From: Alphaproteobacteria bacterium
GTDB lineage: Bacteria > Pseudomonadota > Alphaproteobacteria > JAVJVX01
Reading direction: 5' to 3'
DNA length: 64,000 bases
Assembly (NCBI GenBank): GCA_040220875.1
Contig: JAVJVX010000009.1
Span: forward strand, 310,001 to 374,000
Shown: one piece after another, positions 1-64,000 of the stretch
How positions within the stretch are numbered: the stretch's first letter is position 1
How the letters are laid out: every line of letters begins with the position of its first letter
Made by a program: the position numbers and the translations under genes
Notes under the pieces: model-generated
What the model saw: the letters and a program-made list of their open reading frames with translations, nothing else
Databases searched by the model: none
Told to the model about the DNA's origin: nothing

Positions 1-2178
1 GGTCAGATTCAGTGACTGGTCCCGGCCATGCCAGGGCTTTCGCTCCGCCTCGACCATGCCGCTATTGCCGACATTGGAGCCACCGTAACAGGCACCGTCG
101 GTATTCAGAATTTCGAGCCATTTACCGGCAACAGGAACGCCAATCCGGTAATTTTGATGCACAACGGGAGAAAAATTCGCCACCACGACCACGGGGAGGC
201 CATCCCCCATCCCCTTTCTCAAGTAGACGAGCACATTTTGATCCGCATCGCTGGCGTCGATCCATTCGAAACCCTGCCACTCGCAATCGAGCTGGTGCAG
301 AGCCGGGTACTCCCGGTAGAGCAGATTCAAATCCCGGACCAGATCGCGGACACCCGCATGGAGAGGATCATCCAGCAGATGCCAGTCGAGGCTTCTGTCA
401 TGGCTCCATTCCCTTTCCTGGCCGAACTCGCCGCCCATGAAGAGCAGTTTTTTGCCGGGATGCGTCCACATGAAGGCAAAATACGCCCGCAGATTGGCGA
501 ATTTCTGCCACCGGTCTCCTGGCATTTTCGACAGAAGTGAGCCCTTCCCGTGAACGACTTCGTCGTGACTGAGCGGCAGAATGAAGTTCTCGCTGAAGGC
601 ATAGATAAGGGCGAATGTCATTTGGTCCCGATGGTAGCGCCGAAAAACCGGATCGGTTTTCATGTACTCCAGCGTGTCATGCATCCATCCCATGTTCCAT
701 TTGTACCGGAAACCAAGCCCGCCTCTCTCCACGGGTGCGCTCACACCGGGCCAGGCGGTGGATTCCTCGGCAACAGTCGCAGCTCCAGGCACTTCCGAGT
801 GAATGGTGATGTTCATCTGTCTGAGGAAACGTATCGCCTCAAGATTTTCATTACCCCCCTGCTCGTTCGGGACCCAGTCTCCCGGTTCGCGGCTGTAATC
901 GAGATAAAGCATCGACGCCACCGCATCGACTCGCAGCGCATCTACATGATATCGGGAGAGCCAGAACAGGGCATTGGCCTGGAGGAAATTCGAAACTTCC
1001 CGTCGCCCGAAATTGTAAATCAGGGTGTCCCAGTCCCTGTGAATGCCGAGGCGCGGATCGAGATGCTCGTAGAGTGCCGTACCGTCGAACCGGGCAAGTC
1101 CGTGCGGGTCCGAGGGGAAATGAGCCGGCACCCAGTCGACGATAACGCCAACGCCGGCGCGATGGCACTTGTCCACGAAAAGCGCGAATTCCTCCGGCCG
1201 TCCAAACCGGCTGGTCGGCGCGAAGAGGCCGACGGGCTGATACCCCCAGGATCCGGTAAAGGGATGCTCGGAGATCGGCAGCAATTCTATATGCGTAAAG
1301 CCCAGATCCTGAACATGGGCGATCAGCCGGTCCGCCAGTTCCTCGTAATTGGGGCTGCTCCCGTCGTCGTGGCGCCACCAGGACCCGGCATGGACCTCGT
1401 AGATCGAGATCGGCATCGCCGGATCAAACGCCGTGCCGCGCCAGGCCAGCCAGTCACTGTCGCCCCAGGCATATTCCAGAAGCCCGTGGATTCTGGAGGC
1501 GGTTTCGGGCGGCGACTGCTGCTCAAAGCTTACGGGATCCGCCTTGAGCGGCAGAATTTCGCCCCCGCCCCCCAGAATTTCGTACTTGTAAAGGGCGCCC
1601 CGCTTTAGGTCCGGGATGAAAAGCTCCCAAAGACCGCCTTCCGGGCGATGACGCATCGGATGTACCCGGCCATCCCAATTATTGAAATCCCCCACGATAC
1701 TGACCCGGCGCGCGTTGGGGGCCCATACCACGAAGGCGACCCCTTCCACACCCTCAAGCTCCATCGGGTGTGCGCCAAGACGGGTATAGAGGTGCCGATG
1801 CGTCCCCTCCGACATCAGGAAAATATCCAGCTCCCCCAGTATGAGGCCGAAGTGGTACGGGTCCTCGATTTCCCGAACCCCGCCCAGCCCCGAAAGACGC
1901 AAGCGATAGGGAAACCGGTCGCGGCGTCCGGGAATCGTTCCAGCGAAAAAACCTTCGTCATGCAGGCAAGCGAGAGGGGCGACAATACCCCCGGTTTCCT
2001 TGTCAACCACCTCGACCCGACCAGCCCCCGGCGCAATCACGCGCACGGTTACGTCATCTCCGTCGCCGCCATGCATGCCCAGGATGCGAAAGGGATCGCC
2101 ATGCCGGCCCGACATCAGTCCCATCATGTCTGCTTCAGCAACGATACCCACCTTCCGGCCCGAAATACCGGCCGTCAT
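1..2178 (-). CDS. glgB: 1,4-alpha-glucan branching enzyme GlgB (3' end cut by window edge)
   Basis: GlgB makes alpha-1,6 branches in the linear alpha-1,4-glucan built by GlgE. The reading frame is open from the ATG at 2178 to base 1 (726 codons). It lacks only the last few residues, because the visible end ([20 protein letters not shown]) is the usual GlgB C-terminus. The N-terminus carries the GlgB-specific module ([14 protein letters not shown]), then a CBM48-like domain ([20 protein letters not shown]). In the GH13 barrel the nucleophile sits in LRVDAVASM (Asp about 418) and the acid/base in AEESTAWPG (Glu about 471). The start overlaps the stop of the trehalose synthase gene as ATGA, so it is translationally coupled as the last gene of the glgE operon. 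Identification is secure. Confidence 0.95.
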
Positions 2179-5100
2179 ATCGGGGACTCCTCTTCATTCA
2201 CAATATCCAGAAGGCCGCGGATCGGGATGAACAGCCACGCCGGACGATGGCTTGCTTCGTATCGCAACTCGTAAACAGCCTTCTGGAGAACAAACATATC
2301 CAGCAAGCAAATGGCGTAGTTCCGGTTTTCAGGTTCCGCCATCGCGCCCCTCGACGCATCGAGATAACTTTCAAGAAAAGCCCGGCTCGCCATCGACCGC
2401 CAGTCGATGGCACGCTCTCTCTGGCGCTCGCTCAGGGTTCCGGTCACGTCCCTGATACGCGCTATCGCCGCCTGAGCGAGATAATCAAAAGAGCGAACTA
2501 TCCCCGCGACATCCCGCAGGGGCGAGGTCTTGAGTCGGCGTTCCTCGATCTCGCGTTGCGGCTCACCTTCGAAATCGACGAAAAAAACATCATTCTTACT
2601 GATCAGTACCTGACCCAAATGAAGGTCTCCGTGAATCCGCGTGCAGTCACCGACCGGGTCGAGACGCGCCACCCGGGCGATCCGCTCGAGCAACCGGGGT
2701 TCGGCTGCCAGAACTGCCCGGATTTCGGCCTGGAGGTCGTCCCCGGCATACCGCGCCGCGGCACGAAGCTCGGAAAGCCCATCGCGAATTTCCTGCGCGG
2801 CGGTCTCCGACCAGCCATCCAGATCAGAGCGGCCCACAGGCCGCGTACGAAATCCGGGATCCGTCGTGGAAGTGGCGAAAGCGGCATGGAGCTCGGCCGT
2901 GCGCCGACCCAGGACCGGGGCGATATCAAGAGGAAAAGCGAAGTCATTCTTTTCAGAGCCCGTATCCGCCGTAATCGCACAATGAGCTTCAAGATCCCGG
3001 CTCAGGGCCTCCAGCAGAACTTCCCACGCATCGCCCTGGTTTGGCACAAATGCGAAGGCGCTCGCGAGGGTCGTGCAGTCACCGCTGCCGTTCCTGAGGG
3101 TGACTGCGCCAAGATAGGCGGGCGTGTTTGGGTAACCAGCCGTTTCAGTCAGGAACCGCCCGACTTCCACATCGGGCTGGGGACCGGTTTTGAGGGCACG
3201 GTAGATTTTCAAAATGATGGATTCGTCGAGTATCGCTGAAACGTTGCTCTGTTCCGCGAGTGTCCGGCGCACTTCGGCAGGCCGGGGCATCGACCGCAGC
3301 CGGTCAGTCGCGTCGATTTCAAGCTTCCCGTCAATCACCTCCCGATCCTCACCCGACCAGATCAGTGCCATCAGGTCGCGTGCGAAATCGTCGTCGAAAG
3401 CCGCATCGACGACCGCGCCCAGCCGCGCTCCTCGCCGGGCCCTCGCCAGGGTGTGCGACAGGAGCCGGTTTCCCGGCTGAAGGTTTTCTGCTCCCCAGCG
3501 GATCTGCAGTGGCAGGAAATACCGGCCGCCGGCTCCGTCCGTTTCAACATCGAGTATGGTCAGCCCCTGCGTCGTGCCGGCCCGGGCCCCGAGGTAGCGG
3601 ATGCCGACCTCCTTTATTCTCGAGCCCTTTCCCGCAAACCACCGCTGAAGCGGAAGAAAGCTGGGCAGGATATCTCTTTCGAGCAGACGTCTTTCCCGCC
3701 CGACCAGAATATCCCCAACAGCCCCGTGCGGCGCGGTGAGGGTCACGAATTCGGGCAGCACTTCGGGCGGAGGTTCGTGCCAGCTTGGCACCTCCCCCGC
3801 CTCTTCTAGCCTGAACCAGTAGAAGCCGTATCCCGGCAGGGTCAGGAGATACGGCAGTTCGCCAATAGGCGGAAAAGGAGTCTGTCCTGACAATTCCACG
3901 GGCACGGCACCCCGAAACCCTTCGAGGTCCAGTTCGACCGCCTGGGCGGAACGCGCAAGATTGGCGACACACAAGATTTTTTCGTCACCCAATGTCCTCA
4001 CATAGGCCAGAATTTTCCTGTTCCTCGGGTAGAGAAACCTCATATCACCGCGCCCGAAAACCGGGTGCTGCGCGCGGACGGCCAGAATCCGTCTCATCCA
4101 GTTCAGAAGCGACGACGGGTCACGATCCTGCGACTCGACATTTATGGATTGGTAGCCGTAGATGGGATCCATTACCGGCGGCAGATAGAGCTGCTGCGGA
4201 TTGGCCCTTGAAAAACCGGCATTCCGATCGGCCGTCCATTGCATGGGCGTCCGGACCCCGTCCCGATCTCCCAGGTAATAATTGTCGCCCATGCCGATTT
4301 CATCCCCATAATACAGGATGGGTGTGCCGGGCATGGACAGGAGAAGACCGTTCATCAACTCGATCTTACGCCGGTCGTTCTGCATCAGCGGCGCGAGACG
4401 CCGCCGGATACCGAGATTTATCCGGGCCTTGGCATCCTCGGCATATGTCCGCCATAGATAATCGCGTTCTTCCTCGGTAACCATTTCAAGCGTGAGCTCG
4501 TCATGATTCCGGAGAAAAATCGCCCATTGGCAGGGAGAGGGTATTTCCGGCATCTGCCGAATGATATCCGTGACCGGGTGACGGTCTTCCTGGGCAACCG
4601 CCATGTACATTCGAGGCATCAGCGGGAAATGAAAGGCCATGTGACATTCGTCGCCGTCCCCGAAATAAGGCGCGGTGTCCTCGGGCCACTGATTTGCTTC
4701 CGCCAGGAGTAACCTGTCGTCATAATCGCGGTCCAGAACACCGCGAATGGCCTTAAGGACCTCATGGGTTTCGGGCAGGTTTTCGTTGTTCGTACCCTCG
4801 CGCTCGATGAGATAGGGAATCGCATCAAGGCGAAGACCATCAACACCCACATCCAGCCAGCGCCGCATTGTCTTGATCATCTCGCTCAGAACACGGGGGT
4901 TATCGAAGTTAAGATCGGGCTGGTGGGAATAAAAACGGTGCCAGTAATACGCCTTTGCAACGGGGTCCCAGGTCCAGTTCGAGGTCTCCGTATCGAGGAA
5001 GATGATCCGGGTGCCCTGGTAGCGCTGATCCGTATCGCTCCATACATAGAATTCGCGCGCCGCCGACCCCGGTTTGGCCCGGCGCGCCTTTTGAAACCAG

Positions 5101-5492
5101 GGGTGCTGGTCTGAAGTGTGGTTGATAACAAGTTCCGTGATCACGCGCAGGCCCCGGTGGTGCGCCTCCCTCACCAGCCGGCGAAAATCGCGCATGTCGC
5201 CATACGCCGGATTGATGCGCCGATAATCGGAGATGTCATAGCCGTCATCACGCAGGGGCGATGGATAAAACGGCAAAAGCCAGATGGCAGTCGCACCGAG
5301 AGCCTCAATGTAGTCGAGCCGCGAAATCAGCCCGCGGAAATCCCCGATGCCGTTGTCCTCAGAATCCTGAAATGCCTTGACGTGCAATTGGTAGATGATG
5401 GCGTCCTTGTACCATTCCGGGTCTGGCGCGAGTCTGGTCACGCGGCCGCGGCAGGGTTTTGTCTGGACCAGTTGGGAGGCATCCTGATTCAT
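2175..5492 (-). CDS. treS: Trehalose synthase-maltokinase fusion (TreS-Mak)
   Basis: This bifunctional 1105-residue enzyme has an N-terminal GH13 trehalose synthase that interconverts trehalose and maltose, and a C-terminal maltokinase that phosphorylates maltose to maltose 1-phosphate, the donor for GlgE. TreS marks are [12 protein letters not shown] near the N-terminus, the nucleophile in [11 protein letters not shown] (Asp about 222), and FLRNHDEL. The kinase shows the aminoglycoside-phosphotransferase-like catalytic loop [10 protein letters not shown] (about residue 954) followed by [14 protein letters not shown]. The frame could start 30 codons earlier at 5582, but the ATG at 5492 overlaps the glgE stop as ATGA and begins the conserved protein, so I chose it. 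Fused TreS-Mak proteins are known beside glgE in several bacteria. Confidence 0.95.
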
Positions 5493-7513
5493 GGCGACTC
5501 TTCCCAGTCCCGGAAAAGGCGCCAGATGGCGTAGGGGCAAACACCGGGGTCGAGACGGACCCGCTGAATCTTGCCGCGCCACTGAAAAACCTCACCGCTC
5601 ACCAGATCCTCCACCCCGATCGAGGCTTTGTCCGGCAGGTCAAACTCCCACAGTGGCACCTCAATTTCCGCTTCCTGCACACGGTGGGGATCGAGGGAAA
5701 CGGCGACCAGAACAAAGCTCCCGCAGTCCGGCGTTCGCCGCCCGTAATAGAGAATCTGATCGTTCCAGGCGTTATAGAATTCGACGTTTCGGAAATCCCG
5801 AAACGCCGGGTGGGTTCGACGCAGCCTGTTGAGAAGGGCGATATCGTCGCGAATGTGGCCCGGGCGGTCCCAATCCCAGACCCGGATCTGATACTTCTCG
5901 GAATCGAGGTATTCTTCGCGGTCCGGAAGGGCGCGCGCTTCACAAAGCTCGAATCCGCAATATATCCCGTAATTGCCGGACAGGGTGGCCGCCAGGACAA
6001 GCCTGATCCGAAAGGCCGCACGACCGCCGCTCTGAAGAAAATGCGGATTGATATCGGGCGTGTTTGTAAAAAAATTGGGCCGCATATAGTAACGGCATTC
6101 GGTCGTCGTCAGCTCCGTCAGGTACTCCGTCAGTTCCCGCTTTGTATTGCGCCAGGTGAAATAGGTGTAGGACTGCGTGAAACCCACCTTCGCGAGGCGT
6201 TTCATCATCTTGGGCCGGGTGAAGGCCTCCGAGAGAAAAATCACATCCGGATAACGGGACTGAACCTCCCCAATCAGCCATTCCCAGAAGGGCAAGGGTT
6301 TGGTGTGCGGGTTGTCGACCCGAAAAATACGCACCCGCCTGGCCGCCCAGAACAGGACGACGTCGCGCAGCGCGTGCCACAGCCCGGGGAACGCGTCGCG
6401 ATAGAAATGGACGTTGACGATATCCTCATATGTCTTGGGTGGATTCTCCGCGAACTTGATGGTGCCATCGGGCCGCCAGTCGAACCATTCGGGATGCTCC
6501 TTTATCCAGGGATGGTCGGGCGCACACTGGATAGCGAAATCGAGCGCTATTTCGATGCCTTGCGCAGCCGCCTCGGAGACCAGCCGGTCGAAATCCTCGA
6601 AACTTCCGAGGGCGGGATGGATGGCATCATGCCCGCCTTCCGCCGCACCAATGGCGTAGAGACTCCCTGGGTCGCCAGGCGCCGCCTCCAGCGCGTTATT
6701 CGGCCCCTTCCGATTGATCCGTCCAATCGGATGGATGGGCGTGAGATAAAGCACATCGAAGCCGAGTTCCCGTACGTAGGGCAGCCGGCGAATGACATCG
6801 TCGAACGTGCCGTGGCGCTCCGCCTCCCCTGATTGAGACCGGGGTGTCAACTCATACCAGGCGCTGAAGGCGGCGCGCGGCCGGTCAACGTGGATGGGCA
6901 GCACCCTGTCAAACCGCGTCATGTTTGCGCGCGGCCCTGCTCGCAGAAGCCGCCGGGCGACGTCGTCATCAAGGAGAAGCGCAAGCCGTGCCCCGTCGTC
7001 AGAGCTGGCGGCCACAGTCTCGAGAACCGCAGCAAGGGCATCGTGGTCGGCTTTGTCCCGGACCGCGAGATTATTCAGCCCCTGACGCAAAAGTTCCTGG
7101 CCTTCCGTGATCTCGACCTTGATCGTGTGTCCGGCCGCTAATTTTTTCTTTACGTCGGCCCGCCAGGTGGCAAACAGATCCCGCCACGCAATGACCGTGA
7201 ACTCATACGGCGCGGCCTCCTCGATCCGAAGAAAGCCTCGCCAGCGGTCGTTATCGTAAAACCGCATCGGGACTTCGGCCCAATCCGCCGAACCCGCCAC
7301 ACAATAGAGCACCGCCGCCCGCAATTCGTCGTGGCCGTCGCAAAAGATGTCCGCTTCGATGGTTATCGCCTCGCCTGGCACAGCCTTGGCCGCAAATCGC
7401 CCGCCATTGATTTCCGGGGCGACGTTTTCAATCGCAATCCGCTGTGCCGCTAGCTCCCGAAGCCGCCCGGTCTGGGGGCGGCTGTTAAGCCCGGCGATCC
7501 GGTCGGCCTTCAT
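5489..7513 (-). CDS. glgE: Alpha-1,4-glucan:maltose-1-phosphate maltosyltransferase GlgE
   Basis: GlgE transfers maltose from maltose 1-phosphate to the non-reducing end of an alpha-1,4-glucan, releasing phosphate. The 674-residue length is normal for the family. An N-terminal beta-sandwich region is followed by a GH13_3 barrel. The signature YELTPRS is present, the nucleophile lies in RVDNPHTKPLPFWEW (Asp about 399), and the general acid in FLSEAFTRPKMM (Glu about 428). It is the first gene of the operon glgE-treS/mak-glgB, in which both junctions are four-base ATGA overlaps. No glgA or glgC is visible nearby, consistent with glucan synthesis from trehalose or maltose 1-phosphate. Its promoter must lie in the 645-bp gap shared with otsA. 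Confidence 0.95.
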   Translation of the reverse strand: MKADRIAGLNSRPQTGRLRELAAQRIAIENVAPEINGGRFAAKAVPGEAITIEADIFCDGHDELRAAVLYCVAGSADWAEVPMRFYDNDRWRGFLRIEEAAPYEFTVIAWRDLFATWRADVKKKLAAGHTIKVEITEGQELLRQGLNNLAVRDKADHDALAAVLETVAASSDDGARLALLLDDDVARRLLRAGPRANMTRFDRVLPIHVDRPRAAFSAWYELTPRSQSGEAERHGTFDDVIRRLPYVRELGFDVLYLTPIHPIGRINRKGPNNALEAAPGDPGSLYAIGAAEGGHDAIHPALGSFEDFDRLVSEAAAQGIEIALDFAIQCAPDHPWIKEHPEWFDWRPDGTIKFAENPPKTYEDIVNVHFYRDAFPGLWHALRDVVLFWAARRVRIFRVDNPHTKPLPFWEWLIGEVQSRYPDVIFLSEAFTRPKMMKRLAKVGFTQSYTYFTWRNTKRELTEYLTELTTTECRYYMRPNFFTNTPDINPHFLQSGGRAAFRIRLVLAATLSGNYGIYCGFELCEARALPDREEYLDSEKYQIRVWDWDRPGHIRDDIALLNRLRRTHPAFRDFRNVEFYNAWNDQILYYGRRTPDCGSFVLVAVSLDPHRVQEAEIEVPLWEFDLPDKASIGVEDLVSGEVFQWRGKIQRVRLDPGVCPYAIWRLFRDWEESP

Positions 7514-8158
7514 CGATGCGCCTGCCTATCGTTGTGGTCTGCCACTTTCGAGCGTGCTCTGCCCTCCGCTCGACCTCCCTGTGTGCGGGCGGGCGCATAC
7601 ACGATCACGAGCGCCGCTGAGGTCACTGGGCCACTATGGCACCAAGCCTGATAAACAGCCGACGCTCCTTCCGGGAGCGCTTTATATCCCAAAGGGGGTA
7701 GGCTGCGGATCGCCGGTCCCTCCCATGCCGCGTATGACGGCCACCGTTTGGTCGGACCGGACTAAGCCAAGGCGCAACACGTCCGAATTTCCTTTAGGCA
7801 ACCAATCTACAGGAGGCCTCGAACCGAGCTGGTTGATCCTAATCAATGACGACAAAGGAAGAACGCAACAGATTGCGTCAGCGCTTCACGCAAACAACGG
7901 CACCTGGGAATCCTGCTATTCCTGCATCGACAGAAATATTCTCGGCAATCGAAAAACGGCGAGAGGCCGGGGGGCCCAGCAACCCAATTGCCTCCTGTCG
8001 CCCAACTCCCGATGAGCCCCAGGGGGGGAGAAAACCAACTCCCGGGCCCAGGTCCTCGGGTCCAGGTCCTCGGGTCCAGGCGCCAAAAGCACCCCATCCA
8101 GAAACCGCGCCATGACGGAGACGCGCCATGACGCAAGAGCCCAACTTTCCTGGAGATC
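7514..8158. other. Divergent intergenic region between glgE and otsA
   Basis: No gene is supported in this 645-bp gap, though several unconserved open frames cross it. It should carry the promoters of glgE (minus) and otsA (plus), but I cannot place a convincing -35/-10 pair. A small hairpin (CGCTCC, loop, GGAGCG at 7663-7679) and the 14-bp tandem repeat at 8049-8080 are the only structures seen. An untested possibility is that it holds a stress-response regulatory region, since both flanking genes act in trehalose metabolism. Confidence 0.5.
8049..8080. repeat. 14-bp direct tandem repeat, 2.3 copies
   Basis: The unit CAGGTCCTCGGGTC occurs twice head-to-tail (8049-8062 and 8063-8076) and a third copy begins (CAGG). 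It lies about 80 bp upstream of otsA. It is GC-rich and could be slippage-prone or a binding site; the sequence does not decide which. Confidence 0.7.
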
Positions 8159-9733
8159 ATGGCCATGCCCCGCCTCGTTCTGGTTTCAAACCGCGTCCCC
8201 GCATCGCCCAACCGGCAACCGGCGGGCGGCCTTGCAACCGCGCTGAGCGCGGCCCTCAAGGAATTGGGCGGGATGTGGTTCGGCTGGAGCGGGGACACAA
8301 CGGATATCCCATCGGGAACCGCGAGACTTCATCACTGTGATAACCAGACCTTAGCCACAATCGACCTTTCACCGACCGAACATGAACTCTACTACAACTG
8401 CTTCTCCAATCGGGCGCTCTGGCCCATTTTTCACGGTAGGGCAGACCTCGCGACGGTGCACGCCGAGGCGTATGCCACCTACCGTTCGGTAAACCGGAAA
8501 TTTGCCGATTCCCTTCTGCCCCATCTTCAGCACGACGATTTAATCTGGGTGCATGACTACCATTTGATCCCCCTCGGCGCTGAACTCCGGCGCCGCGGCG
8601 TCCGCTCGGCGATTGGCTTCTTCCTTCATATCCCCTTTCCGGCGCCCGAAACTTTCGCCGCCCTTCCCTGGGCTCACGACCTGGCGCGCGCCCTTATGGA
8701 TTATGACCTCGTCGGCTTTCAGACCCGAACCTGTCAGCGAAATTTCAGGGAATTCGTCAACCAGAAATTCGCCGGCTTTTCGGGTCGGCCCGGACAACTG
8801 CCCGCGGGCGGATTTCCCCGGACAGAAGTGCACCCCGTTGGTATCGACGCGGATTATTTCGCGACGCTCGCAGCCTCGGAACCCGTGGCCGAGCATGCCT
8901 CGTACCTGCGCAATTGCCTCAATGGTCAAAGCGGGATCGTCGGGGTCGAGCGCCTGGACTACAGCAAGGGTATCGCTGAACGTTTCCGCGCCTTCGAAAT
9001 ACTGCTCAGGGATTCGCCCGACCTCGCCGGCCAGGTAACCCTTCTTCAGATCGCGGCGCCGTCGAGGCTCGGCGTGCCGGAATACCAGCAACTCAAAGCC
9101 GATCTCGAGGCCCTCTCGGGGCGGATCAACGCGGAGTTGAGCCATTTCGGCTGGACGCCCATCTGCTACCTGAACCGGGCTTTCAGCCATCAGCAAGTCG
9201 CGGCCATGTTCCGCGCATGTCGTGTCGGCCTGGTCACGCCTTTGCGGGACGGAATGAACCTCGTGGCCAAGGAATATGTGGCGGCCCAGGATCCGACAGA
9301 CCCGGGAGTGCTGATCCTTTCCGCCTTCGCAGGGTCCGCCGCCCAGCTTGAAGAGGCACTGATTGTCAATCCGTACGATGCTGAATCCATGGCCAGCGCC
9401 CTGCGCAAAGCGTTGGTCATGCCACTCGCCGAGCGCCAGGCCAGATGGCAGGCCTTGCGCAAACGGATCGGAACCCACAACGTGCACGCCTGGCGCCGGA
9501 ACTTTCTACGGTCCCTGCGGGAATCCGCTCATCCGGCACCCGGGCTCAAGCTCCACTCCCTGAAAACGGCCACCGGCCCCGATTCCGCCCGTCCCCTGCC
9601 CGCACCACGCTGGCCCGCGCGGGCCGGACGTCCAGAAATCCGGCCGCCCCAATCGTTCGTGCCGCCCGAGCACCTCCTCCAGTTGGACAGAGGCCGGGCG
9701 AGCCAGACAGCCAACCGAAATCGCGAGGACTGA
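8159..9733 (+). CDS. otsA: Trehalose-6-phosphate synthase OtsA
   Basis: OtsA (GT20) joins UDP-glucose (or another NDP-glucose) and glucose 6-phosphate to give trehalose 6-phosphate. The 524-residue protein has the N-terminal phosphate-binding start PRLVLVSNRVP with GGLATALSAAL, then DLIWVHDYHLIPL, GFFLHIPFP, VERLDYSKGI (about residue 264) and GLVTPLRDGMNLVAKEY, all typical of the family. About 50 residues at the C-terminus, rich in Pro and Arg, extend beyond the catalytic core. The ATG at 8159 has a GGAG only three bases away; the in-frame ATG at 8165 gives better spacing and may be the true start. No otsB phosphatase is visible. The gene is divergent from the glgE operon, which uses trehalose as feedstock. 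Confidence 0.93.
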   Translation: MAMPRLVLVSNRVPASPNRQPAGGLATALSAALKELGGMWFGWSGDTTDIPSGTARLHHCDNQTLATIDLSPTEHELYYNCFSNRALWPIFHGRADLATVHAEAYATYRSVNRKFADSLLPHLQHDDLIWVHDYHLIPLGAELRRRGVRSAIGFFLHIPFPAPETFAALPWAHDLARALMDYDLVGFQTRTCQRNFREFVNQKFAGFSGRPGQLPAGGFPRTEVHPVGIDADYFATLAASEPVAEHASYLRNCLNGQSGIVGVERLDYSKGIAERFRAFEILLRDSPDLAGQVTLLQIAAPSRLGVPEYQQLKADLEALSGRINAELSHFGWTPICYLNRAFSHQQVAAMFRACRVGLVTPLRDGMNLVAKEYVAAQDPTDPGVLILSAFAGSAAQLEEALIVNPYDAESMASALRKALVMPLAERQARWQALRKRIGTHNVHAWRRNFLRSLRESAHPAPGLKLHSLKTATGPDSARPLPAPRWPARAGRPEIRPPQSFVPPEHLLQLDRGRASQTANRNRED

Positions 9734-9792
9734 GACCGGACTCCGCCACCAGGCCGATCCAGAAGCCCAATACGCAGGCATGAAGGCAGACC

Positions 9793-10371
9793 ATGGACAA
9801 GCCAGTTCAGATAACGTTCAAGCACCTCGACTCGGCGCCGGCGGTGGAAAACGAAATTCGGTCGCGCGTCGAGGGGCTGGAAAAGCTCTTCCCGCACATT
9901 GTCAGTTGCCGGGTGACCGTCGAAGCACCGCACCGACACCGCCGCCACGGCCAACTCTATAACGTGGGAGTTTTTCTGCACGTGCCGGGACACGACATCA
10001 CGGTCAACCAGCATGACACGCGGAATGATGCTTACCAGGATATCATGGTTGCCGTGCATGACGCATTTGACGACGCCACCCGTCGTCTTCAGGACGCCGT
10101 CAATGAGATGGAAGGCAAGGTCAAGGTACACGCGCCGCCTCGGACCGGACGGATCTGTCGCCTGTTCCCCGAGGCAGATCACGGTTTCATCGAAACCCCG
10201 GAGGGCGAGGTCTATTTCCACAGGAATGCCGTGTTGAATGATGCCTTCCCGGCCTTGTCCCTTGGCGACGAGGTTCGACTCGTTGTCGCCGAAAAGGAAA
10301 GCGCGCATGGCTACCAGGCCACAACCGTTCACCCCGTCGGCAAGCACCATCCGGTCAAGGGCGGCGCCTGA
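9793..10371 (+). CDS. HPF/RaiA-type ribosome hibernation protein fused to a cold-shock domain
   Basis: The first roughly 110 residues match the S30AE/HPF fold (ITFKHLDSAPAVENEIRSRV, VTVEAPHRHRRHGQLYNV, DITVNQ, HDAFDDATRRLQD). Such proteins bind the 30S decoding site and silence ribosomes under stress. The C-terminal 65 residues resemble a cold-shock domain (TGRICRLFPEADHGFIET, VYFHRNAV, GDEVRLVV), a single-stranded nucleic-acid-binding OB fold with the RNP2-like FIET and VYFH strands. The total of 192 residues fits such fusions, which occur in some Proteobacteria. It lies 60 bp after otsA on the same strand and may be co-transcribed with it as a stress gene. The domain calls are good; the cellular role is inferred. 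Confidence 0.85.
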   Translation: MDKPVQITFKHLDSAPAVENEIRSRVEGLEKLFPHIVSCRVTVEAPHRHRRHGQLYNVGVFLHVPGHDITVNQHDTRNDAYQDIMVAVHDAFDDATRRLQDAVNEMEGKVKVHAPPRTGRICRLFPEADHGFIETPEGEVYFHRNAVLNDAFPALSLGDEVRLVVAEKESAHGYQATTVHPVGKHHPVKGGA

Positions 10372-10442
10372 ACCGCCGGCACCCGGATTTTGGGAAGGGC
10401 CGGATTGCCTTTCTTCTCGCAACAAACATAGGAAGTAAGATC

Positions 10443-10739
10443 ATGCCCATCTTCGTGATGCTCACCCGACTGAGTCCGCAGGCAGCGACTGATGCCCGGG
10501 CGCTCGAGGAGCTCGAGCGCGGCGTGGCCGAGAAGATCGCGTCAAAATGTCCCGAGATCCGCTGGAAATCGAACTATGCGTTGCTCGGCCGCCACGATTA
10601 TCTCGATATTTTCGAAGCTCCGGATATCGAGACCGCATCGAAAGTCGCGGCGCTCACACGCACCGGCGGCCATGCCCACACCGAGATCTGGCCGGCCGTG
10701 CCCTGGGATGACTTCAAGTCCATGATCCGCGCGCTATAG
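10443..10739 (+). CDS. GYD-domain small protein
   Basis: This 98-residue protein (MPIFVMLTRLSPQ...GRHDYLDIFEAPD...THTEIWPAVPWDDF region) matches the GYD family, whose name comes from a conserved Gly-Tyr-Asp motif; here the motif reads GRHDYLDIF. The fold is a ferredoxin-like alpha/beta unit with no established biochemical role. The ATG at 10443 follows a GGAAG-like ribosome-binding site. It is on the same strand as the HPF fusion, 71 bp downstream, and converges with the next gene. Function unknown. Confidence 0.75.
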   Translation: MPIFVMLTRLSPQAATDARALEELERGVAEKIASKCPEIRWKSNYALLGRHDYLDIFEAPDIETASKVAALTRTGGHAHTEIWPAVPWDDFKSMIRAL

Positions 10740-10771
10740 GCGCCGAGAGGATGCCGGCCATTCTGCGGAGG

Positions 10772-13456
10772 TCAATCCGCAAGCGCGTCAGCCATGCGCC
10801 GGCGCAGACCGTTGACGATCCTTTCCGCGTTCGTATCGCCCTTTCCATCCCGCGCGAGCACCGCCGCGTCCACTGCCGGCAGGAAGGACACGCGGACAGG
10901 GTGCGGGCGAGGCCAGCGGCGCCCGCGTGGCCAGGCCTCGAAACTGCCCGCTATGACCACAGGCACGATCCGGGCCGGCCAATGATCGGTCACGAGGCCG
11001 ATCCCGGGCCGGAACGTCCCAAGCCGGCCATCTATCGAACGCGCCCCTTCCGGAAACCAGATCAGGCTCGTTTTCCGCTTCAGTGCGGCCGCACCATAGG
11101 CGAGGCTTGAGGCGGCCCGACCAACCGGATCGATTGGAAGGACACGGGCAGCGCGCGAGATGGCGCGGGACAAGGGACCGCGGAACAGCATGCCCGTCCA
11201 TCCCGCCCAGCAGAAGTGACGCAGCCGGCCCGGCCCCAGGGCCGCGCCAATAATAAGCGGATCGAGATAACTGGCGTGATTTGGGGTAAGCACGCATGGC
11301 GCGTCCACCGGCAGGTTTTCCAGGCCCGTGACACGCAACCGGAAAACAGCCCGCACAAGCAACATGTTGAGCGTCGCACCAGCGTAAGCGACGCATTTTC
11401 CCAATGGCCCGGGCGGGTCCAACCACCGGCGATCCGACTCGCTCAACACCTGGTCCGGATCGCTTAACGCGGTTTCCAGGTCGATGCCCGGCTCGCTCCC
11501 GCCGGTGACCCGCTGCAACAGCTCTCTCACGGTGCGAATCTCGGCGATGGCCGATTCGGAAAGCCCAACGCCCGTGGCCTCGCTGATCTCGAGCGACAGG
11601 TTAAGCCATTCGATGGAATCTATACCGATATCCAGCCCCAGGTCGCTGTCAAACGTCAGTCGTGCGCGGCCCGCCCGTTTCCGTACCAGATCGAAGGTCC
11701 GCGCCGCCCTTTCATCGGCGAGCAGCGCCTCATCCTCGATCGAGAGTTCCTCGCGGGGCCAGGCCGTATCTTCGGACCGTCCCTCTCCCCGGTCGGCGGC
11801 GCCCGCCATGTCATACCGCTCCTCGACGAGATGACGCCGTATCTTGCCGAGCCGGGTTCGCGGCAAGCTTTCCCCAGTCAGGCGGTACTCGGCGAGATTC
11901 TGATAGGAAGATAACGTGCGCGATACTTCCCGCACTGCCTCGCGAATCAAGGTCGCCCGGTCATCGCGCGCGCCAAGAGACGGGGCCGGCACGATCAGCC
12001 CGAGGATCCGTCCCTCGCGCTCGAATACCGCAATTTCGGAAATGGCCTCGTGGGCGCCATAAGCTTCCTCAATGTCGTCGGGCTGCACATTTTCGCCCCC
12101 GGCGGTCACCATCAGGGTGGATTTTCGACCGGTCAGATGAAGGTAGCCCTGATCGTCGATCCAGCCGAGATCGCCGGTACGGAACCAGCCATCGTCTGAC
12201 AGTACCTCTCGGGTCTTGTCCGGCAGGTTTAGGTAACCGTGAAAGACACCCGGCCCACGGGCGAGAACTTCTCCCGGCCGGTCTGCCGTGCCCGGCGGAT
12301 CAGTTTTGAGTTCCACTCCCTTGACCGCCCGACCGGCTGTCTCCAGATGCCCTTCCCCCTGGCGGACCAGGGTAAGAAGCGGCGAGGTTTCCGTCAGCCC
12401 ATAACCTGTCGCTACCTGCCACCCCAGCGCCTCGAGAGTGCGCGCGGTCCGCGGCTTGAGCGCGGCGCCGCCCGACACCACCGTCCGCAGCGCCGGGCCG
12501 AAACGGCGACGCAGGGGCCGGAACAGGGCCGGTCCGATCGGCAAACCGTAATCAAGAAAGAACCGGCTGAGCGCGAGGCCGCCATGGTAAAGGGACCGTC
12601 CCAAGGGGAGGCTGCTCGAAAACCGAGTCTCGATTCCGTCCGTCAGCGCCTCATAGAGGCGGGGGACGCCGATCATCAGCGTTGCCCTTCCGCGGTTCAG
12701 CGCATCCAGAATCTGGCCTCCCGTGAAGCCGGACGGCAACACAAGCGTGAGGCGGAGCGCCAGCGGCGCCAGTATCCCGATGACCAGCGGATACACATGG
12801 TGCGGCGGCAGGGGCAGGAGGATCCGGTCATCCCGGCTAACCACCCCAGCGCCGGCGAGGACGCCGAGCTGGTGAATGACGTTCTGGTGGGTCAGGGGGA
12901 CACCCTTGGGTGGACCGGTGGTGCCCGAGGTATAAAACAGGATGGCCCGATCCTTCGGATCCGTTGCGGAATAAAGCGGTGTCTCCGTTTCCTGCTGTTC
13001 TTCTGTCCCCTGCCCGGCGGCTCCCGCCGCCCCAATTCTGGCCGCGATTATTCCGGCCCGATCGCAGGGCGCCTCGAACCGATCTGCCGCATCGGCCCCC
13101 AACAGCGCATGCCGCGCGCCGCTGTCCTTGAGGACGTGTTCGAACGACCTGATAGACATCTGAACATCGACCGGCACCGGACAGGCATTACAGTGAAAGA
13201 GAGCAAGCAAGTTGGTGACCCAGGCCAGACCGCCCTGGCCGGTCAGGACAACCGGATCACCCGCACCGATTCCCTGATCGCGCAGATGGCGGGCCTGCCG
13301 TGCGGCCGCCGCCGTCAGTTCCTCATAGGTCAGCCGCTGCTCTGTCCCGTCCTCGAAGGCGAGAATGGCGGTCCGACTGCCGGCCGAGGAAAGTTCGTTC
13401 ACGAACGCCTGCAGCGAAGCCGGCGGAGCAAAAATTTCCGAAGAATCCGCAACCAT
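10772..13456 (-). CDS. Acyl-activating enzyme / acyl carrier protein / 1-acylglycerol-3-phosphate acyltransferase fusion
   Basis: Three domains in 894 residues. Residues about 1-530 are an ANL-family AMP-forming ligase (P-loop YTSGTTGPPKG near 175, GYGLTETSPLL, RTGDLGWIDDQGYLHLTGR, Lys-containing hinge region). Residues about 570-650 are an acyl carrier domain with the phosphopantetheine serine in GIDSIEWL (about 612). The rest is a PlsC-like acyltransferase with NHASYLDPL (HX4D, about 727) and FPEGARS. The likely job is to activate a fatty acid, hold it on the internal ACP and transfer it to a lysophospholipid, analogous to the Aas salvage enzyme, which lacks an internal ACP. No operon partner is visible. 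The domain calls are strong; the acceptor is not known. Confidence 0.85.
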   Translation of the reverse strand: MVADSSEIFAPPASLQAFVNELSSAGSRTAILAFEDGTEQRLTYEELTAAAARQARHLRDQGIGAGDPVVLTGQGGLAWVTNLLALFHCNACPVPVDVQMSIRSFEHVLKDSGARHALLGADAADRFEAPCDRAGIIAARIGAAGAAGQGTEEQQETETPLYSATDPKDRAILFYTSGTTGPPKGVPLTHQNVIHQLGVLAGAGVVSRDDRILLPLPPHHVYPLVIGILAPLALRLTLVLPSGFTGGQILDALNRGRATLMIGVPRLYEALTDGIETRFSSSLPLGRSLYHGGLALSRFFLDYGLPIGPALFRPLRRRFGPALRTVVSGGAALKPRTARTLEALGWQVATGYGLTETSPLLTLVRQGEGHLETAGRAVKGVELKTDPPGTADRPGEVLARGPGVFHGYLNLPDKTREVLSDDGWFRTGDLGWIDDQGYLHLTGRKSTLMVTAGGENVQPDDIEEAYGAHEAISEIAVFEREGRILGLIVPAPSLGARDDRATLIREAVREVSRTLSSYQNLAEYRLTGESLPRTRLGKIRRHLVEERYDMAGAADRGEGRSEDTAWPREELSIEDEALLADERAARTFDLVRKRAGRARLTFDSDLGLDIGIDSIEWLNLSLEISEATGVGLSESAIAEIRTVRELLQRVTGGSEPGIDLETALSDPDQVLSESDRRWLDPPGPLGKCVAYAGATLNMLLVRAVFRLRVTGLENLPVDAPCVLTPNHASYLDPLIIGAALGPGRLRHFCWAGWTGMLFRGPLSRAISRAARVLPIDPVGRAASSLAYGAAALKRKTSLIWFPEGARSIDGRLGTFRPGIGLVTDHWPARIVPVVIAGSFEAWPRGRRWPRPHPVRVSFLPAVDAAVLARDGKGDTNAERIVNGLRRRMADALAD

Positions 13457-13575
13457 CCGAACAGGCTAGAGTAAAAAAATTTTGTGGCTATGAGGTGGTG
13501 TAATGACTTGGGTCACAGAAATAGCTAGGCTTGCTTGCCTGCTTCCTCACCGAAGGGCCGGGAAAAGGCCGGATA

Positions 13576-14307
13576 GTGCAATCCTCCATCACCCACACAG
13601 GCAGAAGGCGCTGCCGGGCTGCCTTGCTGCTGGCCCTCGCCGTCATCGTGGCCGCCTGCGCGCCAGGAGTGCCGCCGCTCGCGTCATCCGTCCCGCCTGC
13701 CCCTTTAACCGAAACGGCCTATGTTTTTCGGGTCTCCTGGCATGCAGGCATCGTCGTCGCGCGGCGGGATATCTCTCCCTCGGCGATTCCTGAAATAGCT
13801 GATTTTCCGGAAGCCACTTATCTCGAATTCGGCTGGGGCGACCTCGATTACTATCGCGCAGACGACCCCGGCCCCTTCACGGCCCTGAAGGCTGGACTGC
13901 TGCCGTCGCGTTCGGTCATGCACATGGCCGCGTTCGACGCCCTGCCGCGTGCGGGAGATCGGCTAGTCGTTCTGCCCCTGTCTCGCGCCGAACTTGCGCG
14001 GCTTATCAGTGAGATTGGCGGCTCGTTCGCCCGCCCGTCGGCCGACCAGCCTGCGCTGCCGCTTGGGCCCGGGCTTTACGGGCAGAGTCTTTTTTACGCC
14101 GCCCACGGGCCGTTTCACGTCTTCAATACCTGCAATACCTGGGTTGCCCGGAAAATCGCCGCCGCAGGGGTCGAACTGAGCGCCACCGGTGTCGTTACCG
14201 CGACGCAGCTCTTCGAGCGCCTCAGGGGCCTGTCGCGTGTTCCCCGCCGCGAGACCGCGCCGCCCGATGGCGGGCCGGCCAATGCGGATGGTTATAAAAG
14301 CCCCTGA
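13576..14307 (+). CDS. DUF2459 family lipoprotein
   Basis: The N-terminus has a basic stretch and a hydrophobic segment (ALLLALAVIVAACAPG) ending in an AAC lipobox, so a lipoprotein is expected. The mature part (VFRVSWHAGIVVARRDI, YLEFGWGDLDYY, FNTCNTWVA) matches DUF2459 (TIGR02117), a family with a conserved His and Cys that recalls NlpC/P60-like hydrolases; some members were described as urease-associated, but the activity is unproven. An upstream ATG at 13531 would put 15 residues before the signal; the GTG at 13576 places the signal peptide at the N-terminus and is preferred. It stands alone and converges with the LAL regulator, overlapping it slightly at the 3' end. Confidence 0.75.
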   Translation: MQSSITHTGRRRCRAALLLALAVIVAACAPGVPPLASSVPPAPLTETAYVFRVSWHAGIVVARRDISPSAIPEIADFPEATYLEFGWGDLDYYRADDPGPFTALKAGLLPSRSVMHMAAFDALPRAGDRLVVLPLSRAELARLISEIGGSFARPSADQPALPLGPGLYGQSLFYAAHGPFHVFNTCNTWVARKIAAAGVELSATGVVTATQLFERLRGLSRVPRRETAPPDGGPANADGYKSP

Positions 14308-17006
14308 TCCCTCGCCCGGCTGACGGCATGGGTCCGCCGATGAACCCCGAGCTTCTGATAGATCTGGTGGACATACCAGTTGACCGTGCCTACCGCGAGC
14401 GACAGGTCGCCCGCCACCTCGCCGTTGGTCATGCCTTGTGCGATCCGGCGCAATACTTCGCGCTCGCGCAGCTTTAACGGCGCGCCGGCACGATGAAGCT
14501 GCGGCCTCTCGCCGTCCGGCTGAAGCCCGGCCCGAGCAGCCGACCGCCGCAACAATTCAGGGGGGCACTGGTCCAGAACGATGCGCAGGTGAGAGGCTTC
14601 CGTCGCCGACAGCCCGCGGCGGCTGGCCAGTTCGCCAAGCCTGGCGACGACAACGTCACCTTCATCCAGAAAGGGCCGGATGGTTCCGGTCTCGGCCGCA
14701 ATACGGATCGCGTCCCAGAGTCGGTCCAGGCCCTCTTCCTCGCAGTCTAGCCGGAACAGCATATCGGCAAGGACGATATTGAAATTGCAATCCGACCGCC
14801 GATAACCCCGGCGGCGAAGGAAGGCGATCCATGCACGCAGGACGGAAACGGCGCCACTGGCTTCATCCAGCCGGAATGCGACGCGGGCCCGGGCCAGGGC
14901 GCGCGCCTCGTCCGCCGAGGTCTGAAGACGTCCGGGATAAAAACCATCGGTCCCGTGATCCAGGAGCCCCTCGCGCCGGGCGAGCGCCAGAAATCCGCTG
15001 ACATCCCCCTGCAGGCCGAGCCCGCGGAGGCGCTCCTCCACAAGGTGTGCACGCAGACGTGAAAACCCGTGCGCCGCCGCACAGTCGAGCCCCCGCGCGA
15101 AAATCTCGGCCACTTCTTCATGCAACCGCCCCATATCGGCGAGACGCATCCCCGCGACATATCCCGCGATCAACTGATCGACCACACCGAGCGTGGTCGC
15201 CTTGTTGAGATAGAGCTGGACGAGGCGAACCGCTTCCCCGAGGCGATTGCGCTCATACAGGAACCCCGCAAGCGTGAGCGCCGGCAGGGCCACGAAAGAC
15301 GAATGCGCGCCGGCATGTTCGCTCGCCGCTTCGACGGCGCCGCGCAAAATACCTTCCACCTGACCGGCCTCACCAATCCCGATCAAGCAGATTGAGGCAA
15401 AGGTGTCGCTCCATATCTTGCCGCAATGCTGCCGATTGGACCGGAAAAGCTGTTCGCCGCGCGCAGCGTGATCCCGCGCCGCTTTGTAGGAATAGAGATT
15501 GTACTGAGAAAATGCGAAGGCCACATCTGCCGAGCCCTGCAGATACGGGTCGTCGAAGGTCGTTTCCGAGAGAAGGCGTCGCCAGACATCACGCGCCGAA
15601 AGCAGCCTGTCGGCGACCATGAGCTTCATGCCTCGGCGATGCGCGATCAGCGCCTCCAGCTCCTGGCCGTGATCCGCTTCCTCGCCCCTGTTGCGACGGA
15701 CAGTCCGGATCAGGGATTCCGCCTCATCGAAGCGCCATTCATGCACCAGGGCCCAGACGCGGTTGAGAAGAAGCCGCGGCTGGTGGCGGAGAAGCGCCGG
15801 CGGCAGCCGTTCGAGCCAATGAAGGACCTCGCCATAATGACCGGTGTAATAAAACTCGTCACAATGCTTGTTGAGGATACGTACGACGCCCTTGAAATCA
15901 CTCGCCGCAAAACAATGGTGCACGGCCTCGGCCATATATCCGTGACGATTGAACCAGGCCGCCGCCCGACGGTGCAGGCGCTCGACCCGCTTGGCGGGCA
16001 TGTTCGATGCCAGCCGCTGACAAAGAAAATCCGCGAACAGCGCATGGTAGCGAAACCATTTTCGCTCCGGGTCCAACGGCCAAAGGAACAGGTTTAACCG
16101 TTCGATTTCCGCCAGGTGGTGATGGGCGTCCGACTCGCCCGTGACGGCGTCACAAAGGTCGGGGGAAAGCTTTTCCAATATGGCGGTTTTGAGCAGGAAA
16201 TCCCGAACGCCTTGGGGCATGTTGTGAAATACCTCGTTCAACAGATATTCCGACAGCAACTGCTCATGCGCGCCGAATTCGCTGATGGCATCGAGTGGAA
16301 CGCGTCCTTCCTTGAGCGCGACCGCAGCCAGCTGCAAGGCGGCGGGCCAGCCCTCGGTCTTTTCCTGAAGCGCGGCGACTTCATCCCTGGAAAGCGAAGC
16401 GAGGCCCTGACTTTCGAAAAAAGACAGTGCTTCATTTGGTGCAAATGCAAGCTGCGCCTTACCAATTTCAACAATCGAGTCGTTCAGCCGAAGAGTCGCG
16501 CAGTCGAGGGCAGGGCTGACCCGTCCGGCGATGGCAAAGCTGAGCCAGGGGGGACCTTCGCGGAGCAGGAAGCCAAGCCACTCCCAGGACGGGTCGTCCA
16601 GGAAATGAACGTCGTCGAGCACGATCAGGAGCGGTTTCTGCGTCGCCGTCAGGGCCCGAACGACTTCTGCCCGATCGGCCAGGGCCATAGCCGGATCCGG
16701 AAAACGGCTGGCCACATAGGGGGCGCCCTGTGAGACAGCCTGAAGGAACTCGGTGACGAATTGCTGATAACGGCGGTGCCTGTCGTCGAGGCTGAGCCAG
16801 GCCACGTCGGTCCCCTCGTCGTGGACCCGATGCGCGAGCTGGGCCAGCAACCTGGTCTTGCCATAGCCGGCAGGTGCGACCACCGACAGCACCCGCCGGC
16901 CCTGATGAATGAAGGGTGAGAGAAGGTGCCCGCGCCCCACCCCGTGGCGCAAATGAAAGGGCGGCAGCGCGTTGGTTTGCGAGACAGCAGCCCGTGTCGG
17001 TGCCAT
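14292..17006 (-). CDS. MalT-like (LAL) LuxR-family transcriptional regulator, first copy
   Basis: This large 904-residue regulator has an N-terminal STAND/AAA-like ATPase with Walker A APAGYGKT and Walker B-like LLIVLDDVHFLDD, a long helical TPR-like middle, and a C-terminal LuxR helix-turn-helix (LKLREREVLRRIAQGMTNGE, VGTVNWYVHQIYQKLGVHRR). LAL proteins usually activate neighbouring operons after binding ATP and an inducer. The ATG at 17006 has an AGGAGG box about nine bases upstream and is favoured over the ATG at 17048. It is divergent from the Rieske operon starting at 17272, so that operon is its most likely target. The inducer is unknown. Confidence 0.88.
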   Translation of the reverse strand: MAPTRAAVSQTNALPPFHLRHGVGRGHLLSPFIHQGRRVLSVVAPAGYGKTRLLAQLAHRVHDEGTDVAWLSLDDRHRRYQQFVTEFLQAVSQGAPYVASRFPDPAMALADRAEVVRALTATQKPLLIVLDDVHFLDDPSWEWLGFLLREGPPWLSFAIAGRVSPALDCATLRLNDSIVEIGKAQLAFAPNEALSFFESQGLASLSRDEVAALQEKTEGWPAALQLAAVALKEGRVPLDAISEFGAHEQLLSEYLLNEVFHNMPQGVRDFLLKTAILEKLSPDLCDAVTGESDAHHHLAEIERLNLFLWPLDPERKWFRYHALFADFLCQRLASNMPAKRVERLHRRAAAWFNRHGYMAEAVHHCFAASDFKGVVRILNKHCDEFYYTGHYGEVLHWLERLPPALLRHQPRLLLNRVWALVHEWRFDEAESLIRTVRRNRGEEADHGQELEALIAHRRGMKLMVADRLLSARDVWRRLLSETTFDDPYLQGSADVAFAFSQYNLYSYKAARDHAARGEQLFRSNRQHCGKIWSDTFASICLIGIGEAGQVEGILRGAVEAASEHAGAHSSFVALPALTLAGFLYERNRLGEAVRLVQLYLNKATTLGVVDQLIAGYVAGMRLADMGRLHEEVAEIFARGLDCAAAHGFSRLRAHLVEERLRGLGLQGDVSGFLALARREGLLDHGTDGFYPGRLQTSADEARALARARVAFRLDEASGAVSVLRAWIAFLRRRGYRRSDCNFNIVLADMLFRLDCEEEGLDRLWDAIRIAAETGTIRPFLDEGDVVVARLGELASRRGLSATEASHLRIVLDQCPPELLRRSAARAGLQPDGERPQLHRAGAPLKLREREVLRRIAQGMTNGEVAGDLSLAVGTVNWYVHQIYQKLGVHRRTHAVSRARDQGLL

Positions 17007-17271
17007 GCGGTCATCCCCTCCTGGCGGGCGGTACCGGCCTGGAATCACGGTACTCGGCGCCGGGATGAAAGAAAATACGGATTAACCGAGAGGATATCTA
17101 TTAACCATTTGTTTTTTCGCGATTTTATTTTTTGATTCTACTGCAGGTCAGCCATGCGAATCGCGGGTGACTCCCGCAAGCACCCTCCCTAGCCTTTCTG
17201 CCAACAGCGCCCGGTGTTTTCCGGGGTACCGCACCCGACGGCTAACCGACGAATTGAACGGGAGGATCACT

Positions 17272-18462
17272 ATGGCCCCTTTAGATAACACGACGAGTGG
17301 TGACGCCATTGCGGCAAAACTCCGCAGCCAGGGCGATTTCGACGCCAGCCTTCGCCCGCTGGAGGAAGCTTCGACGCTTCCTCCCCTCGCCTACACGTCG
17401 GAGGAATTTTATCAGCTCGAAATAGAGCGCATCTTCATGAAGGAGTGGCTCTGCGTCGGGCGCGCCGATCAGATCCCAAACGCGGGCGATTATTACTGCA
17501 TCGACCTGTTCGATAACCCGCTCGTCATCCTGCGCGACGAGAAAGGCGAGATTCAGGCGCTTTCAACCGTCTGCCGCCATCGCGGCGCCGAGGTGATCCA
17601 GGGCTCCGGCAACACCAAGGAGCTTCTGTGCCGTTACCACCTTTGGTCCTATTCACTCAAGGGCGAGCTTTACGGCGCACCGGAAATGGGTGGCGTCAAG
17701 AATTTCAACAGCAAGAAAATTTGCCTGCCGCGCCTCAAGGTCGAAGTCTGGCAGGGGTTTGTCTTTGTCAGCTTCAACAAGGACGCCACGCCCCTCAGCC
17801 CGCGCCTGAAGGGCGCCGACGAAATTCTCAAGAATTACAAGCTGTCGGAGATGACCACCGTCGTCCTGGCCGAACAGCAGGCGCCCTGGAACTGGAAGTT
17901 GATGCTCGACAATTTCATGGAATTTTATCACGTCTTGGGCCTTCACAAGGGCACGCATGACCCGATGCCGACGCAGCTTTCCAAGGCGGACGCTTACAAC
18001 GGGAATTACGAGCATTCCTTTGGCGAAATTCCGGCCAAACATGGGACGCTTTGGAGCGTCACGGGAGAACATTCGCCGGTTCCCAGAATCCCCAGCCTGA
18101 CCGAACGCGAGAATCATCTGGGTCAGTTCTTCTGCATCTATCCGAACCTTCTGTTTTTCGTCTCGCCGGAAATGATGGGCTTCTATCGAATATTCCCGCG
18201 TTCTCCGGGCACATTCGATCTCACCATCCACGTCTGCATTCCGCCGACCACGGCCGCGCTGCCGGATCTTGAACCGCGACTGAAGTCCGCGACTGACTGC
18301 CTGCTCGTGATCCACGGACAGGATTACTGGGCGTGCGAGTCGATGCAGCGCGGATTTTCGTCGACCCTCGCCGAACAGGGGCGCTTCAGCACCTACGACA
18401 AGCCCTGTAACCAGATCGCCCGATACGTCATCGAACGCGTCCTCGATGGCAAGGGTCTCTAG
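17272..18462 (+). CDS. Rieske non-heme iron oxygenase, alpha subunit (bridging-Glu type)
   Basis: This 396-residue oxygenase has the Rieske [2Fe-2S] motif C-R-H-R-G ... C-R-Y-H-L-W near residues 100-125 and a catalytic iron site in NFMEFYHVLGLH, with two His spaced by four residues. The acidic residue that links the Rieske centre to the iron is Glu rather than the more common Asp, as reported for the carnitine oxygenase CntA. Such enzymes hydroxylate, demethylate or cleave amines and aromatics. The ATG at 17272 follows GGGAGG at good spacing; an upstream frame from 17167 is not supported. It is the first gene of a coupled operon with a glutamine-synthetase-like ligase five bases downstream. 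No reductase is encoded nearby. Confidence 0.9.
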   Translation: MAPLDNTTSGDAIAAKLRSQGDFDASLRPLEEASTLPPLAYTSEEFYQLEIERIFMKEWLCVGRADQIPNAGDYYCIDLFDNPLVILRDEKGEIQALSTVCRHRGAEVIQGSGNTKELLCRYHLWSYSLKGELYGAPEMGGVKNFNSKKICLPRLKVEVWQGFVFVSFNKDATPLSPRLKGADEILKNYKLSEMTTVVLAEQQAPWNWKLMLDNFMEFYHVLGLHKGTHDPMPTQLSKADAYNGNYEHSFGEIPAKHGTLWSVTGEHSPVPRIPSLTERENHLGQFFCIYPNLLFFVSPEMMGFYRIFPRSPGTFDLTIHVCIPPTTAALPDLEPRLKSATDCLLVIHGQDYWACESMQRGFSSTLAEQGRFSTYDKPCNQIARYVIERVLDGKGL

Positions 18463-18467
18463 GCGGC

Positions 18468-19922
18468 ATGACGGCCATGGGGGGTGAAGGAATTCCGACA
18501 GCGGAACCCGGCGGCCGGGAGAGCGCGGTTGACGTTGCCGCATTGCAAGCCACCTTGGCCGCGGAAGGGGTAAAATACTGCCTTGCTGCCTATGTCGACG
18601 TGCACGGCGTCACCAAGGGCAAGGCCGTGCCCCTTTCCCATCTGGGACGAATGTCCCGCGGTTCCGAACTATATACCGGCGCGGCACTGGACGGGCTTGG
18701 CCAGGGCCCGTCCGACGAGGAACTCGCAGTCATTCCCGATCTTGAAAAGCTGACGATCCTGCCCTGGCGTCGCGATACCGCCTGGGTGCCCGGCGACCTG
18801 ACCTTCCGCCGGTCCCCCTGGCCCATGTGTGCCCGTACCGTTCTCAAGCAACAGATGGCGCGCGCCGAGCGGTTGGGGTTGCGGTTCAATCTGGGTATCG
18901 AGTGCGAAATATATCTGGTGTGCCGGGAAAACGGCACGATCGTGCCGGCCAATCCCAACGATACGCTGGCCAAGGCGGCTTACGACGTCGCCAACTTGCT
19001 CGAGAACATGGACTGGCTCGACGAGATCGTCGGCTATATGGACGAGATGGGCTGGGACGTTCATTCATTCGATCACGAAGACGCCAACAGCCAGTTCGAA
19101 CTGGATTTCGCCTATGCCGACGCTGTCACCATGGCGGACCGTTACACCCTCTGGCGGCTCATGGCCAAGGAGGTTGCGCGCCGCCACGGGTTCGAGGCGA
19201 GCTTCATGCCCAAACCCTACAATAATCGCACGGGCAGCGGCGCCCACCTGAACATGTCAATGGAGGACATCTCGACCGGCCGCAATCTTTTCGGCGAAGC
19301 CAGCGACCCGCGCAACTGCGGCCTCTCCCCCCTCGCCTACAAGTTTCTGGCGGGCATTCTCAAACATGCACCGGCGATTGTCGCCGTGACCTGCCCCACG
19401 GTGAACTCCTACAAGCGCCTGGTGAAGACCGGCTCGATGACCGGGTACACCTGGGCGCCGATCTTCATTTCCTATGGCGGCAACAACCGCACCCACATGC
19501 TGCGTGTTCCCATGATAAGGCCCGAGATCGAGGACAGGCAGCCCGGACCCGGCTCGGTCTACCTTTCAAGCGCGCGCGTGGAATGCCGGGCTGCGGATGT
19601 TGCATTCAACCCGTACCTCGCCGCCGCCATGATGCTCGGCGCCGGGCTCGATGGTATCGAGAACGATCTCGATCCTGGCGATCCGCACCAGGAAAACATG
19701 TACGAGCTGAGCGACGCGGAACTGGCGGCGCGAGGCGTGGCACAGCTCCCGAGGACACTGCTTGAGGCGATCGAGGCTTTCGGCGGTGATTCGCTGGGCC
19801 GCGAGGTTATGGGCGACGATCTCTTCGAATCATATATCGCCCTGAAATCCGAGGAATGGTGGCGTTATCACAACGAGATTTCTCCCTGGGAAATTGATTC
19901 CTATCTGACGAAATTCGGATGA
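18468..19922 (+). CDS. Type III glutamine-synthetase-like ligase (possible gamma-glutamylamide synthetase)
   Basis: The 484-residue protein shows glutamine synthetase folds: VKYCLAAYVDVHGVTKGKAVP in the beta-grasp region, metal-binding GIECEIYLV, the NRTGSGAHLNMS block, and the ATP-binding/late block VNSYKRLVKTGSMTGY. It resembles the GS-like enzymes that ligate glutamate to amines (methylamine, isopropylamine, aniline) more than housekeeping GlnA, and it lacks the GlnA adenylylation-loop context; this is judged by eye. Its place directly after a Rieske oxygenase mirrors aniline dioxygenase clusters, where a gamma-glutamylanilide synthetase prepares the substrate. It may capture an amine before oxidation or one released by the oxygenase. 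It overlaps the next gene as ATGA. Confidence 0.8.
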   Translation: MTAMGGEGIPTAEPGGRESAVDVAALQATLAAEGVKYCLAAYVDVHGVTKGKAVPLSHLGRMSRGSELYTGAALDGLGQGPSDEELAVIPDLEKLTILPWRRDTAWVPGDLTFRRSPWPMCARTVLKQQMARAERLGLRFNLGIECEIYLVCRENGTIVPANPNDTLAKAAYDVANLLENMDWLDEIVGYMDEMGWDVHSFDHEDANSQFELDFAYADAVTMADRYTLWRLMAKEVARRHGFEASFMPKPYNNRTGSGAHLNMSMEDISTGRNLFGEASDPRNCGLSPLAYKFLAGILKHAPAIVAVTCPTVNSYKRLVKTGSMTGYTWAPIFISYGGNNRTHMLRVPMIRPEIEDRQPGPGSVYLSSARVECRAADVAFNPYLAAAMMLGAGLDGIENDLDPGDPHQENMYELSDAELAARGVAQLPRTLLEAIEAFGGDSLGREVMGDDLFESYIALKSEEWWRYHNEISPWEIDSYLTKFG

Positions 19923-21217
19923 CCGACACGGCGACAAGGGACGAAACCCGGGAAGCGGCGAACGCCAGGGCCTTTTCCCGCATGACGGGAGCGGAACCGG
20001 TCCTGCGGGACATCCGCCCGGCGATAGACGCCCTGCCCGGCATGAGCCCCGATCTGATCCTGACCTCGGGCCCCGCCATGCCCTTCGAGGAATATTCGGG
20101 TGGACAGCGCGAAGCCCTGATCGGTGGCGCGCTTTACGAGGGTCTGGCGGGAGACCGGCAACAGGCCATCGAACGGTTGCGGGCCGGCACCATCCGAATT
20201 GGCGGGTGCCACGAATATGGAGCCGTCGGCTCACTGGCGGGGATTTACACCGCCTCGATGCCGGTTTTCGTGGTCGAGAACACGAGCCGCGGGAATATCG
20301 GGTTCTGCAATATCTATGAAGGCACCGATCCCGAACGCCTCAATTATGGTGTGTACAACGAGAAAATCCACCGGCGCCTCAAATACATCGCCGATGTCGT
20401 AAGCCCCGCCATCGCCCGGGCTGTGCGCGATACGGGCGGCATCCCCCTCAAGCCCCTGATGGTTCGCGCACTTCATATGGGCGACGAACTGCACAGCCGG
20501 AACACCGCGGCGGCGCTTCTCTTTCTGCGTGAACTGGTTCCCGCATTTCTGAGGCGCGCCAGAAACGGCGACAATGACATAGACGCCGCCGTCCAGGCGA
20601 TGACCGAAGACCACTATTTTTTCCTGCGCCTGTCCATGGCCGCCGCGAAAGTCGCCGCCGATGCCGCTCACAATGTGGGTGGTTCCAGCCTGGTGACGGG
20701 GATGGCCTTCAACTGCCGGGGCTTTGCAATCCGTGTCAGCGGGCTGGGCGATTTATGGTACACGGGCCCGCATGCCGATGTGTCCGCACGCCTCTTCGAC
20801 GGGTTCTCCGAGGCCGATATCACTTGGATGGGCGGGGAAAGCCCAATAACCGAGACGATCGGGCTGGGCGGCTTTGCACAGGCCGCGGCGTTTCCGCTGC
20901 AACGCTATCAAGGAGGCTCGGCGCAAAAGATGATCGAGCGTAACCTGGCTCTCTACCGGATAACCGAGGGCGAGAACCCCGATTTTCGAATCCCGGCGCT
21001 GGATTATCGCGGCACTCCGACGGGGATCGACATTTTCCGGGTCATCGAGACCGGAATCCAGCCGGTCATGGATATCGGCATTGCCGGCAGGAACGGGGGG
21101 CAGATCGGCGCCGGAATTGTGCGAGCCCCCCTCGACTGCTTCAAAGCCGCCGTTGACGATTTTCGCCACCAAATAAGCAACTCTGTCTTGCGTGAGTCGA
21201 ACCCGGAGGAAGGTTGA
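19919..21217 (+). CDS. DUF1116 protein, YlbE/AllG-like
   Basis: The 432-residue protein matches DUF1116 (GPAMPFEEYSGGQREALIGG, GCHEYGAVGSLAGIYTASMP, GMAFNCRGFAIRVSG, PIGTGI-type end block). Escherichia coli YlbE is in this family and has been assigned with FdrA and a DUF2877 protein to an oxamate carbamoyltransferase of allantoin breakdown. Neither fdrA nor a DUF2877 gene nor a carbamate kinase is visible here, so the same reaction cannot be assumed. It is coupled at both ends: ATGA overlap with the ligase and TGATG with the next Rieske gene. A role in handling an acyl-amide or carbamoyl intermediate of the same pathway is an inference. Confidence 0.75.
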   Translation: MTDTATRDETREAANARAFSRMTGAEPVLRDIRPAIDALPGMSPDLILTSGPAMPFEEYSGGQREALIGGALYEGLAGDRQQAIERLRAGTIRIGGCHEYGAVGSLAGIYTASMPVFVVENTSRGNIGFCNIYEGTDPERLNYGVYNEKIHRRLKYIADVVSPAIARAVRDTGGIPLKPLMVRALHMGDELHSRNTAAALLFLRELVPAFLRRARNGDNDIDAAVQAMTEDHYFFLRLSMAAAKVAADAAHNVGGSSLVTGMAFNCRGFAIRVSGLGDLWYTGPHADVSARLFDGFSEADITWMGGESPITETIGLGGFAQAAAFPLQRYQGGSAQKMIERNLALYRITEGENPDFRIPALDYRGTPTGIDIFRVIETGIQPVMDIGIAGRNGGQIGAGIVRAPLDCFKAAVDDFRHQISNSVLRESNPEEG

Positions 21218-22371
21218 TGATTCGACAGGAAAACGCCAACGCCTCGTGCGACGAAATCGCTGCCACAAGGCGGCCGCTGGACCGGGCGCGCCACTTGCCG
21301 GGCCGGATTTACGCGGCGGAGGAAATCTACGAGCAGGAGAAACGGGAGATTTTCCTCAAGGACTGGCTCTGTGTCGGGCGTGTGGAAGAAGCCCCGGATC
21401 CCGGTAGCTATTTTACTTTCGATGTGCTGGGCGAGCCTATTCTGATTTCTCGCGGGGCCGACAGTGTTCTGCGAGGTTTCTTCAATACCTGCGCGCATCG
21501 GGGCGTGACCGTGGCCACCGAGTCGGGCGCGGCCAAGGCTTTCAGCTGCCCCTATCACGGTTGGACCTACGGACTTGATGGCAGGCTGCTCCATGCCCCC
21601 CACATGGAGGGCGTGCCGGGCTTCGATCCGGCGCAATGCGGCTTGCGGCCCGTGCGTCTCGATACCTGGCAGGGCTGGGTTTTCGTCAATCTCGGGGACG
21701 AGCCAGCCGATCTGACCGATTTTCTAGGCACCGCCGCCGAGCGCCTGGCTTTCGTGCATGCCGAGGATTGCCGCTTGGCCAATAAATGGACTTTCGAGTT
21801 GCCGTGTAACTGGAAGCTTGGCGTGGAAAATTTCCAGGATGTCTACCATCTGCGGGTGCTTCATGCCGATACATTTGGCAGCGCCGTGGATGTCGACAAC
21901 TACGTGCCGGAATTATTGGAGAGGGGAAATTTCTTCACTTTCCACCAGGGCGCTCCACTGACGCCGACCGGCGAAACGCTGTTCGCCGGGTTGCCATGCT
22001 GGGCAGGCCAGCCGCCCTCGTCGTCGTGCATCGCACACATCTCGCCAAATATCATGCTGTTCTGCCGTTATGACAGCGTGTTCATATGGATTTGCTGGCC
22101 CCTTGGCCCGAACCGCACGCAAATCACCTTCTACACGACCTTTCACAAGACGCATTTCGATGACCCCGACTTCGCGCGCAAGGCAAAGGTCTACGCCGAC
22201 TTTGAACAAATTATCGCGAGCGAGGACCAGGCCATGATCTCCGCGCTGCAGCGCGCGATGACCTCGAATGCCTATCGCGCGGGCCGGATGTCGCCCTACG
22301 AGCACACGATCCACCACATGATGAACCACTATCTGGACCGCATGGGCCTGATCGACGATGGGAGGATATAG
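21217..22371 (+). CDS. Rieske non-heme iron oxygenase, alpha subunit
   Basis: The 384-residue oxygenase carries CAHRG ... CPYHGW (Rieske cluster) and ENFQDVYHLRVLH (bridging Asp, two His of the catalytic iron). Overall it resembles the oxygenases at 43075-44274 and 60701-61855 (shared RHLPG, EIYE.E...IFLKDWLCVGRVEE, and LDTW.G.VF.N), so the three form one subfamily on this window. The ATG at 21217 overlaps the previous stop (TGATG) and follows GGAGGAAGG; a TTG three bases earlier is the alternative. It is the last gene of the coupled four-gene operon. The substrate is unknown. Confidence 0.9.
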   Translation: MIRQENANASCDEIAATRRPLDRARHLPGRIYAAEEIYEQEKREIFLKDWLCVGRVEEAPDPGSYFTFDVLGEPILISRGADSVLRGFFNTCAHRGVTVATESGAAKAFSCPYHGWTYGLDGRLLHAPHMEGVPGFDPAQCGLRPVRLDTWQGWVFVNLGDEPADLTDFLGTAAERLAFVHAEDCRLANKWTFELPCNWKLGVENFQDVYHLRVLHADTFGSAVDVDNYVPELLERGNFFTFHQGAPLTPTGETLFAGLPCWAGQPPSSSCIAHISPNIMLFCRYDSVFIWICWPLGPNRTQITFYTTFHKTHFDDPDFARKAKVYADFEQIIASEDQAMISALQRAMTSNAYRAGRMSPYEHTIHHMMNHYLDRMGLIDDGRI

Positions 22372-22398
22372 GGAGTTTCCGGCCCCGTACGGGCACTA

Positions 22399-22416
22399 CA
22401 CCCCCCTTTTAGGGTG
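22399..22416. promoter_or_regulatory. CACCC-N8-GGGTG dyad, site 1
   Basis: Perfect inverted repeat CACCC, eight bases, GGGTG, located 184 bp upstream of the DUF1329 gene at 22601 and just after the Rieske operon. The left flank (CTACACCCCCC) is shared with site 2 at 32414. The spacing and position suit an activator site; LAL regulators are the candidate binders. Confidence 0.5.
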
Positions 22417-22600
22417 GCGCGCCCCTCACCTAAGTAGCTCAGGATATAACCTTAAAGACCGGGGAAGCGTTGAAAATCTGGGGAATCTGAGGGCCGGCGA
22501 AGGGATACACGGTCGAGCCGGGTGGAACGGCCGATGCGACCGCCCGGCGGACCGAGGCACTCGCGACACGATCCCGGTAATTTGCGAGAGGAGTTGGAAT

Positions 22601-23929
22601 ATGAAGAAATACGAGCTTGGCGTGAGAGAGTTTCTCACGAAAACCTGGCTGATCGCGGCCCTGTGCCTCCCAGCCGGTGTCGCGCAAGCCGAATCCAAGG
22701 CAGGGCAGGAGGTACCGCCCGGAACCATCATCGATGCGAGCACATACGATGACCTGAAAGACGCGCTGTTCGAGGGCAAGCGGATCGGCGACATGATCCT
22801 TTCCCAAAAGGAGTTCCAAATCCGGAACGAAGGGGCGCGGATGGAACTGGTCGCGACGCAGGCCAACGACAACGACTACCGCGTTATGCAGGCCACCGAG
22901 CGCTATAAGGGGACGGCCAAGGTCGACCCCAACACCTACGACATCATGGATTATCAGTCGGGAATCCCCTTCCCCGAGATCGCCGAGAATGATCCGGCGG
23001 GCGGCGCAAAGGCAATCTGGAACCTGGTTTACGGATCCCGGACCGGCGATTCATTTCATCAGGTCATCAATTTCGTCTTTGTCGACGCCGATATCGGGGT
23101 GGAACGCATCCAGAAATGGTGGATGCGTCGCTATCATATGCTGACACGCGTCGGCGCCAACGCCCCGATGGAAGGCGATGGCAGTATCTTCCACCGGACA
23201 CTCCTGACAGCTCAGCACCCGCAGGACGTGAGGGGTATCGGGACCTTCACCATCCGCTACTCGGACGGCCGGCTCGATGATACCTGGGCCTATATCCGGA
23301 CAGTCCGCCGGGTGCGTCGTCTGTCGGGCGGTGCCTGGGTGGATACGATCGGCGGAACCGACGAAATCCAGGACGACATCTTCCACTTCAATGCCTATCC
23401 CGGCTGGTACAAGAATCTCGAGATCAAGGGCAAGCGCTGGGTCCTGGCACCCGCCTACAGCCGGCATCCCGGCCACGAGGATGACGGGCTGGACGCCGGG
23501 GATTACCCGGGAATCGTCTCGGATCATGCACCCTATTGGGCCCGGCAGGACGTCTACCAGCCGCGCGAGGTCTGGATTGTCGAGTGCATCCCGCCCGAAA
23601 TCCATCCCTACAGCAAGAAGATCCTCTACATCCAGACCGACAACTGGTACCCGCAAATCATGGATGCCTGGGACAAGAAGGGCGAATATTGGAAATGGTC
23701 CGATATCGGCTGGTTCCCGGCTCCCGTGCAGGACGGGTTCATCGATCCGGAGTCCGGCAAGGTGGATATCATGATGGCGCCGGGCTGGGCCAGCTTCATC
23801 GACTACCAGCGCCGCCACGCGACGCACACGGTGCTTGGCGGAAAGAACGGGACGGAAACCTACTCTTACGTCCCCGGCGCCCAGGCGTCTGACTATTCGC
23901 TGACCGCGCTGGAAGAAGGCGGCCGCTAA
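22601..23929 (+). CDS. DUF1329 family exported protein, first copy
   Basis: The 442-residue protein starts with a Sec signal peptide (MKKYEL..., LIAALCLPAGVAQA) and matches DUF1329 (PF07044). Diagnostic stretches are SGIPFPEI, TIRYSDGRLDDTWAYIRT, TVRRVRRLSGGAW and PYSKKILYIQ, which recur in the two copies at 51266 and 59292. The family is predicted to be periplasmic or outer-membrane associated with a LolB-like fold and is often found beside DUF1302 porins in catabolic clusters of hydrophobic substrates; its function is unproven. The ATG at 22601 follows GAGAGGAG. It lies 229 bp after the Rieske operon with its own upstream dyad, and ends at a strong terminator. Confidence 0.85.
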   Translation: MKKYELGVREFLTKTWLIAALCLPAGVAQAESKAGQEVPPGTIIDASTYDDLKDALFEGKRIGDMILSQKEFQIRNEGARMELVATQANDNDYRVMQATERYKGTAKVDPNTYDIMDYQSGIPFPEIAENDPAGGAKAIWNLVYGSRTGDSFHQVINFVFVDADIGVERIQKWWMRRYHMLTRVGANAPMEGDGSIFHRTLLTAQHPQDVRGIGTFTIRYSDGRLDDTWAYIRTVRRVRRLSGGAWVDTIGGTDEIQDDIFHFNAYPGWYKNLEIKGKRWVLAPAYSRHPGHEDDGLDAGDYPGIVSDHAPYWARQDVYQPREVWIVECIPPEIHPYSKKILYIQTDNWYPQIMDAWDKKGEYWKWSDIGWFPAPVQDGFIDPESGKVDIMMAPGWASFIDYQRRHATHTVLGGKNGTETYSYVPGAQASDYSLTALEEGGR

Positions 23930-23966
23930 ACCGACGACCGCCTGGCGGATGTGAAATCACGAGAAA

Positions 23967-23997
23967 CGGGGCTCTCGGTCGAGAGCCCCGTTTTTTT
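23967..23997 (+). terminator. Rho-independent terminator after DUF1329 gene
   Basis: A ten-base perfect stem (CGGGGCTCTC / GAGAGCCCCG) with a four-base GGTC loop is followed by seven T residues. It ends transcription of the 17.3-23.9 kb genes, just before the convergent amidase gene. Confidence 0.93.
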
Positions 23998-24017
23998 CCG
24001 CCGCCTCTACTTGGCTC

Positions 24018-25457
24018 TTACGGTTGCGCCGGGTAGCGGTGCGCCCAGGGGCGCGCAGTCTCCAACTGGCCCGCCAGTTGAAGCAACGCACGCTCACTCC
24101 CGATATTCCCGCCCAGTTGAATGCCCACAGGCCGATCATCCTCCGTCCAGTAGAGCGGCAGCGACATCGCCGCCCCGCCCGTGGCGTTAAATGGCCCGCA
24201 AAACGGCGCCAGAGCGAAGAGGCCATCCTTGAGATAACTCAGCGCATCGAGTCCCGGGACGTTCTGATTGATCCGGCCAATCTCGGGCGCAGGTTCCGAG
24301 AGCGTCGGTGTCAGCAGAAAATCGTAATCGGCAAAAAATCGGCCGTAATCCCGCGAAATCGTATTGAGCGTCATTTCAGCCGCGACCGCCCGCGTCGCCG
24401 GAAGGCGCAGGCCCGTTTCGATGGCTGACAATGTGACGGGCTCCACCGTATCGGGGCCGATTTCACGGCCGGTCGCGCCGGCCACCGCTTTGGCCACGAA
24501 GGCCATGAATATCACCATTTCGACGAACCAGGCATCGACGAAGGCATCCGCATCGAGAGGCGGATGGGCCTCGTCAACGTGGTGGCCGAGGTCCTCCAGA
24601 AGTTGCGCCGCTTCCCGGACGGCCTGACGGCAGGCCGGGTCCACCTTGAACGCGCCGTTAAAGTCCTCACTGACGGCAATTCTCAATGCCTTTGGCTTCT
24701 CGCCGACTGCGGCCCGAAAACTCCCCTCCGGCGCCGGCAGCCAATAGGGCGCCCCGATATCGGGGCCCGACGTCGCATCCAGAAGCGCCGCACTGTCCCG
24801 CACTGTGCGTGAAACAACATGTTCCACCGGCAGCCCGGCCATGGAGGTTCCGAGACCCGGGCCGAGCGGCACGCGTCCCCGGCTGGGCTTGAGTCCGAAC
24901 AGGCCGCAACAGGCGGCCGGGATGCGGATGGATCCGCCCCCGTCATTGGCGTGCGCCACCGGCACGATACCCGCCGCCACGGCGGCCGCAGATCCGCCAC
25001 TGGACCCGCCAGGGCTTCGATCGAGCGCCCAGGGATTGCGCGTGGGTTCGCCATATGCAACCGCCTCGCAATGCCCGCCGAAGCCGAATTCGGGGGTGCT
25101 TGTCTTGGCGAAGGTCACGAGGCCGGCCCGGCGATAGCGGGCCATAAGCTCGCTGTCCCGGTCCGGCGCGAAGCTCGCCATGAGACGCGACCCGGCCTTG
25201 GTTGGCTCGTCCTTGAGGCTGATGACGAAATCCTTGACGAGGAAGGGAACGCCCGTGAAAGGCCCCTCGAGCAGGCCTGCGTCGATCGCAGCCGCAGCGC
25301 TGTCCGCCATATCGTGCACAAGGGCATGGATACTGGGTTCAACCTCTGCCGCCCGCGCGCGCGCGGCCGCAAGAAGCTCGGCCGGCCGGACCGATTTTTG
25401 CCGCACCAAATCGGCCAGAGCCAACGCATCAAGTTTGACGTATTCCCCGGTTTTCAT
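24018..25457 (-). CDS. Amidase signature family hydrolase
   Basis: The 479-residue enzyme belongs to the amidase signature family, which hydrolyses carboxamides. The Ser-cisSer-Lys triad is visible: Lys in GVPFLVKDF, cisSer in [17 protein letters not shown] and the nucleophile in [10 protein letters not shown]. The ATG at 25457 has GGAGG eight bases upstream; the frame continues further upstream without protein-like sequence. It is the last gene of a minus-strand operon: Rieske alpha, beta, N-acetyltransferase, amidase. A pathway with an amine oxygenase, an acetylating enzyme and an amidase suggests acylation and deacylation of an aromatic amine or amide, but the substrate is not known. Confidence 0.9.
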
Positions 25458-25506
25458 GCTGTCATCCTCCCCGATGCCGGCCTGCGCCTTGCGTGGCCAG
25501 TCCCGC

Positions 25507-26352
25507 TCAACTGCCCGCCTGGTCCTCAGGCAGCCTTTCGATAATCTCATCCGACAGCCGGAAGATATCACGCAATAATGCGTCGCGGTCCTTCCCGGCG
25601 GTTCTCGTTCTTGCGGTATCGTCCGGGGAGACGACCGTGTACTCACCCTGAAAAATCGAGTGAATTTCATCCCCGCGGTTGGTCACGATGTAAAGACTTT
25701 GGTTAAACGCACTGTTCGTCCCGCCGGTCAAGGCGTAGCGCTCTCGAAAAACCTCGGCCGTCGTGGGATCAAACTCCGGCATTGAGCCGAACCGGAATAC
25801 GGTGTCGCGTTTTGCCGGAAAACGCCAATCGACGATGAAGCGGCCGTCTTCATATTCGGCCTCAAGGCGCAGGGATGGTACTTTTTCAACCACGGTTCGA
25901 TTTTCCGGATCCAGCGGTAGCGGCACTTCGGACAGCATGAAGGGATCCACCAGATACGGCTGCCCCTCGAGGCGAACCACCACAGTCCCGTGGCTTGGTG
26001 CCGGAATTTGCGGGAAGTCCAGCATCGCGCCTGCCATCCGATACGATTCAAAACCCAGCGCAGCAAGAAGAACCTGGAACGCCTCGCTCACCGGCCAACA
26101 GGTGCCGCCCGTCCCATGGGCAAGAAAATTCTCGAAAAAGGATTGGCTGGTGCCAAGCGGCAAGGGCCCGTGTTCTCCTTCCGAAATATGGATGCGCTTC
26201 TGCACCGAATCGAAGGGAACGTGCTGACACCACGCTGTATAGACTTTTTCCAGGTTTTCCAGATCGGGCTCGGTATGCGACCCGAGTTCAAGGCGATCCG
26301 CGACTCGCCGGATCAGTTCTTCGGAAACAGCCGGAGAAGACGTCTCGGACAT
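25507..26352 (-). CDS. Arylamine N-acetyltransferase family protein
   Basis: The 281-residue length and the Cys-His-Asp triad fit the NAT family, which moves an acetyl group from acetyl-CoA to arylamines, arylhydrazines or N-hydroxyarylamines. Cys lies in HGTGGTCWPVSEAF (about residue 85), His in APSHGTVVVRL and Asp in PYLVDPF. The sequence departs from the usual RGGYCFE and WLVDVGFG contexts, so it is a divergent member, and a related acyl-transfer or amide-forming role is possible. It sits between the Rieske beta subunit gene (37 bp upstream) and the amidase (49 bp downstream) in one operon. Confidence 0.8.
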   Translation of the reverse strand: MSETSSPAVSEELIRRVADRLELGSHTEPDLENLEKVYTAWCQHVPFDSVQKRIHISEGEHGPLPLGTSQSFFENFLAHGTGGTCWPVSEAFQVLLAALGFESYRMAGAMLDFPQIPAPSHGTVVVRLEGQPYLVDPFMLSEVPLPLDPENRTVVEKVPSLRLEAEYEDGRFIVDWRFPAKRDTVFRFGSMPEFDPTTAEVFRERYALTGGTNSAFNQSLYIVTNRGDEIHSIFQGEYTVVSPDDTARTRTAGKDRDALLRDIFRLSDEIIERLPEDQAGS

Positions 26353-26389
26353 GGCAATGGTTCTGGTCGGACTTGGGAAGGGGAGCGCC

Positions 26390-26986
26390 CTAGAAGATGA
26401 AGCTCACGTTGGGCAGGATTTCATCGGCATTCAAGAGGATAATGCGCTTCTGGCAGATTACGAAGGATCCCGCCGCCGGGCGCAGCACATGCTCGTAAAT
26501 GCCATGATGACGCGTGATCTCGCTGTTTCGCAATTCCGCGACCTGAAATGATGCTCGCGAAATGAAATCCCCCGTCTCGGGGCCGTAATGCCAGACCTCC
26601 ACCGACGACAGGCTGCGCTGCGTCCGCGAGGGGGGCTCCTGGGAATAAGCATATCCGGTGCGAAGGCGCGCGATCCGGTCAAGCAGTCGGCGCCGGTCAT
26701 CAAGCGTTACCGAGACTGTTTTGCCGGCGGCGTCCGGCGGATAGCTCGATGGCACCCAGTAAAGGCACCGGTCATCCATTAATTCCAGCCACTCCTCGAA
26801 ACGTTGCTCGTCAAGAAGTCGGCCCTCGAAGGCGAGGAAGTTGGCAATTTCCTCGCGCATCTCCTGTGCATCGGGGCGACCCCGGCCACGCGTGTGGTGC
26901 TCGTCCAGCTCCTGATAGAAGCGGTCGTTGATATAGACCGAAGGGGGCGCTTCTTCGAGGATGCCCGTCAATGCCCGTCGCGTCAT
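26390..26986 (-). CDS. Ring-hydroxylating dioxygenase beta subunit
   Basis: The 198-residue protein has the cystatin-like NTF2 fold typical of small subunits (EIANFLAFEGRLLDEQRFEEW, LMDDRCLYWVP, RLRTGYAYSQEPPSRTQRSLS, GDFISRASFQV). It forms a structural alpha3-beta3 complex with the alpha subunit and holds no metal. The ATG at 26986 overlaps the alpha stop as ATGA, which fixes the start. It resembles the beta subunit at 42031-42579 in general layout. The beta subunit shows this is a true ring-hydroxylating type enzyme, unlike the alpha-only oxygenases nearby. Confidence 0.9.
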   Translation of the reverse strand: MTRRALTGILEEAPPSVYINDRFYQELDEHHTRGRGRPDAQEMREEIANFLAFEGRLLDEQRFEEWLELMDDRCLYWVPSSYPPDAAGKTVSVTLDDRRRLLDRIARLRTGYAYSQEPPSRTQRSLSSVEVWHYGPETGDFISRASFQVAELRNSEITRHHGIYEHVLRPAAGSFVICQKRIILLNADEILPNVSFIF

Positions 26987-28323
26987 GCCGCCTCTCCCAC
27001 TCCCGGCAGAGGCCTGTTCATCAGCCTCTTCCACTCCCGATAATAGCCCCGCATGCCCGTATCACTGGTGACCTTGCCCCAGATAAGCCCCGCGTCGGGC
27101 TCCGGGCGGTCCGTCTCCAGCCCGCGGCTCATATCGACCCATTCAGCCTCGGGAATGGAAAGCCCCACCTGAATCTGCTCCCAGTTCTCGATGTCGTCCG
27201 ACTCGCCGAGATTGGGGAAGTCTTCGGCAATGCGGACACGGATGGCGTTGATTTCCTGCGGCACGCCCTCGAGAGTGGTGGCGTGCCAGATCATCGCGAA
27301 ACTGTGGGGTGACAACGGTTCGATCACGACAAGCTGATTACCGATCGTCATCAGATTGGGAAAGATATTCAGGTTCATCCCCGGTCCGGGGGCCTCCTCC
27401 AGCAGGCGGCGGGCCTCTTCGGCGCCATATTCCTCGATGAGCTGGGCCTCGTAGGCATCGCCACCGGGCGTCGGGCGGGCGCGCTTCCACAGGCTGCCCA
27501 TGCCGGGAAACTGGTCCAGGAAAGTATGTCCGTTGCCAAGCGAGACCTGATACATGTCCGTGTCGTCCGGCTCGCCATTGAAGTGCGACAGCGACTTGCC
27601 CTGGCCGTAGCGCCGCTCCGACATCATCAGAACGGATCGGTGCGAGGTTTCCGGATGATAACCATCGGTGGAATTGTCCCAGACGGTTTTCCAGTTGGCC
27701 TTGACGAGCATCCGGTGTTGACCGTTGCGCAATTTGAGCCTGCCGTCGCGGGATCTGTCTATGAACCGGTCGAGATAGGGACGCGCATTGCCCAGATATG
27801 TCTCCAGCGGCGGTACATCGGAAGAGAGGGAGGCGAAGATCAGCCCCCTGTAAGAATCGACGACAGCAGCCTTCCTGAGATTGTAATCGGAAAGTTTGAA
27901 TGACGAGCCGTACCCCGAAACCATCGGTACGCCCTTCAACTCCCCTTTCAGATCGAACGTCCAGCCATGATAGGGGCAGAGAAAGTTTTTCGCCGATCCG
28001 TAAGGAGCACGGCACAAGCGCGTGCCCCGGTGGCTGCACCGGTTGAACAGAACCGCGAAGGACCCGTCCGGCACATGGGTCAGGATGACAGGGCGCGTCC
28101 CCATGGTAGTCGTCTTGTAATCGCCAGGCTCCGGGATTTCGCTTTCGTGGCCCACATAAACCCAGTTCGCACCAAAGATTTTCAGGTTCTCCTCGCGGAA
28201 GACCTCGGGGTCGACATAGAGGCGGCGATGGACCTTGGAGTCCCGGACATAGTCGTCCCATCGTCCAGTGTTTGATATCGCCCCCGGATAAGGCTGGGCC
28301 ATGTGATTGTCTGAAGTGGTCAT
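26983..28323 (-). CDS. Ring-hydroxylating dioxygenase alpha subunit (Rieske)
   Basis: The 446-residue large subunit has the Rieske motif CSHRG ... CPYHGW and an iron site DGYHPETSH with bridging Asp and H-X4-H. It pairs with the beta subunit encoded next and would dihydroxylate an aromatic ring or hydroxylate an aromatic amine. The ATG at 28323 has a poor ribosome-binding site; the Met at 28302 is an alternative. Divergent from it is a LysR gene at 28516, the likely regulator. Neither a ferredoxin nor a reductase is encoded in the operon, so electrons must come from elsewhere. Confidence 0.92.
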   Translation of the reverse strand: MTTSDNHMAQPYPGAISNTGRWDDYVRDSKVHRRLYVDPEVFREENLKIFGANWVYVGHESEIPEPGDYKTTTMGTRPVILTHVPDGSFAVLFNRCSHRGTRLCRAPYGSAKNFLCPYHGWTFDLKGELKGVPMVSGYGSSFKLSDYNLRKAAVVDSYRGLIFASLSSDVPPLETYLGNARPYLDRFIDRSRDGRLKLRNGQHRMLVKANWKTVWDNSTDGYHPETSHRSVLMMSERRYGQGKSLSHFNGEPDDTDMYQVSLGNGHTFLDQFPGMGSLWKRARPTPGGDAYEAQLIEEYGAEEARRLLEEAPGPGMNLNIFPNLMTIGNQLVVIEPLSPHSFAMIWHATTLEGVPQEINAIRVRIAEDFPNLGESDDIENWEQIQVGLSIPEAEWVDMSRGLETDRPEPDAGLIWGKVTSDTGMRGYYREWKRLMNRPLPGVGEAA

Positions 28324-28515
28324 CGGTTCATATCAAGCTGGCTCACGCCTGGCGCCAGTCCCTAAAACATACCGCCCGGCGATGGCACGCTGCGCGTATC
28401 CTTGGCCGGGCAAATGAGCGCGGCCGTTTCCGGCTGGCTTCGGTCGGTACCCTAGCGGGTTTTACCTATGCATTAATCCTTCAATTGTGCAGGACTGGTA
28501 TGTAAGATTGCATGG

Positions 28516-29436
28516 ATGGATCGTTGGGACGACATTCGATTTTTTATCGAAGTGGTGCGAAGTGGCAATCTCACCGCCGCCGCCCGCCAACTCGGCGTCG
28601 ATCAATCCACTGTCAGTCGACGGATCGCGAGTCTCGAGAAATCTCTCAAGGCCCAGCTTTTTGAACGGGGCGCCCGGGGGCTGGAGCTGACCCATGCCGG
28701 CCGCGACCTTCTCGATCTCGGCATGCAGATGGAGGAGCGCGCCCACAGCATCCAGCGCCGCGCGCTGGGTCAGGATTCTCAGCTTGCCGGCCATGTGCGT
28801 CTGACCATGGTCCTGACCCTGGCCAGCCACTTCCTCATCCCGCACATTGCGCGCTTCCATCGGGCCTATCCGGGAATCACCCTGGATATTCTGGCCGACA
28901 ACCGGACCCTCGACCTGGCCCGTCTCGAGGCGGAAATGGCGGTGCGCCTGGCCCGGCCGACAAAGGGGGCGGATCTCATCACGCGCAAGCTGGGGACCAT
29001 GGCTTTTGGTGTCTACGGCGCCGCCGACTGGGACCGCCTCACGAGGACAGACTCTCTCGAGGCCCTCGAGGAGGTTCCGATCCTCGCCTATGACGAATCG
29101 ACCTTCGACTTGCCCGAGCTGCTCTGGCTCGAGGAAGCCCTTCGCTCGCCCAAAGTCGAGTTTCGCAGCAACAGCCTTCTGACGCTGGCTGCAGCCACCC
29201 GCGAGAAGCTGGGGGTGGCCGTCCTGCCCTGCTTCCTGGGCGACGGGACGGCCGGTCTACGGCGCCTGCCCCTGCCGGCATCCATACCCGAGCGCGAGAT
29301 CTGGCTTGTTCGTCACCCCGATTTCCGGGCCGTCGCCAGAATTCAGGCCGTCTCCGAGTTCCTGATCCGAACCTTCCACAACGAGCAGGACAGCCTGCTC
29401 GGCCGGGGCCCCGGCCGGACAGACGAAATGGCCTGA
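28516..29436 (+). CDS. LysR-family transcriptional regulator
   Basis: The 306-residue protein has an N-terminal winged helix-turn-helix (FFIEVVRSGNLTAAARQLGV, QSTVSRRIASLEKSL) and a periplasmic-binding-like effector domain ending near ILIRTF. LysR proteins often control a divergent operon, here the Rieske alpha/beta-NAT-amidase operon starting at 28323, with the shared 192-bp gap holding the promoters. An ATG four bases upstream is out of frame. The next gene on the same strand, a Rieske oxygenase at 29567, could also be a target. The inducer is not predictable. Confidence 0.9.
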   Translation: MDRWDDIRFFIEVVRSGNLTAAARQLGVDQSTVSRRIASLEKSLKAQLFERGARGLELTHAGRDLLDLGMQMEERAHSIQRRALGQDSQLAGHVRLTMVLTLASHFLIPHIARFHRAYPGITLDILADNRTLDLARLEAEMAVRLARPTKGADLITRKLGTMAFGVYGAADWDRLTRTDSLEALEEVPILAYDESTFDLPELLWLEEALRSPKVEFRSNSLLTLAAATREKLGVAVLPCFLGDGTAGLRRLPLPASIPEREIWLVRHPDFRAVARIQAVSEFLIRTFHNEQDSLLGRGPGRTDEMA

Positions 29437-29566
29437 TCGGCGCGGGATCGCTTGCACTGCATAGCCACTATGTAGAAATGCATTTGATAGGGCTGGCTGA
29501 TTCGGAGGGAAGGACTTAGCGTTTGACTCTACCAGCCTGACTGCTGGCAGATTTCGGGAGGGAACC

Positions 29567-30784
29567 ATGACCACAACCGCCGAGCGCTTTCCAGGCGAGA
29601 CGCAATACCGGCCCAACCATCATCTGAGCAAACATCCCGAAATCGGGACGGGTCCGGTTCCCATCGCCCCGCTGACGTCGCCCGAATATTTCGAGAGGGA
29701 GCGCGAGCGTCTGTTCCGCCGGACATGGCTTAATGTCGGCCGGGCCGAGCAGATCCCCAACGCGGGCGATTTCTTCACCATCGATCTTGCCGTCGCGCGG
29801 ACGTCACTGCTCATCGTGCGCGCCAAGGATGGTTCACTTAAGGCTTTTCATAACGTCTGCCAGCACCGGGGCAACCGACTGGTCTGGGATAAAGCCGGCC
29901 ATTGCAAGGGCGCGTTGAGCTGTGGCTACCACGGCTGGACCTACGATACCTCGGGCAAGCTGCTTTACGTGCCGGACGAGGAAAATTTCTGGGAACTCGA
30001 CAAGGCCAAGCACAGCCTGGCCCAGGTCGCCGTGGATACGTGGAAAGGTTTCGTTTTTGTCAACCTTTCACCCGAGTCGGCGCCGCCCCTCCTCGACTAT
30101 CTCGGTCCCGTTGCGGAAGAACTGAAGAATTACCCCTTTGAACAGTTTACCTATGGTGTCCGGTATCTCGTCGAGGTGGCCGCCAACTGGAAAATCTGCG
30201 CCACCTCGCAGGAAGAGGGCTACCACCTGCCCTATGTACACAAACAATCCCATGGCCGGGCGATCCCCCATGATCCGGACGGCAACTTTCGCAGCATCGA
30301 AATCGAGCTTCTGGGCGATCACTCCAGAATTACGACGGGCCCGCATCCCGACTTCAGGCCGAGCCGCATGGAAGCCGTCACGATGCGCTACCTGTCCGGA
30401 TTCGTGGATGCCTTTTCGCAGGATTCTTCCGGCAATGACGAACATGCCCATACCTTCGATTACTATAGTATTTTCCCCAATTTCCACATGCTCGTGCTCA
30501 ACGGAAATTATCTCCGCTACAATTTCTGGCCCATCAGTGAGGACAGAACCCTGTGGGAAATAACCGCCTTTTACCCGGAACCCCAGAATGCCGGCGAGCT
30601 GCTTGCCATCGAGTATGGCAAATGCGCGGGCCGCGACATCGTGCAGGAAGATGTGCCAATGCATGAGGCCATCCAATCAAGCCTCCGGGCGGGCGCGATA
30701 ACGTCATTCAATTTCCACGATGAGGAAACCGCGGCTCGGCAGACGATGCATGTCGTCGATCGCTACGTAAATGAACCCCAATAA
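29567..30784 (+). CDS. Rieske oxygenase alpha subunit with small downstream partner (bridging-Glu type)
   Basis: The 405-residue oxygenase has CQHRG ... CGYHGW and the iron site QEEGYHLPYVH, where Glu stands in the bridging position. The C-terminal half shares with the oxygenase at 47874 the stretches YPFE, ANWK, Y-N-Y/F-WPIS and R-T-L-E-I, so the two are one subfamily. Both are followed directly by a homologous small gene. The ATG at 29567 follows GGGAGGGAACC. Alpha-only Rieske enzymes with a bridging Glu include amine demethylating types such as CntA, so a nitrogenous substrate is possible but unproven. Confidence 0.9.
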   Translation: MTTTAERFPGETQYRPNHHLSKHPEIGTGPVPIAPLTSPEYFERERERLFRRTWLNVGRAEQIPNAGDFFTIDLAVARTSLLIVRAKDGSLKAFHNVCQHRGNRLVWDKAGHCKGALSCGYHGWTYDTSGKLLYVPDEENFWELDKAKHSLAQVAVDTWKGFVFVNLSPESAPPLLDYLGPVAEELKNYPFEQFTYGVRYLVEVAANWKICATSQEEGYHLPYVHKQSHGRAIPHDPDGNFRSIEIELLGDHSRITTGPHPDFRPSRMEAVTMRYLSGFVDAFSQDSSGNDEHAHTFDYYSIFPNFHMLVLNGNYLRYNFWPISEDRTLWEITAFYPEPQNAGELLAIEYGKCAGRDIVQEDVPMHEAIQSSLRAGAITSFNFHDEETAARQTMHVVDRYVNEPQ

Positions 30785-30806
30785 CAGAGATCAGGGAACC
30801 AGGCGC

Positions 30807-31127
30807 ATGTTTCCTCCGCAATTTTCCGACCTAGAGAAGTACGCCGATTGGGCGCTCCCGACCGAAGTCGACCGCCATCAGAAGCGCATGGCTTCCCCCT
30901 ATGAGGAGGTTGAAGCGTTTTATGTGACCGTCCTGGAGAAGATCGATCCGGTGATGGACCACCTCAACAGCTTCAAGCTGAACGAGATGCCGCCGGAAGA
31001 AGAGGCGTTGAAAAATCTCGTGCTTTCTCTGGCGGAAGTCTCGCCAGCCGTCGAATTCTATCAGAGCACCCAAGTGCGCGGCGGGCTCGATTCCTTCAGA
31101 ATGAAACCGACGCCCTTCAACACCTGA
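30807..31127 (+). CDS. Small helical acidic protein, Rieske-partner family, copy 1
   Basis: I do not recognise a named family. This 106-residue protein is clearly related to the one at 47532-47873: both have P..FS.LE near the start, a KR.AS..EE.E.FY block, EKI, L..F.L, a PP..E turn, and L...EV.PAVE near residue 85. Predicted structure is mostly alpha helix, with no signal peptide, cysteines or metal-ligand pattern. It follows a Rieske oxygenase of the same subfamily in both places. An ATG at 30771 would overlap the oxygenase stop but lacks a ribosome-binding site; the ATG at 30807 is my choice. A small subunit or assembly factor of the oxygenase is an inference. Confidence 0.75.
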   Translation: MFPPQFSDLEKYADWALPTEVDRHQKRMASPYEEVEAFYVTVLEKIDPVMDHLNSFKLNEMPPEEEALKNLVLSLAEVSPAVEFYQSTQVRGGLDSFRMKPTPFNT

Positions 31128-31143
31128 CGGCGCGCCTTCCCGG

Positions 31144-32316
31144 TCAGGGGAGCGCACCCTTGGGAAACAGCCCTGATCGCACGACGTTCAGCGGGTTCTT
31201 GACCTCGGGGATGACCTCCTCGCCGATCATCTTGATTGCCCGCATATGGTCGTCGTGTTCCATCGCGCCGTCGATCCGGAGAATGACTTCGTCGTAGCCG
31301 ATATCGTGAAGCCGCCGGATCTGTTTGACGAAATGGTCCGGCGTTCCGACCATCAGGCCCGGCGAGTTCTCCAGAAAGAAATCAATGTCGTTCTGGTATT
31401 TTTCCAGCTCCGCGAATTCGCGCATGTAATCGTAGTCGGATGACCGGTTTGCAAGCGATGGGAATACCTTAACGATCATCTGAATGAACTCGAGGGCGAT
31501 CGGCGCGCCTTTCTCCCGTGCCTCGTTCTCGGTTTCGGCGCAGAAAGCCGGAATGACGAGAAACGAGAGGTTGTCGTTGCGCAAGGGGCTGACCTGGTCC
31601 GGTGCCTCGGCAATCGCCTCCTTGTAGAGTCTGGCGTGCTTCTCCGCCCGGTCCCAGCCCATATATTTGTCCCAGGACAACAGGCCGAGGCCAAGCTCTC
31701 CGGTTCGCTTGTGCATCGTTTCGCTTGTCGCGGAAAGAAAAATTGGGGGATGCGGGGTCTGGAGCGGACGCGGAGTGAGATGCACCGGGGTCTCAATCGT
31801 CCAGTTCTTTCCCTTGTGAGTAAATGATTCACCACTGAAAGCCTTCATGATGACTTCGAGTGATTCCATCATCTGTTCGCGCGTGTCCCCCGGATCGACT
31901 TCGAAGGCGTCCAGTTGGATTTCCTGATTCGAGCGGCCCAGCCCCAAATCCACCCGGCCGTTCGAGACAAGATCGAGAGTGGCCGTCTGTTCGGCGATCC
32001 TGAGAGGATGGTTGAAGGACAGGGCCAGCCGGACCATGTGACGCAAGCGAATGCGCGATGTGTGCTGGGCGACGGCGGCGAAAAAGACTTCCGGCGAGCT
32101 TATGCCGATATCGACCAGATGATGATGCTCGGAACTCCCCCAGAAATCGAATCCCATCTCCTCCGCCAGCACAGCCTCGTCGATCATTTCGCGATAGCGC
32201 TGGTAGAATGAGACACCATGCGGGACACAGGCTTCATCGATCAGGCCAAAACGCATGGGCGGGCGCCAGGCGTCTGCATCCCTGGACTTCGCGGCCAGGT
32301 CTCCGAGATCTTCCAT
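31144..32316 (-). CDS. Luciferase-like (LLM) flavin-dependent monooxygenase
   Basis: The 390-residue protein is a bacterial-luciferase-like TIM-barrel oxidoreductase (MRFGLIDEACVPHGVSF, FDFWGSSEHHH, RIRLRHMVRLALSFNHPLRI, GRVDLGLGRSNQ, PHPPIFLSAT), using reduced FMN or F420. EHH and the SNGR turn are typical. Such enzymes oxidise organosulfur, alkane or N-heterocyclic substrates. The ATG at 32316 follows GGGAGGGCGG; the ATG at 32340 is less likely. It converges with the small gene before it, from which it is separated by a 16-bp gap holding part of an inverted repeat (CCTGAC/GTCAGG). A CACCC-N8-GGGTG dyad lies about 100 bp upstream. Confidence 0.88.
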   Translation of the reverse strand: MEDLGDLAAKSRDADAWRPPMRFGLIDEACVPHGVSFYQRYREMIDEAVLAEEMGFDFWGSSEHHHLVDIGISSPEVFFAAVAQHTSRIRLRHMVRLALSFNHPLRIAEQTATLDLVSNGRVDLGLGRSNQEIQLDAFEVDPGDTREQMMESLEVIMKAFSGESFTHKGKNWTIETPVHLTPRPLQTPHPPIFLSATSETMHKRTGELGLGLLSWDKYMGWDRAEKHARLYKEAIAEAPDQVSPLRNDNLSFLVIPAFCAETENEAREKGAPIALEFIQMIVKVFPSLANRSSDYDYMREFAELEKYQNDIDFFLENSPGLMVGTPDHFVKQIRRLHDIGYDEVILRIDGAMEHDDHMRAIKMIGEEVIPEVKNPLNVVRSGLFPKGALP

Positions 32317-32413
32317 CTCCGCCCTCCCTTGACGGTGCACCCGCCATACCCTCTTTCGGGCCGGGTGCTTTCGATCGCTATCCGTCTACGCTAGCGGTGA
32401 ATACGGGGGGCTA

Positions 32414-32431
32414 CACCCCCCGTCACGGGTG
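32414..32431. promoter_or_regulatory. CACCC-N8-GGGTG dyad, site 2
   Basis: Perfect 5-bp arms with an eight-base spacer, between the LLM gene start (32316, minus strand, 97 bp away) and the end of the second LAL regulator gene. The left side reads CTACACCCCCC exactly as in site 1. Confidence 0.5.
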
Positions 32432-32464
32432 GTGTTCGCTGGAATCCCGAGGGAGAGCGGGCCC

Positions 32465-35239
32465 CTAACGGATGAGACCGTGCTGACGGGCTCTCATCAC
32501 CGCTTCGGACCGCGATTGGACGTGAAGCTTCGCAAACACCTTCTTGAGGTACCATTTGACCGTATTCTCCGTGAGCCCCAGGCTGCCGGAGATCATCCGG
32601 TTCGAAAGGCCGCTGCCCACGAGTTGAAGAATTTCGAATTCCCGGTTCTTGAGCGTCTCAAGCGAAGGCGTGCTCCCGTCTTCCTCGATTGCGGCCACGG
32701 TCAGGGCCGGCGGATTGCTCTTGGACTCACGATCGAGCCCGGCCAGAAGGCGACGAGCATAGGCTTGCATCGCCTCGTTATCGGCGGCAAGTCCTTCGGC
32801 ATAGTCGACCAGAAGTGCGCGAATGCCCTGCCCCTCATCAAGAAACGTCCGAACGAGCCCGGCAAAGAGTCCGTGCTTGAGAGCGGCGCGGAACGCGCGG
32901 CGCGCGGCTGTGGTTTCGCCCCGGGACAGTTCCGCGCGTGCCTCCAACAGACGCAACGGGACAAGTAGGCGAAAGGCCCCCCGGCTCTCGATGAGCCGTG
33001 TCCATTTCTGGAGTGCGCGCAAGGCCACATCCGGCCGCCCATCGGCGATCATCAACCGAGTCCAGGCCATCATTCGGATCTGGTCGGCGATTGAGGCGGG
33101 TGCGCCCGGATGAAAGGCTTCCGGCCGCCCGGTCAGCCCGGTCCGGTCAGCCAAATGGCGCGCCCGGGCGAATTCCCGACATTCGAGCAATTGCCTCAAT
33201 CTTTCTTCAAGCAGCGCCTCGGAGAGGCGACGAAACCCTTTTGACTGGGCGATAGCCTCGCCCTTGGTCAAGACGCTTAGCCCGGCCTTCAGGCCCTTGT
33301 CTCTGAAACTGATCGCGGCCGCGCATCGATAACCGGCGACGAGCTGGTCGACAAAGCCGAGCTCCCCGACAACGGGCAGATAGAGGTCCAATAGCCGGCG
33401 CGCCTCCGTCAGATCGTCTCTCTCGTAGGAGATATCCGCCAGGAGCGGTCCGATGACCGCGGCGACGGGCGAATCGGCCGGGCGTTGACGAAGCAGCAGG
33501 GCGAGCCCCTCTTCATAGAGCGCGGCCGCCTCGTCCAAATCACCCTGAACAGCCTTGCTTGCACCATAGATGGCGGCAAGAAATCCGTGGCCGATTTCCC
33601 GCCGGGCCGAGGCGTCGAAACATTCCTGAGCAATCAGGGCGCGCGTGTCTATCTGCGAGAACTCGTACTGCTCCCTCTCCGCCTGGATAAGCGCCGCCTG
33701 GGCCGTACCCTTCAGATAGGGATCACGCGGCTCACGGGCGAGATAGGCTTGCCCGAGCCGCCACATCGTATCGACGTCGTCCGAAAATACCGCCAGCATC
33801 AACCGGGTATGAAGCGCCCGGTCGGCAAGGGCGACCGCCGCGTCATCCTTCCTGCCGGTCCGGGACGCGGCCAGACGGTTTTCCGTCTCCGAAAGGATCC
33901 GGCGGGCCGGATCGAACTGCCACCGCAACATCAGCGCCCAGGCCTGAACCAGCCGTGCCTTCGGATAAGCGCGCAAGTCCTCGTCAGGGATGCGGGCGAA
34001 ATAGGTGTCGATATTCTCCATCCCCCGGCCGGTGATGATGACATCCGCCCACTGATCGAGGAGGCGGGCCCCCAGCACCGTATCTCCGGCGGCGAAAGCA
34101 TGGTCGAGGGCGGCAGCGAAGATCCCGGCATCGGAAAACCAGAGTGCGGCCCGCCGGTGGGCGGCAAGGGAATCAAAGCCTTTGTCCTGTGCCGCCTTAC
34201 CCCCAAGAAATTCCCGAAACAGGACATGGTAGCGGTACCACTGGCCCTCCTCGTCGAGCCCGTGGACAAACAGGTTCGCCGCCAGAAGCTCGTCCAGACA
34301 TTTCTGGCTGTCCGTATTTCCGGTCACCGCCTCGCACAAGGCGGGGCAGAATCTGTCGAGGATCGAGGTTTCGATCAGGAACTTTTGCTGCGACGCAGGC
34401 AATTTACGGAATACTGCCTCCGCCAGAAAATTGGTGATCGCTTCCGTCCGTCCGGAAAGGGAGTGGATGAAGGCCTGCCTTTGGTCGGCCTTTTTTTCCC
34501 GCAGGGATAACAGCACAAGCCGCAACGCGGCGCCCCAGCCCTCGGTCAGCCGGCTGAGAGCTTCGATATCGGGACCCGCCAGATCGTCCAGATTGTTCGC
34601 CCGAAAAAAGGCCGCGATCTCTTCCGGCAGAAAGTTCAGGTCTTCCCGGGTGATTTCCCACAGCCGGCCCCGCCCCTTCAGTTCAGCGAATGGCAGACCG
34701 GGGTTGCGCCGTCCCGACAGGATCAGCCTGAGATTGCGGGGTTGATAGGTCGCGAGACCGGAAAGAAGCCCAAGGACCGGCTCCGCTGAAAGATTCTCGA
34801 CGTCGTCCAGAAAGAGCCAGATCTCCCGTTCGAGGCTATCGATCACATTGACAAAATGCGTGGCAATAGCGTTCACGGAGCTCGCCGAGGCTCGGCCCAG
34901 GAGATTGGCCGGCGGGGCCGCGGCCGTCTCATCGTATTGGCGAAGCGCTTCGGTCAGACAGGTGACGATACCCTCGAGATTGTTGTCGGCCGGGTCCAGC
35001 GTGACCCAGGAAACCGACTCGCCATGTGCCCGCAACTCTTCCGCCCATTGCGCCATGAGGCAGGTCTTGCCATAGCCGGCGGGTGCGGACAGAAAGGTCA
35101 GCGGAAACGCCCGCGCCCGGGCAACCTTGGCCAAAAGCCGATCCCGACTGATCAGGCTGGCGGTGGCGGGTACGGCCAGCCGGGAGCGCATCAAACCCTC
35201 CCGCCTGCGAGTCGCGGCGACCGCCTTGCGTTTTCCCAT
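32465..35239 (-). CDS. MalT-like (LAL) LuxR-family transcriptional regulator, second copy
   Basis: This 924-residue regulator has Walker A APAGYGKT, acidic Walker B IWLFLDDVENLS, long alpha-helical repeats and a C-terminal LuxR helix-turn-helix (LKNREFEILQLVGSGLSNRM, ENTVKWYLKKVFAKLHVQSR). The start is ATG 35239 or the Met 16 codons later. It shares overall layout with the copies at 14292 and 62140. It is upstream of and same-strand with the LLM gene, and divergent from the PhyH gene at 35445, so it may control both. Three LAL regulators in one window is unusual. The signal is unknown. Confidence 0.88.
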   Translation of the reverse strand: MGKRKAVAATRRREGLMRSRLAVPATASLISRDRLLAKVARARAFPLTFLSAPAGYGKTCLMAQWAEELRAHGESVSWVTLDPADNNLEGIVTCLTEALRQYDETAAAPPANLLGRASASSVNAIATHFVNVIDSLEREIWLFLDDVENLSAEPVLGLLSGLATYQPRNLRLILSGRRNPGLPFAELKGRGRLWEITREDLNFLPEEIAAFFRANNLDDLAGPDIEALSRLTEGWGAALRLVLLSLREKKADQRQAFIHSLSGRTEAITNFLAEAVFRKLPASQQKFLIETSILDRFCPALCEAVTGNTDSQKCLDELLAANLFVHGLDEEGQWYRYHVLFREFLGGKAAQDKGFDSLAAHRRAALWFSDAGIFAAALDHAFAAGDTVLGARLLDQWADVIITGRGMENIDTYFARIPDEDLRAYPKARLVQAWALMLRWQFDPARRILSETENRLAASRTGRKDDAAVALADRALHTRLMLAVFSDDVDTMWRLGQAYLAREPRDPYLKGTAQAALIQAEREQYEFSQIDTRALIAQECFDASARREIGHGFLAAIYGASKAVQGDLDEAAALYEEGLALLLRQRPADSPVAAVIGPLLADISYERDDLTEARRLLDLYLPVVGELGFVDQLVAGYRCAAAISFRDKGLKAGLSVLTKGEAIAQSKGFRRLSEALLEERLRQLLECREFARARHLADRTGLTGRPEAFHPGAPASIADQIRMMAWTRLMIADGRPDVALRALQKWTRLIESRGAFRLLVPLRLLEARAELSRGETTAARRAFRAALKHGLFAGLVRTFLDEGQGIRALLVDYAEGLAADNEAMQAYARRLLAGLDRESKSNPPALTVAAIEEDGSTPSLETLKNREFEILQLVGSGLSNRMISGSLGLTENTVKWYLKKVFAKLHVQSRSEAVMRARQHGLIR

Positions 35240-35444
35240 GTCTCACGCCCCCGAGACCTTGCCAGCCCGGCCGGGCGCGTCCGCGCGCCCTGGGGAAACT
35301 CTACCCCCTCCTGCCGGGCACCGGGCCAAGGAATGTTGCAATTTCGCCTTGCCCGCCATGCAAATCCACAAGGCCTGCCCACCGGGCCCTGTTGTTAGGA
35401 TTGGCGGATAAAATCGCGATAATCGTCTCGGGAGGAACTTTGCG

Positions 35445-36422
35445 ATGGCCCTTCTCCGCCCTGTCACGGATGACGAGATTGCCACCTATCAGCGCGACGG
35501 TGTCGTCCATCTCCGCAAAATCATCGACCAGCACTGGGTGGGCGAGCTGCGCGCGGCAATCACCGACATCATGGAAAATCCGATTTCGACGGCGGCGAGC
35601 CTGACCAACCTGGGCCTGATGTCCAACGATCCTGATCAGGTCAAAGGCTTTGTCGCAGGTTCTGACTGGACGTCGGACAATGACTATGCCGCACTGACGG
35701 CACGGACCAACCCGGCCCTTTCCGGCCAGGTGCTGATCGATGAGGCGGTCTCGGACACTGCGGCGGAACGGGGCCAGTTCTTCCACGCCGGGAACGCCTG
35801 GATGCACAACCAGACAGTGCGGGACCTTTGCCTGCACTCTCCCATGCCCGAGGTTGCCGCAACATTGATGCAGTCGAGCCATGCCTACCTTTACGGCGAT
35901 CAGGTTCTGGTAAAAGGTCCGCTCACTCGCGAGAAAACGGCCTGGCACCAGGATTACGGTTACGGTCACTACGAGGGCCTGCAGATCTGCGCCGTGCGCA
36001 TGCCGTGCGATTCCGAGACGCGCGATACCGGGACGGTCGGCTATGTCCGTGGCTCGCACCGGCCGTCTGTGGTCTACAAGGTGAATTATTTCGTTAGCAA
36101 CGCCGCCAGCCCTGACGATGACGGCGTTCTCGTACCGGAGATCGACGGCCACGAGGACGAATTCGACATCGTGTATTTCACACCGGAGCCTGGCGACCTC
36201 GTTATTCACGACATCGCCACCCTGCACGGCGGTGGCGGTAACCGGTCCGAGACACAGACCCGAAGGGCGATCACGGTGCGCTATGCGGGCGACGATGCTG
36301 TCTACAAGAAACGGAAGATGGCGCCACCGCAGGCGCTCGAGCCGACGCTCGAGCCGGGACAGCCCATCGGGGACGACCCCGTTTCCTTCCCGAGGGCCTG
36401 GCCGCCGAAAGCACGCGCCTGA
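35445..36422 (+). CDS. Phytanoyl-CoA dioxygenase (PhyH) family oxygenase
   Basis: The 325-residue protein is a 2-oxoglutarate- and iron-dependent dioxygenase. The facial triad is visible: His and Asp in AWHQDYGYG (about residues 168 and 170) and the distal His in TLHGGGGN (about 260), with the 2-oxoglutarate-binding Arg in RRAITVRYAG. GYVRGSHRPS is a family hallmark. Members hydroxylate fatty acyl chains, betaines, ectoine or aromatic compounds, so the substrate is open. The ATG follows GGGAGGA. It is divergent from the LAL regulator and converges with the DUF1989 pair. Family assignment is secure. Confidence 0.88.
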   Translation: MALLRPVTDDEIATYQRDGVVHLRKIIDQHWVGELRAAITDIMENPISTAASLTNLGLMSNDPDQVKGFVAGSDWTSDNDYAALTARTNPALSGQVLIDEAVSDTAAERGQFFHAGNAWMHNQTVRDLCLHSPMPEVAATLMQSSHAYLYGDQVLVKGPLTREKTAWHQDYGYGHYEGLQICAVRMPCDSETRDTGTVGYVRGSHRPSVVYKVNYFVSNAASPDDDGVLVPEIDGHEDEFDIVYFTPEPGDLVIHDIATLHGGGGNRSETQTRRAITVRYAGDDAVYKKRKMAPPQALEPTLEPGQPIGDDPVSFPRAWPPKARA

Positions 36423-36492
36423 CCGGACGGGCAGCCCCGAGCCGGCACTTCGCAGGACGCCCCGCGATGGCAGACTATGGCGAGTGCGGTAT

Positions 36493-37164
36493 TCAGACGG
36501 GCGCGCCGCCGGACCGATCGAAGGTCTGGAAGCGCAGGGGTCCGGGCTCATCTCCGTTTATCGCGCCGAGAAACGGATTGACGCAGCCAATCCAAAGGAC
36601 CGTATCCATCGCCTCCAGCGTGAGGCGGGCACCCGGAGGCGCTGGAGAGCGGCGAATCTCGAAAACGCCGTCCGCATCATAGCCGACATGCATGAAGGCA
36701 TTGAAGCAGTTGGCCGAATCGAGACAGAGCGGCGACATGCCGAAACGCCCCATTTCGCGTTCGATGCGCTCGCGGTTCCCCTCCCCGTCCAACGGCATCT
36801 TCAGCCCCGGCACGCGATCCACGACCGAAGCGATGTCGCCGCGGAACAGACCGCCGCCTGTGTAATGTTCGCCGCAATCATCCTCGACGATCGTCCACAT
36901 GGGCTGGCAGAGCCGCGACAGGATCCGCATGCCGCTGGCCAGCCGCCAGTGGTGAGCAAACATCTGGGTATAGGGGCCGTCCATGCCGACGGTCGGGTCG
37001 TCGAGGGAAAAGAAACACAAATCCCCCACCTGGTGCCCGTTCGGGGTGGTTACCCGAAGGAGCTGGCCCGTCCGGCAGATGCCGCTGACGATTTCGCCCG
37101 GCTCGGCCGTAACATCCAGCAGGCAAGCTCCTGTGGTAATTTCCGTATCCCCGGCACTCGACAT
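36493..37164 (-). CDS. DUF1989 family protein (urea-carboxylase-associated type), second of pair
   Basis: This 223-residue protein matches DUF1989: RTGQLLRVTTPNGHQVGDLCFF, YTQMFAHHW, CLDSANCFNAFMHVGYD, and a C-terminal Cys-containing block. The family is called urea carboxylase-associated; paired members have been shown to form carboxyguanidine deiminase (CgdA/CgdB) in guanidine degradation. It starts two bases after the stop of the paralogue at 37167, so the two are probably co-translated. No urea or guanidine carboxylase is seen in the window, so the guanidine function is only a possibility. Confidence 0.8.
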   Translation of the reverse strand: MSSAGDTEITTGACLLDVTAEPGEIVSGICRTGQLLRVTTPNGHQVGDLCFFSLDDPTVGMDGPYTQMFAHHWRLASGMRILSRLCQPMWTIVEDDCGEHYTGGGLFRGDIASVVDRVPGLKMPLDGEGNRERIEREMGRFGMSPLCLDSANCFNAFMHVGYDADGVFEIRRSPAPPGARLTLEAMDTVLWIGCVNPFLGAINGDEPGPLRFQTFDRSGGAPV

Positions 37165-37166
37165 CG

Positions 37167-37802
37167 TCAGGTCACGTCATAGGTTTCGAATTTGAGCGGG
37201 CTCGGCGCCGTACCATTGACGGGGCCAAGAAACTGGCAGCACGAACAGACCCACAGGATGTCCATTTCCGCCCGGAGATCGACATAGTCGCCGGGCTTGG
37301 ATTTCCCGACCCGGATTTCGTAAATCCCGTCGGGATCGTTGCCGATGGTCATGAAAAAATTGAAGCAGGACAGGGAATCGAGGGCCCGGGGGGATATCCC
37401 GTTCGCTTCAAGGCCAAGCTCAATTGTCTCGCGGCAGCCCCGGCGGCCGGGCGAGCCCGTCACGCCATGAATATCGGACCCGACCGCGTCGTTCATCGCG
37501 TTCGAGCAAAAGCCGCCGCCCGAATAATGCGCCGCCGTGGGGCAGGTATCGGCCATCATCGTCCACATGAGGTTGCCCCGATCGGTATAGAATTCCGAGC
37601 CGGTCGTGAACTGGAACGAGCTGTTGATCGCCTGTGACAGCGGGCCGTTATACTGCTCGACTGGATTATGGAGATTGAAAGAGGAAAAATCCGCGCATTG
37701 CTGGCCATCGAGATCGATGATGCGCAGCGTCTGCCCCTTTCTCAGCTTGCCGCTTGGATAGTCGCCCGGATTACCGACGATGGTGTCAATCAAGGGACCC
37801 AT
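37167..37802 (-). CDS. DUF1989 family protein, first of pair
   Basis: The 211-residue protein is a DUF1989 paralogue (LRIIDLDGQQCADFSSFN, YTDRGNLMWTMMADTCP, SLSCFNFFMTIG, YEIRVGKSKPGDYVDLRAEM, conserved Cys residues). The frame runs upstream to 37919, but those codons do not look like family sequence; the ATG at 37802 begins a normal DUF1989 N-terminus, though its ribosome-binding site is weak. It pairs with the next DUF1989 gene, two bases downstream. A CACCC-N8-GGGTG dyad lies 107 bp upstream of its start. A metal-binding amidine/guanidine deiminase is the family-based guess. Confidence 0.8.
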   Translation of the reverse strand: MGPLIDTIVGNPGDYPSGKLRKGQTLRIIDLDGQQCADFSSFNLHNPVEQYNGPLSQAINSSFQFTTGSEFYTDRGNLMWTMMADTCPTAAHYSGGGFCSNAMNDAVGSDIHGVTGSPGRRGCRETIELGLEANGISPRALDSLSCFNFFMTIGNDPDGIYEIRVGKSKPGDYVDLRAEMDILWVCSCCQFLGPVNGTAPSPLKFETYDVT

Positions 37803-37909
37803 GGAGCCTGCCCCATATCTATGCTTGAACGTTTGTCCGGCCTCCGACGCCGGCCGGGGCAGAGCCCCGGAGCGTCGCGTCAAACGTAAAAAGCTTCCGG
37901 CCTGACCGT

Positions 37910-37927
37910 CACCCCTCATTCCGGGTG
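37910..37927. promoter_or_regulatory. CACCC-N8-GGGTG dyad, site 3
   Basis: Perfect 5-bp arms with an eight-base spacer, 107 bp upstream of the DUF1989 gene start at 37802 on the minus strand. It shares only the core with sites 1 and 2. Confidence 0.5.
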
Positions 37928-38511
37928 GTGACCCTATCGATGCCGCCGGCTAGGTATCTGACAAGGGAATCGTTGAGGCTCCCGGCCGTCCCGCGACCTC
38001 GTTTTTGTGGAACCTCCTCGCACCACAATTCCGCCGAAACTGGAGCCGCAGGCGGCGCGGACAACCGTTCCCGGTTTTCGCTCCACTCCCCTGCGTCGAT
38101 GCCCGACGTTCTTCGTTTTTCCGTTTAAATCTGAGTGAATGACCGGGCGTCGACGCAGGCCTTTTTAAGATCCGCATTCCCGGCTTGCGCCGACTGCGCC
38201 AAGGCTTCCTCGAGAACGGTGCCGACTCGCCGGACACCGGTAAAATCGCTTTCTCAAAGCAGCACCAATCCGAACCCGATGCATTGACGCGAGTCAACAT
38301 CAGCCGAACCGTATTGCGCCAGACGGAGATGGTTGCCCGCGCGACGGGATCGCCCGGGTCGGACTCGTCAGCCCCTGACAAGCCGAAAAGGACCGACATG
38401 GAGAATGGCTTCCGGGTTACGCTGGGCGCCAGCCTGCCTTCGTGCGATCGTCCCGGGGATCGGCGGATATGGGCTTAGGCTCCAGGGGAAGACAACCGGT
38501 TCTCCAGGCGA
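37928..38511. other. Non-coding gap between DUF1989 pair and amidohydrolase
   Basis: No supported gene. The amidohydrolase ends at 38512 on the minus strand and the DUF1989 genes read away to the left, so this holds the DUF1989 promoter and the amidohydrolase 3' end. The only motif I see is site 3 at its left edge; no terminator was found. Confidence 0.5.
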
Positions 38512-39912
38512 TCACCGGACAGGCCAAGGCATTACCAGGGGCAGGCCGGTCCGCGCAGCCAGGGCCTCGCCCGCAGCCTGGACCTCCACCAGAAGACTTT
38601 CCTCGTCGATCGTCGTGCACCGGTAATTGTCGACGACGCGCCGCCCGTCCACCCAGACGCTGTGCACGCCCCGGCCATCGGCCGACCAGATAAGCTGATT
38701 GATGACATTGAATAATGGCCGCCATTCGATCCGGTCGGTGTCATGAAGCACGAAATCCGCTTTTTTCCCGACCTCGAGTGACCCGATCCGGTCCGCCAGC
38801 CCAAGGCCGCGCGCGCCGTTCAGCGTTCCCATGGTGAGCACCTCATGTGCCGGGAAGAGGCTTGCGTCATGGCGCCCGTCACGGAAAACGGCGCCGATCG
38901 AAAACAGCGCCCGCATGAAATCGGCAGAGTTCCCGTTATTGGTGCCATCCGTGCCAACCATGATGTTGATCCCGCGCGCCGCCATTTCGGGATGCTTGCC
39001 CAGGCGAGAGGCACCATAAGCCCCCTTTGTCGAGGCGGTTGGACAGAACGTCACGGTCGTCCCACTTTCCGCCAGGAGCGCAACCTCGTGATCATCGGTA
39101 TGGACCACATGAGTCAGTGCGAGGTTGTCCCCCAGGACACCGAGCTCCGCGAGATGTTCGATAGGACGCCGCCCGGTGGTCTCCAGATACCACGCCGGGT
39201 CGGCCTCGGCCGGGCTCATATGCGCCGAGACGCCGACGCCTTTCGCATCGGCGAGACTTTTGGCGGCCCGCCAGAGCTCATCCGTGATCCAGGTGTGGCC
39301 GACCAGTTCAGGCCAGGCCGCCAGTCGGGGATCTCCTTCGGCCGGGTATCTGGCCAATTCATCCTCAAGCCCGCGAATCGCGTTATCTGTCAGTGCGCTC
39401 TGGTCCGCGTCCGGGTCGGTTGTCCGATCCATGGTCCAGCGCCCAAGACGACCGCGAATGCCGGTCTCCCTCAGGCCGTCCATGACCGCATCCAGATTGC
39501 CGACTGTGCCCGCCTCGAGAAAACAGGTTGTGCCGGAACGGAGCATTTCGAGAGCGGCGAATTTGGCTGCGATCCGTTCCTCTTCCGGCGTTTGCGAGGA
39601 ATAAATCGGCACCAGCCAGCCCTCGACCATCTCGCGCCAATCCAGATTGTCGGGGACATAGCCGCGCAGGATCTGTTCGCCGGTTATATGAATATGCCCG
39701 TTGACAAATCCCGGCGTGACGACAAACCGCCCTGCCTCGATCTTCTCGTCCGCGACAAACCTTGTCTCGATATCGCGGCGTTTGCCCACGCCCGCGATAC
39801 TGTCGCCCCGGATTGCCAACCCGCCATCGGTCAGAATCCGCCTTTCGCCATCCATCGTGACAAGCGTCGCCCCGACGATCAGCAGATCGACTTTTTCCGG
39901 CGCCTCGACCAT
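38512..39912 (-). CDS. Metal-dependent amidohydrolase (deaminase / chlorohydrolase-like)
   Basis: The 466-residue enzyme fits the cyclic amidohydrolase clade that includes guanine deaminase, cytosine deaminase and triazine hydrolases (TrzN/AtzA). Metal ligands are visible: FVNGHIHITGEQ (HxH), KGVGVSAHMS (His), THVVHTDDHE (His) and MVGTDGTNN (Asp), with the usual C-terminal GSLEVGKKADFVLHD. It likely hydrolyses an N-heterocycle's amino group or a C-N bond, in keeping with nearby nitrogen-handling genes. The ATG is at 39912, just after a CCCTCGT-rich stretch. No adjacent gene is co-directional, so it is monocistronic or the end of region 2. Confidence 0.85.
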   Translation of the reverse strand: MVEAPEKVDLLIVGATLVTMDGERRILTDGGLAIRGDSIAGVGKRRDIETRFVADEKIEAGRFVVTPGFVNGHIHITGEQILRGYVPDNLDWREMVEGWLVPIYSSQTPEEERIAAKFAALEMLRSGTTCFLEAGTVGNLDAVMDGLRETGIRGRLGRWTMDRTTDPDADQSALTDNAIRGLEDELARYPAEGDPRLAAWPELVGHTWITDELWRAAKSLADAKGVGVSAHMSPAEADPAWYLETTGRRPIEHLAELGVLGDNLALTHVVHTDDHEVALLAESGTTVTFCPTASTKGAYGASRLGKHPEMAARGINIMVGTDGTNNGNSADFMRALFSIGAVFRDGRHDASLFPAHEVLTMGTLNGARGLGLADRIGSLEVGKKADFVLHDTDRIEWRPLFNVINQLIWSADGRGVHSVWVDGRRVVDNYRCTTIDEESLLVEVQAAGEALAARTGLPLVMPWPVR

Positions 39913-40642
39913 GGCACACCCCCCTCGTCCCTCGTCGCTTGTCCCTCGTCCCCACCCGACCTGTTTTGCTGCCGGGCCCGCGCCGACCGACTGACTGTCC
40001 CGCCGGCTCAGCGCAGTATAGGACGGATTCCTGGCTTTTTCCCGGTCTTTTCCAATCCGACCGATGCCTTCCCGAAGAAAATTGCTTCAATGGCTCTATC
40101 GATAAGCCCGACAGGACCGACCAATCGCTGCTCCGATCAAGCCTTGAAACAATTATCGCGGTGCCACTTAAGGAAATGCGGATGGGGCCAGTCCCTGGAA
40201 TGAACCGGCAGATTGGTGAAACCTCCATGGCCCAAAGGCTGATGCCCCAGTCGCGAAGCCGTTCTTTGGCACGACGTCTAGAATGGTTACGCCCTTCTGA
40301 AACGGGCATACGGCAACTGGCCGCGGGGTCTGCGAAGACAACTCTGCCCGAACATTTCAGGACTCATCTATATCGCCCCAACCTAGCTGCCTTACAACAA
40401 GTGAAACTCCACCTCGCTCAACATCCCAAATTCTATCCCGAAGAATACCTCTGTTCGCCCAGTCAGCGCCCCAAGCAAGTCTCGAACCGCTGGGCTACCG
40501 GCTTTTAACACTTAATCCCATTTCAGCCGAACGGCGCAGATCTCGGGTGGTGTCGTCAGCGCATCGCTTGACCTCACTAGCCTCTGAGATATAATGCTTC
40601 GGTATCGAAGTTTCGAATTAGAGGCTGATCCAGAGAAGGAAA
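39913..40642. other. Boundary gap with composition change and repeats
   Basis: This 730-bp stretch separates the GC-rich and AT-rich blocks. At 39922-39953 the unit CCCTCGT recurs three times, near the amidohydrolase start. A 189-codon open frame (39939-40508) has no recognisable domain, poor codon bias and no ribosome-binding site, so I leave it out. At the right end lies the palindrome at 40597, just before the Rieske alpha gene. No tRNA or integrase is visible. Confidence 0.5.
40597..40610. promoter_or_regulatory. CTTYGRTATCKAAG palindrome, site A
   Basis: CTTCGGTATCGAAG, a near-perfect 14-bp palindrome ending 32 bp before the Rieske alpha ATG at 40643. It is the first of six related sites in the AT-rich block. 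Confidence 0.6.
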
Positions 40643-42034
40643 ATGCCCGCCCGGACGTCCTTGGAGAAGAAGACTATGCATTCTTGCGGTCACGGAAATA
40701 GCCCCAGACATCTCGGATCATCAGTTGATGTAGAGAACGGAATAGTCCGTCGAGAAATCTTCACTGACAGACGTATCTACGATGAAGAACAGGAAAAGAT
40801 TTTTTCACGCTCCTGGTTATTTGTCGGTCACGAAAACCAGATAGCCAGTCCGGGGGACTATATTCTTGGACGCATGGGCGAAGAATCAGTCATCGTCACC
40901 CGAGATGAAAAGGGCAAAATTCACGTTCTCCTGAATAACTGCCGCCATCGGGGTATGCGCGTCTGCCGCTACGACCGAGGGAACACCAGCTTCTTCTCAT
41001 GTCCCTATCACGGCTGGACCTTCTCGAACGAGGGAAAGTTAGTAAAAGTTCCCAAGCTTGATTCAGCCTACCACAAAAAGCTGGACCCATCGAAATGGGG
41101 CCTCGTTGAGGCCAGAGCGCATGTCCATCGGGGAACTATCTGGGCGACCTGGAATCAGGACGGGCCCTCTTTCGAAGAGTATATGGGTAGCTCGCTATTC
41201 TTCTTCGACGCCTTTATTGGAATGTACGACGGAGGTGAAGGAGAGTGGGAGGCCTTTGGCGGCATTATAAAATGGAAGATTCCATGCAACTGGAAGTTTG
41301 GCGCTGAAAATTTCTCCGGGGATTACTACCACAATTTTAGTCATTCCTCGGCCGACAGGGTTTCCTTCTCCCCAAGCGGGCAGAAGGGTCGGCATACCTA
41401 CGACCCGGTTACCAGAGCCGAGGCTCCATACCGGCTTAATATCGCGGTGGACAAGACCGGCCACACAGCCTTAGGCCAGCTTTTCAAAGGCGACCACGAC
41501 TACGTTCCGATCTATCAGGAGATGCCAATTGTTGAGGAATACTTTCGACAGGCATTCTATAAGAGACGCGAAAAATTGAAGGAGAAAGCCAGATGGTTCC
41601 CCCATCATGGCACGATCTTCCCGAACCTGTCTTATTCACGGGTCACAATGAGCATAGCGTCCTGGCATCCGTCCGGACCTAACGAGACCGAAGTGTGGAG
41701 AATTTTCCTCGTCCCGAAGGACGCTCCGACGGAAGTCAAGGACGTCATGCGTCATTACGCCATACGTTACCAGGGCCCTGCTGGTCAGACAGAGCAGGAC
41801 GATATGGAAAACTGGCTCTACGCCCACGAAGGATCACGGGGGTCAGTTGCAAGCCGTTATCCATTCAATTACGAAATGGGGATTGGGTACGAGAAAAGAA
41901 ACTGGCCCGTCCCCTGGTTCGGACCCAACGTTCAAGTCACGGAAGGCATTACCGAACAAAATCAGAGATCATATTTCGAACATTGGGCGAAAGTTATGGA
42001 CGACGGGCCGGGACAAGGAGACGACGAGAAATGA
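40643..42034 (+). CDS. Ring-hydroxylating dioxygenase alpha subunit (Rieske)
   Basis: The 463-residue alpha subunit carries CRHRG ... CPYHGW and a catalytic site reading GDYYHNFSH. Here the second His follows the first after three residues, not the usual four. The C-terminal domain is typical of aromatic dioxygenases (PNLSYSRVTMSIASWHP, VWRIFLVPKDAP). It pairs with the beta subunit at 42031 through an ATGA overlap. The ATG at 40643 follows AGAAGGAAA; a second Met is 11 codons later. Site A lies 33 bp upstream. Substrate unknown; an aromatic or N-heteroaromatic acid is the general expectation. A ferredoxin and reductase are absent from the operon. Confidence 0.9.
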   Translation: MPARTSLEKKTMHSCGHGNSPRHLGSSVDVENGIVRREIFTDRRIYDEEQEKIFSRSWLFVGHENQIASPGDYILGRMGEESVIVTRDEKGKIHVLLNNCRHRGMRVCRYDRGNTSFFSCPYHGWTFSNEGKLVKVPKLDSAYHKKLDPSKWGLVEARAHVHRGTIWATWNQDGPSFEEYMGSSLFFFDAFIGMYDGGEGEWEAFGGIIKWKIPCNWKFGAENFSGDYYHNFSHSSADRVSFSPSGQKGRHTYDPVTRAEAPYRLNIAVDKTGHTALGQLFKGDHDYVPIYQEMPIVEEYFRQAFYKRREKLKEKARWFPHHGTIFPNLSYSRVTMSIASWHPSGPNETEVWRIFLVPKDAPTEVKDVMRHYAIRYQGPAGQTEQDDMENWLYAHEGSRGSVASRYPFNYEMGIGYEKRNWPVPWFGPNVQVTEGITEQNQRSYFEHWAKVMDDGPGQGDDEK

Positions 42035-42579
42035 ATGCGCCGACGTCGAAAATAAATGAGGACAAGATTCGCCTCCTGCTGCTTCGTAGCGAGGTCGAAC
42101 AGTTCTTTCTGCTGGAGGCGGAACTTCTGGACGCACGCAGGTTTACAGAATGGCTTGATCTGCTCCACGAGGATCTCCATTACTGGATGCCCATCGCTCG
42201 GAATTTTCCCGCGGGTCATTATGACGAGGAATACACGAGTCCAGGGCGTGACCTGAACTGGTTCGACGAGGGGAAATTCGCGCTCGAACAACGGGTTGAG
42301 CAGTTGCTGGGAGGCGACCACTGGGCTGAAGAGCCGCTCTCGCGGACGTCCCACTTTGTAACCAACATCAGAGTTAAGGATGAAACAGACGAGCGCATAG
42401 AGTCGGAGAGTCGCTTCCTGGTGTACAGAAATCGAACTGAGACCGAGACGGACATTTTTGCAGGAAAGCGAAAGGACGTTTTGTTGCGTGGAAAAGACGG
42501 CGAGCTTCTTTTAAAGGATCGCTCGATCTTTCTTGACCAATCCGTCCTTACAGCGAAAAGCCTGACAATCTTTTTCTAG
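42031..42579 (+). CDS. Ring-hydroxylating dioxygenase beta subunit
   Basis: The 182-residue small subunit has the NTF2-like beta-sheet layout (EQFFLLEAELLDARRFTEW, LLHEDLHYWMPIARN, PLSRTSHFVTNIRV, RFLVYRNRTETET). The start ATG at 42031 overlaps the alpha stop (ATGA). It supplies the non-catalytic part of an alpha3-beta3 oxygenase. A predicted terminator follows at 42726. Only these two genes are in the operon. Confidence 0.9.
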   Translation: MNAPTSKINEDKIRLLLLRSEVEQFFLLEAELLDARRFTEWLDLLHEDLHYWMPIARNFPAGHYDEEYTSPGRDLNWFDEGKFALEQRVEQLLGGDHWAEEPLSRTSHFVTNIRVKDETDERIESESRFLVYRNRTETETDIFAGKRKDVLLRGKDGELLLKDRSIFLDQSVLTAKSLTIFF

Positions 42580-43074
42580 ACGAAACATTCGGTCTCCCAA
42601 TCCCAAAATCAACGATGGCGCCAGGATCACCATTTACCGCCAAGCAACCTGTTTTGCATTTTTTCACACCCCTTTGTTTCTTGCCGGCGAAGGCGGGCTC
42701 GCTAAACCATCTTTGAGGGCCGATGCGGTCTCGAGACCGACCTTTTTTCCGTTCGGAATACCTGACTTCCCTGCTCCCGGTAACCGCCTGCAGACCTGAC
42801 GTTGGGCGCTCACCCTTGACCGAGCAACCCCCTCCAAACAGCGCGTAAAAAGGCACCATTGAGCGGACATCTGCCACTTGTTCGCAGACGCGCGGCCGGG
42901 AACGGGCTGGACCCTACGCCGTGCCATGCGGGGCGGAGCCGTATCTGCGGGGGATCCGGCCCGGCCGAGCCGCATCCCGTGGCCGAGGGGACCTGCCCCC
43001 CCCGTCTATTGATGGCAATCGGCCTTAGGCGGTGTCCCGGAGCGCAAAAGACCCCTCAGACTTAGGATAGGTGG
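42580..43074. other. Gap between dioxygenase operon and next Rieske gene
   Basis: No gene is supported. It contains the terminator at 42726-42748. The stretch 42885-43030 is much more GC-rich than its surroundings and may be a remnant of inserted DNA; no domain or inverted terminal repeat can be read in it. Confidence 0.45.
42726..42748 (+). terminator. Predicted intrinsic terminator
   Basis: Palindrome CGGTC-TCGA-GACCG followed by ACC and six T residues, 147 bp after the dioxygenase beta gene. The stem is short (five pairs), so confidence is moderate. Confidence 0.55.
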
Positions 43075-44274
43075 CTAAAGCGTTTCGCCATCCCCTTGCA
43101 GTATGTCCAGGTATCTGTTGAGCCTGTGGTGGATGGCTTTTTCCAGCACTGTAAATGGCCCAGGCGCGAATCGTGACGATTTGAAGTTTTTCTGCATCGA
43201 AACCAGCATATCCGCATCTTCGCCCGTCGCCTGCTTGATATAGTCATGGAGAATGCGGACCTTCTGCGGGAAGGCGCGGGCCTTCAAAGAAGACTGGGGC
43301 AACAATGTGAAGACCTTTAAAAGCGTACGTTCAGGCCCCAACGGGTAGCAGATCACCGGTTGAACGTGGTCCTGCCGCGCGAAAACCATCATGTGGGGCC
43401 GCACAAACATTGTAAATGCGAAGAGTTCGCCACTGGGATGATCATCTAGCCACGGGATTGGATCGAAGAACATCTCTCCGTCCGGTGCGTTCGTTCCCGC
43501 TTCGTATTTCCCATACCATCCGTATTTCGTTAGCCCGAACTCAAAATCATCGGTGCCGAATTCCCGTCCGAATGTCTGTTTATGCAGCACCTCGACGTGA
43601 TATACGTCGATGAAATTTTCCGGGATCAGTTTCCAATTACAGTCCAGTTCAAACGAATACGTATCGACAAGGCGAAGCTCATCCATACGCAAAAAATCCA
43701 TTTCGCTTCTGACGGTATCGGCGTCAAGATAATCAGTCAAAGCAGGCGGGCTATCGTCAAAATTTATGAAAATAAATCCGCCCCACGTATCAAGCTTTAC
43801 TTCTGGAAGTCGACAATTTGAAAGATCGAATCCTTCGATCGGCCCGGTACGTGTTGCCTTAATCAACTCACCTTTCAGGCCGTAGAGCCAGGCATGATAC
43901 GGACAGCTAAAATCCTTCGTGTTTCCCTCTCCATAGGCGACTTCAGTCCCCCGGTGGGCACAAATATTCGAGAAAGCATTTAGAGTGCCGTCCTCCGCCC
44001 GGGTAATGACGACCGGCTCGCCGGCCACGTTCATCGCGCGGTAGTCACCCGGATTCGGGAACTCTTCCTCACGACCCACCACGATCCAGTCCTTACGCCA
44101 TATTTTTTCGAGCTCAAGCTCATAAATTTCTGCGGACGTGTAGTACTTCGAGGGCAGGTGTCGAGAGCGGAGAAGGTCCGCGCGGGTAGCCTCCAACTCG
44201 CTATCGATGACAAGGTCACCCCGATCTTTTGATCGAGCTTTTTTCCCCGCCGTCTTTTCAATAACGCTCATCAT
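43075..44274 (-). CDS. Rieske non-heme iron oxygenase, alpha subunit
   Basis: The 399-residue oxygenase has CAHRG ... CPYHAW, where Ala stands in place of the common Gly, and ENFIDVYHVEVLH for the catalytic site with a bridging Asp. It is closely related to the oxygenase at 60701 (shared RHLP, EIYE, NAFSN-CAHRG, DTWGGF-FINF, YHV-V-H) and more distantly to that at 21217. An N-terminal tail of about 25 basic and acidic residues precedes the family start. The ATG at 44274 follows GAGGAGGAA. The palindrome at 44347 lies 73 bp upstream. It probably acts alone, with no beta subunit. Confidence 0.9.
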   Translation of the reverse strand: MMSVIEKTAGKKARSKDRGDLVIDSELEATRADLLRSRHLPSKYYTSAEIYELELEKIWRKDWIVVGREEEFPNPGDYRAMNVAGEPVVITRAEDGTLNAFSNICAHRGTEVAYGEGNTKDFSCPYHAWLYGLKGELIKATRTGPIEGFDLSNCRLPEVKLDTWGGFIFINFDDSPPALTDYLDADTVRSEMDFLRMDELRLVDTYSFELDCNWKLIPENFIDVYHVEVLHKQTFGREFGTDDFEFGLTKYGWYGKYEAGTNAPDGEMFFDPIPWLDDHPSGELFAFTMFVRPHMMVFARQDHVQPVICYPLGPERTLLKVFTLLPQSSLKARAFPQKVRILHDYIKQATGEDADMLVSMQKNFKSSRFAPGPFTVLEKAIHHRLNRYLDILQGDGETL

Positions 44275-44346
44275 TTCCTCCTCTTGAGCTGCTTAGTTCT
44301 CGAATTCGGTAGGACCAGTAAGAACCCACGGCCTCTCGCTCTTTTA

Positions 44347-44360
44347 TTTAGATACCGAAG
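44347..44360. promoter_or_regulatory. CTTYGRTATCKAAG palindrome, site B
   Basis: On the minus strand it reads CTTCGGTATCTAAA; it lies 73 bp upstream of the Rieske gene starting at 44274. It shares the exact left half with site A. Confidence 0.55.
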
Positions 44361-44539
44361 TATACCTCGCTATTAGGTAGTGGATCAATGTTCTTGCGAG
44401 ATGAACCTCATTGCTCACGATGCACCTCTTTGTTTAGGTGCTGCCTCTCTGGGCTCGGTCGTGTTGGATGGGCACCAACCCCCGTCCTTAGATGGTCAGG
44501 AGCCGAATTTTCCCAATCGCCTGAAGGGTCTGCAGTTCC

Positions 44540-45310
44540 TCACCAGGCCATCGTCCCGCCATCTATGGCGAAATCCGCGCCCGTTACCCACTCAGCCTCG
44601 GGAGAAGCGAGATAGACCGCCGCGTAAGCTACGTCGTCGGGCTTTCCAAGCCGCTTTATCATGAGTTTCTTGAGCATGGCTGTGTACCACGACTCGTCCT
44701 TCATCAACTCGAAAGTCTGGTTCGTCTCTATCGTCCCGGGAGAGATGGAATTGGCCCTGATATTGGAGGCGCCACCTTCCATTGCCAGTTGTTTGGTCAT
44801 CGCAATAACACCGCCCTTAGCTGCCATGTGAGCTATAGCGGGCAAGGCCTCGTAAGCCTGTTTCCCCGAGACGGATCCGATATTAATAATGGACGCGCTC
44901 CCGCTTTCTTTTAGAAGGTGCCAGGCTGCACGGGTCATGTTGAAAACCGAATCGAGCTCATCCGAAATGGTCCGATCCCAATCCTCATCAGTGACTGTCT
45001 CCATCGAGTTGAAATAGGCCATTCCCGCATTGTTCACGAGAACATCGAGTCGCCCGAATTCCGAAGAAATGAAATTGACCAATTCCGCCACTCGGACTCG
45101 GTCCGCGAGGTCGCAGGGATGAAACGATCGAAAATCATGATCTATTCCTTTTTCGCCAGCGATCTTCTGGGTTTCTTTCGAACGTTGAACGTCCAGATCG
45201 CACGCAACGACTTTAGCCCCCTGTTCAAGAAATCTCAAAACGATGGCCCGACCGATTGAGCCGCCTCCGCCCGTTACCAAAGCCACCTTATCCCGTAGTC
45301 GTTTACTCAC
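44540..45310 (-). CDS. Short-chain dehydrogenase/reductase (SDR) with altered active-site Tyr
   Basis: The 256-residue protein is a classical NAD(P)-dependent SDR: TGGGGSIG nucleotide-binding turn, NNAG, INIGSVSG with the catalytic Ser, and RANSISPGTIETN. In the YxxxK motif the Tyr is replaced by His (AHMAAKGG), with Lys retained. Other SDRs with a His here exist, but the canonical Tyr is the proton donor, so activity or mechanism may differ. It starts at a GTG (45310) with GGGAGATA upstream. It lies 39 bp downstream of the NicX-like gene in the same orientation, so is probably co-transcribed with it and may oxidise an alcohol or diol intermediate. Confidence 0.88.
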   Translation of the reverse strand: MSKRLRDKVALVTGGGGSIGRAIVLRFLEQGAKVVACDLDVQRSKETQKIAGEKGIDHDFRSFHPCDLADRVRVAELVNFISSEFGRLDVLVNNAGMAYFNSMETVTDEDWDRTISDELDSVFNMTRAAWHLLKESGSASIINIGSVSGKQAYEALPAIAHMAAKGGVIAMTKQLAMEGGASNIRANSISPGTIETNQTFELMKDESWYTAMLKKLMIKRLGKPDDVAYAAVYLASPEAEWVTGADFAIDGGTMAW

Positions 45311-45349
45311 GCTCTATCTCCCAGAAAGATCAGGTAACAGTGTCTAAGG

Positions 45350-46396
45350 TTATGTGGCTGACCGAGAGGCCCTTAGTTCAGGGATGGTAAACTCACCGTC
45401 CCGGAGGATCAGATCGCCGTCAAGCCAAAGGCTGCAATTCTTCATCGGCAGATCTAGATGGCAAGCCGTATCGTTATCACCACCAAATTCAGTATTCGGG
45501 CCGGTCGAGAAGAGCACGTTTCCATAATAGGCCCGGCCATCCATGCCAACTCCCGGAAAATCGACCCGCCATTCGCATTTTTCGTTTAAGCCCCAACCAA
45601 TATGTGACACGGCGAAGGCACGCGGATCGTCGTAGTTTTCCATATACGATTGGAGTTTTTGCGCGCTTTCGCCACCATCAATGCTTTGAATCATACCGTC
45701 CATAACGGTGAATTCTATGGGGTCCTTCACGAACTCCTTGAACGGATAAAGAATGTCGCCGGGTGCCATGACTACCTTCCCGCGAATGTCGCCCACCGCA
45801 TAGGTCGAAAGAAATCCGCCTGGCCAGTGATCCCAACGACCGGGTGTATCGGCGAATCCGTACTCAGGAAGCAACCGTGCCTTGCCAAGTTCGTATAAAA
45901 CATCGGTCCCGGCGGCATTTGTAAATCGTAACTGACTGGCATTCTTGAGGAGCTCTTCGGACAGCTGCACTCTTCGATGTTGATCCTCCGTGGGCATAAG
46001 GCGTTCAAGGATTTCGAGCGGCTCAACAACCAGGAGCACGCGCGCACCTCCCGACTCAATTTCAATCTGTTCCTTGGAGAACAGAAGAAATATGAGATCT
46101 ATGACGAGATCCGTAGTCTTAAGCCTTTCTATCGCCTGTCTATTTCCCACTAAAGCGTTATCGGCGAGGTTCGCGAGCCGTTCATTGGCCGATTTATCGT
46201 TGTGGGAAGGCAGATTAACGTCGATCGGATCTGCACCGAGTTCTTTGGCAGCCTGAATGAAGCCAAGAGCGTAATCCCTAGCGCTATTCCCTTCCGAAAG
46301 AATGCCCACCGTTTGGCCCGGACCGACCTTGCAAAGGACAAGCTCCTTCTTAAAAAGTTCCACCATTTTTCGATCTGGTTCGGCTGTGCGCATCAT
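45350..46396 (-). CDS. NicX-like extradiol ring-cleaving dioxygenase (2,5-dihydroxypyridine dioxygenase family)
   Basis: The 348-residue protein strongly resembles 2,5-dihydroxypyridine 5,6-dioxygenase NicX of the M29-peptidase-like fold: EYGFADTPGRWDHWPGGF, DPRAFAVSHIGWGLNE, GMDGRAYYGNVLFSTGPNTE and NDTACHLDLPMKNCS. The predicted iron ligands His265, His313 and Asp315 are present, matching the known H-H-D set. NicX opens the pyridine ring to N-formylmaleamate. The NicD-like hydrolase upstream would deformylate the product. The true substrate may be a different dihydroxylated N-heteroaromatic. The ATG at 46396 has GGAGA upstream. A second copy is at 57331. Confidence 0.85.
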   Translation of the reverse strand: MMRTAEPDRKMVELFKKELVLCKVGPGQTVGILSEGNSARDYALGFIQAAKELGADPIDVNLPSHNDKSANERLANLADNALVGNRQAIERLKTTDLVIDLIFLLFSKEQIEIESGGARVLLVVEPLEILERLMPTEDQHRRVQLSEELLKNASQLRFTNAAGTDVLYELGKARLLPEYGFADTPGRWDHWPGGFLSTYAVGDIRGKVVMAPGDILYPFKEFVKDPIEFTVMDGMIQSIDGGESAQKLQSYMENYDDPRAFAVSHIGWGLNEKCEWRVDFPGVGMDGRAYYGNVLFSTGPNTEFGGDNDTACHLDLPMKNCSLWLDGDLILRDGEFTIPELRASRSAT

Positions 46397-46455
46397 CGTC
46401 TCCAGTCGTACTCGTTGCTATTAGCGAAACGTCGCGAACGCTGGGCCTGACCGGA

Positions 46456-47232
46456 TCAGGTCAGAAAACTCAGGATCGACTTTTGAAAGGCGGCCGGCTG
46501 TTCCACGTAACTTACATGCCCGGCATCGGAAATAACTGCGAGTTCAGTATTAGGAATTTCCTCGGCGAGCCGGAGGCCACTTTCAACAGGAATTACCTGA
46601 TCCGACTCTCCCACTAAGACGAGAGTCGGCACCCGAATCTTGGAAAGTTGATCCGCCATATCAAAACCACAGAGCACATTCTTCAGCACCGTCCCGTAAA
46701 TTTCCGGATCGTTTCGCGCCAATATCTCGGAAATCCATTCTCGCGCGAATTCCCCGGCTTTCGGTCCAACAGCCTGATTAACCACCATCTGTGCATAATC
46801 ATCCATCGACATGGATTCAATTGCCGTTAGTCGGGCTTGAATAACGTGATCCGGCATAGTCATTTGACCGGCGGTATGGCAGAGCAAGAGCGAGCGGAAA
46901 TCCTCCGGGCCCGTCGCGTAGAGATATTGCGCGATAAACCCGCCCAACGATGTCCCTAGAAAGTGAACCGGCCCCAGGTCGAGTGTTCTAATTACATTGC
47001 GGATATCCTCCGCCATTATCGGAAGGCTGTAGTTATGGTCTCCACGTGGACGGTCAGACCGGCCAAAACCTCTCAAGTCGACTGCGATCACATGGAAATA
47101 TTTTGAGAGGTTCTCGACTTGCAGCAGCCAAAGGTCGCTTCCGGCCCCGATCCCATGGACCAGGACGAGGGGCTCACCGCTTCCCCACTGGCGGACGTTC
47201 AGGACGATATTGCCAAACACCTGGCGTGACAT
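46456..47232 (-). CDS. Alpha/beta hydrolase, NicD-like
   Basis: The 258-residue hydrolase has HGIGAGSDLW (oxyanion region), the nucleophile elbow GTSLGG, the acid in VGESDQV and the catalytic His in DAGHVSYVEQP. NicD is an alpha/beta hydrolase that removes formate from N-formylmaleamate, the NicX product; the gene order here places this hydrolase immediately upstream of a NicX-like gene, so that role is plausible. Sequence alone cannot separate it from other alpha/beta hydrolases such as MhpC or CatD. It heads a likely operon hydrolase-NicX-SDR. The palindrome at 47257 lies 25 bp from the ATG at 47232. Confidence 0.8.
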   Translation of the reverse strand: MSRQVFGNIVLNVRQWGSGEPLVLVHGIGAGSDLWLLQVENLSKYFHVIAVDLRGFGRSDRPRGDHNYSLPIMAEDIRNVIRTLDLGPVHFLGTSLGGFIAQYLYATGPEDFRSLLLCHTAGQMTMPDHVIQARLTAIESMSMDDYAQMVVNQAVGPKAGEFAREWISEILARNDPEIYGTVLKNVLCGFDMADQLSKIRVPTLVLVGESDQVIPVESGLRLAEEIPNTELAVISDAGHVSYVEQPAAFQKSILSFLT

Positions 47233-47256
47233 GCAGCGGTCCCGGCGAGGATTTTT

Positions 47257-47270
47257 CCTTAGATATCGAA
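47257..47270. promoter_or_regulatory. CTTYGRTATCKAAG palindrome, site C
   Basis: CCTTAGATATCGAA, 24 bp upstream of the NicD-like gene start at 47232 (minus strand), thus overlapping the expected promoter or leader. It sits in a 299-bp gap that otherwise shows nothing. Confidence 0.6.
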
Positions 47271-47531
47271 CTCTATGGCGCTGGAGCGATCTGTCAAGAC
47301 TATCGGCTCAAAGTGGCTCGCCACTTACTTGTGTCGGCGCCTAATTTGCCCTGTCGCATGGCCAGTGGGGGAGCTCTGTCGGCAAGACCGGAAGGCCCGC
47401 GGAATTCCGGGCCTGGTTTTAGGAGTGGGGAGCCGGGCCTGGAGGACCTGCCGTGTCTGCCCAGCGGCGCGCGGCGCGGCACCGGTCCTCGGGCGAGTGC
47501 AAGCCGGGAGGATGCCTTAGTCCTCCGAATT

Positions 47532-47873
47532 TCAACTTCTCGTTTGGTGAATCACTTGTCTTTCAGGATCCATAGAATATGGCAGGTTCGGATTTCCGAA
47601 CAGTTCAACAGCAGGCGCCACTTCCATAAACATTAATGCCAGATCTAACAGCACCATTTCCCTGGGGGGCAAATTCTCCAAGGGAAACCTATCCAGATAG
47701 GCCGCGATTTCTTCTATTTTTTCTATCATTGCCTTATAGAATTCTTCGAGTTCCTCAGCGCTACTGGCAAGTCGTTTCGCGCGGCGCGCTTGCTCGCCTC
47801 TCACGCTCCACTCGCGTACGAGGAACTCCAACGCGCTGAAATCCGCAGGCAATTTCTCCACTGTCATTGTCAT
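47532..47873 (-). CDS. Small helical acidic protein, Rieske-partner family, copy 2
   Basis: The 113-residue protein is homologous to the one at 30807-31127 (alignable with one gap; shared FS.LE, KR.AS, EE.E.FY, EKI, PP.E, EV.PAVE). It is acidic and probably helical, with no Cys and no signal. The start ATG at 47873 comes immediately after the oxygenase stop (TAAATG), so it is translationally linked to the Rieske gene at 47874. The family has no name I recognise. Its repeated pairing with one Rieske subfamily suggests an essential helper, for example a subunit, chaperone or substrate-channel part; this is an inference. Confidence 0.78.
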   Translation of the reverse strand: MTMTVEKLPADFSALEFLVREWSVRGEQARRAKRLASSAEELEEFYKAMIEKIEEIAAYLDRFPLENLPPREMVLLDLALMFMEVAPAVELFGNPNLPYSMDPERQVIHQTRS

Positions 47874-49058
47874 TTATTTTTTCGCAATCCAGTCAGTCGC
47901 CACTTTGTGGAGATGCCGACAAAGGATCTCTTGATCCCCAAAATGAATATGATTCATTGTGCCGCTACTCAGACCCTTTTGGCATTCCTCTATCGACAGC
48001 CCATCTTCACAGTCCGCTTCCCGCATGACAACCAACGCGAATTCGCGGCCGATGACATCGCTGGGCTTTTTCGGGCGCTCGTAAAATCGATTGATTTCCA
48101 GAAGAGTCCTCTTTGCGCTGATTGGCCAATAATTGTAAGAAAAAACCCAGCCGTCCCCTATGGTCATAATGTGATTGGGGAAGATAGTCGCGAAGTCGAA
48201 CGCAAACCCCTTTAGGTTGTCGACATTAAGTCCCCTCAATGCTTGGTCACGCATGCCGCGGGAAAGAGCCGCACCTTCCTCCGACGCCGTACTTCCAAGC
48301 CGTTGGGCTATCCTTTCGGCTGGCGTTGGCTTGTAGTTGGCATCTCCAGCATTACTTCCGATTTGATGCGGGCCATAGAATCTGACCTTCTCAATGGCTG
48401 AAAACCCGCCAGGGATGGTACGCGAATGTAGTCCGGGAAGATGGTAAATTTCTTGCGTATTGTGCATCGCAAGCTTCCAATTCGCGTCCAGAACCTGGGT
48501 GTATTTTCCGACCAGCACCAAGTCCTCGAACGGGTATGGATCCAAATGTGCCTTCATACCGCCAAGAAAATCAGGCAGGGACTCCATCGGCTCCTTCAAA
48601 AGATTGATAAAGATTTTTCCTGCCCATGTGTCCACATGCACAGGAGCAAGACCGTTCTCACTCTTGCAGAGCGAGGGGAATGCCTCCTCCTGCGTGACAG
48701 ACAGAAGATTCCCCTCGATATCGTATGTCCACCCGTGAAATGGGCAGGTGATATATTTCCTTGATCCTGTTCCCGATAACAAACGGCTGGCCCTGTGTTT
48801 ACAAACGTTATGGAATGCCCGGACCTCTCCGTTCTTCGCTCGAATAACGATTATTGACGCGTTTAACACATCGAGATTCTTGACCAGGAAATCTCCAGGA
48901 TCCGGGATTTCCTCTACCCTACCAACCATAAGCCAGCTGCGACGAAAAATCCGTTCCCGCTCCATATCGTAGATGTCATCTGAGAGGTACGGCTCCACCG
49001 GCATTGGATCGAGGTCGAAATCCGGAAATTCTCTGGTAAGTTTAGGCTGTAATTCCAT
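47874..49058 (-). CDS. Rieske oxygenase alpha subunit with small downstream partner (bridging-Glu type)
   Basis: The 394-residue oxygenase has CKHRA ... CPFHGW and the iron site NTQEIYHLPGLH with bridging Glu. The same subfamily features as the protein at 29567 are seen: Y-N-YWPIS and a trailing family block. No beta subunit is present; the small acidic protein follows directly. It lies downstream of the FAD oxidase at 49115 (56-bp gap), with which it probably forms an operon. Substrate unknown. The oxygenase lacks its own reductase. Confidence 0.9.
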   Translation of the reverse strand: MELQPKLTREFPDFDLDPMPVEPYLSDDIYDMERERIFRRSWLMVGRVEEIPDPGDFLVKNLDVLNASIIVIRAKNGEVRAFHNVCKHRASRLLSGTGSRKYITCPFHGWTYDIEGNLLSVTQEEAFPSLCKSENGLAPVHVDTWAGKIFINLLKEPMESLPDFLGGMKAHLDPYPFEDLVLVGKYTQVLDANWKLAMHNTQEIYHLPGLHSRTIPGGFSAIEKVRFYGPHQIGSNAGDANYKPTPAERIAQRLGSTASEEGAALSRGMRDQALRGLNVDNLKGFAFDFATIFPNHIMTIGDGWVFSYNYWPISAKRTLLEINRFYERPKKPSDVIGREFALVVMREADCEDGLSIEECQKGLSSGTMNHIHFGDQEILCRHLHKVATDWIAKK

Positions 49059-49114
49059 GTCGGCCGGTTTCCATGGTCTGGGAAAATTGCGGACTCTCTG
49101 AGGGAATGGGCACT

Positions 49115-50722
49115 CTACCGATTGGTATCCAATCCCAGAGATCCTGGGTTGATAAGATTGTCGGGGTCGAGATTACTTTTCAAAGTTTCCAGCAGAGTCC
49201 AAAACGGTTCGTTCTCGATGGCCTCCCGGTATTTGTAATAACGCCCTATCTGCAGGTGCGACGCACCAAAGTCGAAAAATACATCTCGAAGCTGATCGCG
49301 AAGGTCTAACGCAACCTTTCTAGCCTCCAAATTCGGTTTTCGGTCTTTCCATCTTTCTTGGTTGGCCGGAGAAACTCGGTCGAGACGGAACTTTTGGATC
49401 TCGTCGTACCAGTAGAAACTGGGCTCAATTAAAAAGTCGGTTCCAGAAAGACACGTCAAATATGAGGTCCTGATGTCGTGCTTCTCCATCAGTTCGCTAT
49501 TGTCGGCGAAAAGTTTTTCAACCGCCTGTGCAAGAGGGATAGCCTTTGAAAGAGGCACAAAGCCGTGAATGGGAAGCCAGATTTCGCCATCGTGACCAAG
49601 TATAATGGTTCCTGCAAAATCGAAAGGCTTGGTGCTAAAGACGATTGGGATACTGTTATCGATTTCCCGCCCTTGGTGACGCAAACAGATCTCCCGTCCC
49701 AACTTCAACTTGGCTCTTGCCATCACCTCATCATGGCCATTGAAGGTCACATGTAGCGAGTATTGAACGTCTCTGAGCACTTTTTTGCCGGCAGCCGCTA
49801 CTTTCAAGGATTTTAACAAATTTGCGAGACTTAACCCGCCCTTTGTAGCGATGTCACGGAGCGTCGTAACACCCTCCTTAAATTCGAAGCCCAGTTTCTC
49901 GAATGCTGCGTTGTAATACGGATCAAATCCATACGTCTCCGCAGCTATCCGATAGCGCGCAAGCTCGATCTGAGCGCTGAACATGGTTTCCAGGCTATCA
50001 AATGCAAACGACATTGTTTCCGTAACTGCCGGAAGCGTTATTAACTTAAGCGCGACCCTTGCCTTCAGGCCGAATGCTCCCGTGTCAGCTGTGAAGATGC
50101 CGGAGAGATTCGGACCAAAATGGCGGAAATGGGGATTGCTGTTTCTGTGCACCCAAGAGCCGGTCCGAAGAATTTGGCCGTTGGCAAGGACGACCTCAAG
50201 GCCGATTACGCTATCGGCCGCCGTCTCGAACTCTCCACCGCCCATATAGACGCTATTTTGCGAGACAGCGCCACCAACCGTGGCATACATCCCTGATAGT
50301 GGGCCGTAGTAGGGGGTGCGCACATTATGTTTTTTTAATGTCTCGTAGAGATCTTTCCAGGTGCACCCTACTTCGACGATTACATACATATCCTCGGTAT
50401 TGATTTCGACGATCTTGTCCATTCGGCTGAAGTCGATCGATACGGTGTTCTTACGTTCCGGCGTATAGCCTAGTGTGTAAGACATACCGCCCCCGCGAGG
50501 CACGACGGCGTATCCCTCCGCCACGGCTTTTTGCACCACCGCGGCAAGTTCTTCAGTATTTCCCGGTCGTGCTACGATATCTGCCAGCTCATAGGGGAGG
50601 TAACTAAGGTCTCGAGATATATAGTCGCGCTCACTATGCTCTTTGAGAACATTCTCGGACCCAATCATTTGATCGAGCGTATCCGCTAGATTGCCGGCCC
50701 TCTCAGACGTTTCGATAGCCAT
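49115..50722 (-). CDS. FAD-linked oxidase, VAO/PCMH (GlcD-like) family
   Basis: The 535-residue protein has the PCMH FAD-binding fold: VARPGNTEELAAVVQKAV, VVPRGGGMSYTLGY, YGPLSGMYATVGGAVSQN and TADTGAFGLKARVAL, and a C-terminal cap ending DPDNLINPGSLGL. Family members oxidise hydroxyacids, phenolic alcohols, sugars or amines, passing electrons to oxygen or a carrier. It has no signal peptide. The ATG at 50722 follows GAGGAGAAA. It is the upstream neighbour of the Rieske gene and small-partner gene, and follows the unknown coiled-coil gene at 50772 closely (49 bp), so all four are likely one operon. Confidence 0.88.
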   Translation of the reverse strand: MAIETSERAGNLADTLDQMIGSENVLKEHSERDYISRDLSYLPYELADIVARPGNTEELAAVVQKAVAEGYAVVPRGGGMSYTLGYTPERKNTVSIDFSRMDKIVEINTEDMYVIVEVGCTWKDLYETLKKHNVRTPYYGPLSGMYATVGGAVSQNSVYMGGGEFETAADSVIGLEVVLANGQILRTGSWVHRNSNPHFRHFGPNLSGIFTADTGAFGLKARVALKLITLPAVTETMSFAFDSLETMFSAQIELARYRIAAETYGFDPYYNAAFEKLGFEFKEGVTTLRDIATKGGLSLANLLKSLKVAAAGKKVLRDVQYSLHVTFNGHDEVMARAKLKLGREICLRHQGREIDNSIPIVFSTKPFDFAGTIILGHDGEIWLPIHGFVPLSKAIPLAQAVEKLFADNSELMEKHDIRTSYLTCLSGTDFLIEPSFYWYDEIQKFRLDRVSPANQERWKDRKPNLEARKVALDLRDQLRDVFFDFGASHLQIGRYYKYREAIENEPFWTLLETLKSNLDPDNLINPGSLGLDTNR

Positions 50723-50771
50723 TTTCTCCTCACCCTCTTCAATTTTAGCTCGCTCTGATCATGGCGGATGC

Positions 50772-51155
50772 CTAACGGGTTACGCTTTTTACCACGTCCC
50801 TGTATTCTTTTTCCCCTGCCTGCTTGGCTACGTCGTCAATTTCGCTCTGCAAGATCCGAAAGATTCTGTTCAGATAATCGGCGTGCCATTCGTCCCGTTC
50901 TTGGGCCACTGCTTCTGACGGCTCAAAGGCATCCACCGCTTTCTTGGAGAACTCTTTTTCCTTTTCCATCAGCCTTTCGTGGGCATCTACCCGGTCACGA
51001 AGGGTCGCTAGCTCACTTGCCAACGCGACCACCATTGCCACGAGCTGATCGGATTCGGGATTTTTAAAGAACCATGGCCTTCGGCCTTTGGCGACCCGTA
51101 GACGACGGCCCTTAACACTATCACCGGTGACGGTTTCCTGGGGCTCATGGTTCAT
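50772..51155 (-). CDS. Unknown protein with predicted coiled coil
   Basis: I do not recognise this 127-residue protein. A basic N-terminal third (KGRRLRVAKGRRPWFF) is followed by a heptad-rich helix (LVAMVVALASELATLRDRVD and on), then charged helical sequence to the end. There is no signal peptide, Cys pair or enzyme motif. It lies between the FAD oxidase (49 bp downstream) and the DUF1329 gene (110 bp upstream), all on the minus strand, so it is likely co-transcribed with one of them. The start at 51155 has a weak ribosome-binding site. It could be an oligomerising adaptor; nothing more is supported. Confidence 0.6.
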   Translation of the reverse strand: MNHEPQETVTGDSVKGRRLRVAKGRRPWFFKNPESDQLVAMVVALASELATLRDRVDAHERLMEKEKEFSKKAVDAFEPSEAVAQERDEWHADYLNRIFRILQSEIDDVAKQAGEKEYRDVVKSVTR

Positions 51156-51265
51156 CTTAGATTTCCATTTTAGGCTGTGTTGGATGGTAGTGCCGTCGTT
51201 TCCCGAGATGACCTGGAGATGCCAAGCCCATTTGTCCCGGACACCGAACGGGTCGTGAGAGGGGC

Positions 51266-52585
51266 TTAGTTAAACCCGCCCCCGCGTGCGGCATCTTCGA
51301 GACGTTGGAGTGACACATCTTCGGCCTCAATGCCTTGCGGATTGAAAGCCCAGCTCGGGTGCGACTTAAAGATGGTTGCATGATCGCGTTGGAAATCGAT
51401 GGTGCTGCCCCAATTTGAGGTTACGCCAACCCCACCGTCTTCAGCTTTAAGCACTCTTCCGGCGAAATTCTGATGCTTCCAGTAAACCCCCTTGCGATCG
51501 TAATGGTCCCCGAAAACCGGCCGGTAATTTTCGGCGTCCAGATACACGATTTTCTTGCTGTAGGGATGGTAGTGGGGTGGGACGGCCTCGATTACAAGCA
51601 ATTCTCTCGGTTCCCAAACGTCGACCGGATTCCAGTACGGCAGGGTCTTAAGATCCACATGTGGATATGTACGATCGATGCTGCCTGCGTCTTCGTTCCA
51701 TGCCATTCCGTCGCTGTTTACGATAGCTAGGAACGTAGCCTTGCCAATCAACTGGTATGAATCGTACCAGGCTGGGTGGGCATTGAATATGTCGAGGTCA
51801 TCCTGAAGTTGATCCGTGCCACCGACTGGATCCATCCAGGCGCCTCCGGACAGACGTCGAACCCTTCGCACAGTTCGGATATAGGCCCAGACATCCGGCA
51901 ACTTGCCCGTGTCGTACCGAATCGTAAAAGTGCCGACCCCTCTCACATCTTGAGGATAGTAAAACCAGAGTAGGAGTTTATCGAGTTCACCCTCGCCCTC
52001 CACCGGATTTTCGATGTCCCGAACCTGGCCTTTCATGTAATAGCGGACGTACCCACCCTGTAATGTACGCTCTATGCCTGCGTTACCGTCGATCAGCAGA
52101 TAGGCAAATCTCCGAAAATCCTGAATATCCAATCTGGGCTGTGCATAGGTAAAGTTCCAGATAGCTTTTGCTCCCGCGTGCGGATCGTTGGCGTAATCGA
52201 TCTCAGGGAACGGCACGCCTGACTTGTAGCCGTGCACCATGCGAGTGCTTGGGTCGAAGGTGGTAGTGCCGCGATAGAGCTCTGTCGCTCTCGCGAGCCG
52301 TGGGTCCACCGGATGCGGTTCAGGGTCCTTCAACCGTATAGTTTGTCCGTAATTCCTAATTTGCCACTCAATACGGTCAGTGAGCATTGCACCAACTTCA
52401 CGGCCATGAAACGTCGAACTTTTCGCACGATCTAAATTATTGGCTGTTATGACAAAGCCAGCGCTTAGCTCCGGCGCCACTGTGGCGGCACTCTCTTGTG
52501 CCTGTGCAACGCCAAGCATCCCCGCGCCGAGGCAAAGTGAGACCAAGATTTGCAAGGACCTCTGTTGGAACATTGAAGATGACAT
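51266..52585 (-). CDS. DUF1329 family exported protein, second copy
   Basis: The 439-residue protein starts with a signal peptide (MSSSMFQQRSLQILVSLCLG, then GVAQA) and has the DUF1329 marks GVPFPEIDY, TIRYDTGKLPDVWAYIRT, RRVRRLSGGAW and PYSKKIVYLDAE. The frame extends to 52858, but the extra 91 codons do not resemble the family; the ATG at 52585 follows GGGAGGGACG. The copy is more similar to that at 59292 than to that at 22601 by eye. A periplasmic or outer-membrane role with a hydrophobic substrate is the family expectation; no DUF1302 partner is present. Confidence 0.85.
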   Translation of the reverse strand: MSSSMFQQRSLQILVSLCLGAGMLGVAQAQESAATVAPELSAGFVITANNLDRAKSSTFHGREVGAMLTDRIEWQIRNYGQTIRLKDPEPHPVDPRLARATELYRGTTTFDPSTRMVHGYKSGVPFPEIDYANDPHAGAKAIWNFTYAQPRLDIQDFRRFAYLLIDGNAGIERTLQGGYVRYYMKGQVRDIENPVEGEGELDKLLLWFYYPQDVRGVGTFTIRYDTGKLPDVWAYIRTVRRVRRLSGGAWMDPVGGTDQLQDDLDIFNAHPAWYDSYQLIGKATFLAIVNSDGMAWNEDAGSIDRTYPHVDLKTLPYWNPVDVWEPRELLVIEAVPPHYHPYSKKIVYLDAENYRPVFGDHYDRKGVYWKHQNFAGRVLKAEDGGVGVTSNWGSTIDFQRDHATIFKSHPSWAFNPQGIEAEDVSLQRLEDAARGGGFN

Positions 52586-52790
52586 CGTGGATCGTCCCTC
52601 CCAAGTGGCTAATTTATTTTTTTGGAGTTTCTTCGCGGGGAGCCGGCCCATTTGTTGGATCCGTTGCTCCCCCCTCTTGTCCTCGGCCTGCGATAGGGGC
52701 CGGGTCCCTCTGCGAACGCATGCGCGTCCGTGTGCACGGTTCTCATGAGAGGAAGATCTTTCCCGGAATACAAAGGCTAGGCTTTGTCCG

Positions 52791-53951
52791 TTATTTTTGG
52801 GCGCCAAAAATGAACCAGGCGCCGCCCCCGGCGAAATCTCCGCACTCGAATTTTTCAAGACGGTGTGCTTGTCGTTCCGTGTGCATGGGCTGCATCGCTT
52901 GAATGACCTGACTAGCGTCGAAACCCGCTTTCACCGCTACTTTTTTAAGATCTTTATCGTGCAATCCGCCCCAGAATGGCTCGTTATTATAGTAGGTATC
53001 CCAATCAAGCATAAATTGGTCAAAAACGTGCATGCCTTCGTACTGAGGTACTTCTATGTGAAGCATCAAGCCCCCGGGCCGAAGGAGTCTCCGAGCCTCC
53101 GCACAAATGTTATCCAGCGCCTTACTGGATGTTTCGTGCAACAGGATATGAGAGACGATCAAATCGAACGATTCGTCATCAAAATCTGTGTGTTCGGCAT
53201 TTTGCTGGGAGAAATGTACAGATGCACCCAGCGACTCCGCGCGGGCGTGACCATAACGTAGCATGGGCCCCCCGATGTCGATGCCATGCACCTCGGCATC
53301 TGGAAATTCCCTGACATATGGCAAAGTGCTCTGGCCGACGGAACAACCCATATCCAGAATTCGGGACGGACTGAAATCCGGATGTTGTTCTTTCAGATAA
53401 TCGACCGCCGTAAGCCCCATGTCTTCGTTCAACGGCCCGATTCGCCCCATTGTGTAGATGTAAGTCACCCGATCGTAGACGGCGCCCGCATAAACGTCGT
53501 CCTGAGTAACTTCGGTATAATAGCTGCCTGGCTGGCAATGGGTATCAACGCCGGCCAGGTAACTGGGGACTTCCAGTGACGGGTCCAGTCGCAAGGATCC
53601 TTTTGTTTGTCCCTTTCCTAATTTTTTTGCCCGCTCGATCAAATCGTCTAACTGGCGCTCGACGGATTCGCCGACTGCGTCCCACATCACTTCCTGGCTC
53701 GATCGTTGCAGTGAAGACCACATCCGATAATATGGATGGCTCTCCATAGGTTTGCGGATTTCGTGGCGGGTTTTAGGCTCGCGACCCAGCTTCTTTGCCA
53801 ATTCGGGCGCGATGTCGTTGTCGTAAACGACTCGGTTGCCGGGCGAGATCGACGTTGCCAGATGGATTTTGAGGTTCTTCGCGAAAGCCTGCCGTGACTG
53901 CTCCTCGCTGGTACGCCTCAATAATACGTCGTGGGCAAATTGTTCGGGCAT
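52791..53951 (-). CDS. Class I SAM-dependent methyltransferase with N-terminal extension
   Basis: The 386-residue protein has a class I Rossmann methyltransferase core near residues 185-330: motif I RILDMGCSVGQST, an acidic loop DAEVHGIDIG, FDLIVSHILLHE (motif IV region) and LLRPGGLMLHIEVP. About 180 N-terminal residues precede it and show no known domain to me. The C-terminal end (GGAWFIFGAQK) is short. The ATG at 53951 follows GAGGGAGGACC. It is divergent from the RutA-like gene and upstream of the DUF1329 gene at 51266. Role unclear; O- or N-methylation of a pathway intermediate is possible. Confidence 0.82.
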   Translation of the reverse strand: MPEQFAHDVLLRRTSEEQSRQAFAKNLKIHLATSISPGNRVVYDNDIAPELAKKLGREPKTRHEIRKPMESHPYYRMWSSLQRSSQEVMWDAVGESVERQLDDLIERAKKLGKGQTKGSLRLDPSLEVPSYLAGVDTHCQPGSYYTEVTQDDVYAGAVYDRVTYIYTMGRIGPLNEDMGLTAVDYLKEQHPDFSPSRILDMGCSVGQSTLPYVREFPDAEVHGIDIGGPMLRYGHARAESLGASVHFSQQNAEHTDFDDESFDLIVSHILLHETSSKALDNICAEARRLLRPGGLMLHIEVPQYEGMHVFDQFMLDWDTYYNNEPFWGGLHDKDLKKVAVKAGFDASQVIQAMQPMHTERQAHRLEKFECGDFAGGGAWFIFGAQK

Positions 53952-54097
53952 CTCTGGTCCTCCCTCGAGTGGACTGGATAACGTGGGCCTTTGGCGCTTG
54001 TCCCGGCTCTCAGGAAGAACAGGGCCGTCTCAAGCCGGATTCTGGCTAGCGGTGATCCAGCAGACCGTGGCCGCCACAGCTCCTATGACGTCTTTTT

Positions 54098-54113
54098 CCT
54101 TTGATATCTAAGG
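54098..54113. promoter_or_regulatory. CTTYGRTATCKAAG palindrome, site D
   Basis: CCTTTGATATCTAAGG, a 16-bp near-palindrome (one mismatched pair), 146 bp upstream of the methyltransferase gene start at 53951. Confidence 0.6.
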
Positions 54114-54134
54114 TTGAGGGACGAGGATACACAC

Positions 54135-54148
54135 ATTCGATATCGAAG
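54135..54148. promoter_or_regulatory. CTTYGRTATCKAAG palindrome, site E
   Basis: ATTCGATATCGAAG; its core TTCGATATCGAA (54136-54147) is a perfect 12-bp palindrome. It lies 21 bp after site D, so the two sites are spaced by 37 bp start to start, a little over three helical turns. Confidence 0.65.
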
Positions 54149-54187
54149 TAAATAATCTGTAATATCGGATTTGCACTTCACCGCACC

Positions 54188-54252
54188 GCGGTGTTTGTGG
54201 TGGAAATGCGGGTATCTGTGCCGGAAATAAAGCGGGCATTTGTGGCGGAGAG
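54188..54252. repeat. Imperfect threefold direct repeat of about 21 bp
   Basis: Three units beginning GCGG: 54188-54207, 54208-54228 and 54232-54252. Each reads like GCGGGTATTTGTGGCGGAAAT with substitutions. Units one and two abut; two and three are separated by three bases. It could be a remnant of a mobile element or an array of binding sites. Confidence 0.55.
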
Positions 54253-54706
54253 TAAGGGCTTAAGTGTCACCGCTCCCCCTACCTACCCTCTCTGATGCAG
54301 TGCAAACCGCACCAAGGTGGCTAAGCTGAGGGCCGGAAAGCTGGCGTGATGATTGTGAATACCGGGATTCAGCCAAGCCGTCTCAGGCGAAGGCAGAGAC
54401 CATGGCTCGGGTGGCAAGGACGACCCCGTCGCAAATTTCCACTTACCGCAACACCCGTGGATTCCTGGAGCCCTGGGCGTCTTCAATGACGAGCTGGGTC
54501 GTCCTTCATTTCTCAAAGCGAAATTTCAAAGGATTATTCACCTGGCTAGTTTCTGGTGCAGGGGCGCAAGAGGGTATAATTGGGCCGCCGGGAATCCATC
54601 CACTGGCATGAACTATACTGGAAATGTGCGTCATCGTTTCAAGCAGGCGCGAGGCACCCAACCAGAAGGGCTCTAGCGTTGACGCAGAAGCGATAGAATC
54701 CTATAT

Positions 54707-54720
54707 CCTTTGATATCGAA
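54707..54720. promoter_or_regulatory. CTTYGRTATCKAAG palindrome, site F
   Basis: CCTTTGATATCGAA, 63 bp upstream of the RutA-like gene ATG at 54784. The AT-rich sequence after it (TTATTATATT) may be part of the promoter. Confidence 0.6.
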
Positions 54721-54783
54721 TTATTATATTGGCGCCTTTCGCGTGAACTAAAACGCGCGAACCAAAAATAGGAGAGGCCTGCA

Positions 54784-55899
54784 ATGAAGTTTGGTGTCTT
54801 TCTCCCCAATGGCAGTGACGGCTACATCCTCTCGAAGGCTGTTCCTCCTTACTTGCCTACTTTTGAGCACAACAAGAAGATCAGCCTGGAAGCCGAGCGC
54901 CAGGGCCTCGACATGGTACTGTCTATGATGAAATTTCGAGGGTTTGGAGGAGAGACGGGTTATTGGGACGCTTGTCTCGAATCATTCACCCTGATGGCCG
55001 GACTTGCAAGCGTTACCACCCGGATCCAACTTTTCCCGAGTATCGCTCTTCTCAGCCAGCATCCAGCCTACGTTGCCCGGATGATAGCTACGATCGACGA
55101 CATAAGTGGCGGTCGCTGCGGGTTGAATATCGTGACGGGCTGGAACAAGCCCGAATACACCCAGATGGGGCTCTGGCCTGGCGACGAGCATTATGAGCGG
55201 CGCTATGAGTATGCTGCCCGCTATTTACACATTCTCCAGGAACTTTGGGAGAAGGGCTGCGCCACCTACAACGACGAGTTTTTTCAGTTAGACGATTGCC
55301 GCAGCCTGCCCCAACCCAAAAGGCACATCCCGATTGTCTGCGCCGGCCAATCTCCGCTCGGCATGGATTTTGTCGCAAAGATGGGTGATTTTAATTTCGT
55401 GATGGCGCCGCCGTCTAAGCTCGGTGCTGTTTGCAACAACCTGAAGGAAAAAGGCAGGTCCTATGGCCGTACAGTCGGAACGTACGCCCTATTCGCAATG
55501 ATCCTCGCGGACACAGACGCCGAAGCGGCCGAGATTGGACGAAATATCATCGAAGAGGCAGACGTTGGTGCAATCACCAATGTCGTGTCCAGTGCCACTC
55601 TTGATTCCAACCGAGGCGGCAGCTCCGATCACCTGAAAGCCTCTCTCGCCAAAAGTCTGGACGATGGCAATTCTGCGTTCATGGGCTTTCCTGTCCTATA
55701 CGGATCCTATGAAACGGTCGCGCGGAAAATAGACAAGATTGCAGAGGAAACGAACACAGATGGGATGCTTTTTTGTTGGCCGGATTTCGTATCCGGGGTT
55801 CGGGACTTTGGTGAGCGGGTAATCCCGTCCCTCAAGTGCCGGCGCGTGAATGTGGAAACAAGAGCATCCGCCCAAAATGAGCTGCCCCCTATGTGGTGA
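54784..55899 (+). CDS. RutA-like flavin-dependent pyrimidine/N-heterocycle monooxygenase
   Basis: The 371-residue protein closely follows RutA, the LLM-family enzyme that opens the uracil ring using reduced FMN and oxygen: MKFGVFLPNGSDGYILSKA, MKFRGFGGETGYWDACLES, FTLMAGLASVTTRIQLFPSI, GLNIVTGWNKPEYTQMGLWP and IVCAGQSPLGMDFVAKMGDF. RutB-F are not present here, so the substrate may be another cyclic amide or N-heterocycle. The ATG at 54784 follows AGGAGAGG. It reads divergently from the methyltransferase and away from it. Site F is 63 bp upstream. Family assignment is strong; substrate is an inference. Confidence 0.88.
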   Translation: MKFGVFLPNGSDGYILSKAVPPYLPTFEHNKKISLEAERQGLDMVLSMMKFRGFGGETGYWDACLESFTLMAGLASVTTRIQLFPSIALLSQHPAYVARMIATIDDISGGRCGLNIVTGWNKPEYTQMGLWPGDEHYERRYEYAARYLHILQELWEKGCATYNDEFFQLDDCRSLPQPKRHIPIVCAGQSPLGMDFVAKMGDFNFVMAPPSKLGAVCNNLKEKGRSYGRTVGTYALFAMILADTDAEAAEIGRNIIEEADVGAITNVVSSATLDSNRGGSSDHLKASLAKSLDDGNSAFMGFPVLYGSYETVARKIDKIAEETNTDGMLFCWPDFVSGVRDFGERVIPSLKCRRVNVETRASAQNELPPMW

Positions 55900-56100
55900 T
55901 CCGGGGCTCATTAAAACCGCTCGCGCCAGCGGGTATCATGCCTCTACAGACAAAATCGACGATACACTTATATTTTAACCGGTCCATCCAGCAGGGCCCA
56001 GGTCTGACCGGTCAAAAACCCAAGGGGCCATGGGCAGGTTGCCTAGCAACCGACGCAGACAGCCACAGGGGCCAGTCAGGTCGACACAGGCGAGGAGCGC

Positions 56101-57066
56101 ATGGAATCAGCACCGCACAGGATTGACGTGCATCATCACATCATTCCGAAGAAATACCTCGATGCATTGGGCCAGTCTGGGATCTCGACGTCTGGCGGCA
56201 TCCCGTATCCCGATTGGAGCCCTGAGAAGGCGCTTGGCCTGATGGATCGTAACGGCATACGGTCGGCCCTAACATCGGTTTCCTCGCCTGGCGTCTATTT
56301 CGGCAATGTCGATCTGGCTCGTGAGCTGTCCAGAATTTGTAACGACGTGTCGGCTGAGCTGGTGGCCGGAAATCCTGACCGTTTCGGCGCCTTCGCTCAT
56401 GTCCCGCTCCCCGACATTGATGCGGCGCTAGCGGAAATCGAACGCGCTTTGGATGAACTGAAATTAGACGGTGTCATCCTGCTTGCCAGCATCGGAGACC
56501 ATTTCCTGGGCGATCCCGCCTTCGATGCGGTCTATGAAGAGCTTAACCGACGCAAGGCGGTGGTCTTCGTTCACCCCACCGTTCATCCAACCACCAAGGA
56601 ACTCCGCCACGAAATACCGGCCTTTCTCATGGAGTTTCTGTTTGATACCACTCGCGCCGCTGTAAATTTGATCCATCAGGGCACGATGGAGCGCTATCCC
56701 GACATCAAATTCATTCTGTCACATGCTGGCGGCACACTCCCCTACTTCGCCTGGCGGCTGTCCATGGGCGGGCTTATCGATCCAAGGCTGGAGAAACGCG
56801 TGCCCAAGGGTTTCGCATACTATCTAAACCGCTTTTATTACGACACGGCCATTTCTACTTCTCCCCAGGTGATGGCCGCGCTTATGGCTGTGGTTGAACC
56901 GTCGCACATCCTTTTCGGCAGCGACTGGCCTTACGCGCCAGAGGTAGTGACCGAGAGGTCTGTGGCGGCGCTTAGCGAATTGGAAGCCCTCGATGAGGCA
57001 ATGCTTGCTGGTGTCGAGCACGGCCACGCTGAGGCCCTGTTCCCACGCTTGGCGATTAGAAAATAA
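56101..57066 (+). CDS. Amidohydrolase-related metal enzyme, ACMSD/gamma-resorcylate decarboxylase-like
   Basis: The 321-residue protein fits the amidohydrolase_2 family (PF04909), which includes decarboxylases such as ACMSD and hydrolases. Metal-site residues are in RIDVHHHIIP (HxH), VVFVHPTVHP, FILSHAGGTLP and LFGSDWPYAP (Asp). It follows the RutA-like gene by about 200 bp on the same strand, with a palindromic hairpin GGTTGC-CTA-GCAACC at 56037 in the gap. The ATG at 56101 follows GAGGAGCGC. It may decarboxylate or hydrolyse a ring-opened or aromatic acid intermediate. Confidence 0.85.
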   Translation: MESAPHRIDVHHHIIPKKYLDALGQSGISTSGGIPYPDWSPEKALGLMDRNGIRSALTSVSSPGVYFGNVDLARELSRICNDVSAELVAGNPDRFGAFAHVPLPDIDAALAEIERALDELKLDGVILLASIGDHFLGDPAFDAVYEELNRRKAVVFVHPTVHPTTKELRHEIPAFLMEFLFDTTRAAVNLIHQGTMERYPDIKFILSHAGGTLPYFAWRLSMGGLIDPRLEKRVPKGFAYYLNRFYYDTAISTSPQVMAALMAVVEPSHILFGSDWPYAPEVVTERSVAALSELEALDEAMLAGVEHGHAEALFPRLAIRK

Positions 57067-57330
57067 AGCCTTTTCCGCGTTTACTATTTGAAATCCAGCC
57101 CCGGGCCGATGACTTTGATCGGCGTTGACATGTTGACTTGGTGCCAGGAGCGAACAGGGCCGCCAGCGTCGTTCGATGATCCCGATTTCTCCTTACCCGC
57201 CGCTGTTAACGTGCCAACGTTCTCCGAACTACCAACACTCTTCAAACTAATTGCCGAATCAAATGGGACTTACGGATACGAAACGAACACTTTGCGCTCA
57301 AAAAAAATAGGCGCTTCAGGATTCATTCCA

Positions 57331-58356
57331 CTAAATGCGCATTTCAGCGGGCACGATTTGGCCCTGGTTCACGATCATTTCGTCGTCAAGGTACAGGGTG
57401 CATCCGGACATCGGCATATCCAAGTGACAAGCAGTGTCATTCTCTCCGCCAAACTCGGTGTTTGGACCCGTTGAAAACAGCACATTGCCATAGTAGGCGC
57501 GCCCGTCCATCCCTATACCAGGAAGGTCCGGTCGCCATTCACACGCCTCGTTAAGCCCCCAACCAATATGGGAAATCGCAAAGGCTCGAGGGTCAGAAAA
57601 TTCATCCATATAAGCCCTCAGCCTTTTTGCATCCGACCCACCCTGTATGCTTTGCACTTCGCGGTTACGCACCTCAAACTCAATAGGTGTTTTAACGAAT
57701 TCTTTGAAAGGGTAGACGATGTCCTTAGGCGCCATCACAACCCGACCCCGCACATCACCCGTTGCATAGGTGGCCAAAAAGCCACCAGGCCAGTGATCCC
57801 AACGGCCCGGTGTATCGGTATAACCATATTCAGCCAGTACGCTATGCTCCTCCAGCTCGTAGGTGATATCCGTGCCCATCTCATTGGTGAAGCGAAGAAC
57901 CCGCCCGGTCGAAAGTTTCTTGGCGGCGGCTTCTACGCGCCTTCGCAGTTGACGCGATGGCATGAGTCTCTGAAGGATCTCAACGGGCTCTACACATAGT
58001 AGGACGCGCGTGCCGGACTCCTGTATCTCGAGTTGCTCCTTCGAGAACAACAGGAGAACCAGGTCAACCACCATATCTGCCGCCTTTAATTGCTCCATCG
58101 CCTCTCGGTTGTTTCCTAAATTGTTCTTTCCTATTTGTTTGAGTCGGTCGTTTGTATCCGTGAGTTGGCCTCTCAAATTAACATCAATTGCGCTTGCGCC
58201 CAGATTCCGAATTGCAGAGAGAAATGCTTCCGCATAATTGCGCAAATTCTCCCCTTCCGATAGAACAGCAACAGTTTCGTCAGGCGTCACGCGGCAGAGC
58301 TCCAGTTCCTTGCGGAAAAGGCTCACGAGATCAATGTCTGATTTTCTTGCATCCAT
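57331..58356 (-). CDS. NicX-like extradiol ring-cleaving dioxygenase, second copy
   Basis: This 341-residue paralogue of the protein at 45350 keeps the same blocks: EYGYTDTPGRWDHWPGGF, SHIGWGLNEACEW, GMDGRAYYGNVLFSTGPNTE, and NDTACHLDMPMSGCTLYLDD. The predicted H-H-D iron site is intact (first His near residue 263). The frame begins at 58389, but the ATG at 58356 follows GGGAGATATAAA and is preferred. Its upstream neighbour, the hydrolase, is a pseudogene. The stop of that ancestral hydrolase gene lay one base before this ATG, so the two genes were translationally coupled. Confidence 0.85.
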   Translation of the reverse strand: MDARKSDIDLVSLFRKELELCRVTPDETVAVLSEGENLRNYAEAFLSAIRNLGASAIDVNLRGQLTDTNDRLKQIGKNNLGNNREAMEQLKAADMVVDLVLLLFSKEQLEIQESGTRVLLCVEPVEILQRLMPSRQLRRRVEAAAKKLSTGRVLRFTNEMGTDITYELEEHSVLAEYGYTDTPGRWDHWPGGFLATYATGDVRGRVVMAPKDIVYPFKEFVKTPIEFEVRNREVQSIQGGSDAKRLRAYMDEFSDPRAFAISHIGWGLNEACEWRPDLPGIGMDGRAYYGNVLFSTGPNTEFGGENDTACHLDMPMSGCTLYLDDEMIVNQGQIVPAEMRI

Positions 58357-58357
58357 T

Positions 58358-59169
58358 TTATATCTCCCGGGGAAGCTTGGTTTCTTCATTTAAAAGAGCC
58401 GCAACAACCTGATTAGGGGCCACAGGGTGTTCCACATAGCCAAGGTGGCCTACGTTGGACAGAGCCGGACGGGGGCGATGTTTGGCAGCAGACAAGCGAG
58501 CTCTTTACCTTCAAATGGGGGAATAACCTTTTCGTATTGCCCCGTAAGCACAAGAGAGTGCCGTGCAACCGACTTCAAGGGGTCTGTCACGTCGAAATTG
58601 CTGAGGCCTTCAAGAAGAATCCGTCGGTAGATCATTGGATCATTGCGAACAATCATGTCAGCGATGCGTCCTATCAGTATCGGATCAGCGTCAGGCGAGA
58701 GTGTCTGTCTGGCGACTATCGCCGAAAAGGTGTCCATGACCGTTTCCGTCAGTTCCCTTAGACGTTTTTTCATAATGTCAGCCGGGATCGATATCTTTGG
58801 TCCCGTGTGACCCAGGATCAACCGGCCCCAGGGCGCCGGCGCACGCTGCGCGACAGTGAACCCGCCCCTAGACGTGCCGAGAAAATCAACTTTCTCGGCA
58901 TCGAGATCTTTGGCGAGCGCGATGATGTCATCAGTAAATCTACGGATCCTGCAGACATCCTCGTAGGTAAGCTTCTCCGAACGCCCGAAACCACGAAGAT
59001 CGACGCCGGTGACCCTCCTGAAGCAGGCGAAGGCACCCACTTTCCGGTCCTAAAGGTCGGCTGAAGCACCCGAGCCATGCACGAGGATGAGGGGTTTGCC
59101 CTTCCGCCATTCTCGTACGTTCAGCTTTGTCCCCCCCAAACTTCCTTCAGCAAGGGCTCTTTTCCTCAT
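58358..59169 (-). pseudogene. Decayed NicD-like alpha/beta hydrolase
   Basis: Paralogue of the intact hydrolase at 46456. Reading from the ATG at 59169, residues 17-39 (LNVREWRKGKPLILVHGSGA, SADL) align with LNVRQWGSGEPLVLVHGIGAGSDLW. At codon 40 a TAG (59052-59050) replaces the Trp of the paralogue. After it the frame continues with VDLRGFGRSE and the nucleophile elbow GTSRGG. Near 58459 a frameshift removes the catalytic His: the homologous NVGHLGYVEHPVAPNQ occurs in another frame, which ends at TAA 58360-58358. Both lesions would abolish activity unless the assembly has errors. Confidence 0.85.
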
Positions 59170-59291
59170 CCTGTATCATCACCTAGGAAAAGCGCCCCTC
59201 GCTTGTATGACGACGGAGGATCAAGGCCTGGCTTCCAGGCAGCCAACGACCGGGGGAAAACATCGGTCCAGTTGCCTCTTCTGCCGAACAA

Positions 59292-60602
59292 TCAGCGAAG
59301 GTTCCCGCCCGATTCCAGTGCCCCGATACTAACCTCGTCGTTCTCCACCGGCACGCTCATCACCCAAGAATCATGTGCCGCAAAGAAGGTTGCATGGTTT
59401 CTTTGAAAATCTACCGTGATTCCGGTCCAGGTCAGCAGCGCGGACCCTTCGGGATCGTCTGCCACCGGATACTCACCGGTCGAGTAATGCTGAAACTGCC
59501 AAAGCTCACCCTTTTTGTCATATCCTTCCATGAAATAGGGGCGCCACGCTTCAGCATCTACGTACCAAACCTTCTTCGAATACGGATGTTCCTTTGGCGG
59601 AATTGCCTCGACAACGTAGACGTCGCGAGGCTCCCACGTCTCGATCGGGTTCCAGTATGGCGGATTGCTTACATCAACACGCGGAAACATGTTTACATAG
59701 TTGTCAGCGTCCTCGATCCACGCTGGCGCTGTCCCATGTGCCATCGCCAGAACGGTGCGCCTGCCTAGCATTTTGTACTTCGGGTACCAGGTCGGGTAAG
59801 CGTTGAATGTTTCAATATTATCTTGCAGGACGTCCGTACCACCAATCACATCAAACCAGGCACCTCCCGACAGGCGCCGAACGCGTCGTACTGTTCGAAT
59901 ATAGGCCCATATATCGTTCAGCCGACCTGTATCGTAGCGAATCGTTAGGGTCCCAAGCCCCTTGATATCATGAGGCGAGAAAGCAACCAGCAAGGTCTTA
60001 TCAAAGACCTCTCCATCACCCAAGGTAGGTCCTTGGTTGCCTAGGACCCCCTTATAGTATTTTCGGATATAGCCCCACCTCTGGACCCGTTCGATCCCTG
60101 TATCGCCATCCACCAGACCAAAGACAAACTTGTAAAGGGCCTGAGTGTCTCCTCGCGGAACGCCATAGGTATAATTCCACGCGACCTTGATCCCCGCAAA
60201 AGGATCGTTCAGATCGATATCTGGGAACGGGACCCCAGCCTTCCAGCCAGATACTGTGCGGGTGGCCTCGTTGAACTCGACCCGGCCGCGGTTCTTCTGC
60301 GTCCATTCTCGGATCCTGTAATCCACTGCGAGGGGTGTGGGATCGGCAAGCGTGATATTCAGATCCTTCTCTCGAATCTGCCAAGCAATCTTTTCAGGGA
60401 TCATCTCGCCAATTTTATGTCCGTGAAAGGTGCCCTGGACGGCGCAATCAAGGTTTTCATTGCTAATAACACCACCGGCCTCCCAATCCCTGCCGTCGCA
60501 CTGTTGCGCCTCAGCTTCGAAAGATTGTCCGGCAAGAGAAGCCGCGCATAGCAGCGCTGCTCCTCTCATAGCTCTCTGTAGAGAAAGGCGCACTCGATTC
60601 AT
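59292..60602 (-). CDS. DUF1329 family exported protein, third copy
   Basis: The 436-residue protein starts MNRVRLSLQRAMRGAALLCA with a signal peptide ending near SFEAEA. It shows GVPFPDIDL, TIRYDTGRLNDIWAYIRT, RRVRRLSGGAW, WEPRDVYVVEAIPP and PYSKKVWYVDAE, as in the copies at 22601 and 51266. The ATG at 60602 follows GGGAGTGG and is preferred over a GTG at 60611. It lies between the pseudogene cluster (120 bp downstream) and the Rieske gene at 60701 (98 bp upstream), all on the minus strand. Function is not established. Confidence 0.85.
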   Translation of the reverse strand: MNRVRLSLQRAMRGAALLCAASLAGQSFEAEAQQCDGRDWEAGGVISNENLDCAVQGTFHGHKIGEMIPEKIAWQIREKDLNITLADPTPLAVDYRIREWTQKNRGRVEFNEATRTVSGWKAGVPFPDIDLNDPFAGIKVAWNYTYGVPRGDTQALYKFVFGLVDGDTGIERVQRWGYIRKYYKGVLGNQGPTLGDGEVFDKTLLVAFSPHDIKGLGTLTIRYDTGRLNDIWAYIRTVRRVRRLSGGAWFDVIGGTDVLQDNIETFNAYPTWYPKYKMLGRRTVLAMAHGTAPAWIEDADNYVNMFPRVDVSNPPYWNPIETWEPRDVYVVEAIPPKEHPYSKKVWYVDAEAWRPYFMEGYDKKGELWQFQHYSTGEYPVADDPEGSALLTWTGITVDFQRNHATFFAAHDSWVMSVPVENDEVSIGALESGGNLR

Positions 60603-60700
60603 TGTTTCCACTCCCTTACCCTAGAATTAAGGCCCCACCTCTTTGCGAGACTCGCCTATACCTTTGAGACAGGCCCCCTCCTACGGTCAGTTAAATTTCT

Positions 60701-61855
60701 CTATTTCTCCGTGCCGAAAATACGGTCGATATAAACGTTTATCCGGTTATGGATTGCCGCTTCCAGTCCAACCATCGGCCCCGGTTTATAGGCACGCGAC
60801 TTGAAGCCTCGCTGGAGTGATTCAATCATTTCCTTGTCTTCGTCGCCTACCAGCCGAATAAAGTCCCGGTAGATCTGGGCCCGCTCATCGAATGCTGGCA
60901 TGTCGAAATATTCTTTAGGGAAAAGCGTATAGATCGTGATGACACACCGGTCCGGGCCCAACGGATAAACTATCCAAGGCTGCAGTACATCAAAACGTCC
61001 AAAAAGGTTCATGTTAGGCGGCACGAGGAACGTACACGCAAACATCGGGTCCTTGTCTTTAAGCCAAGGAATGGGACCAAAGAGAGAGACCCCTTCCGGC
61101 GCCATCGTCAGGCTTTGGTAGAAGGCATGGTAGCCCCGCCTTGTCAGATTGAATTTGAAGTTATCAACAGGAAAATTCTTACCAAACGATGTCGAATGGA
61201 TAACGCCAACATGGTAGATATCCATCAGATTTTCTGTGACCAGCTTCCAGTTGCAGTTTATCTCAGTGACGAACTTATCGGCCATTCGGGTATCCTCATG
61301 GCGCAAGAAGTCCGCTTCCTTCCTTATGTCATCCACGTCCAGATACTCGCCGAGGGGCGGGGCAGCGGAATCGAAATTAATGAAAACGAACCCGCCCCAG
61401 GTATCAATTTTGAGTTGCGGCAGACGGCAATTAGCAAAGTCAAAGTCTTCTACGCCTTTACGGTGAGGAGCGCCGGCAAGCCTGCCTTCAAGGTCATAAA
61501 GCCAACCATGATAGGGGCAGCTGAACTCCTTGACGGTGCCTTCGCCCCGGATCACTTCTACGCCACGATGAGCGCAGACGTTTGAGAAGGCATTGAGGGC
61601 TCCATCCTCTCCGCGGCAGATGATTACGGGTTCCGTGGCGATCCGAAGTGCCTGGTAGTCGCCGGGATTCTGGAATTCCTCCACGCGAGCAACGCACAGC
61701 CAATCTTTCATGAAAATTTGATCAACTTCGCGTTCATAGATTTCGGGCGACGTGTAGACATAGCCCGGTAGATGCCGCGCTTTCAGGATATCCCGGCGAG
61801 TCTCGGAAAAATCTGGGCGTGCCGGTAAGTCTTCTACTTGTGACATTGCACTCAT
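60701..61855 (-). CDS. Rieske non-heme iron oxygenase, alpha subunit
   Basis: The 384-residue oxygenase has CAHRG ... CPYHGW and ENLMDIYHVGVIH (bridging Asp, two His). It is the closest relative on this window of the oxygenase at 43075, and resembles that at 21217. It has no beta subunit or reductase. The ATG at 61855 follows GGAGGAAAAGAAAACC. It precedes a DUF1329 gene as the oxygenase at 21217 does, so the pairing Rieske-DUF1329 recurs. A GC-rich dyad lies about 200 bp upstream. Substrate unknown. Confidence 0.9.
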   Translation of the reverse strand: MSAMSQVEDLPARPDFSETRRDILKARHLPGYVYTSPEIYEREVDQIFMKDWLCVARVEEFQNPGDYQALRIATEPVIICRGEDGALNAFSNVCAHRGVEVIRGEGTVKEFSCPYHGWLYDLEGRLAGAPHRKGVEDFDFANCRLPQLKIDTWGGFVFINFDSAAPPLGEYLDVDDIRKEADFLRHEDTRMADKFVTEINCNWKLVTENLMDIYHVGVIHSTSFGKNFPVDNFKFNLTRRGYHAFYQSLTMAPEGVSLFGPIPWLKDKDPMFACTFLVPPNMNLFGRFDVLQPWIVYPLGPDRCVITIYTLFPKEYFDMPAFDERAQIYRDFIRLVGDEDKEMIESLQRGFKSRAYKPGPMVGLEAAIHNRINVYIDRIFGTEK

Positions 61856-62056
61856 GGTTTTCTTTTCCTCCGCGGCCTTAGGAACCGCCAGCTTTCAAAT
61901 CAGGTGGCGGCTTGCCAGTGGCTGTCCGGCCCCGCCAGGCCAGTGACGTCCGCGCCGAGCAGATGGAGACGTCCGGCTAAGACGGGCTGGCCCCAAGGTC
62001 TCTTATCTGGTTTCGACCTCGTAGCCGACAGCATGGAGGCGGTGCGCCCGCGGTTC

Positions 62057-62074
62057 CCCCTCCCTAAGGAGGGG
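62057..62074. promoter_or_regulatory. Inverted repeat CCCCTCC-CTAA-GGAGGGG
   Basis: Perfect 7-bp arms with a four-base loop in the 284-bp gap between the LAL regulator end and the Rieske gene, 202 bp upstream of the Rieske ATG. No T-run follows in either direction, so it is not a clear terminator; a binding site is possible. I see nothing else in this gap. Confidence 0.4.
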
Positions 62075-62139
62075 ATAGAGGGGCGAAGCCGGACTAAAAA
62101 TCCCTAAAAAATATGGGGAATTGAGGCCGTCGCTGACGC

Positions 62140-64000
62140 CTACCGCACAAGCGCAAGCTTACGGGAAAGGATGATAGCCTGCATCCGGGAGTGAACGCCA
62201 AGCTTGGAAAACACGTTCTGAAAATGCCATTTCACAGTGGTATTTCGAATGCCAAGCTCTCGGGCAATTTCGCTGGTGGTCAAGCCTGCAGCCGCCAGGT
62301 CGAGTACTTTCCGCTCCGTCCCTGTCAGGCTGATCTCGTTGTCCCCGAATTGACGCCATGCCAGACTTCGCTGGCAATCGGTTTCCAGGGGAACTGACCG
62401 ACCAGTTACCTCGAGGAAACGATCGAGAAAGTGGTTGGAGGGTTTGAGTGGCAGCGCCGGATGAGGTTCGCTCCGCCCGCGACGAAGTCCCTCAACCAAC
62501 TCCGCTAAGTCCTGCCCCTCATCGACCAGAGTGGTTAGGTAGGCCCGCTCTTCGGCGTTGGCCAGCACTTCACGAAGGACCTTGTGGGCTGCGGGCGGCC
62601 CTTTTGTCTTTAAAGTTGCATCGGCCAGAAGGATGTTAAGGCGAAGCTCAATACCATCCAGCCCGCTCCCCCTTACTTCAGTTAGGAGTGTCCGAATCCA
62701 GCGAGCTGCCCGATCACTAGAGCCGGCAGCCAAGAGATATCGCACGAAACACAGATAAAGGGGCCAGTCTCTATAGCAACAGTTAAAGCCGGGAGGTGGG
62801 CTGATTGCTCCCAAGGGAGCCTCGAGCCCCTCGAGTAATTTAAAAGACTCCTGGATATCACCCACACGAATTAGAGCATTCGCCTTTACAATACGCACGT
62901 CAATGTTCTGCACACTAAACGGCAAAAGGGACCGGCACTCCCGCGAAAGGCTCTCTGCCTCCTCAATGGTACTCAAGGCCCTGTCATATCTGTTTTCTCT
63001 GAGATCGAAAGCCACGTTGCACAGCTTGATAAGAATTTTCCAGTCCGCACGAAGGGATTGCGCGTTGAGCCGCTCTGCCAGGCGTAAATGTGCACGGCCT
63101 TCTGAGAGGTTACTTTGCTCCAGTTCGTATTGGGCCAATAAGATATGCACGGGCTCGAGTGCCGGCGTATCGCTCTCTTCCAACCGAGCGGCTGTCTTTT
63201 CCGCCTCCTCGCATAGGCGTAGAATGTCTTTCAGACGACCCTGATCTCTTAAAATGTGTCCTTGAAGGTAAGTAACCGTACTGAAGCTGTTTATGGAACG
63301 GTCTTCAAGGAACTGCCGCTTTGCTTTTTCAAGGGCACCGGTTGCCTTGAGGATCTCGTCACGACGCAAATAAATCAGAGCTTGGCCATAGGAGGCCATC
63401 CCGGCCGAGAAGGTGAGCTTCGATCGGCGACGCCCCTCAATTTCCCGTGCCTTCTTGATGTCTGCCCAGTGGGCGTCAACCGAAAGCTGAAGGATCAGAC
63501 GCAATGACTCCATTTCATCTTCAAGGGCATTGATCTGATCAAAATCATATTGTCCCTCATTTTTGTTTTTGTGCATCTCCGCTATGAGGCTTTCCGCCTT
63601 GTCCGCGACGCAACGGGCCTTCTCAATCTCTCCCACCAATAGATGAGCCCAGGCTCGTAGATAAACGACGTTGGCATAACGGTCCCGGAGGTCAGGGGGA
63701 AGCTCTTCGACAAAGTCGATAAAGAGCTCCTGATGTCCTTCATGCAAAAGCTGACGGCCACATTTGTCGACTAACACAGCCGCTCGATCAAAGTATTTGG
63801 CTCGGAGAGCGTGACGAGCGGCTTCAGTCGTCCGGTCATGATCTTCGAACCAGCGGCTCGCACGCAGGTGAAGAAGCTTTCTCCGGTCGGGCATCAAGCG
63901 GGCAAGCCTGCGCTCGAGAAAATCCAGAAAAACGGCATGAAACCGGAACCACTCATTTTCGGCATCAACGAAAAATAGGAACAAGTTCTTGTCATATATC
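62140..64000 (-). CDS. MalT-like (LAL) LuxR-family regulator, third copy (5' end beyond window)
   Basis: The visible 620 residues are the C-terminal two-thirds of a LAL regulator: a TPR-like helical array (NLFLFFVDAENEWFRFHAVF onward) and a LuxR helix-turn-helix at the end (LTGTERKVLDLAAAGLTTSE, NTTVKWHFQNVFSKLGVHSR). The frame is open to base 64000, so the ATPase domain lies to the right. It reads toward the Rieske-DUF1329-NicX2 genes on the same strand and is the probable regulator of that set. The Met at 63984 is only an internal residue. Confidence 0.88.
   Translation of the reverse strand, partial: IYDKNLFLFFVDAENEWFRFHAVFLDFLERRLARLMPDRRKLLHLRASRWFEDHDRTTEAARHALRAKYFDRAAVLVDKCGRQLLHEGHQELFIDFVEELPPDLRDRYANVVYLRAWAHLLVGEIEKARCVADKAESLIAEMHKNKNEGQYDFDQINALEDEMESLRLILQLSVDAHWADIKKAREIEGRRRSKLTFSAGMASYGQALIYLRRDEILKATGALEKAKRQFLEDRSINSFSTVTYLQGHILRDQGRLKDILRLCEEAEKTAARLEESDTPALEPVHILLAQYELEQSNLSEGRAHLRLAERLNAQSLRADWKILIKLCNVAFDLRENRYDRALSTIEEAESLSRECRSLLPFSVQNIDVRIVKANALIRVGDIQESFKLLEGLEAPLGAISPPPGFNCCYRDWPLYLCFVRYLLAAGSSDRAARWIRTLLTEVRGSGLDGIELRLNILLADATLKTKGPPAAHKVLREVLANAEERAYLTTLVDEGQDLAELVEGLRRGRSEPHPALPLKPSNHFLDRFLEVTGRSVPLETDCQRSLAWRQFGDNEISLTGTERKVLDLAAAGLTTSEIARELGIRNTTVKWHFQNVFSKLGVHSRMQAIILSRKLALVR

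Follow-up and report, generated by a model that had tools for sequence, protein, structure and literature searches.

A family of small proteins, predicted to be all-helical, is encoded directly beside the alpha subunit genes of a single clade of Rieske oxygenases, and on balance we favor reading them as dedicated, non-catalytic subunits of that CntA-like clade. Rieske oxygenases, with which bacteria degrade ring compounds, are among the most studied biocatalysts. The genomic evidence gives good support to a dedicated partnership between the small protein and a Rieske clade, and structural modeling gives moderate support.

Two small genes and their Rieske neighbors

The window, the whole stretch of 64,000 nucleotides that was analyzed, comes from an alphaproteobacterial genome of 2.54 Mb (9 contigs, 99% complete) that encodes 23 Rieske alphas and ten copies of the small protein. 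Two of these copies lie in the window, and the features relevant to them are as follows.

29567..30784, + strand: Rieske oxygenase alpha of pair 1 (405 aa; PF00355 E 4e-17, PF00848 E 7e-26), a member of the small-paired clade
30807..31127, + strand: small partner protein of pair 1, all-helical by prediction (106 aa; homology to the second copy; profile match)
45350..46396, - strand: relative of 2,5-dihydroxypyridine 5,6-dioxygenase in the pair 2 cluster (41% identity to a Variovorax WDL1 protein)
46456..47232, - strand: alpha/beta hydrolase in the pair 2 cluster (PF00561 E 4e-35)
47532..47873, - strand: small partner protein of pair 2 (P0002), all-helical by prediction (113 aa; homology; AlphaFold model)
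47874..49058, - strand: Rieske oxygenase alpha of pair 2 (394 aa; PF00355 E 2e-19, PF00848 E 3e-29), from the same clade as the pair 1 alpha

A first-pass annotation of this DNA had proposed that the two small open reading frames are homologous and that each follows a Rieske oxygenase gene. The homology was borne out (38% identity over 95 aa with one gap, E 1e-19), and both small genes do lie directly 3′ of alphas carrying PF00355 and PF00848. As a general rule, however, "following" does not hold: among 101 adjacent pairs in the wider family the order is alpha-small in 77 and reversed in 24. At pair 2, the alpha stop TAA abuts the ATG of the small gene (TAAATG, 47874/47873), as had been described. 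At pair 1, 22 nt separate the alpha stop (30782-30784) from the small-gene start at 30807, and a possible alternative in-frame ATG at 30771 would give a protein of 118 aa that overlaps the alpha stop. Also as described, the two pairs are encoded on opposite strands and have different base compositions (57% GC and GC3 0.70 for pair 1, 50% GC and GC3 0.56 for pair 2); window GC drops sharply from ~62% to ~53% near 40 kb and stays low until the window ends, with pair 2 inside the low-GC block. The suggestion that the pairing is conserved was strengthened, as it lies far beyond chance. The genome holds eight further copies, each adjoining a Rieske alpha, so that 10/10 of its small genes are placed in this way; by a rough count from gene numbers, a random gene would adjoin an alpha in ~1% of cases.

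Rieske genes are abundant in this region. At least eight alphas fall between window positions 16000 and 62000, which is unusually dense for a genome so small (23 alphas in 2.54 Mb). A classical Rieske alpha/beta pair is found at 24018-28323, where the beta gene (26390-27034) matches PF00866 with E 5e-25; immediately downstream on the same strand, one gene resembles an arylamine N-acetyltransferase (25507-26352) and another encodes an amidase (24018-25670), and this segment possibly encodes an aromatic amine or amide pathway.

An uncatalogued family confined to one alpha clade

Neither small protein from the window matched a Pfam or NCBIfam family above cut-off, the best sub-cut-off matches being MitMem_reg (E 0.016) and C45_proenzyme (E 0.13). 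No match to the TorD/NarJ, DmpK, or MmoB/DmpM families was returned from either catalogue. The PF00866 beta subunit was not matched by either protein even at E 1, and nor was SnoaL_4 (PF13577), which some cluster neighbors do match. A profile of 27 members found no sequence relatives in the PDB (best E 0.05). We collected 103 distinct relatives, one of them from a Rhodococcus and the others from Alpha-, Beta-, and Gammaproteobacteria. Plasmid-borne members occur in Cupriavidus, Variovorax, Burkholderia, Acinetobacter, sphingomonads, Azospirillum, and Rhodococcus, and members in genomes were found for Zoogloea, Ideonella, Pandoraea, Marinobacter, Acinetobacter, Burkholderia, Sphingobium, and Novosphingobium. 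Distribution is patchy: the family was present in 17/385 genomes of an alphaproteobacterial class sample and, in a phylum-wide sample of 399 genomes, only in the window's own genome. In a 66-sequence alignment, W22 and R30 (P0002 numbering) are invariant; L8, P9, F12, L15, R34, F45, Y46, and L75 are nearly so, and the C-terminal tail is conserved.

Homologues lying mostly away from Rieske genes had been named by the first-pass annotation as a finding that would tell against its idea, and this is not what we observed. In all, 101 of the 103 distinct small proteins are encoded on the same strand as an alpha and directly beside it, with ≤175 nt between conserved regions (median 36 nt), though the 103 are not independent events, as a part of them came from a contig search with a one-subgroup query and includes many orthologues. 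The class sample of 385 genomes is a less biased set, and there every small-gene match adjoins an alpha; 12 of its genomes hold 20 small genes against 175 alphas. Start/stop coupling is frequent in the pairs, including 4-nt ATGA overlaps in L060, L062, L064, and L065, and no natural alpha-small fusions were seen among the open reading frames examined. The two exceptions both sit in rearranged plasmid DNA. In one (L066, 5282-6330), carried by Sphingobium indicum B90A on its lin plasmid, the small gene follows an EthD-domain gene and linC in a segment with no Rieske gene, ~100 nt from IS6100. The other (L052) lies in apparently degraded transporter DNA. Two further loci show unusual arrangements: three alpha-small pairs are packed into 14 kb of Novosphingobium plasmid pABRDHK22 (L056), with the gene order reversed in one, and in Sphingomonas sp. 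NBWT7 (L060, 4702-6294) the paired alpha is split into two open reading frames, for the Rieske and catalytic parts, beside an intact small gene.

The proposal that the small protein is tied to one Rieske subfamily agrees with the alpha phylogeny. In a tree of 70 alphas, built by a quick search without bootstrap and with the unpaired alphas being a sample, a single group of 39 (SH-aLRT 97) takes in every genuinely paired alpha. A single nominally "paired" alpha outside the clade is a bystander, as the other neighbor of its small gene is in the clade. Gene order switches between alpha-small and small-alpha several times inside the clade. The genome's four PF00866 beta genes adjoin alphas outside it (L030-L033), and none of the ten own-genome pairs (0/10) has a PF00866 neighbor. 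The clade also contains two unpaired alphas from the same genome, L026 (C9:77848) and L027 (C5:489562), near which no small gene, even a divergent one, was found. The gene after L026 is phytanoyl-CoA dioxygenase-like and resembles one at window position 35445. Both expected motifs are retained in the paired alphas, the CxH..CxxH cluster motif in 98/99 and the NWK..ExYH....H 2-His catalytic motif in 96/99. In these 96, the motif position of the residue that connects the Rieske site with the iron site is a Glu, as it is in CntA.

Alpha and small proteins diverge together. Their distance matrices correlate across the ten own-genome pairs (Mantel r 0.72, p 1.5e-4) and across 40 thinned pairs (r 0.69, p 2e-4). 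Since the own-genome pairs are paralogues in one genome, species history does not explain their correlation; operons traveling as units would also give such co-divergence. Inter-protein coevolution was uninformative at a Neff of 41.

Predicted structure and cluster context

AlphaFold, given P0002 with 66 relatives (plasmid rows left out of the alignment), returned an all-helical model with no strands (pLDDT 91.6, pTM 0.84) and predicted helices at residues 10-22, 27-36, 39-50, 53-60, and 70-92. A Foldseek search of the PDB with this model found no fold match (best E 3.2). Co-folding with alpha, proposed by the first-pass annotation as a check, was performed on L008, an own-genome pair with both genes in the same frame. 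With the alpha TGA read as Gly, the modeled chain comprises alpha, a linker of ~20 residues, and the small protein; this read-through is a modeling device and is not claimed to be natural, and the model used monomeric alpha and only 9 paired rows. The small domain reached a pLDDT of 95-98, the linker was disordered (<50), and the chain as a whole had a pTM of 0.90. Because alpha makes up ~75% of the chain, a small domain placed at random would limit pTM to about 0.8 or less, and the observed value implies that the domain is confidently placed. Its position on alpha is predicted to an expected error of a few angstroms, which we take as support and not proof. In this model the small protein has short strand segments in its C-terminal tail; they are absent from the isolated P0002 model, which is of a different paralogue.

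In both sequence and fold, the alpha partner is matched best by CntA, the oxygenase of carnitine monooxygenase (alpha3; PDB 6y9c, 6zgp) and the nearest solved relative of the pair 2 alpha. CntA was solved as alpha only, with no small partner in its listed architecture. A similar gene arrangement is that of the PF00866 beta subunit, for example IadE of Variovorax IadD/E (PMC10374108), a small protein likewise encoded beside a Rieske alpha and lacking a catalytic motif. However, PF00866 betas are NTF2-like proteins of ~160-200 aa, whereas the small family is all-helical in prediction, ~110 aa long, and associated with another alpha clade; its strandless model does not fit the NTF2-like alpha+beta cone fold. 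IadE was rejected as a relative, as it is a canonical COG5517/NTF2-type beta.

Genes flanking the pairs vary between clusters while the alpha is constant. They include formamidase, SnoaL_4, Rieske ferredoxin, and reductase genes, and the redox genes differ: some pairs have a Rieske ferredoxin, others a PDR/VanB reductase, and others none annotated within 6 kb. SnoaL_4 (NTF2-like) genes are also small genes near the same alphas, but they occur in the clusters of only 2/10 own-genome pairs and several others, and their fold is unrelated to that of the small family. Being in only some clusters, NTF2-like neighbors were rejected as the constant partner. By eye, the Marinobacter cluster appears to carry catechol 2,3-dioxygenase-like and aldehyde dehydrogenase genes, and an Acinetobacter cluster (L057) contains a styrene/indole monooxygenase. 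L057 has the same gene order as a cluster of Acinetobacter piscicola p38 in which genes 1684 (Rieske alpha), 1687 (styrene monooxygenase), and 1690 (ferredoxin) are induced by skatole/indole (PMC11434297). In L057 the small gene comes after alpha; the p38 paper does not mention a small gene, and from the numbering gene1685 would be the family member. In the window, the protein at 45350..46396 is related to an annotated 2,5-dihydroxypyridine dioxygenase that is encoded beside the Variovorax WDL1 pair. Because of the match to the skatole-induced cluster and this dioxygenase relative by pair 2, N-heterocycles are a plausible substrate class for some members. The Rhodococcus ska cluster was set aside as a comparison, as its published account gives no detail on skaD/Z/E.

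A probable partner subunit and the alternatives

The first-pass annotation had suggested a dedicated small subunit or assembly partner for alpha-only Rieske enzymes. The dedicated partner stands, with adjacency, restriction to one clade, co-divergence, and the model all in its favor; "alpha-only" has to be qualified, given the SnoaL_4 genes in two of the ten own-genome clusters. Our searches agree with its sense that such a partner would be new, turning up neither a catalogued family nor a PDB relative, nor a third subunit already described. The literature searched contained no account of a third or accessory Rieske subunit, though one could exist in subscription papers. In a 2025 review, the only Rieske assemblies given are alpha3, alpha3beta3, alpha3alpha'3, and alpha3alpha3 (PMC12445004).

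In the subunit reading that we favor, the small protein would bind its own alpha directly through a defined interface, as the model predicts, probably 1:1 and so probably with three copies per alpha trimer. It would fold into a bundle of helices whose extended C-terminal tail rests on alpha, would take the place of the NTF2-fold beta of alpha3beta3 enzymes, and might stabilize the trimer or shape either the substrate entry or the docking face for the redox partner. Pairing that outlasts changes of gene order at several points of the tree counts for this reading. Against it stand the two clade alphas with no adjacent small gene (L026 and L027), the small-family homologue beside an EthD gene (L066), and the SnoaL_4 protein of some clusters, which could be the real beta-like subunit.

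The most serious competitor, which we nevertheless consider unlikely, is a dedicated assembly or maturation factor that binds nascent alpha, aids cofactor insertion or trimerization, and then leaves. Precedents of this type are DmpK, a small assembly protein of phenol hydroxylases, and the helical TorD/NarJ chaperones of molybdoenzymes. A small, all-helical, uncatalogued protein encoded strictly beside one enzyme subunit fits such a role, the confident predicted interface would suit a chaperone equally, and the two clade alphas with no copy of their own could borrow one. However, ten co-diverging copies in one genome exceed the usual need for a chaperone, the small protein matches no chaperone family or fold, and related alphas such as CntA have been solved without one. 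We prefer a permanent subunit because the clade's paralogous alphas almost all have a co-diverging copy of their own, which is expected of an alpha-specific stoichiometric partner and less so of a shared factor. An effector or coupling protein, comparable to MmoB/DmpM in the diiron monooxygenases, would bind alpha transiently and tune substrate binding, electron transfer, or redox-partner docking. The alpha specificity implied by co-divergence, the invariant W and R, the conserved tail, and the occurrence with several kinds of redox partner are also consistent with such a role. We regard this as improbable; no effector is known to us among Rieske enzymes. Least probable is that the small protein is no partner of alpha at all but an enzyme or regulator sharing the same catabolic operons. 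The two homologues with no adjacent alpha (L052 and L066) would fit this idea, but both are in the rearranged DNA described above, and it sits poorly with an alpha that is constant among varying neighbors, with order flips that never separate the two genes, and with their co-divergence.

These enzymes may form a new quaternary class, alpha3gamma3, in which an all-helical subunit with a fold not in the PDB replaces beta across the CntA-like clade, with N-heterocycle breakdown among its roles; we put the chances of this at about even. An overlooked partner could explain poor activity if enzymes of the clade are expressed as alpha alone, and with its recognition many "hypothetical proteins" of plasmids and genomes that degrade pollutants could be better annotated. 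The well-studied Rieske enzymes would then probably have a kind of partner subunit so far undescribed.
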